A DNA stretch of 34,853 nucleotides, taken from a virus. A program made the position numbers and the translations under genes. The stretch spans positions 1-34,853 of the IMG/VR virus record IMGVR_UViG_3300025141_000366. One strand, written 5' to 3'. A model generated the notes under the pieces. The model saw only the letters and a program-made list of their open reading frames with translations. It did not search any database and was not told where the DNA came from. The number at the start of each line of letters is the position of its first letter. The first letter of the stretch is position 1. Of this stretch, positions 1 through 34,853 are shown piece by piece.

Positions 1-311
1 GCCTGATCGGGCGCATACGATTCCCACCGCTCAATCGTGGGTACCGTGTCAGCCCAATAGTAATCGAACGCAGCGTGTAGATCGGATTCCTCCATCTCTC
101 CCTGCTCGTCCATCCGTGCCGTCAAAGCATCTTCTGCAACCGCATGGCACACCGTGCCAAGCGACGCAGCATCTTTCGTAGGCTCTTCTACAAGCCCGAA
201 GATGGTATTGCGAAACCTTTCCATGCACATGTCCGCAGTCTTGATCGAAGATTGGCGAACCCATGTGTGCACCCATCGTCCATCACCTGCTCTATGTAAA
301 GCGTATTTCAT
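1..311 (-). CDS. PD-(D/E)XK (RecB/Cas4-like) nuclease, N-terminal part, cut by window edge
   Basis: The frame is open from an ATG at 311 to the window edge, about 103 codons, with AGGAGG five bases upstream. Residues around 45-60 read LGTVCHAVAEDAL. This resembles the first motif of RecB/Cas4-type PD-(D/E)XK nucleases, where a G-T-x-x-H segment places a metal-binding histidine. The catalytic D...ExK core would lie beyond the window. Family members in phages usually act in DNA recombination or end processing. The gene is the last visible cistron of the minus-strand cluster and sits just downstream of a repeat-bracketed hairpin. Function is inferred from this one motif and the acidic, helical context; another helical phage protein is possible. 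Confidence 0.55.
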   Translation of the reverse strand, partial: MKYALHRAGDGRWVHTWVRQSSIKTADMCMERFRNTIFGLVEEPTKDAASLGTVCHAVAEDALTARMDEQGEMEESDLHAAFDYYWADTVPTIERWESYAPDQ

Positions 312-324
312 ATTTCCTCCTAAC

Positions 325-381
325 GGTACTGAGTAAACTCCTCCCCCTCTCTAAAGAGAGGGGGAGGAGGTACTGAGTACC
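325..381 (-). repeat. Hairpin bracketed by direct repeats (element copy 1)
   Basis: A 14-bp stem (339-352 with 355-368, CT-rich arm, 2-nt loop) is flanked on both sides by GGTACTGAGTA (325-335 and 369-379). Read on the minus strand the order is TACTCAGTACC, stem, G, TTTACTCAGTACC. This is the same layout as at 7864-7920, with unrelated stem sequence. It lies in the leader of the nuclease gene, about 15 bases before its ribosome binding site. It may be a terminator, attenuator or protein-binding site; no U-tract follows the stem. Confidence 0.7.
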
Positions 382-446
382 ACTGAGTTTACTTGCTCGA
401 ATGTGTCCGCGTGGCTCGTTTCGGTTAAGATTCTGCGCCAACTCTG

Positions 447-932
447 TTACAAACGTGTTACGGTCCAATATTCTTTCAACGTCTTCGAGATTCTCACAAG
501 CCCCTGCAACTTAGACGTTACGTCCTCCAAGGGCAAGTCTATGTCCTCATGTAACCGTGTATTCATGTCTTCCTTCAACTCGTAGTAGTCGATTGCCTCT
601 GCTGCCAACATCAGGTACAACTGCCACCCCGCATCAGGTATCATCAACCTGTGCGGATAATCACGCCTAGGGGTATCCCGAATCTCAGGCTTCCACATGA
701 TCGAACCCGCAAGCATAAACGTGTCCTCGTCTTCTTGCCAATCGCCCTCTTCTTCACCTTCCCACTTTTGCAAGTAGGCTATCTGCACAGTCAAATGTGC
801 ATCTGCGGCAGCGTGCAACCTGTCCAGTAACCGCTCCAAGTCCGTGCGATCTCGCACACGTACAGTTCTGTAATGTTTTCTATTGCGATGTGTGGCTACG
901 TCAAACGCCCCATCGCTACAAATCACCCACAT
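447..932 (-). CDS. Hypothetical protein, 161 aa
   Basis: No family recognised. The start at 932 has AGGAG five to six bases upstream. The protein is soluble and rich in acidic residues, with an acidic stretch around residues 57-70 (GEEEGDWQEDED) and a basic N-terminal third. No Cys motif or membrane segment is seen. The ATG lies 16 bases after the stop of the next gene upstream, so the two are probably co-transcribed. About 65 bases after its stop comes the repeat-bracketed hairpin at 325-381. Confidence 0.7.
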   Translation of the reverse strand: MWVICSDGAFDVATHRNRKHYRTVRVRDRTDLERLLDRLHAAADAHLTVQIAYLQKWEGEEEGDWQEDEDTFMLAGSIMWKPEIRDTPRRDYPHRLMIPDAGWQLYLMLAAEAIDYYELKEDMNTRLHEDIDLPLEDVTSKLQGLVRISKTLKEYWTVTRL

Positions 933-948
933 GTTTCTCCTATATTGC

Positions 949-1191
949 TCATCGGTACTCCTTCACGCGCCCACGAAAGTCAGGACGCTGTAACGCCTCC
1001 ACACACAACGGAGGCTCCCACCTACCTTTGGTAACCGTACGGCACATGCGAACAAACACCTGAACTCGCTGCACATGAACCGACTTGTCATCATACAACT
1101 CCGCTAACGCAACGTCGTACTCCGTGAACGCAGCAATCATTTCATCATGCTGGGCAGGTGTCAACGCTAACGTGGTCCTCATTTTGCCCAT
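949..1191 (-). CDS. Hypothetical small helical protein, 80 aa
   Basis: I chose the ATG at 1191 because GGAGG lies five bases upstream; the frame stays open to an earlier ATG at 1248, but that one has no such site and would run through a hairpin. The protein starts MGKMRTTLALTPAQHDEMIAA. It is helical and charged, with no motif I recognise. The TPAQHDEM start may suggest a small DNA-contacting or regulatory protein, but this is only an impression. It is the third gene from the end of the cluster and follows the hairpin at 1208-1250. Confidence 0.65.
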   Translation of the reverse strand: MGKMRTTLALTPAQHDEMIAAFTEYDVALAELYDDKSVHVQRVQVFVRMCRTVTKGRWEPPLCVEALQRPDFRGRVKEYR

Positions 1192-1207
1192 GACGCCTCC
1201 GACTTGC

Positions 1208-1250
1208 GAGTGAGGGCGAGAGGCATGGGAAACACCCCTCGCCCGCACTC
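1208..1250 (-). terminator. Intercistronic hairpin without U-tract
   Basis: The arms at 1208-1223 and 1235-1250 pair over 16 positions with two mismatches around an 11-nt loop. The hairpin fills the gap between the stop of the ParB-like gene and the ribosome binding site of the next gene. No T-run follows on the minus strand, so it may pause or protect RNA rather than fully terminate. Confidence 0.5.
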
Positions 1251-1254
1251 TAGT

Positions 1255-2145
1255 CTATTCAGGCAGCGGATAGTCTTCCCGCTTCGGACCAAACGCACGG
1301 TAACTCAAACGACTCACCATGCGGCCCGAACGAAAAGCGTTCCATGCCTTGATCAAATATGCCAAACCCAACCGCTGATCGGCGCTGAAACTCGGATTCC
1401 GCAAGTTGCGGTCCTTCAGCACCTGTGATTGCAGCACCCAAGCAGGGTTCCCATCCGTGCTTGTAGGCGCACACAACTCCTCTACAAATGTGTCTGCGTC
1501 TTCCTCGCTCAACTCGTTGAACAAGAAGAAGCCAGCAGACAATGCGCTAGCAATCAACGGAACATGATACTTCACACGGGCAGTACGACGACATGCCTGT
1601 TCCAATGGTGCCTGATTCTGGAAAATAAACTCCAAGACCACACGCTCACTCATAGTACGAGCAACAGCCTGATTGGGGTTGGGATCACCAATGGACTGCA
1701 TCAACATCACGGCCTTAGCGGTAGCAGGCAACGACTGTGAGTACTTGAAATGACGAGAATCGTCAGGGTCTTCACTCACAATACGCAACACATCCGCAAC
1801 AGACCGCTTACGACCAAAATCGACAGCAAGCAGCAGGGACGCATAGTCCACACCCTTCACAACGGAAAACCGTTGCGCAGTCTCGCTCTCAACAATCGCC
1901 TGTAAACGATGTTGTCCATCGGCTAGGCGCCCCTGTTCATCAAAGATGATCGGGACACCTATGTCTACCCACTCGTCTTCCAACATTGCAATCGCATACT
2001 TCGTGACCAACAGGTCACTCACGATACGATTGGGGGCAGCATTCTTCAGGAGAATGGCCGCTTCCATCGGGCCAATCACCTGCACAGACGTTATGTGTCT
2101 GCTGTTGGACGGCACGACTCGTCCCTTACGTGCAACAATCCCCAT
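1255..2145 (-). CDS. ParB-like (DGQHR motif) phage protein, 296 aa
   Basis: The start is the ATG at 2145, with AGGAGG about six bases upstream; an earlier in-frame ATG at 2217 lies inside a structured element and is unlikely. Residues around 70-82 read LADGQHRLQAIVE. This resembles the signature of the ParB/sulfiredoxin-like nucleotide-binding fold, in which the (D/N)G-x-HR segment binds phosphate. Unlike plasmid ParB, no clear helix-turn-helix follows; the C-terminal two thirds are helical and end in a basic tail. Phage members of this fold are of mostly unknown role, including regulation or CTP/ATP-dependent reactions. It is the largest clearly enzymatic-looking gene of the left arm besides the DUF932-like gene. 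Confidence 0.6.
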   Translation of the reverse strand: MGIVARKGRVVPSNSRHITSVQVIGPMEAAILLKNAAPNRIVSDLLVTKYAIAMLEDEWVDIGVPIIFDEQGRLADGQHRLQAIVESETAQRFSVVKGVDYASLLLAVDFGRKRSVADVLRIVSEDPDDSRHFKYSQSLPATAKAVMLMQSIGDPNPNQAVARTMSERVVLEFIFQNQAPLEQACRRTARVKYHVPLIASALSAGFFLFNELSEEDADTFVEELCAPTSTDGNPAWVLQSQVLKDRNLRNPSFSADQRLGLAYLIKAWNAFRSGRMVSRLSYRAFGPKREDYPLPE

Positions 2146-2183
2146 AGTATTCCTCCTAGGGGTTGGGGTTATTACGAAACGAA

Positions 2184-2276
2184 GGCAGGGACACATACGT
2201 TCACGAAACGGGCGCAACAGTCGATGCCCACCTATCCTTTCAGATAGTTGGGTGTACTGTTACGTGTGTCCCTGCC
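2184..2276 (-). promoter_or_regulatory. Nested inverted-repeat structure in the leader of the ParB-like gene
   Basis: An outer 12-bp perfect stem (GGCAGGGACACA at 2184-2195 with its complement at 2265-2276) encloses an inner stem (2216-2236 with 2243-2260) with a 6-nt loop. The two helices stack into a structure of about 93 nt. It lies 39 bases upstream of the ParB-like start, in a 205-base gap without genes. It could be a leader RNA, a terminator for the upstream DUF932-like gene, or an operator. GGGACAC in the outer stem is also part of the motif before terS and the scaffold gene. Confidence 0.45.
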
Positions 2277-2350
2277 CCCGAAAGGGGTGCGTGACCACCA
2301 TACGCCCGAAAGGGACGGGTGGAGGTCATGTATGGCAGCCACGCACCTGA

Positions 2351-3373
2351 CTAGGCGACGAGCGAACTCGCAGCCAGATGCCTCAACGCTGCGTCAGCGA
2401 CGGGCGTCTTACCATCCAATGCACGGATGTATGAACGCTCACTAGCAGCGTCCGTGTCCTTATACCCCGTACTGATCTGATGCTGTTCAGCGCCTTGGAA
2501 CGCATTGTAAGCCAACCAACGGTTACCTACCTCTGTGTCCCATTGTTCCTTCTCAGCACGCCACGCCTTACCAACGGCAGCAACCCGCAGATTACGGGCC
2601 GTCACCGTCTTGTGATGAGCGTCAGGCTCAGGACTCGGGAACACCGCGCTCACCAACTGTGCAAACTCCACATCAGTGAACTCCTGATCCCTAAGCACCA
2701 AAGCCATACGCTGCAACGTGTTCGCCTGCTCCATCGAAGACTCCAACACAGCAGCACGCATGGTAAGCATGTTGTCGTGATTCTTCGTGGCCTTCACGCC
2801 AATCAACTGACCAGCGTGACCAAGCATGTTCTCGCAACTAATGCGACGCTGAATCGGGATGATCTCCGTCTTCCACACGCCATTCAGCGACATACGAGTA
2901 TAGATGAACGGCTGAATGGTGTCGCCACCACCCAAGTCGAACGGCTCATCAAGCACCTGTTCAACAACCACACGCTCACCGTTACCAAATACGCTTACGC
3001 CATTGCACGACTCGGGGAACAACTGCTCCAACGTGTCGTACACATGCTGATAACCTGCACGCTCAGGGTACTTCCCTGAATGCGAGCCAAGCACCTGTCC
3101 CGTGTCGCCACGGATCACGTACCTGTCAAGGATTTCACCCTTGTACTTGCCTTGCTGATACACGGGTGCGTAAAACTCTCCGTCGTTAGCGATATACCCT
3201 GAGGGTACATACTTGACGGGGAACACACCACCCATTGTCTCAGCGATAGCAGGCACCGTGGGCGTTTGCGTAACTGCTTCTTGCTCCACCTGTTCATCAG
3301 GCGGGTCGTCGCCAAATTGCGACAGGAAATTGTGCGCCCATTCGGACACATTATCAATTGTTTCCCTACTCAT
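2351..3373 (-). CDS. DUF932-like phage/plasmid protein, 340 aa
   Basis: The start at 3373 (MSRETIDN) is preferred over the ATG seven codons earlier because GGAG precedes it and because it forms an ATGA overlap with the upstream stop. The middle segment, from about residue 75 (RYVIRGDTGQVLGSHSGKYPERAGYQHVYDTLEQLF), has the layout of DUF932: a strand, an LG turn, then a Y...Q/H pair before a helix. DUF932 proteins are common in phages and plasmids (LGT_TIGR03299 type) and their role is unresolved. The C-terminus is helical and ends in a hydrophobic Ala-rich segment. It starts a co-directional run with the membrane protein upstream. Confidence 0.6.
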   Translation of the reverse strand: MSRETIDNVSEWAHNFLSQFGDDPPDEQVEQEAVTQTPTVPAIAETMGGVFPVKYVPSGYIANDGEFYAPVYQQGKYKGEILDRYVIRGDTGQVLGSHSGKYPERAGYQHVYDTLEQLFPESCNGVSVFGNGERVVVEQVLDEPFDLGGGDTIQPFIYTRMSLNGVWKTEIIPIQRRISCENMLGHAGQLIGVKATKNHDNMLTMRAAVLESSMEQANTLQRMALVLRDQEFTDVEFAQLVSAVFPSPEPDAHHKTVTARNLRVAAVGKAWRAEKEQWDTEVGNRWLAYNAFQGAEQHQISTGYKDTDAASERSYIRALDGKTPVADAALRHLAASSLVA

Positions 3374-3576
3374 GTATTCTTCTCCTTTGCCCAATTGTAT
3401 GGGCGTTTACGCGGCAAATCATACTTCTGGCGCAAAGCGGAAACGAATGCCGCACGTTCCCGCCGCCGTTCCTTCACATACCTGTATATCCATATCCATA
3501 TAGACACACTAAAGCATGTGGCAATAAACGACCACATGTAATACTCTAGGAACTCCTCGCTAATCATGCGGTTCAT
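3370..3576 (-). CDS. Small single-span membrane protein, 68 aa
   Basis: An acidic N-terminus (EEFLEYY) is followed by one hydrophobic span (residues about 14-31, WSFIATCFSVSIWIWIY) and then a strongly basic cluster (KERRRER). By the positive-inside rule the tail should be cytoplasmic. The stop overlaps the next start as ATGA, and the start overlaps the upstream gene's end. The ATG three codons later, at 3567, is an equally good start. No family recognised. It could be a superinfection or membrane-stress factor, but nothing in the sequence decides this. Confidence 0.6.
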   Translation of the reverse strand: MNRMISEEFLEYYMWSFIATCFSVSIWIWIYRYVKERRRERAAFVSALRQKYDLPRKRPYNWAKEKNT

Positions 3577-3853
3577 CTTTCCACGGAGGCTCAGGCTTAT
3601 CCCAAGTCTGTGTCAGCGGATCATCTCCGCTGACACACTCCTCATCATCGTCTGCAAACACGACATCCCAGCACCTGTGACAGACGAACCATCCGCCCCT
3701 GTGCCCGATCAGCAACTCGCGCTGATCGGCCGTAAGGTCAGGAAACGCATCTTGCACAAGGGCTTCACGGTTTATCCAACGGTTATAGGGACCATCCTCA
3801 ACCCGCAAAGAATCCGTTGAGTGGCAATGCTTACACGTAGCAGATACTATCAT
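3560..3853 (-). CDS. Small zinc-ribbon-like phage protein, 97 aa
   Basis: The start at 3853 has AGGAGGG about six bases upstream; the open frame extends nine codons further without one. Two CxxC pairs, CKHC (residues 7-10) and CHRC (about 67-70), frame a helical segment with FPDLTADQRELLIG. This layout, with PDL...REfLi-G before the second knuckle and CW-x-x-x-F after it, matches a small zinc-binding family I know from many phages of actinobacteria and proteobacteria, with no assigned function. The ATG overlaps the upstream stop (ATGA). The coding region contains an 11-bp perfect hairpin at about 3612-3638. Confidence 0.65.
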   Translation of the reverse strand: MIVSATCKHCHSTDSLRVEDGPYNRWINREALVQDAFPDLTADQRELLIGHRGGWFVCHRCWDVVFADDDEECVSGDDPLTQTWDKPEPPWKDEPHD

Positions 3854-4086
3854 TCCAAACCCTCCTCGTTTTGGGTACAAGCGTCAATGAACTTCTCCCG
3901 ATCAAAGTTCGGGTTAAAGCCCTCAAACACAGACGCCAACCGTGACGACATGCGCCACAAAGCACTCTCATAGCCCGACTCGTACCCAACGTCAGCGGTA
4001 CCGTCTGCCTTATCGTGCTTACGGTTGTATTCGTTATGAAACACTCGGGCTATTGCCCGAAAGTGCATACGTGTCATGCCGCCCAT
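3850..4086 (-). CDS. Conserved phage hypothetical protein (FNPNFDREKF motif), 78 aa
   Basis: The sequence starts MGGMTRMHFRAIARVF and ends with FNPNFDREKFIDACTQN. This N- and C-terminal pattern (MTRxHF... and NPxFDRxrFxxAC) is typical of a small actinophage family of unknown role. Its ATG shares one base with the stop of the upstream gene (TAATG), and its stop overlaps the next start (ATGA), so translation is probably coupled. A start at the ATG at 4077 is also possible because relatives begin at MTR. Confidence 0.65.
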   Translation of the reverse strand: MGGMTRMHFRAIARVFHNEYNRKHDKADGTADVGYESGYESALWRMSSRLASVFEGFNPNFDREKFIDACTQNEEGLE

Positions 4087-4769
4087 TAGAACGGCTCCCC
4101 GCTGTTCACAGCGTGACCCCGTGCATCCTGCACAGCAATCAAGACATGCTTCAGCGTAGCCTCAGCATACGCCAACACACCCTCGGGAGTGTCATGCTTG
4201 GCCCTGAAGCCTGCCATCGTCGCTTCTAGGCGTGACACCATGCCCGTCAGGTCGTCAATCCTGTTCGTGAGAACACCGTTCTCCTCAGCCAGTTGCGCAA
4301 CCTTGTCTTCCAACACGGTCACACGCTGCAAGCCCTCATTCGCACCCTGAATCTGAGCCTCAACCTCATCGGCGTTCACAACCACCTGAGAGGACAGCAA
4401 ACCACCATCCTCAAACGAGGCGTCCAAGTGCCATTGGATGACCTTCGTCACCAACTCAGTCGCACGCTCACCAATGGTACAATGGTTCCCCACGCTTATG
4501 TCGTTGTACTGACGCAACAGTTCAGACACAACGCTCTCAACGTCATCGCTGTTGTTGTTGTACTCCTCCGCAGCCTCACGGGCAGCATCGTACACGCCGT
4601 CAGACACAGCATCCCACGCATCCATGCTGATAGCATCAGCCACCTGCCTAGACACAGCGTCCCACGCTTGGTCCTCAATCTTCTCATCCACGCCGTTGCC
4701 GACGTTCTCCCAAATAGCCTGTGCGAACTCATCCACATCAGCCGTTGTCCTAAACTCAAACTCACTCAT
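4086..4769 (-). CDS. Acidic coiled-coil protein, 227 aa
   Basis: The ATG at 4769 has GGAGGTG about seven bases upstream. The protein is acidic and almost wholly helical. The N-terminal half repeats a DAWDAVS-like pattern (around residues 35-60: DQAWDAVSRQ, then MDAWDAVSDG). Residues 150-190 (LEDKVAQLAEENGVLTNRIDDLTGMVSRLEA) have clear heptads for a short coiled coil. It probably oligomerises. No family or enzyme motif recognised. Confidence 0.7.
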   Translation of the reverse strand: MSEFEFRTTADVDEFAQAIWENVGNGVDEKIEDQAWDAVSRQVADAISMDAWDAVSDGVYDAAREAAEEYNNNSDDVESVVSELLRQYNDISVGNHCTIGERATELVTKVIQWHLDASFEDGGLLSSQVVVNADEVEAQIQGANEGLQRVTVLEDKVAQLAEENGVLTNRIDDLTGMVSRLEATMAGFRAKHDTPEGVLAYAEATLKHVLIAVQDARGHAVNSGEPF

Positions 4770-4894
4770 ACTGGCACCTCCAATGCCTCAAATATGTCAT
4801 TTACGGCTTCCGCAAGCAGGTCATCGTAACCGACACCCGCTTCCAGATCAGCAAACAAGCGCATAAGCACCTGCTCAACACTCTCACGTTTCAT
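4766..4894 (-). CDS. Micro-protein, 42 aa
   Basis: This short gene fits between two larger ones with ATGA overlaps at both ends (4894 with the upstream stop, 4769 with the downstream start). GAGGTGC sits seven bases before its ATG. It begins MKRESVEQVLMRLFADLEAG and is a predicted amphipathic helix. The double overlap and binding site make it real despite its size. Function unknown. Confidence 0.6.
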   Translation of the reverse strand: MKRESVEQVLMRLFADLEAGVGYDDLLAEAVNDIFEALEVPV

Positions 4895-5196
4895 ACGTGC
4901 ACCTCTTCCTTATCCCAATACATCAACACACCAAGGGCGTCACGCTCAACCGCAAACCCATAATCAGCGGCCTCGTCGTTCGTCCACACATACTCACATG
5001 AGTAGTACGTGCCAAAGTCATGCGGGTTCGACTCAATACACAGCCGACCACCGTCAGGCTCAGGCCCGTAATGGCGTCTGATCTGCTCAATGAACCGTGC
5101 CAAATGCGCTCGTGCCTCACGAGTGTAAGCGTCGCCGCCCAACTGCGGACACGGCTCATCCCACGGTCCCTCACCTATATACATGCTGTCTCTCAT
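4891..5196 (-). CDS. Conserved phage protein (YIGE..DEPC / HDFGTYY), 101 aa
   Basis: The start at 5196 is set by GGAGG seven bases upstream; the longer frame to 5232 has no site. The protein carries MYIGEGPWDEPCPQLGG near the start and GPEPDGGRLCIESNPHDFGTYY in the middle, followed by a strand with EAADYGFAVERD. This is the pattern of a conserved small protein found in many tailed phages, with no established function. Its leader shares 16 identical bases with the leader of the gene starting at 6764. Confidence 0.65.
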   Translation of the reverse strand: MRDSMYIGEGPWDEPCPQLGGDAYTREARAHLARFIEQIRRHYGPEPDGGRLCIESNPHDFGTYYSCEYVWTNDEAADYGFAVERDALGVLMYWDKEEVHV

Positions 5197-5235
5197 CACG
5201 CACCTCCGTACGTTATAAATGGTTGCTTCCAACTT

Positions 5236-5277
5236 TCCCCTTCTCTCTCTCTCAAGAGAGAGAGAGAGAGAAGGGGG
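5236..5277. repeat. GA/CT hairpin, copy 1
   Basis: CCCCTT followed by a CT run (5237-5253) pairs with a GA run ending AAGGGG (5260-5276), giving 17 bp around a 6-nt loop. The whole unit of about 40 bases is identical to the one at 6106-6147. It lies between the stop at 5290 and the start at 5196 of the minus-strand genes. No T-run follows, so it is a weak terminator candidate or an RNA stabiliser. Confidence 0.7.
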
Positions 5278-5289
5278 GTTCCATACGTG

Positions 5290-5433
5290 TCAACTCCGAA
5301 CCTCATGCGCTGTCACCGCTAATACAGTCACCTCATCAGCCACGTACAGGTCCAACAAGACCTCAGCGGACTCCTCAGGCGTGCCTGTCATCTCCTCCAT
5401 CTGAAACGTAACCACAACCCTATGTGTATTCAT
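5290..5433 (-). CDS. Micro-protein, 47 aa
   Basis: ATG at 5433 with GGAGG seven bases upstream. It begins MNTHRVVVTFQMEEMTGTPEE and has a beta-strand then acidic helix pattern, ending VLAVTAHEVRS. This looks like a small alpha/beta fold. It is the first gene after the tmRNA-like RNA and its ATG overlaps a possible upstream stop (ATGA at 5430-5433). No family recognised. Confidence 0.6.
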   Translation of the reverse strand: MNTHRVVVTFQMEEMTGTPEESAEVLLDLYVADEVTVLAVTAHEVRS

Positions 5434-5612
5434 GCTCTTACCTCCTGTACGCGCCTATTCATTGCCAATGCATACTCATGCAGAACGTGCCAGTTGATGC
5501 AAGCACCTGTACGGTAACTAAGCCGTACGCTACGTGGGACTGGCGACTCCCCGTGGCTCGTCTGTTGGTTGACAACGGGGCAAAGACGGCCCAACCCCCT
5601 GAACAAGCACAT
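5430..5612 (-). CDS. Doubtful small ORF, up to 60 aa
   Basis: The frame ends INWHVLHEYALAMNRRVQEVRA and its TGA overlaps the next ATG, the coupling used throughout this arm. That supports a real gene. Against it, no start has a good binding site, and extending upstream of the ATG at 5612 would translate through the RNA gene. The true start is unknown and could be much closer to the stop. If it is not coding, 5434-5682 holds only the hairpin at 5620-5655. Confidence 0.25.
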   Translation of the reverse strand: MCLFRGLGRLCPVVNQQTSHGESPVPRSVRLSYRTGACINWHVLHEYALAMNRRVQEVRA

Positions 5613-5619
5613 GCAGCGA

Positions 5620-5655
5620 GGAGGGTGCCACCTGCTTAGGACAGGCACACCCTCC
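5620..5655 (-). terminator. Hairpin 28 nt downstream of the tmRNA-like RNA
   Basis: GGAGGGTG plus CCTG (5655-5642) pairs with CAGGTGGCACCCTCC (5634-5620) with a small bulge and a 7-nt loop. It follows the RNA gene on the same strand with no U-run. It may mark the 3' processing region or slow transcription. Confidence 0.5.
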
Positions 5656-5682
5656 CCATTCGCCGCAACCGATTGTGCTGCG

Positions 5683-5764
5683 GGTGGAGGTGAGGGGAAT
5701 CGAACCCCTGTCCACAAGCGTCCGACATGCGGCTTTCACTTGCGTCGAAACCAGAACCACCCCC
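5683..5764 (-). ncRNA. tmRNA-like tRNA-like domain without a message domain
   Basis: Read on the minus strand the RNA starts GGGGGTGGTTCTGGTTTCG, very close to the universal tmRNA 5' end (E. coli GGGGCUGAUUCUGGAUUCG). It ends GGACAGGGGTTCGATTCCCC then CACCTCCACC, the tmRNA 3' end. The acceptor stem is seven pairs (GGGGGUG with CACCUCC) with a G3-U70 wobble and A73, the alanine identity elements. The T-arm AGGGG-TTCGATT-CCCCT is perfect. There is no D-stem, as in tmRNA. A 6-bp helix (CGCAAG with CTTGTG) closes only about 20 nt, where normal tmRNA carries several hundred with the tag ORF and pseudoknots. CCC rather than CCA follows A73, so the final A must be added. It is co-directional with its neighbours. 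Confidence 0.7.
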
Positions 5765-5854
5765 GTGGCACCTGTTGCGGGGGACAAACCCTACCGCTTC
5801 TTGGACAGGCAACGCTATGCGCAGGGACAGGCAACTCCTACACACACCCACACG

Positions 5855-6061
5855 CTACGACTCCTGAGCCATAGTCTCCAAATGCGTCTGCGCCCACTCC
5901 TGCACATCCTCCATCTCCATACACAGCGCCTGCAACGCCTTAGGCAACGGCGACTCATCGTCAGCCCACACAAGCGCATTCACCAACTTGTCAACACCCG
6001 CACCATCCATGAACACGGCGTACAAGTCCTCATTCGCATCCACACACGTTACGTCAATCAT
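5855..6061 (-). CDS. Small acidic protein, 68 aa
   Basis: ATG at 6061 with GGAGGTGC seven bases upstream. It begins MIDVTCVDANEDLYAVFMDG and continues as an acidic helix (ADDESPLPKALQALCMEMEDVQEWAQTH). A short beta-strand start followed by helices suggests a compact fold. No family recognised. It is the gene directly upstream of the tmRNA-like RNA, with about 90 bases between its stop and the RNA 5' end. Confidence 0.65.
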   Translation of the reverse strand: MIDVTCVDANEDLYAVFMDGAGVDKLVNALVWADDESPLPKALQALCMEMEDVQEWAQTHLETMAQES

Positions 6062-6105
6062 TTCAGCACCTCCTGTGCATCGTGGAAACCAGAAAAAGTT
6101 CGACC

Positions 6106-6147
6106 TCCCCTTCTCTCTCTCTCAAGAGAGAGAGAGAGAGAAGGGGG
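6106..6147. repeat. GA/CT hairpin, copy 2
   Basis: This unit is the same as the one at 5236-5277: CCCCTT and a CT run pairing with a GA run ending AAGGGG. It lies between the stop at 6157 and the ribosome binding site of the gene at 6061. Exact conservation of both arms and loop suggests recent copying or a shared role. Confidence 0.7.
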
Positions 6148-6156
6148 CTTCACACG

Positions 6157-6306
6157 CTAGTACTGCCAAACGTCAACACCCGCCCACGACGCTGCAAAGT
6201 ACATGAACCCACACACGAGCGCAGGATACATCCCACACATCGTCCACAGGAACCCACGCGGCGTATGAAACCACCGCACATACCTACATACCCAACACCC
6301 GCTCAT
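6157..6306 (-). CDS. Small hydrophobic protein, 49 aa
   Basis: The ATG at 6306 overlaps the upstream stop (ATGA) and has GGAGG seven bases before it. The protein begins MSGCWVCRYVRWFHTPRGFLW, with CxxC near the start, followed by an aromatic and hydrophobic stretch (about residues 19-41, with MYPALVCGFMYFAASWAG) likely to insert in a membrane. Basic residues precede the span, so the N-terminus is probably cytoplasmic. No family recognised. Confidence 0.6.
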   Translation of the reverse strand: MSGCWVCRYVRWFHTPRGFLWTMCGMYPALVCGFMYFAASWAGVDVWQY

Positions 6307-12813: not shown

Positions 12814-13515
12814 ATGGAAAATGAAACGATGGAACTGGGCACCAGTACTCCTGAACTTTCAAATGAAGCAACTTCAGAACAGGGGGCGCACGCCGTTAAA
12901 GTTAATGGCGAAACGCACCTTGTATCTATGGAGGAACTTCAGAGCGGTTACCAACGTCAGGCAGATTACACCCGTAAGACGCAGGACTTGGCCCGCGAAC
13001 GCGAGAGATTGGCTCAAGGTGAGGCAATCGTGCAAGCATTAGAATCTGATCCCCGTGGGGCTATCACTGCTTTAAGTGATGCCTTTGGGGTCAGCGGCGG
13101 CAACCAATCCCCTCAGGACTTTGAAGACGTTGAGGATTTGGACCCCGAAGAAGTTCGCTTGCGACGAATTGAAACATCCATTGAAACTCAAGAACGAGCG
13201 AAAAGACAGGACAATTTGCAAAAGGATTTGCACAGACTCCGCCAAAAGTACAATACCGACATTAACGAGAGTGAACTATACGCACACGCTCTTCGCAACA
13301 ACATAGGCAATTTGGATGCCGCTTACACGCACATGACCTACGGGTCAATGCAAGATAGGGCACGAAACGCTGATATTGTGGAAGAGAAGCGGGCTGCGAA
13401 CGTAGTCGATTCGACTACGGGAGGTTCAACCTCGGATAATGTTGAGCGTGCTGTTGGCGCGGTTTCTTCGATCCGTGACGCATATCGTCTGGCTTTAGAA
13501 GAATCTAACAACTAA
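12814..13515 (+). CDS. Scaffolding protein, 233 aa
   Basis: ATG with GAAAGG seven bases upstream. The protein is acidic and helical. Residues about 30-73 read VKVNGETHLVSMEELQSGYQ..YTRKTQDLARERERLAQ, the N-terminal pattern of many phage scaffold proteins. A coiled coil follows in the middle (RLRRIETSIETQERAKRQDNL). The C-terminal helix (SIRDAYRLALEESNN) probably contacts the capsid protein. Scaffold guides prohead assembly and is released or degraded before DNA entry. Its position just before the major capsid gene supports the call. Confidence 0.75.
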   Translation: MENETMELGTSTPELSNEATSEQGAHAVKVNGETHLVSMEELQSGYQRQADYTRKTQDLARERERLAQGEAIVQALESDPRGAITALSDAFGVSGGNQSPQDFEDVEDLDPEEVRLRRIETSIETQERAKRQDNLQKDLHRLRQKYNTDINESELYAHALRNNIGNLDAAYTHMTYGSMQDRARNADIVEEKRAANVVDSTTGGSTSDNVERAVGAVSSIRDAYRLALEESNN

Positions 13516-13544
13516 CCAACTATATTTGAAAGGGGTGATTCAAC

Positions 13545-14492
13545 ATGGCTGCTGGTAACGCTGATTTTGACGCAATTCTATCAACCACGCTGAAGAACTA
13601 CATCCCTAAGTTGACGGACAACATCTTCTCTGCCCGACCACTGTTTTACGCGCTGACCAATGGACAGACCATTCGGCGCATCAGTGGTGGTGCAAAGATT
13701 GTTGTTCCGCTCATCTATGGGACCAACAGCACCGCTGCCTCGTATAGTGGATCGGATACTATCGCCACGACTGCTCAGACTGGCATTTCTGCCGCTGAGT
13801 ACGACTGGAAGCAGTACGCGGTCACTATCACGATCAACGGTATTGAAGAAGCAAAGAACAACGGTGAAGCCGAGATCATTGATCTGCTGGAAGGCAAGAT
13901 CATGCAGGCTGAGGAAACCGTTATTGAGAACATGAATGACATGTTCTTCAATGACGGAACGGGTAACGGTGGTAAAGACTGGGGTGGACTGAACCAACTT
14001 GTTGGTACGGGACTCACAGTTGGTGGCATTGACGCCACCGATGGCGACAACTCATGGTGGAGGTCACATCTTGCTGACGAAGGTGGCGCTTTGGCGCTGG
14101 CGTCGATGGCAAACGTGTACAACACTGTGTCGGTCGGCAACGACCAGCCCACTATCCTTATCGCTTCACAGGCTGTTTACGAAGCCTACGAGGCTCTGCT
14201 TCAGCCGCAGTTGCGGTATTCGGATGCTGGTACGGCAGATGCTGGATTCCAGAACCTGCTTTACAAGGGTGCACCCGTTACCTATGACACGGTTACAGGC
14301 CAGAACGACAACAAGATTTTCTTCTTGAACACGAAGTATCTGCGCCTTGTTGCCCATTCGGACGTTTGGTTCAAGCCAACTCCGTTTGTGCGGCCTACCA
14401 ATCAGGATGCGCGTTACGCGCAGATCCTGTCTTACGGCAACCTTACGACGAGCAATCGTGCCCGTCAGGGTATGCTGTACGGCATTACCTGA
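13545..14492 (+). CDS. Major capsid protein, 315 aa
   Basis: ATG with a GAAAGGGGTGAT binding site, close to the full anti-Shine-Dalgarno match. Length and order (after scaffold, before adaptor) fit a HK97-fold capsid protein. Residues about 72-105 (ISAAEYDWKQYAVTITINGIEEAKNNGEAEIIDL) match the E-loop and start of the spine helix region seen in capsids of short-tailed phages. The C-terminus (KYLRLVAHSDVWFKPTPFVRP..ARYAQILSYGNLTTSNR) is beta-rich as in P-domains. A GC-rich hairpin follows the stop. Confidence 0.8.
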   Translation: MAAGNADFDAILSTTLKNYIPKLTDNIFSARPLFYALTNGQTIRRISGGAKIVVPLIYGTNSTAASYSGSDTIATTAQTGISAAEYDWKQYAVTITINGIEEAKNNGEAEIIDLLEGKIMQAEETVIENMNDMFFNDGTGNGGKDWGGLNQLVGTGLTVGGIDATDGDNSWWRSHLADEGGALALASMANVYNTVSVGNDQPTILIASQAVYEAYEALLQPQLRYSDAGTADAGFQNLLYKGAPVTYDTVTGQNDNKIFFLNTKYLRLVAHSDVWFKPTPFVRPTNQDARYAQILSYGNLTTSNRARQGMLYGIT

Positions 14493-14498
14493 TAGTTT

Positions 14499-14531
14499 GT
14501 TTGTGGGGGCGGAAGTCCCGCCCCCACAAAC
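14499..14531 (+). terminator. GC-rich hairpin after the capsid gene
   Basis: GTTTGTGGGGGCGG (14499-14512) pairs perfectly with its complement at 14518-14531 around a 5-nt loop. It lies between the capsid stop and the next gene. No U-run follows, so partial termination or mRNA protection is likely, lowering expression downstream relative to capsid. Confidence 0.6.
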
Positions 14532-14552
14532 TGTCTAGCAGAACGGAAACAA

Positions 14553-14816
14553 ATGGCCCAAAATCGCGTTCCTGCCCTCGCATACAGATCCAATGCTATC
14601 CCAGCGGGGTCAAACGGTGTTCCTCCCGCCGCGTATGTGATGGGTGACGCTAAAGGTGCCCGTTTGGTGGCAGGGGTTTCAGAACTCGTTGACGAGTGGG
14701 AACCCCCTCAGACCACACTTTGTTCTGCTTCGACCCGCAGCGGGGCGGCGTGTAAAGCGCGCCCCGTTGCTGGGTCTGCTCTTTGTGCTTCGCACACACG
14801 GCAGGCGGCACTGTAA
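14553..14816 (+). CDS. Small Cys/His protein after capsid, 87 aa
   Basis: The C-terminus carries LCSASTRSGAACKARPVAGSALCASH (about residues 57-82), with the spacing C..T-x-x-G-x-x-C-x7-G-x4-C-x2-H seen in small zinc-binding motifs of phages. The N-terminal part is flexible (YRSNAIPAGSNGVPPAAY). Its stop overlaps the next start (TAATG). The position suggests a head-decoration, head completion or neck protein, but this is not visible in the sequence. Confidence 0.55.
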   Translation: MAQNRVPALAYRSNAIPAGSNGVPPAAYVMGDAKGARLVAGVSELVDEWEPPQTTLCSASTRSGAACKARPVAGSALCASHTRQAAL

Positions 14817-15532
14817 TGGCGATGACTATTAAACAGATGCGGGATCAAATCCGTTCTGTTATCGACATCGACTCAACCGATATTAGTGACACAGTGTTGG
14901 ATACAATGCTTGGTCAGGGGTTTGATACTCTCGTTTTCAGCGAGAAGCGGTGGCCGTTTTTTGAAACCACAACAACTTTTACCACCACATCTGGAACAAA
15001 AGACTACACGTTGGCTTTCATCGGGGCATCAGTTACACAGGGGCTACGAGAAATAGCGGCAATCCGCACCGACGATCACGTACTAACATACGTTGGAAGA
15101 GATGCAGCAGAATTCAGTCATCCATTGGATGTGTCTACTTCAGGTGAACCGTGGGAGTACAGTATCTGGAACGACACCGTACGGTTCTATCCGACTCCCG
15201 ACAGCGACACCCTAACGGTCACTGTACGCGCTTTCCGCAACCCGACCGCCTTCGGTAGTGGGACGGCTGATGACATAGAACCTGATCTACCTGACGCTTT
15301 CCATCCTATTCTCGCTACCTACGGGTTGGCGAAGGCATATTTGCAGCAGGAAGACCCGCTGATGGCGAGTCAGTACATGCAGCAGTTTCAGATCGAACTT
15401 GACAATGTGGCACGCAGGTATGCTGACACGCCTGCACCTCAACCAATGATCGCTAATTCCCGCACGAATACCCGCTATTTGGCTGGGTATGGGGCGTTGC
15501 GATATGCAAGCACGGGTGGGATTGTTTGGTAA
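14816..15532 (+). CDS. Head-tail adaptor (connector) protein, 238 aa
   Basis: The ATG at 14816 overlaps the previous stop, so it is preferred over upstream in-frame starts. Residues include FSEKRWPFFETTTTF (about 38-52) and the helical C-terminal segment DLPDAFHPILATYGLAKAYLQQEDPLMASQYMQQF (about 158-192). This pattern (RWPF near the start and a LP-xAfHp-LaxYglAkAy.qeD block) is typical of adaptor proteins that sit under the portal in short-tailed phages. A tail protein gene follows directly. Confidence 0.65.
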   Translation: MAMTIKQMRDQIRSVIDIDSTDISDTVLDTMLGQGFDTLVFSEKRWPFFETTTTFTTTSGTKDYTLAFIGASVTQGLREIAAIRTDDHVLTYVGRDAAEFSHPLDVSTSGEPWEYSIWNDTVRFYPTPDSDTLTVTVRAFRNPTAFGSGTADDIEPDLPDAFHPILATYGLAKAYLQQEDPLMASQYMQQFQIELDNVARRYADTPAPQPMIANSRTNTRYLAGYGALRYASTGGIVW

Positions 15533-15538
15533 CTCGTT

Positions 15539-17086
15539 ATGGCTAAACGCGACTTCAGGTTGGCGACATTAGAATCATTTGCGGGTGGCCTGAATTTGCG
15601 GGCAGATCAGTTCGACCTTGCCGAAAACGAATCCCCCGACATGATGAACGTCAGTGTCGATCCCCGTGGCGGGGTTGCCATGCGAAGCGGCATCGACCGA
15701 CGCAACTCTACGGCTTTGAGTGCCGATGTGAAAGGCATTTGGGGCTTCCATACTGACGATGGCATAAATCAGTTGATGGTCAACTACGGTACCGCCGTTG
15801 CCCACTCTGCGAGTGGCAACTTTACCGCTTTCACAAATATTACGACGCGAACTGCGGGTTCGCGCGTATACGGGGTTACGTTCAATAACGTCGCATACGG
15901 TGTCTCATACGACAAGGTGTCGTTCAAGTGGGATGGTTCCACAGACGCCGACTTGGGAACTACAATTGACGGTTCGGCAGGGAATATGCCGAAGGCGCAG
16001 TATATTGCGGCATGGAATAACTTTGTTTGGGTTGGCAACATTGAAGGCGAAAAGTTTCGTCTACGTTGGTCGAACCTGAACGATGCCGAAAAATGGTCGG
16101 CAGCCGACTATGTGGACATTGATAAGGGCGAACACGGTGACTACATCACTGGGCTGGTTCCCCACGGCGACCGTCTGATCGTCTGCAAGAACGACAGCAC
16201 ATACGCTGTCTTTGGCTTCGATTCTGACTCTTTCCAAGTAGTCACACTGTCAAACAGGGTAGGTTCCATTGCCCTTTCCAGTCCCGTGTCCACTCCATAC
16301 GGGGTATTCATGTGGCATGGACATTCAGGTGTCTACCTGTATGACGGGGAACGGTTCCATTGGGTGTTCAGCAAGTTGCAGCCCGCTATTGACGACGGAC
16401 GCATCTCGTTTACGAATCCGCCCCAGTTGGCATGGGCCAACAACCGTTTGTACGTATCGGTTGATTGGACTGCCAGTGGTGCTACGGTACGACGTACGCT
16501 GGTGTATGATCCGTCATTGGGTGAGGCTGGTGCGTGGACGATGACAAATATTGATGCGGCGCCGCTGTATGCGTATCGGCCTCCGAACTCTACTCCGATT
16601 GCAGTCGGTGGCTGTGTTACAAACACAGGCAGCGTTATTCACATAGACGCGGAGGATACGCGGGTTACAGATCGCTACCTTGGCTCCACGGAAGTCCACA
16701 TTGATTCCCACTTTACAACCCCGTGGATAACGACAAAGAACCCAATTGTTAAGAAACGGTGGGGTAAGGCCCGCATGGTAACATTGGCTAAATCGTCTAT
16801 TCAGTTGGATGTAAGCATCTACCGTGACTTTGACAAGGCACAGCCGTATAAGACGTTTGAAGTTGCGGTCGCGGGTCGTGACTCATCATCCGTATGGAAC
16901 ACCGCTGAATGGGATAACGCCGATTGGGGCACTGCCGCAGAGGCAGTTATCACCGACATTAAGCGTTTGCCGACTATCGGGACAGCGCAGGCAGTAAGTA
17001 TGCGGATTGACGGCCCAAGAGAGACTAATCATACGTGGGAGGTAAACGCTTTAGCGTTTACTTATCTTCCACGCCGACTGAGATAA
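15539..17086 (+). CDS. Tail (nozzle/stopper) beta-propeller-like protein, 515 aa
   Basis: The N-terminus FAGGLNLRADQFDLAENESPDMMNVSVDPRGGVAMRSG (about residues 14-51) is the hallmark start of tail nozzle or tail tubular B-like proteins of short-tailed phages. The rest is beta-rich, with repeated short blades (GIWGFHTDDG, YIAAWNNFVWVGN, GLVPHGDRLIVCKND, YGVFMWHGHSGVYLYDG), consistent with a beta-propeller. These proteins extend the adaptor and close the DNA channel. It is followed by fibre genes. Confidence 0.7.
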   Translation: MAKRDFRLATLESFAGGLNLRADQFDLAENESPDMMNVSVDPRGGVAMRSGIDRRNSTALSADVKGIWGFHTDDGINQLMVNYGTAVAHSASGNFTAFTNITTRTAGSRVYGVTFNNVAYGVSYDKVSFKWDGSTDADLGTTIDGSAGNMPKAQYIAAWNNFVWVGNIEGEKFRLRWSNLNDAEKWSAADYVDIDKGEHGDYITGLVPHGDRLIVCKNDSTYAVFGFDSDSFQVVTLSNRVGSIALSSPVSTPYGVFMWHGHSGVYLYDGERFHWVFSKLQPAIDDGRISFTNPPQLAWANNRLYVSVDWTASGATVRRTLVYDPSLGEAGAWTMTNIDAAPLYAYRPPNSTPIAVGGCVTNTGSVIHIDAEDTRVTDRYLGSTEVHIDSHFTTPWITTKNPIVKKRWGKARMVTLAKSSIQLDVSIYRDFDKAQPYKTFEVAVAGRDSSSVWNTAEWDNADWGTAAEAVITDIKRLPTIGTAQAVSMRIDGPRETNHTWEVNALAFTYLPRRLR

Positions 17087-17090
17087 GAGC

Positions 17091-18566
17091 ATGGCGACAC
17101 TTTCCGTACCAAACCCAACCTTTACATCAGGCACCACAATCGTTGCCTCGGAGATGAATGCAAACTTTGCGGCTGTTGTAGACTTTGTTAATACGACGCC
17201 CGCTCTGTTACAACTGACGGGCGGCCAGACGATCACTGGCGCTATTCAGTTGAACAGCACTTTGACGGTGGGGTCGACGGGTGCTGGGCATGATGTTAAA
17301 CTGTGGGGTAACACCGCAGGTGACTATTTTGAGTGGGATGCTGATACGAACAAGTTGATCATTGAGGGTACGAATGGCACAACAGCACTAAATGTGTCGG
17401 ATGGCAATGTTTGGGTGGAGGACACAGTTACTGCGGGCGCTTTCTCTGGTCCCCTCACAGGTAACGTTACAGGTAATGTTACAGGTAATGTTACAGGTAA
17501 TGTTACAGGTGATGTTACGGGTGATGTAACAGGTGACCTCACAGGTGATGTTACGGGTGATGTAACAGGCGACGTAACAGGTAACGCTGATACCGCTACT
17601 GAGGCCACCAACGTCACAGTTTCGGCTAACAACACAACGGATGAAACGGTTTATCCAACATTCGTTGACGGTGCCACCAGCACGCAGGGTATTGAGACAG
17701 ATACAGGTTTGACGTATAACCCCAGCACTGGTCTGCTGACTGCCACCGCGTTTGCGGGCAATATTACGGGTGATGTAACAGGTAACGCTGATACAGCCAC
17801 GGAATTGGCGACAGCCCGCGCTATCAACGGTGTTGATTTCGATGGGTCAGGGGCCATTACAGTAACGGCTGCTGCTGGCACACTTACTGGCAGCACGTTG
17901 AATTCGGGGGTTACAGCGTCATCGCTTACCTCAGTGGGTACGCTGACTTCAGCCACAATTACTGGTGATCTGACAGTTGATACGTCCACACTCAAGGTGG
18001 ATGCAACAAATAACCGTGTCGGCGTCAATACCGCTGTACCTTCCTACAACCTTGACGTTTACGGCAACGGAGGCACAGGCTACGTTGCCCGCATCATGGC
18101 GGCTGCTGGCACAGAGAACATGCTTATAATTCGTGCGGGCGCAGCGTCTCCCAGCACTAACTTTGCCCAGTTTCTTGACAGTGGTGATGTTGAACACGGT
18201 GAGATCGTGGGCTACGGCGTCGGTGTCCAATTCAATTCGGCGTCTGATCGACGCCTGAAGCATTCCATTACTGATCTGAATATGGGTTTGGAAACCGTAC
18301 GCGCGTTACAGCCTCGGTCGTTCCTCATGCTTGGCAGCGAAAACCTTGGGACACAGGCAGGGTTTATCGCTGACGAGGTTGAGACTGTGGTGCCTACGGT
18401 GGTATCTGGTGAAAAGGACGCAGTTGAGGTTGTGCCCGCTACCGATAACGAATCGGAATATGAACGGGTACGTCCTCAGAAACTTAACATGACGGGGCTT
18501 GTCCCGCATGTGGTTGCCGCTATCAAGGAACTTGACAGCCGCCTTGCGGCCATTGAAGCCGCGTAA
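17091..18566 (+). CDS. Tail fibre 1 with C-terminal S74 chaperone, 491 aa
   Basis: The shaft contains a run of GNVTGNVTG..GDVTGDVTG repeats (residues about 123-164), probably a beta-helical or triple-stranded stalk. GVNTAVPSYNLDVYGNGG (about 311-328) is the segment common before fibre heads. The last 110 residues (from SASDRRLKHSITDL, about 381) have the Peptidase_S74 intramolecular chaperone pattern, with the Ser and Lys of the self-cleavage dyad and GFIADEVETVVP. S74 domains trimerise the fibre and cut themselves off. It should be a receptor-binding protein. A second S74 fibre follows. Confidence 0.75.
   Translation: MATLSVPNPTFTSGTTIVASEMNANFAAVVDFVNTTPALLQLTGGQTITGAIQLNSTLTVGSTGAGHDVKLWGNTAGDYFEWDADTNKLIIEGTNGTTALNVSDGNVWVEDTVTAGAFSGPLTGNVTGNVTGNVTGNVTGDVTGDVTGDLTGDVTGDVTGDVTGNADTATEATNVTVSANNTTDETVYPTFVDGATSTQGIETDTGLTYNPSTGLLTATAFAGNITGDVTGNADTATELATARAINGVDFDGSGAITVTAAAGTLTGSTLNSGVTASSLTSVGTLTSATITGDLTVDTSTLKVDATNNRVGVNTAVPSYNLDVYGNGGTGYVARIMAAAGTENMLIIRAGAASPSTNFAQFLDSGDVEHGEIVGYGVGVQFNSASDRRLKHSITDLNMGLETVRALQPRSFLMLGSENLGTQAGFIADEVETVVPTVVSGEKDAVEVVPATDNESEYERVRPQKLNMTGLVPHVVAAIKELDSRLAAIEAA
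17457..17590 (+). repeat. 12-bp tandem repeat in the fibre gene
   Basis: The unit ACAGGTAATGTT, drifting to ACAGGTGATGTT, repeats about ten times and encodes G-N/D-V-T. A related stretch recurs at about 17761-17795. Identity is highest in the first four units, pointing to recent slippage-driven length change of the fibre stalk. Confidence 0.8.
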
Positions 18567-18790
18567 TGGGTATCGAATGGGTCGGAGCAATCGGCGCGAT
18601 AACAGCAGCGATAGTGACTGGCCTGTTCAACATGGTACGCAAAACTGTGCGGGAAAACACGGAACAACATGCGCTGAATCAAGCGAAACTGGAAGCAATA
18701 GGAACTGATGTGATTGAAGTGAAAGGCGATGTGCGAGAGGTGCGTTCGTCGCAGCAGCGTCATTTGGAGTGGCACGCGGAGGTGGCCTGA
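18566..18790 (+). CDS. Small membrane protein, possible holin, 74 aa
   Basis: ATG at 18566 overlaps the fibre stop (TAATG). Residues 1-25 (MGIEWVGAIGAITAAIVTGLFNMV) form one membrane span, followed by a basic stretch (RKTVREN) and an amphipathic helix (VIEVKGDVREVRSSQQRHLEW). This is the layout of DUF2746-like and single-span holin-like proteins of actinophages. It is placed between two fibres rather than next to the amidase, so another role such as a membrane-linked virion factor is possible. Its stop overlaps the next start. Confidence 0.5.
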   Translation: MGIEWVGAIGAITAAIVTGLFNMVRKTVRENTEQHALNQAKLEAIGTDVIEVKGDVREVRSSQQRHLEWHAEVA

Positions 18791-20661
18791 TGGCCGTCTA
18801 TAAACCAACTCATCGTTTCACGGGTGCAAATGCTCGTTCAATGGAGTATGAGTTGCGGAAGATTTCTGAAACCATTGGTGGTATTCCGATAGGTGACATT
18901 ACTGCTGTCACGGCAGGTAACGGCTTATCTGGGGGGGGAGCGTCAGGGGATGTCACGCTGGCGCTGGACATCAACGAATTGTCTGTTGCTACAGTCGCTA
19001 CGGGTGATTATGTTGCGATTGAGGATATTACAGATAATGGTTCTAAGAAGGTTACAGCCCAGTCCATAGCGGATTTAGCCCCGCAGGGTGACATTACTGG
19101 GGTTACTGCTGGCACCAACCTGAACGGTGGCGGTACTTCTGGCGCCGTAACATTAAATTTGGATACCAATATCACGGGCGACATCACGTTTGACACGGAT
19201 GTGTTGGCTGTGGATACGACAAATGATCGTGTCGGTATCGGCACCGCCAGCCCGTCAGCCATGTTGGAAGTGGGTGGCACTACTGATGGGGAGATTCTGG
19301 TCGTTTCGAGTGAAGGCCGAACCGCCACGCTGGAAGCAGACGACAGCGACCATTACATCCATGTCGGGTCAAAATCGAATCACACATTTGCGATTGTCAC
19401 AAATGATGTTAGGTGTATGACGTTCCTCACCTCGGGCAACGTCGGTATCGGTTATACTTCACCTTCTTACAAGTTGTCTGTCAACGGAGCGATGGCTGCT
19501 GCCTATAACACGAACACGACTTCTTATCTTGGGCGTGCTGCTGTTGGCTATATGGGTTCTTCTGATTGGGCAGCGTTTGCTCATATAGACAGCAATACTA
19601 CGTCTAGTTACGCCTTGATACAGAATTCTTCGGGGAGGACGGCTGTCAACTCTGCAAGTGGTCAAGACATCGCATTTGCTATCAACAATGTTGAGAAGAT
19701 GACAGTTGATTCGGGCGGCAACATTGGTATCGGCTATACTTCACCTTCTTACAAGTTGTCTGTCAACGGGGCAATGGCTGCTGCCTATAACACGAACACG
19801 GCTTCGTTCTTTGGGCGTGCCCGAATCGGCTACGCGGGATCATACTCAGATTATGCTTCGTTTTCGCATCTGGATCAAACGGGAACAGGTTACGCGATAC
19901 TTCAATATGCCAACGGGAGCACATTTTTGAACGCGGCAAGCGGTCAAACTATGTATATCCGCAATGGCAACAGTAACCGTATCACTGTGTATTCCGACGG
20001 CGATGTGGATACGACGGGCCGTTGGGGCATCGACGGTACCCACCACAACTCTTACGCGCTTATCGTCCGTGGCACTCTACCCACCTATATGACGGGCGAA
20101 ACCTACGAGGTGGGCACCTACGCTAACACGACGGTAGGTGGAAATGAAACTCGCATCACCGCCTCGGGCCGCAAGTTCCGCTTCACCTCGTCGGGCCGTT
20201 ACAAGACCGACGTAGAAGATGTGGTAGACGCATATGCCGACGAGGTGCTGAATTTGCGCCCCGTCTGGTACCGTTCACTTTGCGAAAATGACCGTAAGGA
20301 TTGGTCCCATTGGGGGTTGATCGCTGAGGAGGTCGGTGAGATTGATCCGCGTCTTGCTCAGTATCAGTACATTCCGCTTTTCAACGATGACGGTACGGCT
20401 CAGTTCTCGCAGGTTCATGCTACAGATGATGACGGTAATCTGCTTTACGAACAGGTGGAAGTCCTTGACGATGACGGCGACTTTATGTCATACGTTGACG
20501 GTGACCCCATTATGGAGGACGGGGAACAGTTGTTTGAAGTCGATGAGAATGGTGACCACGTTTTACAGGTCGAAGGCGTAAACTATAATTCGATTGTACC
20601 GTTGCTCATAAATATTCTCAAGCGGCACGATGTACGCATCGAAGCGTTGGAGGCTGCGTAA
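18790..20661 (+). CDS. Tail fibre 2 with C-terminal S74-like domain, 623 aa
   Basis: The ATG at 18790 has GGAGG seven bases upstream and overlaps the previous stop. The N-terminal third has GLSGGGASGDVTLALD-type repeats. Two almost identical modules begin GIGYTSPSYKLSVNGAMAA (about residues 220 and 314), a recent in-frame duplication of 94 codons. The C-terminus from SGRYKTDVEDVVDAYADEV (about 468) to the end fits an S74 chaperone (LRPVWYRS..WGLIAEEVGEIDP). Asp/Glu-rich insertions (DDDGNLLYEQVEVLDDDGD) interrupt it. It is a likely receptor-binding fibre. Confidence 0.75.
   Translation: MAVYKPTHRFTGANARSMEYELRKISETIGGIPIGDITAVTAGNGLSGGGASGDVTLALDINELSVATVATGDYVAIEDITDNGSKKVTAQSIADLAPQGDITGVTAGTNLNGGGTSGAVTLNLDTNITGDITFDTDVLAVDTTNDRVGIGTASPSAMLEVGGTTDGEILVVSSEGRTATLEADDSDHYIHVGSKSNHTFAIVTNDVRCMTFLTSGNVGIGYTSPSYKLSVNGAMAAAYNTNTTSYLGRAAVGYMGSSDWAAFAHIDSNTTSSYALIQNSSGRTAVNSASGQDIAFAINNVEKMTVDSGGNIGIGYTSPSYKLSVNGAMAAAYNTNTASFFGRARIGYAGSYSDYASFSHLDQTGTGYAILQYANGSTFLNAASGQTMYIRNGNSNRITVYSDGDVDTTGRWGIDGTHHNSYALIVRGTLPTYMTGETYEVGTYANTTVGGNETRITASGRKFRFTSSGRYKTDVEDVVDAYADEVLNLRPVWYRSLCENDRKDWSHWGLIAEEVGEIDPRLAQYQYIPLFNDDGTAQFSQVHATDDDGNLLYEQVEVLDDDGDFMSYVDGDPIMEDGEQLFEVDENGDHVLQVEGVNYNSIVPLLINILKRHDVRIEALEAA
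19444..19820 (+). repeat. Internal duplication in fibre 2
   Basis: The 95-base segment at 19444-19538 recurs at 19726-19820, exactly 282 bases on, with only a handful of differences. The intervening parts are also similar at the protein level (SSGRTAVNSASGQDIAFAIN and NGSTFLNAASGQTMYIRNG). So the whole 94-codon module was copied and the shaft end is much better conserved than the rest. Confidence 0.85.
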
Positions 20662-20686
20662 TGGCAATATATAGAAAGATAGACAA

Positions 20687-20839
20687 GTGAGTGAAGTAAA
20701 TTTGAACATTGAAGACATTTTGGCCCAACTGTCAGCGAACGGCAAGTTGGAATGGGAATGTGCTGTGTTGCGTGCGCAGAATGCTGCGCTGCAACAGCAG
20801 TTGATCCCTGACACAGACGAGGCTCCTGTCGAAGAGTGA
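20687..20839 (+). CDS. Small helical protein, 50 aa
   Basis: A GTG start at 20687 lies just after fibre 2. The product (VSEVNLNIEDILAQLSANGKL, then WECAVLRAQNAALQQQLIPD) is a short coiled-coil-like helix with an acidic tail. A weak GAAAG precedes the start. No family recognised; small coiled-coil proteins of this type often accompany phage ejection proteins. Confidence 0.5.
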   Translation: MSEVNLNIEDILAQLSANGKLEWECAVLRAQNAALQQQLIPDTDEAPVEE

Positions 20840-20864
20840 CGGGACAGAAAAACAGGTTAGTGAT

Positions 20865-21278
20865 ATGGCTTACGGTGACAATACGGCACGAGCCTCTGGC
20901 ATTGGGAGGCGTGTAACCGATTACGGTTACGGCTTTGACGATATTCAGCGTGCCCGTGAGTCCACGGGCCGCAGTAGCGCATTGAACCGTTTCAACGTTT
21001 CTAAGCAGTTTCAGGATGCTGCACGTTCTCTTGGGGGCAAGTTCAATCAGCGCGGCATGGCCGATTCTGGTTTACATGCGCGGGGGCGTGAGCGTTTGGC
21101 GGGTCAGGCTGAGTTGGCTCGTTACGGTATTGCGGCTCAGTCTGAGGAGGCTGGTCGGCAGTTGGATCGTCAGCGTCAGCAGATTGAGGAACAGTTCTAT
21201 GGCGGTACGATGTCGGATCAGATTGCAGATGCGTTGCGACGCTTCGGTGTCGTTTCGACGTTGGGTGGGGTAGTCTGA
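20865..21278 (+). CDS. Probable internal virion protein, 137 aa
   Basis: ATG at 20865. The protein is rich in Arg, Gln, Ala and Gly (GGKFNQRGMADSGLHARGRERLAGQAELARYGI), followed by a charged helix (EEAGRQLDRQRQQIEEQF). Segments of the type F-x-x-RG-x-x-x-SG-x-x-x-R-A are common in short-tailed phage internal proteins. Its stop overlaps the next start (TGATG), so both products are likely made together and may form part of the ejected apparatus. Confidence 0.55.
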   Translation: MAYGDNTARASGIGRRVTDYGYGFDDIQRARESTGRSSALNRFNVSKQFQDAARSLGGKFNQRGMADSGLHARGRERLAGQAELARYGIAAQSEEAGRQLDRQRQQIEEQFYGGTMSDQIADALRRFGVVSTLGGVV

Positions 21279-24019
21279 TGGGTGGTTTCGGTGCAGGGTT
21301 TACCCTTGACTACGAAGACATTTTCCGCTCGGGGGGTCCGAAGCGAAACGGTGTCTCACAGTACGGTTCCGTTATGGGGGATTTGGAGTCCTTCAGTCCT
21401 GAGGGTAAAGCAAAGTTTAACGAACTTTTTGGTACGTGGAAACAAAACATTCTCGGAGCGCCGTCGGAACTAGGGGCGCACTGGAGTACGGCACAGAAGA
21501 GTGCTACAGAGGCTCTGAAGGGTATGCGGGAAGCGCAGCAGGCGCAGCAGTGGACGCAGTCTCCTGATGGGATACAGTGGTTGGAGCATGTTGCCAAGCA
21601 GCAAGGAACTGTTCAGCAACCTGACCACTCGCGTAACCCCGAAGGAACCTTAGACGCCTTGTACCCCTACGACTCAGCGGCCTCGTCCTCTCCGACGGGT
21701 GGGTGGTCGGACACGGACCCATCAGCAAGCGGCAACTTACAGGGGGTACAGAATGAACTGGTTCGAATGCCCTCCTTTATTAACTGGGATACTTACTACA
21801 ACGACGAAGCAACAAGAAGGCAAGTCAACGACGAATTTTTGCGAGAAACGGCGCTAGTTGGCATTGGGCAGGGACCAGATCGGAACGCCAACGTAGACAC
21901 CTTGAACCTAGCCGAATGGGGTGGCCCAACAGATACTGTGGCACCTTTGAGTGCGGATACGTTTACGTCGTCTTACGATCCGAATGCGTATAGTTCTTAC
22001 CAAGCCGAGTTTGCGGCTCCTACGAATTTGCAGGACGCTATCACCGCTGCGTATGCGGGGCTGTCAACAGACGCTACGACACAACTTGGAGGGTTGGGGA
22101 CACAGGATTTGACAGGTCAGATTGACACGGCATACGATGCATTGGGTACTACCGCTACAGAACAACTTGGCGGTTTGGAAACGCAGGACTTTACAGATCA
22201 GATTCGTGCATTGGTTGAATCAGGTCGTGTTGACATACGCGATTTGAACACTCAACAGTTGGCTGCGTTGCAGCAGGGTGAAGCACGCCGCATGGGTCAG
22301 ATTGGTGACATTCAGGGTCAACTTGAGGGCCAGTTGTCGCAACAGGAACAGTACCGTCAGGACATTCAACGGCAGGTAGCGGAGCAGGCTGCTGGTCGGG
22401 CTGGTCAGATGACTGCCGATCAGGCAGCCCGTATTGAGGCTGCTCGTGGCGCATTGGGTAGTCAGGTTACTTCGGAGTTTGAAGAGGTTGCGGCGCTTAC
22501 AGGTGGTTTGACGGGTTCGCAGGCGCAGTCTACGACTGCGGGTATGGATCGTTTGGCTCAGGTTGCCAATCAGGGTGCGGCGCAGCGTTTGGCTGCGCCT
22601 GCCATGTTGGCTGCTGAGGCTCAGATGGCTGTAGGCGATGAGAAGTTCCGTTTGGAGAACGAGTTGGCACAGCAGTTGGCGACGAGTATGGCTGAGTTGA
22701 ATGCACAGGAACGTGAGCAGGTGTTCAACGAGGCGATGCGTCAGGAGCAGTTTGGTATTGAACGAGATCGTGCCTTGGCGAATGCGCTAACGTCGATTGC
22801 TCAGAACCGTACTGGTGCGCAGTTGACGGAGCAGGGTCGTCAGGAACAGTTCGCTACTGAGCGTGATCGTGCTTTGGCGGAGACTCAGTTGACTATTTCG
22901 GGTCAGGAAACGGCTGCTGGGTTGAACGAACAGCAGCGTTTGGCAGATATTGCGCAGCGTGAGGGTGAGATTGGACAGCAGCAGGCGTTCTCGTCGCAGG
23001 AGGCTGCTAATGCACGAGACTTTGCGGCGAACCAGCAGGCTGAGGATCGCAGGTGGCAGGCGATTGCGCAAGGACAGTCGCAGAAGTTCGCGGCGCAGCA
23101 GGCAGCGGATCAGCGCGAGTGGCAGCAGGTTCAGACTGAGAACAACATGTTGTTCCAGAGGGCGGTTACTGCCGATGCGCAAGAATTTGCATCGGCTGAA
23201 GCCAAGTTGGATCGGTCGCTCAGGCGTCAGGAATCGGCTACGCGGTCGCGGGATGCGATGTTGGCTAGGTTGCAGGACGCTGACCAGTTCAGGATTACAA
23301 CTAATTTGACGATGGGTGCGCAGATGACGGCAGCGAGCCAGTGGCAGAAAGAATATGATCTGACTAAGGATACTTACGAAGATCGGGAAGCCGCCGAACT
23401 AGCGGAAACGGAGAAGTTGGTTGCGAACGCGGAGATGTTGGCTGCGTCGACGGGTTACACGGTGGAAGAGATTCTGGCGATGCCTGCTTCGCAGGTACAG
23501 AATTTGGCGGCAACTGCTGTCAGTGCAGGTCTGGATGCTGCGGAAGCGAACAAGTGGGAAACTGGCAGTCGGGATTGGTTGATAGATCAGGGCTTTGATC
23601 CTGCGGTGGCAACCGAGTCTATTGATTATCGTCATTGGAACGAAATGGTTGACTTCTACAATGACCGCGAAGCGCAAGGCTTCGATCTGACCCCCGATCA
23701 GGTGGCGAAGAGGAAAGACTTCAGTGACAACATAACGAACTTTGACACTAAGCATAGTCATTCATCTCTTGGACCTTCTGACTTCTTGATCGATGTACAG
23801 GGTGCGATGCATATGGCCCAGCAGGCGTCGCCAATATATTGGAACGAATCAATGGTAACGCCAAACTATCACGGGTTTGACTATGGAGGGTACACAAACT
23901 CTGCACCCGATACGGTGAACGGTCAGTCGGTGATGGCCGACGGGACGGGTTTCTATAGCGAAATGGGCGACAATTGGGAAGAGCCATATGCCGCTGTAGG
24001 TACTGCCACTAGCGGCTAG
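21278..24019 (+). CDS. Large Gln/Ala-rich coiled-coil virion protein, 913 aa
   Basis: The N-terminal 250 residues are mixed and polar. From about residue 250 a pair of related units appears (TAAYAGLSTDATTQLGGLGTQ and TAYDALGTTATEQLGGLETQ). Residues about 330-710 are a long helical region rich in Gln, Ala and Glu, with repeated QEQFxxERDRALA elements (about 490 and 525). The end is globular and Gly/Tyr-rich. No tape-measure membrane segments or lytic motif are visible. In a short-tailed phage this fits an internal core or ejection protein. It directly precedes the giant gene. Confidence 0.6.
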   Translation: MGGFGAGFTLDYEDIFRSGGPKRNGVSQYGSVMGDLESFSPEGKAKFNELFGTWKQNILGAPSELGAHWSTAQKSATEALKGMREAQQAQQWTQSPDGIQWLEHVAKQQGTVQQPDHSRNPEGTLDALYPYDSAASSSPTGGWSDTDPSASGNLQGVQNELVRMPSFINWDTYYNDEATRRQVNDEFLRETALVGIGQGPDRNANVDTLNLAEWGGPTDTVAPLSADTFTSSYDPNAYSSYQAEFAAPTNLQDAITAAYAGLSTDATTQLGGLGTQDLTGQIDTAYDALGTTATEQLGGLETQDFTDQIRALVESGRVDIRDLNTQQLAALQQGEARRMGQIGDIQGQLEGQLSQQEQYRQDIQRQVAEQAAGRAGQMTADQAARIEAARGALGSQVTSEFEEVAALTGGLTGSQAQSTTAGMDRLAQVANQGAAQRLAAPAMLAAEAQMAVGDEKFRLENELAQQLATSMAELNAQEREQVFNEAMRQEQFGIERDRALANALTSIAQNRTGAQLTEQGRQEQFATERDRALAETQLTISGQETAAGLNEQQRLADIAQREGEIGQQQAFSSQEAANARDFAANQQAEDRRWQAIAQGQSQKFAAQQAADQREWQQVQTENNMLFQRAVTADAQEFASAEAKLDRSLRRQESATRSRDAMLARLQDADQFRITTNLTMGAQMTAASQWQKEYDLTKDTYEDREAAELAETEKLVANAEMLAASTGYTVEEILAMPASQVQNLAATAVSAGLDAAEANKWETGSRDWLIDQGFDPAVATESIDYRHWNEMVDFYNDREAQGFDLTPDQVAKRKDFSDNITNFDTKHSHSSLGPSDFLIDVQGAMHMAQQASPIYWNESMVTPNYHGFDYGGYTNSAPDTVNGQSVMADGTGFYSEMGDNWEEPYAAVGTATSG

Positions 24020-24023
24020 CACT

Positions 24024-27000
24024 ATGCCTTACAACCCGATTGCCGACTACCGCCCCGCCAAACCCAGCGGGCCTCCCAGTCGAAAGAACCAGCCCGCTAC
24101 TCCCAGTGTACGCGATGCAAGCGTTGGTGCGTTGCGTCAGGTACGTCGCAACGCGGAGCCTCAGTGGTCGATTCGGGATATGCAGCGGGCGTTGGAAGCC
24201 GCAAACATCGGCACAGATAAAGAGCCGTATAATCCGATTACGCAGCATGTAGACGTTTCTGGTTACGATATTGGAGCGTCGAATTATATGTCGTCCCCGA
24301 CGACGGGTAGTTCTGGATACGGCGGATTCCTGAGTGGCCTTGGTGGTATTGTTATGTTGGGTTTGACTGCGGCAGGGAAGTTTTTGAGCGCGTCTTCTAC
24401 TGTTGCCCATGTTGCTTTAGATAGTTTCCAAAGTAACATTTCTGCTACTAGGCAGATAATAAACAATCTCAATTGGCGAAGTAAGTCGAACTGGTGGGAT
24501 AACAACGCAAAACCTATCAGTTATAGCGATAGCAGCGAACCCTTGTCTCAGTATTGGGATGACATGAATTTGCTGGGTGGGGTAAGGGTACCTACTCCGT
24601 TTGGTGAATTAGACATTGGGGCAATGATCGGGCAGGACACCGCCGAATTTTATACATTTGGTCGCCTTCTTCACGACGAGGACTGGTTACAGGACTATGG
24701 GTCACTTGTCCAGTTTACGTTACCTGTAAACAAGGTGGGTGGTTTGTTTGGCAAGGAGTGGGAGGATTGGCATTGGGATGTCACTCCGTCGTTCTTGGCG
24801 GCGGCGCCGCTTGATCTGGCGTTGGACCCGCTGGTATGGATGACTGGGGGACTTTCCAAACTTGCTACTCCAGTCCGCGCGCTTGTTAAGACGGGTGCAG
24901 CGCAGACGCTTGGCGCTAAGTTGACTCGTAAGGTTATTGAGGAGGCTGTTGAGAAAACGATAAGGAATCGTATTGGTGCCGCAGTCGGGATGTCTGCGTC
25001 AGACGCGGCTGCGGCTGCGATGTCAGGTACGGCTATAAAATCTCATATGGATGAGATAGTTACCAGAGTTATGGCGCAGGCCGAAGAGGCCGCGAAGATA
25101 GTGCCACAGTCTAGCGGATTGCGCGCAGGAAAGGCCGCTAAGTCCGCGAAGCACCGCGAAGCAGGTCTTGGGGAGATGGCTGACCGCGTGGATGAGGTTA
25201 TTGCCAAAGAACTTGAAGACCTTTTCCAAACGCTTGGCGGGTCGTATGGGGTTCAGGTTGCGACGGGTAGGGGCGGGTTGGGGGAGAACTTGGCAGACTT
25301 GTTTGAGGTGGGCATTGTCGGGGCCAGTAGCACGAAGGGCGTGTCGGCGGTCGGCACTGCTCAGGCTCGCAGGGTGGCGAAGATTTGGAAGAAACTTAAC
25401 TTGAACGCTGCGGGGCAAACTGCTGATGAGTTTGCAGCGGCGGCAGTGGGTACTGGTAAGAGGCTTATCGGAAAGGAAAGCCAAAAGTTTATTCCCCTCT
25501 TTGACGACGCAGCGGTAACGAGTGTAAGAAGTCGCCTTACGCAAGGTGGTAGAAACGCTCACCTTGACACCATTGACGACATGTCGTTGTCGTTGGGTTT
25601 CAGGGTTCCTTTCTCGGGCAGTATCGGTCGGGCTACTGCCCGACGGCTACCAGTACTAAAGAATGCGGAGTGGGCGCACAGCGGTCGACCTATCGGCATT
25701 AGCGTTCTTGGTGGTTCTAAGGTGGCACGAGATGCTGCCGTTTTGGGTGTTCCTCGCTCATTGCGTTACTTGTTCAGTGATGTAGCCGCTGGACTGGGCA
25801 CCCGTGTTACTCGTGGAAAAATGAGGGGCCGCTTTGGGTCGCAGGTTTTGGGTACCAGCAAGGTGGCGGCGAAGGCGCGGCTTGATGAATGGATCGCAAA
25901 GGGTGCATCTCCTGCCAAGGCAAAGAGGATACAAGTTCAGGCTTTGAAGGATATGGTAAATGATCCTTTGCTGGATGCGGGTTTGCGCCTTGGGGCCAAG
26001 AACACCATATTGGATATGCAGCGTGGCAACAGCATGATGCATCGGGCTAGGAACATATTTATCAGGAAGTCGGCGTCACGCGGGGAGGGGTTTCGTCAAA
26101 AGGCTCTTGACTATTTTGGTGGGCGTGCGACTCCTGCGCAGATAAAGACATATGGGGAGGCTATTCCAGATGCTGCGGAGCAACTTGGTGCGCGTCTTAA
26201 GGGTGGGGAAGTTTTTGTTCCTGAGGGTGCTGCTGAACGGATGATTCCGACTTCGAATGGAATTGATATTAGTGAGGAAACGGCGATGGAGGCGCTTAAC
26301 TGGTTTAAGGAGGTTCGTATTGAGGCACATGCGATGGCGGGGATGGACTTTATTCCCGAGCGTGAGTTTTATATGTTTCGCATGGTGGGAGATGATGCGC
26401 AAGAGTACATGCAGTTCAAGCAGAACTTTGACGGGCTAGACCATGCACAAAGAAGCAAATGGGACCCTTCGGATATTGAGAAGGCCAGAAGGTACGGAAG
26501 CCCTGATGAAGTAGCCGCACAGGGCGGCAAGGGCACTATGAGCGACAACTTCCTTGGGGAACAACTCTACAACCCCTCTCCGCCCGACGGAATTCCCGCC
26601 ATTCCAGAACAGATCAACGAAATTATGATCCGCCATTTTGGCGAAGGCTGGGATGAACTGCCCCAAATGTACAACCGTGACATCTTTGACATGATGAATC
26701 GGTATGCAGAAATCGTGTCTAGGCGTGTAGGCGAGGTACATACTGAGGTTTTGATGCGAGCAGATCGTGTCCTTACCGATAAGTGGATTACGCAATTGCA
26801 TATTCCAAGCGATGCCATACACAAGGCGGCGCTTGTAGTCAGGCAGCGACAAATTGCACTTGACCAGTCACGTATCAAGTTGCTTGACAAGATGCGGTCG
26901 CATCTGTCGTCCACTCCTGCTGAACGCAAGTTGGAATGGGCAGCCGTAGAAAACCAAGCAAAGGTTTACAACTATCTGCAAAACGAATTGGACAATGCGA

Positions 27001-30000
27001 GAAACGCTCAGGCAGCCAAGCAGCGCGTGGTTGAAGCCCAGCGGGTTAAGTTTGAAATAAGTGAAGGGCGGGTCAAGCAACTAGAAGCAGACGTAGCGAC
27101 TATACAAAAAGAGATCGATGACGCCCTGTCGATGTCAGCAGAAGCAAAGGGCGCTGCGGCGAAGAAAGAATTCGACCGCTTGACGGTGTTGGAGAAGGAG
27201 AGACAAGACCTGTTGGATGAGGTCAAGCGTTTGGAGTTGGGTGGCCCCGACGATGTGGCGGTCTTGAACTCTAGTACTGTTTACGGTGCGTTGTGGGAAG
27301 AGGCGCGTTCTGCGGTTGCAACAAAGGTTTGGTTGGAGAGAGCCTTGGTTGAAGCCTTTGGCGATGTGGATACGGCCAAGGCGTTTGCTGCGTGGTATGC
27401 GAAGGAGTGGGATGCGACGGCGAAGCGGTTGGGTCCGCAAGCGGTGACAGGTGAGTCGGGGTTGGAAGCCACGAACAAGGCTGTCGCTGACGCCATGCAG
27501 GACTCTATCTTTACTCATCAGCGCGCTCAGGGGTCACCGTTTGCGATGCAGGCACGGGATGGGCGTCTGTTTTTTGAGCATTTGTCGCACCAGTTTGACA
27601 ACAACCATCTTGGTGAGTGGGTGGCGATGGCTGATCCTGAGCGGTTTATGATGCCTGTGACGCCTACGGGTAGGTATGCGGGTGCGTCTCATGCGGTGTT
27701 TGAGGCGTTGGATTTCTTGGATACAGAGGTGACTCGTATAGTTCGTAGGTTGGAGGAGTTGACGGTAAAGTACACGACGGAGGTGCCAGAACTTTCTGCC
27801 AACTTGGCGGCGCGGAAGCCTCCGCGTGCAACGATGACGGAGAAGGGGCAGGCTGCTTGGGCGGAGGAAGAGATTGCGCGGTTGGAGGGCACTCATCCTT
27901 CTTTGTATACGGCTGAAATGAAGGCCGAGGTTGCAGAGTTGCGGGGGTATGTCAAGTATTTGGAGGCGCCAGAGACTCCTGCGGTTATTGATCGGTTTGC
28001 GATTCCTACGCCTGAGGCGTTGGAGGATGCGAAAAGGGTTATTGTTGAGGCGTTTGAAAGTTCTGATGCTGTTGCTGCTATATCGTCAAAGGAGTTTGAT
28101 GATGCTGCGCGAATGCATTTGGCGTTGGTAGGCGATAAGCCAGTTCTGCGAGTTAACGATGTTGGTGATGTGGATGCGTTGATTTCGGCTGCGAAGGGGT
28201 CGTTTGCGGCTCGTGCGCGGGCGAAGGGGGTAGAGATTGCCGATTCGCCGCTTGGTGATGTGCGGTTCAAGATTGGGGATTCGTTGACGGATGAAACGGG
28301 GGAGATTGGTTTGTCGGCGTATGTATTGTTGCAGCGATTCCGCGCTCAGGTAACGCGCGGGATACGTGATGGTGCGTTGCCGCGTACTGCTCCTGTCAAC
28401 ATTGAAAGTTTGGTTGCGGCTGTTGATGACCTTACGGATTTTGTGTATAGGTCAGAGGTTGCATTTAATGGCAAACGATATTTGATGACTGAGTATCACG
28501 ATTTTGGGGAGATGGCGGCAGAGACTGCCGCCGATGCCGTCTATCGTGAGTTGAATATTCCTGTTCGTAATTCGTGGGGTGACGTTAGTAGCGATGGCAG
28601 GATGTGGAGGGTTCAGGAAATAGACGAGTTGGAAAATATCGTGGCGATTGATCCCAATGTCGACTTGATGAACTCAAAGATTATTTACGGTGAAGACGCG
28701 AGTGCACAGATTGTCTCTATGGATAGCAAGGTTGGGGCAGGACAGACTGGTGTGAACTCTGCTTCTCGTTTTGAGCAGGGGTTTGCTGCCGATATTTTGT
28801 TGGGGCATCAGGATGTTATGGGTCTGGATCTGAGGCATCTTGGTTTGACTTCCGATGGCAGGATCACGAGACTTAGCGTTGAAAAAACATTTGGCAACTG
28901 GGCAGACCCTCCGATTCTTGGGCCGCGCATAGGGCAGCAACGAGTGGTGTCTTTGAACGTTCGACGCATGACCGATGCCGAACTGGGTGCATATTCCGAT
29001 GAGGTTGCGGAAAAACTTAGTACACGTTCCTATCTCCAAGACGCAATGGACGAAACTCTCGCACGGGGTGAGGACGAGTTGAGGGCAGGTTTGTTCAATC
29101 ATCCATTGTGGATGGAACGTCGGATGCATTTGGAACAGGACTTGATCTATGCTAATGATGAGATGGCGTATCGGGGGTTGAAGTGGGAAGGTGACCACGG
29201 GTGGGTTAGGCGCGATAAAACGTACGATCTTGAAACGTGGGCGGAGAGGGAGGTTGCCCGTCAGGGTGTTCCTCCGACTGATCGTATTACCGAGGTTGGT
29301 TATGGAGAGTTCGGTGACGATGCTACGTTCCGCGAATTCTTTGAGTATACAGAGAGAACTGGAGCGGCTGAGAAATCAGCGATTGATGAACCATTCTCAG
29401 CAGAAGCAACAGCATTGAGTAGGGCTGATCCTTATGATTGGGAAGCATTCAGTCGCGCCAGAGGCTATACCGAAGAAGAAATATCGGATTTCAGGCGTTA
29501 CCTTGAAACAGAAAAGAAAGTACGTGCCGCGCATCCTGATGATCCAGACTTCACTGCTGCTGTCGCACGCGATATAGAGCAAACGCCTTCCACTAGTCCA
29601 GTGGCTGCGTTTGAGGCGGGGCATCGGCGGGCGCAGCAAATTGAGGGACCGTTAACGGCTGACGATGTTTTGGATATTCAGGCTCTTGTGACGGGGCGTA
29701 GAGGAGCGTACGGTCAGACGCTGGCGGAGATGCAGAGCGAAGCGGATGCGTTGGCTGCCTTTTTGGGGAATCGTGAGTACATGTTCTTCGATTATACCGA
29801 TACTCTGCTGATGGAGGGCACGGACTTCCATCACTCCTTCAGTGAGTTACGTAAAACTTTCTACAATAAAAACGACCCCGCAAAGTCGTATAGACCGCAG
29901 CACGATCACGCAATGTCAGCAAAACTGCGAGATGAAGCGGAGGAGTTTCTTTCTCAGTTGGAGGAAAAGATCGCTTATGCGCAGAACACTGGAGGGTCTA

Positions 30001-33000
30001 CTGCTGATCGTGGGTTCAGGACGACAGAAGTCCAAATTCAGGGTGGAGCAGATGTGCCGTCGCTGGCACCGCCGCCTGCTGCGGAGGTGCCACGTTTGAT
30101 GGAGGGGTTGATGGCATCGGGGCTACACGCCGACGATCCGCAAGTATTCATACGAGAGTTTTTGAAGATTCATCCGTTTGCGGATGGGAATGGACGTACC
30201 GCTGCTATTCTGTTGAATCATCTCAGTCCTGCTGAGAGTGGGTACAAGTTGCTACCTGATTATTTCGGTACGGGGTTTGTTGGTGAGCCACCTACGCCGA
30301 TTGGACCGTGGGGCCAAAGGGTAACAGACGCATCGTTACAGGGCGGATACGTAGAGCGTGTAGGGACCGCAAGGCAGCATGGAAGCCTTGCAAACCCAGT
30401 AGAAATTACAATCAGACCACTACCCCAAAACCTTGCAGAAGATTTTTTGGGTATGGGAAACCTTCCACCTCATCAGCGCGTCGAAATCCTCTGGGACTAT
30501 TTGGGGGCGCCTCCATCGGCAATGGGAGAGCGAACGGCAGGCGCTCGTGCGGGGCTCAAACGGATGGCGGAAATAACGGATGAAATGTCGGCAGAAGGCA
30601 TTTTGGTTACCGCTTCCGTTGACGAAGATGCTACTGCCTTACGCAACCTGTATGCAAAAGCAGGGTTTAAGGAAATAACACACTATGACGATTCAGGGAT
30701 GATCTTTATTGCAAAGTTTCCTGAACCTGTCCAAATTCCACACGTACTAGACGACTTCGCCAAACTGGAAGGCAAAGGCATCGAAGGTGTCGGCAAGGGT
30801 GAGCAGTTCAGGAGGGGTGTGGATAACATTCTGGCTGTACGCGCTAAATATGGTGGTTGGCGGGAGATGTTGGCACATGCGCTACCTGTGGGAGCGCAGT
30901 CTGATGAACAGATTCGGCGTTTGGCACTGTTTTTGGAGACTCGCACGGAGCAGTTGGCTGCGATTGCTGATCGTCCGTATTTGGTTGGTAAGGAGTTGCT
31001 TGGTCAGCAGCAGATGCAGGCTGCTGGCGCTAAGTCTGAGTGGAATTTGATTCGGAGTGAATCGCGGGGTCATGGTATTAGTGTGGAGCCGACGTTGGAC
31101 CCGATGCAGGTATCTGGTCGTGTGGGGGCAGCGGCTAGGGGCACCGATCAGGCGCATTTCTTGGAGGAAGGCACTCAGGTGTTGCCGTGGATCGACGGAA
31201 GCGGCATCAATATGACTCCTCAGACGATGGCGTACGGCGGCGAAAACGCGTTCGAGCGCAGTGACTTTATTCGTATGGTTATTGATTTGAATGCCGACGC
31301 ATCCAATATCAAGTTGTACGGTTTCCAACCTGCTGACCCTAACCTCGTTCGTGCCCGACAGTTGCTTGTTAAGTTAGGTGACGACAATATGACGGCTGAA
31401 ACTCTCGTGGAAACGTTAGATCAGTTAACAGACTTGATGCCGAGGCCGTACGGAAAAGTGAGTCCTTATAAGCAGGTTAGTCGGGAGGGGCGTTTGGCGT
31501 CTGGTATCGGGGAGCAGACGCTGGACATGTTGGATCGCGGGGGTGACGATTTGTTAGATGAGTTGCTGCGATTCGCTAATCCTAAACAACGTAAGACGAT
31601 AACACTTGTACGCGAAGGGGGGGAAGTAGTCGAAGAGATACTTGACTCTGCGGCAACCACCCGAACCATAAATGCGTTTAACAGAGTGCGGGCGATTATG
31701 AGCAACCCTGCGTTGGCGGAGAAGTTTCCTGCCTATAGTCTCTCGCAGCAGCGTGGGCTGATGCGAGAGGTACTGGAATTTGTTTCTTGGCAAGAAAACC
31801 GTTACGCTCGCAGACTCGTGGACGACGAAGGGTTGGGGTCACTTTCTGACGCGATTGATCGCTACTTTGTGCACAGAAACAAGGACTTGAACCCGAATGG
31901 CTACGCCGAAGCAGTCGCTTCGGCAGAGGCAGGTGCGGCTGCGCACGCAAATGAACTGATTGGAACTGTTCACTTACGGTATATGCAGAACCAAGAATTG
32001 CGTGCAGGAATGAAGTGGGACGAATGGCTTGAACTAAACGGGTCCATTACCAACACCGCCGCTGTACGCAAGGCGGTCGCACGAGCGGGGTCTTTCGATC
32101 CCGTGATGATGCGACCGTTCCTTGCCCGATACCCTGAATCGTCACTCATCGGGCGCCTGTGGCAACAGTACCATTTGTCCTTGGCGGGCGATGGGTATTC
32201 GGCAACGGCATGGATGAACGCGACTGATCGTTGGACGATCAGCCCGTTCATCAAAGACACAGAGAACATTGTTGGTCGCCGTAGCGCACGACCCGCGACG
32301 GTCGCAGACGACCCGCTTGACGAGGCTGGGATGTGGCTTGAAGAGCAGGGCATGGCGGGGGCGTGGGCAGAAGATAGCGTCCTGTCCGAAGTGCAGCAGG
32401 CACAAAACGAATTTTCCGTCAACGTGACGTTGACAAACCCGTTGGGTGTGCGCCCAAGAATATTCATGGACGACATGGAGCGCACGATGGCACCTGACGA
32501 CTTTGCAAACACGCTTGCCAATCCCATAGAACAGAACCTTGTTGACCCAACAGCATTTGAAAAGACTTACCGTCAGGCAGCCATTGACGCTCTGGTTGAA
32601 GACAACGGCATAGGAGAACTTTCACGTAGGCGTGTCGTCGCTGACGATGCTCTGGAGAAGGCAGTTGAGAAGCAGAAGATTGTTACCGACAACCTGTGGC
32701 TAATGGAGCGCGATTGGAACGCGCACTTGGAAACCGTGAATCGCCTGTCCCGAGAGGTGGACAGCGCGAAGGAGTTGTTGCAGTTGCATGAGTGGGCCAT
32801 CGAACGACGTAACCTGTTTGCTAAGGCGATGGCAAAATTGCAGACGCTGGACCCTGAGTTCAAGTTCAAACAGGGAGGTGTGAACGCTTTGTCGGAAGCG
32901 TATCAGGATTTGGAATCGACTATACGCCTGTTGGGTATGGCCGATTTGGAAGAATCTAAGTTCATTCTACAGACGCTGGCGGAAGGTGGAAGTTTCCAAG

Positions 33001-34541
33001 GTGCCCTTGACGAACTATTGGATGTAAGCAGCAATGTAGCCAAACTGAGAAATATGCCCGAAGCAGTACCCATGATGGATCGTGCATGGCGTGCAGGATG
33101 GAGGCCGATTGGAGTCAAGTCGCAGGGTCGTGAAGCCCTAGTGGAGTCCATCGTTGCTGCCGACATGTACCACGCACGCGGGGGCATGGGCAAGTTCTTG
33201 GGTCGTGGCGGATACTATGACGCAGTTCATAACGTATGGAAGGGATATGCCATTCTGTCGCCCGGTTTTTGGGCGAGAAACTATATGGGTGGTATGTTCT
33301 TGAATTATTTGCATGGGGTTGACATCAGTAGTTACACTCGGTTCATGCGAGCATATAATGCTTTGAAGATTGAGCAGGCTGTTGCGCAGGGTAAGATCAG
33401 GCGTGCTGAGGGACGTAAATTGTTGGACAAGGCCACGGGCGGCAAGGTTAGTGCCGACGACATTTCGATTGTACGTCAGATGGAAGAAACGGGTGCGTTT
33501 GGTCAGGGTCAAGCGGGGGTGGAGTTCACGCCATCGACGGGAGGTCGTGGCGTGATAACGGTTGCTGGGAAACGGATAGATTTAAACAAGTTTAACCCGT
33601 TCTCTAGTCGCAACGTGGCTCTCAAGGCTGGGCATAGCATGAACATCAAGGTGGAAACGTTCCTGCGTGGATCGATTGGCTTCGACACTATGAAGAAGGG
33701 CGGCACGCTTGGGCAGGCGATGGACGACATTTGGAAGTATCACTTTGATTACGATGACCTGTCTAGGTTTGAACGCGGTGTCGTTAAGAAGATAGTTCCA
33801 TTCTATACGTGGACACGTAAGTCGCTGCCTTTGATAGCGGAACAATTTATGATGAAGCCGTACAAGTTCAATCGTTACAGGATGGCGGTAGATGCGATCA
33901 GCGAGGACGACTGGTCTGACTTCGGAGTAGTACCAGATTGGATGGTTCGGCAAGGGGCCGTACCGTTGGGTCACAAGTTCGCAGGGGAACACATGTGGAT
34001 GATACCCGACCTTCCCATGCGCGGCTTCTACGAATTAGTCAACACCCCGACAAGAGCAGACATGTCACCCATAGAGCGTATCGGAGCGGTGGGAGAAGCA
34101 CTGTCGTCTATGGTTACACCGTTGATTAAGGCACCTGTTGAACTGTTGACAAACAGAAATATTTGGAAGGGGTATAGTTTCAACGGAAGTTTAGAACCCG
34201 TACCAGAAGCGTTTTCATGGGTGCCCGGTCTGATGCCTGCACTAGATGCGATGGGGGCGGCTCAGAAGACGCCAAAGGGCAATTGGGTGATGAAGGACAA
34301 TTGGTTGCATTCGATGACGCAGTTGGTGCCGACGCTTTCGCAAGCGCGGCGCCTGTTCCCTGACGAGGAACGGTATCAGCATCGTTTGTTGTCGTCATGG
34401 ATGTCGTTCATGTTTGGTCTTGGTTTGCGGACCAACACCTCGTGGGAGCAGCAGCAGGAACTGCGGGCACGCTATTATGAACAGATGGATAAGGATAGAG
34501 AGATGCGTGACATCTACAAGGCTGACATGGGTATACGTTAG
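24024..34541 (+). CDS. Giant multidomain virion protein with kinase-like, Fic and GNAT-like domains, 3505 aa
   Basis: A single frame of 10.5 kb. Residues about 95-120 are hydrophobic (FLSGLGGIVMLGLTAAGKFL) and might insert in a membrane. Residues about 930-1075 form a coiled coil. Around 1453-1636 lies a kinase-like domain (KRYLMTEYHD, ETAADAVYRELNIPV, AADILLGHQDVMGLD) with poor catalytic residues. Around 1990-2075 is a Fic domain with HPFADGNGRTAA at 2050-2061. Around 2124-2238 is a GNAT-like segment (VEITIRP, ATALRNLYAKAGFKEI). The last 450 residues carry PFYTWTRK (about 3259) and a helical end, resembling ends of other giant phage polyvalent proteins. The position after the internal proteins suggests a virion or ejected protein; host targets are unknown. 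Confidence 0.65.
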   Translation: MPYNPIADYRPAKPSGPPSRKNQPATPSVRDASVGALRQVRRNAEPQWSIRDMQRALEAANIGTDKEPYNPITQHVDVSGYDIGASNYMSSPTTGSSGYGGFLSGLGGIVMLGLTAAGKFLSASSTVAHVALDSFQSNISATRQIINNLNWRSKSNWWDNNAKPISYSDSSEPLSQYWDDMNLLGGVRVPTPFGELDIGAMIGQDTAEFYTFGRLLHDEDWLQDYGSLVQFTLPVNKVGGLFGKEWEDWHWDVTPSFLAAAPLDLALDPLVWMTGGLSKLATPVRALVKTGAAQTLGAKLTRKVIEEAVEKTIRNRIGAAVGMSASDAAAAAMSGTAIKSHMDEIVTRVMAQAEEAAKIVPQSSGLRAGKAAKSAKHREAGLGEMADRVDEVIAKELEDLFQTLGGSYGVQVATGRGGLGENLADLFEVGIVGASSTKGVSAVGTAQARRVAKIWKKLNLNAAGQTADEFAAAAVGTGKRLIGKESQKFIPLFDDAAVTSVRSRLTQGGRNAHLDTIDDMSLSLGFRVPFSGSIGRATARRLPVLKNAEWAHSGRPIGISVLGGSKVARDAAVLGVPRSLRYLFSDVAAGLGTRVTRGKMRGRFGSQVLGTSKVAAKARLDEWIAKGASPAKAKRIQVQALKDMVNDPLLDAGLRLGAKNTILDMQRGNSMMHRARNIFIRKSASRGEGFRQKALDYFGGRATPAQIKTYGEAIPDAAEQLGARLKGGEVFVPEGAAERMIPTSNGIDISEETAMEALNWFKEVRIEAHAMAGMDFIPEREFYMFRMVGDDAQEYMQFKQNFDGLDHAQRSKWDPSDIEKARRYGSPDEVAAQGGKGTMSDNFLGEQLYNPSPPDGIPAIPEQINEIMIRHFGEGWDELPQMYNRDIFDMMNRYAEIVSRRVGEVHTEVLMRADRVLTDKWITQLHIPSDAIHKAALVVRQRQIALDQSRIKLLDKMRSHLSSTPAERKLEWAAVENQAKVYNYLQNELDNARNAQAAKQRVVEAQRVKFEISEGRVKQLEADVATIQKEIDDALSMSAEAKGAAAKKEFDRLTVLEKERQDLLDEVKRLELGGPDDVAVLNSSTVYGALWEEARSAVATKVWLERALVEAFGDVDTAKAFAAWYAKEWDATAKRLGPQAVTGESGLEATNKAVADAMQDSIFTHQRAQGSPFAMQARDGRLFFEHLSHQFDNNHLGEWVAMADPERFMMPVTPTGRYAGASHAVFEALDFLDTEVTRIVRRLEELTVKYTTEVPELSANLAARKPPRATMTEKGQAAWAEEEIARLEGTHPSLYTAEMKAEVAELRGYVKYLEAPETPAVIDRFAIPTPEALEDAKRVIVEAFESSDAVAAISSKEFDDAARMHLALVGDKPVLRVNDVGDVDALISAAKGSFAARARAKGVEIADSPLGDVRFKIGDSLTDETGEIGLSAYVLLQRFRAQVTRGIRDGALPRTAPVNIESLVAAVDDLTDFVYRSEVAFNGKRYLMTEYHDFGEMAAETAADAVYRELNIPVRNSWGDVSSDGRMWRVQEIDELENIVAIDPNVDLMNSKIIYGEDASAQIVSMDSKVGAGQTGVNSASRFEQGFAADILLGHQDVMGLDLRHLGLTSDGRITRLSVEKTFGNWADPPILGPRIGQQRVVSLNVRRMTDAELGAYSDEVAEKLSTRSYLQDAMDETLARGEDELRAGLFNHPLWMERRMHLEQDLIYANDEMAYRGLKWEGDHGWVRRDKTYDLETWAEREVARQGVPPTDRITEVGYGEFGDDATFREFFEYTERTGAAEKSAIDEPFSAEATALSRADPYDWEAFSRARGYTEEEISDFRRYLETEKKVRAAHPDDPDFTAAVARDIEQTPSTSPVAAFEAGHRRAQQIEGPLTADDVLDIQALVTGRRGAYGQTLAEMQSEADALAAFLGNREYMFFDYTDTLLMEGTDFHHSFSELRKTFYNKNDPAKSYRPQHDHAMSAKLRDEAEEFLSQLEEKIAYAQNTGGSTADRGFRTTEVQIQGGADVPSLAPPPAAEVPRLMEGLMASGLHADDPQVFIREFLKIHPFADGNGRTAAILLNHLSPAESGYKLLPDYFGTGFVGEPPTPIGPWGQRVTDASLQGGYVERVGTARQHGSLANPVEITIRPLPQNLAEDFLGMGNLPPHQRVEILWDYLGAPPSAMGERTAGARAGLKRMAEITDEMSAEGILVTASVDEDATALRNLYAKAGFKEITHYDDSGMIFIAKFPEPVQIPHVLDDFAKLEGKGIEGVGKGEQFRRGVDNILAVRAKYGGWREMLAHALPVGAQSDEQIRRLALFLETRTEQLAAIADRPYLVGKELLGQQQMQAAGAKSEWNLIRSESRGHGISVEPTLDPMQVSGRVGAAARGTDQAHFLEEGTQVLPWIDGSGINMTPQTMAYGGENAFERSDFIRMVIDLNADASNIKLYGFQPADPNLVRARQLLVKLGDDNMTAETLVETLDQLTDLMPRPYGKVSPYKQVSREGRLASGIGEQTLDMLDRGGDDLLDELLRFANPKQRKTITLVREGGEVVEEILDSAATTRTINAFNRVRAIMSNPALAEKFPAYSLSQQRGLMREVLEFVSWQENRYARRLVDDEGLGSLSDAIDRYFVHRNKDLNPNGYAEAVASAEAGAAAHANELIGTVHLRYMQNQELRAGMKWDEWLELNGSITNTAAVRKAVARAGSFDPVMMRPFLARYPESSLIGRLWQQYHLSLAGDGYSATAWMNATDRWTISPFIKDTENIVGRRSARPATVADDPLDEAGMWLEEQGMAGAWAEDSVLSEVQQAQNEFSVNVTLTNPLGVRPRIFMDDMERTMAPDDFANTLANPIEQNLVDPTAFEKTYRQAAIDALVEDNGIGELSRRRVVADDALEKAVEKQKIVTDNLWLMERDWNAHLETVNRLSREVDSAKELLQLHEWAIERRNLFAKAMAKLQTLDPEFKFKQGGVNALSEAYQDLESTIRLLGMADLEESKFILQTLAEGGSFQGALDELLDVSSNVAKLRNMPEAVPMMDRAWRAGWRPIGVKSQGREALVESIVAADMYHARGGMGKFLGRGGYYDAVHNVWKGYAILSPGFWARNYMGGMFLNYLHGVDISSYTRFMRAYNALKIEQAVAQGKIRRAEGRKLLDKATGGKVSADDISIVRQMEETGAFGQGQAGVEFTPSTGGRGVITVAGKRIDLNKFNPFSSRNVALKAGHSMNIKVETFLRGSIGFDTMKKGGTLGQAMDDIWKYHFDYDDLSRFERGVVKKIVPFYTWTRKSLPLIAEQFMMKPYKFNRYRMAVDAISEDDWSDFGVVPDWMVRQGAVPLGHKFAGEHMWMIPDLPMRGFYELVNTPTRADMSPIERIGAVGEALSSMVTPLIKAPVELLTNRNIWKGYSFNGSLEPVPEAFSWVPGLMPALDAMGAAQKTPKGNWVMKDNWLHSMTQLVPTLSQARRLFPDEERYQHRLLSSWMSFMFGLGLRTNTSWEQQQELRARYYEQMDKDREMRDIYKADMGIR

Positions 34542-34561
34542 GGACAGGAGAGCCAATAGGT

Positions 34562-34853
34562 ATGGAATACGTATCACGTAAGCAATGGGGTGCTATCCCC
34601 ACGCAGAAGCCCATGAGAGCCTTCAGGAAGGCTCCTGTGGGCATTGTGGTGCATCACACCACAGGAGGAGCCTCTGACCCTGCGAAGCGTGTCAGAGGCC
34701 ACGACAGGTACCATGTTCATACGCGGGGGTGGACAACTATCGCGTACAATTGGTTGGTGTCGGGTGACACGGGAGAAGTCTTTGAGGGTCGCGGCTGGCA
34801 TGTAGGCGGTGCTACACGCGGCTGGAATTCAAAGACTGTTGCGATCTCATACA
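34562..34853 (+). CDS. PGRP/Amidase_2 endolysin, N-terminal part, cut by window edge
   Basis: ATG at 34562 with AGGAG upstream. MEYVSRKQWGA is the classic start of PGRP-type N-acetylmuramoyl-L-alanine amidases. IVVHHTTGG holds the first zinc histidine, YNWLVSGDTGEVFEGRGW the core strand and conserved Tyr, and HVGGATRGWNSKTVAIS the second histidine region and the N-x-x-s-i-g-I-like motif. The enzyme would cut the cell-wall amide bond at lysis. The last zinc ligand and any wall-binding domain lie beyond the window. Confidence 0.85.
   Translation, partial: MEYVSRKQWGAIPTQKPMRAFRKAPVGIVVHHTTGGASDPAKRVRGHDRYHVHTRGWTTIAYNWLVSGDTGEVFEGRGWHVGGATRGWNSKTVAISY

Follow-up and report, generated by a model that had tools for sequence, protein, structure and literature searches.

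A virus-encoded tmRNA without message belongs to a widespread phage family with a conserved alanine-type tRNA-like domain

The closest described counterpart of the RNA reported here is the 'TLD only' tmRNA of mycobacteriophage DS6A, a tmRNA limited to its tRNA-like domain (TLD) (Mao et al. 2009, as cited in excerpts of PMC4131195 and PMC11915505). RNA of the DS6A type is reported to inhibit tmRNA (PMC11915505, PMC4131195), and an excerpt of one of these sources states that a DS6A-like molecule does so strongly in chargeable and non-chargeable form alike, possibly through titration of SmpB (PMC4131195). The tmRNA database of 2025 lists 97,179 unique sequences, 79 phage sequences and 9 'standard, no CDS' forms, and in the excerpted part of its text the phage example of the message-less form is DS6A (PMC11915505). 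According to the same text, message-less mitochondrial tmRNA has been kept together with a nuclear-encoded SmpB and is thought to help with incomplete mRNAs. For tmRNA in general, passages of a review give a G-U at the third acceptor pair as the determinant for AlaRS and describe a deformed D-arm in extensive contact with SmpB (PMC3985003); EF-Tu recognizes the molecule once it is charged (PMC3985003, PMC8012679). Moreover, the structure of a truncated tmRNA devoid of the pseudoknot ring has been determined in complex with SmpB, EF-Tu and the ribosome (excerpts of PMC8363625 and PMC8012679). A large phage family of message-less RNAs was not found in print in the open-licence literature. Here we document an RNA gene of this kind together with its structure, its broad conservation among phages and its constant alanine identity.

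The window, i.e., the whole stretch of DNA analyzed, is a virus record of 34,853 bases. It carries a message-less tmRNA on the minus strand in which both tmRNA ends are joined by a 30-nt arm (Table 1). A first-pass annotation made from the letters alone had placed and described this short RNA correctly, and the molecule reads from 5764 to 5683. In a cmscan analysis of the window, RF00023 matched at 5764-5682 on the minus strand with 70.8 bits (E 8.7e-26), the family cut-off being 47 bits for RF00023 as well as for RF04321. The covariance match had been named beforehand as a test and turned out strong. The alignment covers model positions 1-374 with 306 model positions deleted between, which leaves no room for the pseudoknots. 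The tag reading frame with its resume and stop codons is absent as well, the 30 nt between the ends being all arm. What remains agrees with the traits of RF00023, namely a 7-bp acceptor with G3-U70, A73, a stemless D-region of the TTCGAC type and the P2 helix, bearing out the proposal of a tmRNA cut down to its alanine-type tRNA-like domain. Beyond the P2 helix, the remaining 16 nt of the arm form an asymmetric A-rich internal loop (AAAG/A) and a hairpin cap, CCG-CATGT-CGG. The gene stops short of the final A of CCA, position 5682 being a C. Being virus-encoded, with little beyond the tRNA-like domain and without a CDS, the RNA fits the TLD-only phage kind.

Table 1 Features of the message-less tmRNA locus in the window and of related loci.
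Feature	Position	Strand	Basis
TLD-only tmRNA, whole RNA to C75	window 5683..5764	-	cmscan and family of relatives
Acceptor stem 5' side GGGGGTG, G3 paired with U70	window 5758..5764	-	sequence, cmscan alignment
Stemless D-region with GGTTTCGAC	window 5744..5757	-	sequence, cmscan alignment
30-nt arm	window 5714..5743	-	sequence; covariation in relatives
P2 helix, 7 bp	window 5743-5737 with 5720-5714	-	sequence; covariation in relatives
GGAC linker and T-arm AGGGG-TTCGATT-CCCCT	window 5693..5713	-	sequence, cmscan alignment
Acceptor 3' side CACCTCC, A73 (5685), CC (5684-5683)	window 5683..5692	-	sequence; A73 in relatives
GC-rich hairpin directly 3' of the RNA	window 5620..5655	-	sequence; 5610-5696 94% identical in L052/L181
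Pistol ribozyme, above Rfam cut-off	L181 8725-8664	-	
Pistol ribozyme, above Rfam cut-off	L180 6704-6765	+	
Pistol ribozyme, above Rfam cut-off, >2 kb upstream of the RNA	L073 1621-1716	+	
Pistol ribozyme, above Rfam cut-off, >2 kb upstream of the RNA	L085 6012-5916	-	
~120-nt structured element closed by GGAGGGTG/CACCCTCC	L180 7052-7172; L181 8376-8255	+; -	

Two other classifications were rejected. An ordinary tRNA does not fit a sequence with neither a D-stem nor an anticodon arm on which ARAGORN stays silent; this program called no tRNA or tmRNA anywhere in the window. The first-pass annotation had also considered one piece of a split tmRNA. This idea had to be given up, together with that of a permuted or two-piece tmRNA, because the 5' end precedes the 3' end in one gene, which is the standard order, and because RF04321 reached 27.7 bits, against its cut-off of 47, and aligned on the T-arm and 3' end only. 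The minimum-energy fold of the single sequence does not contain the tRNA-like domain: the acceptor forms, arm and T-arm fold otherwise, and the z score is only -1.09. Support for the structure thus comes from the covariance model and from covariation among relatives. When the region 5300-6300 was scanned, no promoter site was returned, and the one terminator-like site (5769-5756, minus strand), which overlaps the 5' end of the RNA, is within chance. The GC-rich hairpin that follows the RNA is possibly a 3' boundary or processing element.

Relatives were collected with a pattern consisting of TTCGAC followed, after 15-45 nt, by GGAC and the T-arm, so that the acceptor lay outside the pattern. 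It matched in at least 119 viral contigs. Among the matches listed, 118 viral ones were readable, not counting L114, which is truncated by the end of its contig. The acceptor is complete (7/7 pairs) in 116 of them, always with G1-C72, G2-C71 and G3-U70; the two without a complete acceptor are L013 and L082. A73 occurs in all 118. A near-identical pattern (gap 18-45) applied to the prokaryote genome collection yielded 39 matches, of which only four have a full acceptor (L138, L142, L146 and L166). These stem from an Acidimicrobiales MAG, a Prochlorococcus contig, a cyanobacterial MAG and Parafrankia EUN1f, and the Prochlorococcus contig agrees with viral contig L073 both in its length and in the position of the match. 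ARAGORN-called tmRNAs of ordinary length overlap 20 of the 39 bacterial matches. Since the pattern left the acceptor free, full acceptors in 116 of 118 viral versus 4 of 39 bacterial matches are more than chance. Widening the gap to 46-76 nt gave 14 viral matches in all, four with a seven-pair acceptor (L169, L173, L174 and L175), while L014 and L179 proved to be short RNAs caught via an upstream TTCGAC. This low number sets the short form apart as a separate class.

Further members were recovered with variants of the pattern. Full acceptors were found in 12 of 19 matches with the D-variant TTTGAC, in 6 of 7 with GTGTGAC and in all four new contigs carrying the T-stem of the window RNA; overall, 22 of these 30 further matches have all seven pairs, and pair 3 is G-U in 22 of 22. 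The T-stem of the window RNA itself occurs in nine viral contigs, five of which are among the at least 119 listed, and this overlap suggests, very roughly, 200 contigs in IMG/VR. RF00023 exceeded 47 bits at the expected place in 45 of the 48 loci scanned, with L014, L086 and L166 below. The analyses described in the following use the 86 RNAs that are left when duplicates are discarded and a 7/7 acceptor is required. ARAGORN called none of these 86 at its own ends. Its 'tmRNA' in L052/L181, the 5' half of which lies in the upstream reading frame and which lacks TTCGAC, was treated as spurious, as was a 626-nt tmRNA call in L002.

The arm is under selection for pairing. Its outer four pairs form in 85, 82, 77 and 80 of the 86 RNAs, with all six standard pair types at each, and the unbroken helix counted from the outer end has a mean length of 5.4 pairs versus 0.85 with shuffled arms; in 12 of the 86, this helix is no longer than two pairs. 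With the RNAs grouped at 80% identity into 38 clusters, the outer seven arm pairs make up 266 cells, and 223 of these are paired (shuffled mean 116, maximum 144); GGG/TCC-A is kept in every cluster. The sequence of the arm varies among relatives while the pairing stays. Covariation was assessed in alignment A2, i.e., 25 of the 86 RNAs that belong to one length class, with the structure drawn from these same sequences. Alignment A1 (window and 64 others) misplaces the first pairs, and model R1 derived from it was left unused. In the 25 RNAs, 93.2% of the cells are paired compared with 42-50% when slid, and the covariation score, for a structure drawn from the scored sequences, is 0.599 versus 0.056-0.132 slid and 0.165 shuffled. 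Two-sided changes affect 15 of 23 pairs, a weak measure since 43 of 500 shuffles reach that number.

Within the same 25 RNAs of one length class, acceptor pairs 1, 2, 3 and 7 are constant, and pairs 4, 5 and 6 have changed on both sides in 9, 5 and 7 sequences. Note that the acceptors had been pre-selected for seven pairs, a filter that G-C or A-U at pair 3 would equally pass. Within the 30-nt-arm class, all 17 aligned RNAs share the arm tip AAAGCC...GGA, which is not constant in the other classes. Since at least 116 viral contigs share the form, with paired changes, decay is a poor explanation for the window copy, as had been argued from the letters. No message domain is inserted in the relatives read; they carry the same short form, and on this ground an assembly deletion was rejected.

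Two close relatives share about 4 kb of adjacent sequence with the window, L052/L181 with 80.5% and L098/L180 with 90.5% identity. In L052/L181, the RNA is 96.4% identical over 83 nt, the alignment ending at 5683 and 5765, whereas the neighboring coding blocks are 80.5% and 74.6% identical; other noncoding pieces, 5610-5696 and 5421-5483, reach 94% and 90%. The RNA forms no such island in L098/L180, where the whole of 5684-5847 is 98.8% identical. By one of its changes, L052 has G-C instead of G-U at the outermost arm pair. Both close relatives harbor a Pistol self-cleaving ribozyme upstream of the RNA on the same strand, at a distance of about 0.1-0.2 kb. Pistol was detected in 4 of the 48 loci scanned; the window itself gave no match to it up to E 1. 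The structured element of about 120 nt listed in Table 1 is located directly downstream of the RNA in L180 and after a further tRNA-like stretch in L181 (z -2.4 and -1.9 versus shuffles); it has no Rfam match and is missing from the window. Genes for tRNAs are present in 22 of the 86 loci and lie only a few bases from the RNA in L010, L017 and L023, which makes joint processing with tRNAs plausible. SmpB (Pfam PF01668) was not found in 18 phage records, some of them possibly fragments, with 10 of 14 control genomes positive. In 17 of the 18 records, the short RNA and no other tmRNA exceeds the cut-off.

Several other features of the window were recorded. A long CT/GA-repeat hairpin, CCTTCTCTCTC...GAGAGAGAAGG, is present in two copies flanking the RNA region (about 5237-5276 and 6106-6147) and has kin in the relatives. 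An inverted repeat at 7519-7573 has 17-base perfect arms (GGGGTATCGCTTACAAC) and a 3-base loop and resembles, among Rfam entries, only a microRNA model, far below cut-off. An open reading frame of 3505 aa (24024-34541, plus strand) contains a Fic/DOC domain near residues 1999-2067. The portal protein of the phage is SU10/P22-like, with 41% identity to its best match, 'Caudoviricetes sp.' from Manatee Spring.

A distant blastn search of 50,697 phage records led to look-alikes in Streptomyces phages, and eight records with related copies were read: BRock, LuckySocke, Alone3, GiJojo, pSt2308, Tomas, Naboo and Karimac. None of the eight has an RNA annotated at the place of the short RNA; in GiJojo a hypothetical CDS is annotated there, the Naboo record is without any annotation, and in the remaining six the place is empty. 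All eight copies have seven of seven acceptor pairs including G3-U70. With RF00023, BRock (64.5 bits), pSt2308 (61.0), GiJojo (57.4) and LuckySocke (57.1) are above 47 bits, Karimac (42.1) and Alone3 (36.8) are below, and the short RNAs of Tomas and Naboo, which were not reported at E 0.001, were recognized by alignment and acceptor only. The T-stem has five of five pairs in five of the eight, four in Tomas and Naboo and three in Alone3. The D-regions of these last three copies are changed, and the copies may be worn. A fixed-register reading places the arms wrongly in Karimac, Tomas, Naboo and Alone3; for these four, only its columns for acceptor, D-region and T-stem were used, and the arm of the Karimac type was read separately. 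Tomas (97147-97421, 275 nt), Karimac (97752-98032, 281 nt) and Naboo also encode a full-length tmRNA. Because the short copy of the Karimac type keeps its 7-pair arm (six contigs of the type), Karimac is the sound case of a short and a full tmRNA side by side, and in view of this arm-paired copy the short form is not simply the result of message loss in place.

Other reduced tmRNA-like elements came to light in the course of the work. The four seven-pair matches with wide gaps (L169, L173, L174 and L175) make up a candidate second class of reduced RNAs, about 120 nt long, with the seven-pair acceptor and T-arm of tmRNA and inserts of 70-75 nt. In Synechococcus phage S-CAM1 (L182, about 1500-1545), a 3' tmRNA piece lies a few bases ahead of a 5' piece with GGGGGTG; the record has no RNA annotation at this site, and the arrangement looks like a permuted tmRNA. 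Microbacterium phages Armstrong (L184 938-1027) and Celaena (L188 539-627) have an unannotated element of about 90 nt directly upstream of tRNA-Asn, with a 7-bp G3-U70 acceptor, A73 and a T-arm and with neither TTCGAC nor an RF00023 match.

What could such an RNA do? Its occurrence in many other viruses suggests a functional molecule. We put the probability at roughly one half (about 0.52) that the window RNA is a competitor which carries alanine but no message and which, with the help of host SmpB, blocks trans-translation, and with this the decoy on host ribosome rescue proposed in the first-pass annotation stands as the leading mechanism. The phage gene would give rise to an RNA of 80-83 nt, a tmRNA without message. 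Judging from the conserved elements, host RNase P and CCA-adding enzyme would finish its ends, host AlaRS would attach alanine, and the RNA would be bound by the host's SmpB and EF-Tu in the manner of tmRNA. The charged complex could then enter codon-less stalled ribosomes, like the truncated tmRNA in the published crystal structure, and by occupying SmpB and stalled ribosomes the RNA would suppress host tagging during infection. Lacking a resume codon, a tag and the pseudoknot ring, it could not complete trans-translation, and as no SmpB was found in the 18 phage records, that of the host would have to serve. Expression, charging, SmpB binding and an antagonistic outcome are what we infer for the short RNA. 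The conserved cap AAAGCC...GGA has no known role in the competitor model and counts against it, as do the worn look of some copies (Alone3, Tomas and Naboo) and a single-sequence fold that lacks the TLD. A bolder version, to which we give only tentative credence and which we regard as probably too far-reaching, would see in the widespread family, very roughly 200 contigs by extrapolation, a dedicated alanine-charged effector that overrides host trans-translation at the level of the ribosome, with the capped arm AAAGCC...GGA having a partner of its own and with a full tmRNA beside it in some phages.

The main rival of the charged competitor is rescue without tagging. Here, the charged RNA together with host SmpB would take over the nascent chain, drop off as peptidyl-RNA and be hydrolyzed, so that ribosomes are freed and phage proteins escape tagging for proteolysis. 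The sequence predictions of the two readings are identical, and an alanine identity that is constant among full-acceptor copies is what one expects of an RNA that joins peptide transfer. However, we know of no step by which a ribosome would be released without a resume codon and a stop. The mitochondrial RNAs mentioned above, retained with SmpB (excerpt of PMC11915505), and the entry of truncated tmRNA into the ribosome (excerpts of PMC8012679 and PMC8363625) are consistent with tagless rescue, whereas passages of a review hold that a missing tag and missing pseudoknots speak against trans-translation of the bacterial type (PMC3985003), and for TLD-only RNAs we found no activity reported other than inhibition (excerpts of PMC11915505 and PMC4131195). 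On balance, we consider tagless rescue unlikely, though worth keeping in mind.

Even less probable is an RNA that merely soaks up SmpB, or AlaRS, with charging irrelevant. The published inhibition by a TLD-like RNA, chargeable or not, agrees with such a sponge (excerpt of PMC4131195). However, acceptor pairs 1-3 and A73 are constant while pairs 4-6 are freely replaced, and G3-U70 would not be expected to be needed by a sponge. As reported inhibition is independent of charging, the constant G3-U70 is not explained by inhibition alone. The constant alanine identity suggests instead that charging is used, so that a mere SmpB sponge becomes less likely and competition by a charged RNA at the ribosome, which is more than sponging, is favored. 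We offer this as an argument, not as proof: full tmRNAs are likewise constant at G3-U70 according to the passages of PMC3985003, and the invariance may be an inherited constraint.

Two further functions appear remote. As a counter-defense bait, the RNA would occupy RNA-targeting defense proteins of the host that have SmpB-like domains, or enzymes that cleave tRNA or tmRNA. SmpB-like domains do occur in restriction systems predicted to target RNA, but tmRNA binding by those systems is itself merely predicted in the excerpt of PMC11090510, and we rate a bait as quite improbable. More improbable still is that the RNA supplies alanine to an enzyme, of phage or host, with a use for charged tRNA outside translation. 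The charging elements are retained and the message is gone, as a donor would have it, but so is the D-region motif of tmRNA retained, for which a donor should have no need, and among the window proteins scanned, many of them without a family match, no such enzyme was recognizable. Finally, a remnant, integration scar or assembly deletion is disfavored. The ssrA fragments reported in prophages (excerpt of PMC9004378), the divergence of four of the eight isolate copies (Alone3, Karimac, Tomas and Naboo) and the 12 of 86 RNAs with poorly paired arms would fit it; against it stand the presence of both ends, the same form with paired changes in at least 116 viral contigs and an identity to L052/L181 above that of the adjoining coding blocks.

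The message-less tmRNA, listed as a rarity, is common in the viral contigs analyzed here. Given that ARAGORN is blind to the form (0 of 86 at their own ends), phage tmRNA surveys based on this program, e.g., that in PMC9004378, would probably miss it. If the proposed mechanism is true, interference of phages with ribosome rescue would be far commoner than known. The copies in cultured Streptomyces phages make the idea directly testable, and a decision between charged competitor and sponge turns on a one-base change.

How does this family compare with the reduced and complete tmRNAs already described? Full-length phage tmRNAs, such as those of Tomas, Karimac and cluster C mycobacteriophages, match RF00023 at both ends too, and several from mycobacteriophages are annotated with their tag peptide; where those of Tomas and Karimac extend over 275 and 281 nt, the window RNA has a 30-nt arm instead. 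The crystallized truncated tmRNA (PDB 4V8Q; excerpts of PMC8012679 and PMC8363625) is also a tRNA-like domain without the pseudoknot ring, but it is a laboratory construct, whereas the window RNA is natural. The mitochondrial tmRNA of jakobids likewise has the tRNA-like domain without tag frame and pseudoknots (passages of PMC3985003). In contrast to the phage RNA, however, the jakobid form (Jacob et al. 2004, as cited in excerpts of PMC11915505 and PMC3985003) and the CDS-less plastid tmRNA are encoded by organelle genes. The likeness to DS6A is drawn from its description; there, one phage is named, while the form is found here in at least 116 viral contigs and eight Streptomyces phage records, and the conserved capped arm is a feature of the family described here. 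The kind, a TLD-only phage tmRNA, is thus already known from DS6A, and the window RNA is a new member of it. New are the size of the family, the covarying capped arm, the constant alanine identity, the co-occurrence with full tmRNA in some genomes and the invisibility to ARAGORN.

Follow-up and report, generated by a model that had tools for sequence, protein, structure and literature searches.

The window, i.e., the whole stretch of DNA that was analyzed, is a virus record of IMG/VR, 34,853 bases long, in which a portal-terminase phage encodes, within its virion gene block, a giant protein of 3505 amino acids. Its gene is one uninterrupted open reading frame of the plus strand, as had been predicted from the letters of the sequence, and its ATG stands a few bases past the stop of the preceding gene. 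We consider the frame real, since a stop-free run of this length does not arise by chance and homologues align in-frame along most of it. No internal DNA repeats were found within the gene. The features discussed below are the following:

20865..21278, plus strand: 137-aa gene, first of a conserved triplet
21278..24019, plus strand: 913-aa gene, second of the triplet
24024..34541, plus strand: whole ORF of the 3505-aa giant protein, in a single frame
24024..27383, plus strand: N-terminal scaffold (aa 1-1120), coiled-coil-like around aa 930-1090
28002..28904, plus strand: kinase-like region (aa 1327-1627), by family model and fold match, catalytic residues replaced
28917..30800, plus strand: cargo stretch (aa 1632-2259), holding Fic and GNAT; 31-57 aa long in most of the close relatives that are complete
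29238..30293, plus strand: Fic module (aa 1739-2090), starting at WAEREVARQGVP and ending with the Fic core
30171..30197, plus strand: Fic catalytic motif HPFADGNGR (aa 2050-2058), intact
30336..30743, plus strand: predicted GNAT-fold domain (aa 2105-2240), by structural model and fold matches
30801..33200, plus strand: middle scaffold (aa 2260-3059), containing the Nudix site of relatives and the GNAT site of relative L005
33201..34538, plus strand: conserved C-terminal core (aa 3060-3505), with FDYDDLSxFER and PFYTWTRK

On the same strand, the giant gene is preceded by terminase large-subunit pieces, a portal of SU10/P22 type, a major capsid protein and a SU10-type adaptor, and between the adaptor and the giant gene come a 515-aa protein, two S74 fibres and then the 137-aa and 913-aa genes. 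The 515-aa protein has a homologue in MW202803, where it is called "phage stabilization protein"; MW202803, a podovirus according to its record, has a portal 41% identical to that of the window and a 1312-aa protein with the C-terminal core in common with the giant. The order fibre/137 aa/913 aa/giant is conserved in relatives L020, L037 and L039, and the order 137/913/giant is present in several further relatives. The original prediction had placed the gene where short-tailed phages keep ejection proteins, and its location among virion genes, in a small-medium-giant arrangement, agrees with this. The terminase large subunit of the window is divided between two ORFs that overlap and differ in frame (8768-9655 and 9649-10314, within 8768-10314); it is one gene in MW202803, and the split is either a sequencing frameshift or genuine. 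The two adjacent fibre-type genes (17091-20661) each carry an S74 endosialidase-chaperone domain near the end. A genome scan for the host of the phage yielded just four metagenome-assembled contigs, whose labels belong to unrelated phyla.

The scaffold and its family

Relatives were found by searching IMG/VR with a profile of the C-terminal core, which gave about 200, and the best 80 of these were examined. Searches of IMG/VR with the whole 3505-aa protein, or with the Fic-GNAT piece alone, gave no matches, and the relatives were reachable only through alignments and motif patterns. Among the best 80 of about 200, the relative ORFs with a complete left end measure 1499-3399 aa and the closest relative of the window is L005, with 53% identity over the last 812 aa (L005 is incomplete, its N-terminal part being missing, and L085 is the same contig). 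Identity to the window over the core is about 27-65% among relatives. The close relatives (2578-3001 aa) have in addition the N-terminal part (from about aa 204 onward), the kinase-like region and the middle part in common, at about 20-30% identity. In the tree built from the core, L005 is the partner of the window, and L094, which bears a Fic domain (L209 is the same contig), belongs to a separate 14-member clade with a SH-aLRT support of 99%. For L208, L210 and L214, found after this tree was made, the best matches were members of the clade of L094.

The core also exists in cultured phages: in the Cellulosimicrobium phage DS1 and, more distantly, in the Microbacterium phage Shocker. The 1783-aa protein of DS1 has a core 24% identical to that of the window, outside which no significant alignment with the window was obtained, and gp37 of Shocker is 23% identical to the core of L072, another relative. 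Both proteins are half the length of the window giant, and each is encoded last before the endolysin genes.

The protein was described in the original prediction as having a hydrophobic N-part, which holds only in a mild form: there is one borderline segment (aa 103-121, mean hydropathy 1.51) and no strong transmembrane segment in the giant protein. The HExxH motif of zincin metallopeptidases is absent from it and Pfam detected no lysozyme-type domain. Comparing the scaffold with known ejection proteins (T7 gp16, the N4 virion RNA polymerase and other solved virion proteins) gave neither a PHROG nor a PDB sequence match.

Kinase-like, Fic and GNAT-fold domains

The three modifying-enzyme folds that had been proposed for this chain were all recovered, in the proposed order. 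The first, the kinase-like domain, matches over aa 1327-1627 a model built from the relatives (E 1.4e-16). Its predicted structure is of modest confidence (mean pLDDT 62); aa 1465-1631 of the model find as best match the H. pylori kinase CtkA (Z 9.0, rmsd 4.3, 144 residues), and kinase-superfamily folds, including HipA/HipT, dominate the list of matches. Aligning the domain against PDB sequences produced nothing useful, and the assignment rests on fold comparison together with conserved motifs. In the relatives these motifs are near-invariant (GxNxGG, YVK, E, NWDxxGxGxDNI and RIDNG), and the catalytic residues are kept in 30/31 aligned rows for K, 27/30 for N and 31/32 for D. The window is the sole aligned row with an altered Lys or last Asp: T1489 stands for the ATP-binding Lys, H1605 for the catalytic Asn and S1618 for the metal-binding Asp, and the glycine loop is missing. 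These replacements predict that the domain is a pseudokinase. Kinase motifs are partly lost also in L060, L066, L058 and L062, so that decay seems to have occurred more than once.

The second fold is a Fic domain, an identity that its sequence makes certain: PF02661 matches aa 1999-2067 with an E-value of 1.9e-8 and 35.5 bits, above the curated cut-off of 24, and the motif HPFADGNGR is intact. The domain is part of a longer module whose elements (WAxxEVxRQGxP, a (L/I)TxxDI helix, GYRTTxV and HPFxDGNGR) occur also in scaffold members L094 and L208, and which in the window are spread across aa 1739-2090 with extra stretches in between. The Fic core is found as well in L210 and L214, both truncated, and the catalytic motif is intact in all four. 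The window thereby has its Fic in common with four members of a distant subfamily, at identities of up to 59%. A sequence resembling the [S/T]xxxE[G/N] pattern, TLLMEG at aa 1927, precedes the catalytic His by about 120 aa; it is probably not a class II inhibitory helix, as it comes after the LTADDVLDIQ helix, in a stretch that the relatives lack.

The same phage Fic type occurs in several protein contexts. Free-standing phage Fic genes (L211-L213 and L219/L220, the latter being L086/L087) are separate genes of about 200 aa, 43-53% identical over the core and preceded by an element of WAxxEVxRQGxP type; they are possible donors of the module. A 3343-aa phage ORF (L216, 251-10279) has pentapeptide-like repeats and this Fic type at its C-terminus, with no match to the C-terminal core of the window, and L215 and L217 encode similar, truncated proteins. 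Known Fic enzymes mostly transfer AMP onto hydroxyl side chains of proteins, which makes AMPylation of a host protein the default guess. We propose that the Fic domain of the window modifies a host protein, most likely by AMPylation; it could also be inactive, or act during assembly.

The third fold is supported by a structural model. The model of aa 1891-2263 has a modest mean pLDDT of 54, with values of about 65-75 across most of the GNAT part. With this part (aa 2105-2234 of the model), 49 of the 50 best Foldseek matches are GNAT-type acyltransferases (probability about 1.0, E-values not below 0.001), and the best PDB match by VIA is 6bfh (Z 10.1, rmsd 2.8, 112 residues), which supports a GNAT fold. 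The same domain is present also in L005, L074 and L094. At the position of the acetyl-CoA loop ([R/Q]xxGx[G/A]), the window has a non-canonical RTAGAR (aa 2170-2175), and the loop is unconserved in these three relatives. With the catalytic residues of the kinase lost and the cofactor loop of the GNAT non-canonical, the expectation that the protein would deliver several host-modifying activities finds no support in the form given, and some of the cargo may be vestigial.

Variation of the cargo among relatives

Past the kinase, which ends at about aa 1625, the window has about 630 aa containing Fic and GNAT before the scaffold resumes at about aa 2260; in this place, the complete relatives L009, L010, L015, L019, L020, L031 and L066 have 31-57 aa. 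Elsewhere, near the equivalent of aa 2335-2390, L044, L047 and others bear an intact Nudix domain (Pfam E 7e-11 in L044), whose box looks degenerate in L021, L058 and L062. The GNAT of L005 occupies a third site, flanked by the positions equivalent to aa 2667 and 2694. A survey of related giants for effector domains swapped at the same positions had been proposed; cargo indeed differs among the relatives, but at several sites rather than the same one. The lack of Fic and GNAT in most complete close relatives, the Nudix at another place and the displaced GNAT of L005 together suggest that the cargo is exchangeable, and the best explanation of these sequences would be that enzymes are loaded at several scaffold sites and gained and lost as modules. 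ADP-ribosyltransferase-like segments were also seen by eye in L066 (about 7850-8150, VFHGT...GLFIAPTQADAARYG) and in the middle of L078 and L081 (ITVYR...EAEVLI); Pfam found nothing in them and neither did a PDB sequence search with L066, and we do not claim this activity. Similar ideas for aa 2370-2440 and 2700-2830 of the window were dropped, having no support.

The same pattern could have another history, in which an ancestral giant with kinase, Fic, GNAT and Nudix lost different parts in each lineage, with no exchange. We find this unlikely, although it has something in its favor: Fic is followed by GNAT in the window as in L094, and the Fic tree gives no firm nesting of the window within the L208 group. 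The different scaffold site of the GNAT in L005 and the absence of the kinase-like domain from the Fic carriers of the L208-type subfamily speak against it, as do the identities. The window and L208 are 59% identical in Fic versus 28% in the scaffold core, when L208 and L214 reach 55% and 41%, and pairs within the L208 group 55-75% and 41-61%, respectively; this gap fits a transfer of the module between scaffolds, or may be accounted for by a higher intrinsic conservation of Fic. The third-position GC, which is 0.43-0.49 for Fic/GNAT and 0.54-0.63 for most of the scaffold, argues weakly for a recent acquisition, as that of the kinase is likewise low (0.50). Loss and exchange concern the history of the cargo, and both are compatible with the functional reading given below.

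The giant might be purely a structural or DNA-ejection protein, whose enzyme folds are domesticated remnants serving as bulk, linkers or assembly surfaces and acting on nothing in the host. The missing catalytic residues of the kinase-like domain of the window, the unconserved acetyl-CoA loop of the GNAT and the degenerate Nudix or kinase motifs of some relatives are what such remnants would look like. Nevertheless, the Fic motif is intact in the window, L094, L208, L210 and L214, the kinase residues are retained in nearly all relatives and the Nudix boxes are intact in many; as catalytic residues conserved in this way hint that the chemistry is under selection, we regard a purely structural role as improbable.

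A proposed ejected enzyme carrier

We think it likely that the giant is ejected as a carrier, with the Fic domain as its active cargo in this phage. It would be the largest member of a set of three ejection (internal virion) proteins in a short-tailed phage, its N- and C-terminal parts forming a conserved scaffold and its middle part holding the inactive kinase-like domain and the cargo sites. It would be packaged together with the phage DNA, leave through the tail as a string of loosely linked domains and refold once inside the bacterium; there, before phage genes are expressed, its Fic domain would modify, most likely AMPylate, a host protein. Packaging, ejection and refolding, as well as the activity of the Fic domain, its target and the benefit to the phage, are what we infer, and ejection is suggested by gene position and architecture, not by sequence similarity. 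Podoviral ejection genes form an operon of a small, a medium and a large gene (PMC8954989), and like gp14/gp15/gp16 of T7 and P22, the window triplet is an adjacent small-medium-large set following portal, capsid and tail-type genes, a match that points to ejection proteins. So does the position of the core at the end of a large gene directly before the endolysin genes in DS1 and Shocker. The window giant differs from the gp16 group by its size (3505 aa versus 609-1337 aa, PMC8954989), by having no detectable sequence similarity to it and no lysozyme-type domain that we could find, and by the presence of modifying-enzyme folds. Ejection of a protein this large has a precedent in N4, which ejects, along with two partners, a virion RNA polymerase of about 3,500 residues (PMC12633501) and which resembles the window in size, in being one of three, in its loosely connected domains and in having an enzyme inside. 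The giant itself is not an RNA polymerase of N4 type as far as Pfam and sequence searches tell, neither of which gave a match.

Alternatively, the Fic and kinase domains could act late in the producing cell, in virion assembly or in the exclusion of rival phages. Being located among late virion genes, the gene would yield an abundant product late, but fusion to a conserved scaffold in an ejection-gene arrangement would be needless for such a role, which free-standing phage Fic genes could already fill; we give this possibility very little credence. The original prediction had seen here a candidate for an undescribed system, whereas large multi-enzyme proteins of phages and conjugative elements, predicted to be injected, are already described as polyvalent proteins (Iyer et al. 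2017, PMC5512222). The window giant resembles them in being very large, in combining several unrelated modifying-enzyme folds per chain and in being encoded by a portal-terminase phage. Their make-up is variable and kinases and GNATs are among their listed domain types, the likeness of the kinase to that of the window being by listed type only, and NUDIX occurs once in the main text, as a neighboring or fused domain (PMC5512222). Unlike the window giant, they frequently, though not obligatorily, have a HExxH zincin. The search for polyvalent-associated Pfam domains gave none above cut-off and one sub-threshold LPD22 match in L044. The main text of the polyvalent study contains neither Fic nor AMPylation nor HipA, and its supplementary files may list Fic (PMC5512222). 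Among the papers searched there was no report of a phage-injected Fic, which does not prove its absence, and the free-standing Fic genes (L211-L213, L219/L220) share the Fic type of the window as separate genes. The best reading is thus an ejection protein of the known polyvalent kind with exchangeable cargo, in which the Fic cargo may be the new part.

More tentatively, and with somewhat more doubt than conviction, we suggest that in a family of uncultured podoviruses the largest ejection protein has become a chassis that can be re-loaded, with fixed ends and several loading sites, on which Fic, GNAT and Nudix are exchanged between lineages and through which the phage injects an enzyme that modifies the host, in this case an AMPylase, ahead of gene expression. 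If true, Fic would join the enzymes that phages may bring in with their DNA. The family allows cargo and scaffold to be separated by comparison, and because the cultured phages Shocker and DS1 bear the core, the injection and the enzymatic roles of giant multi-domain phage proteins become directly testable.
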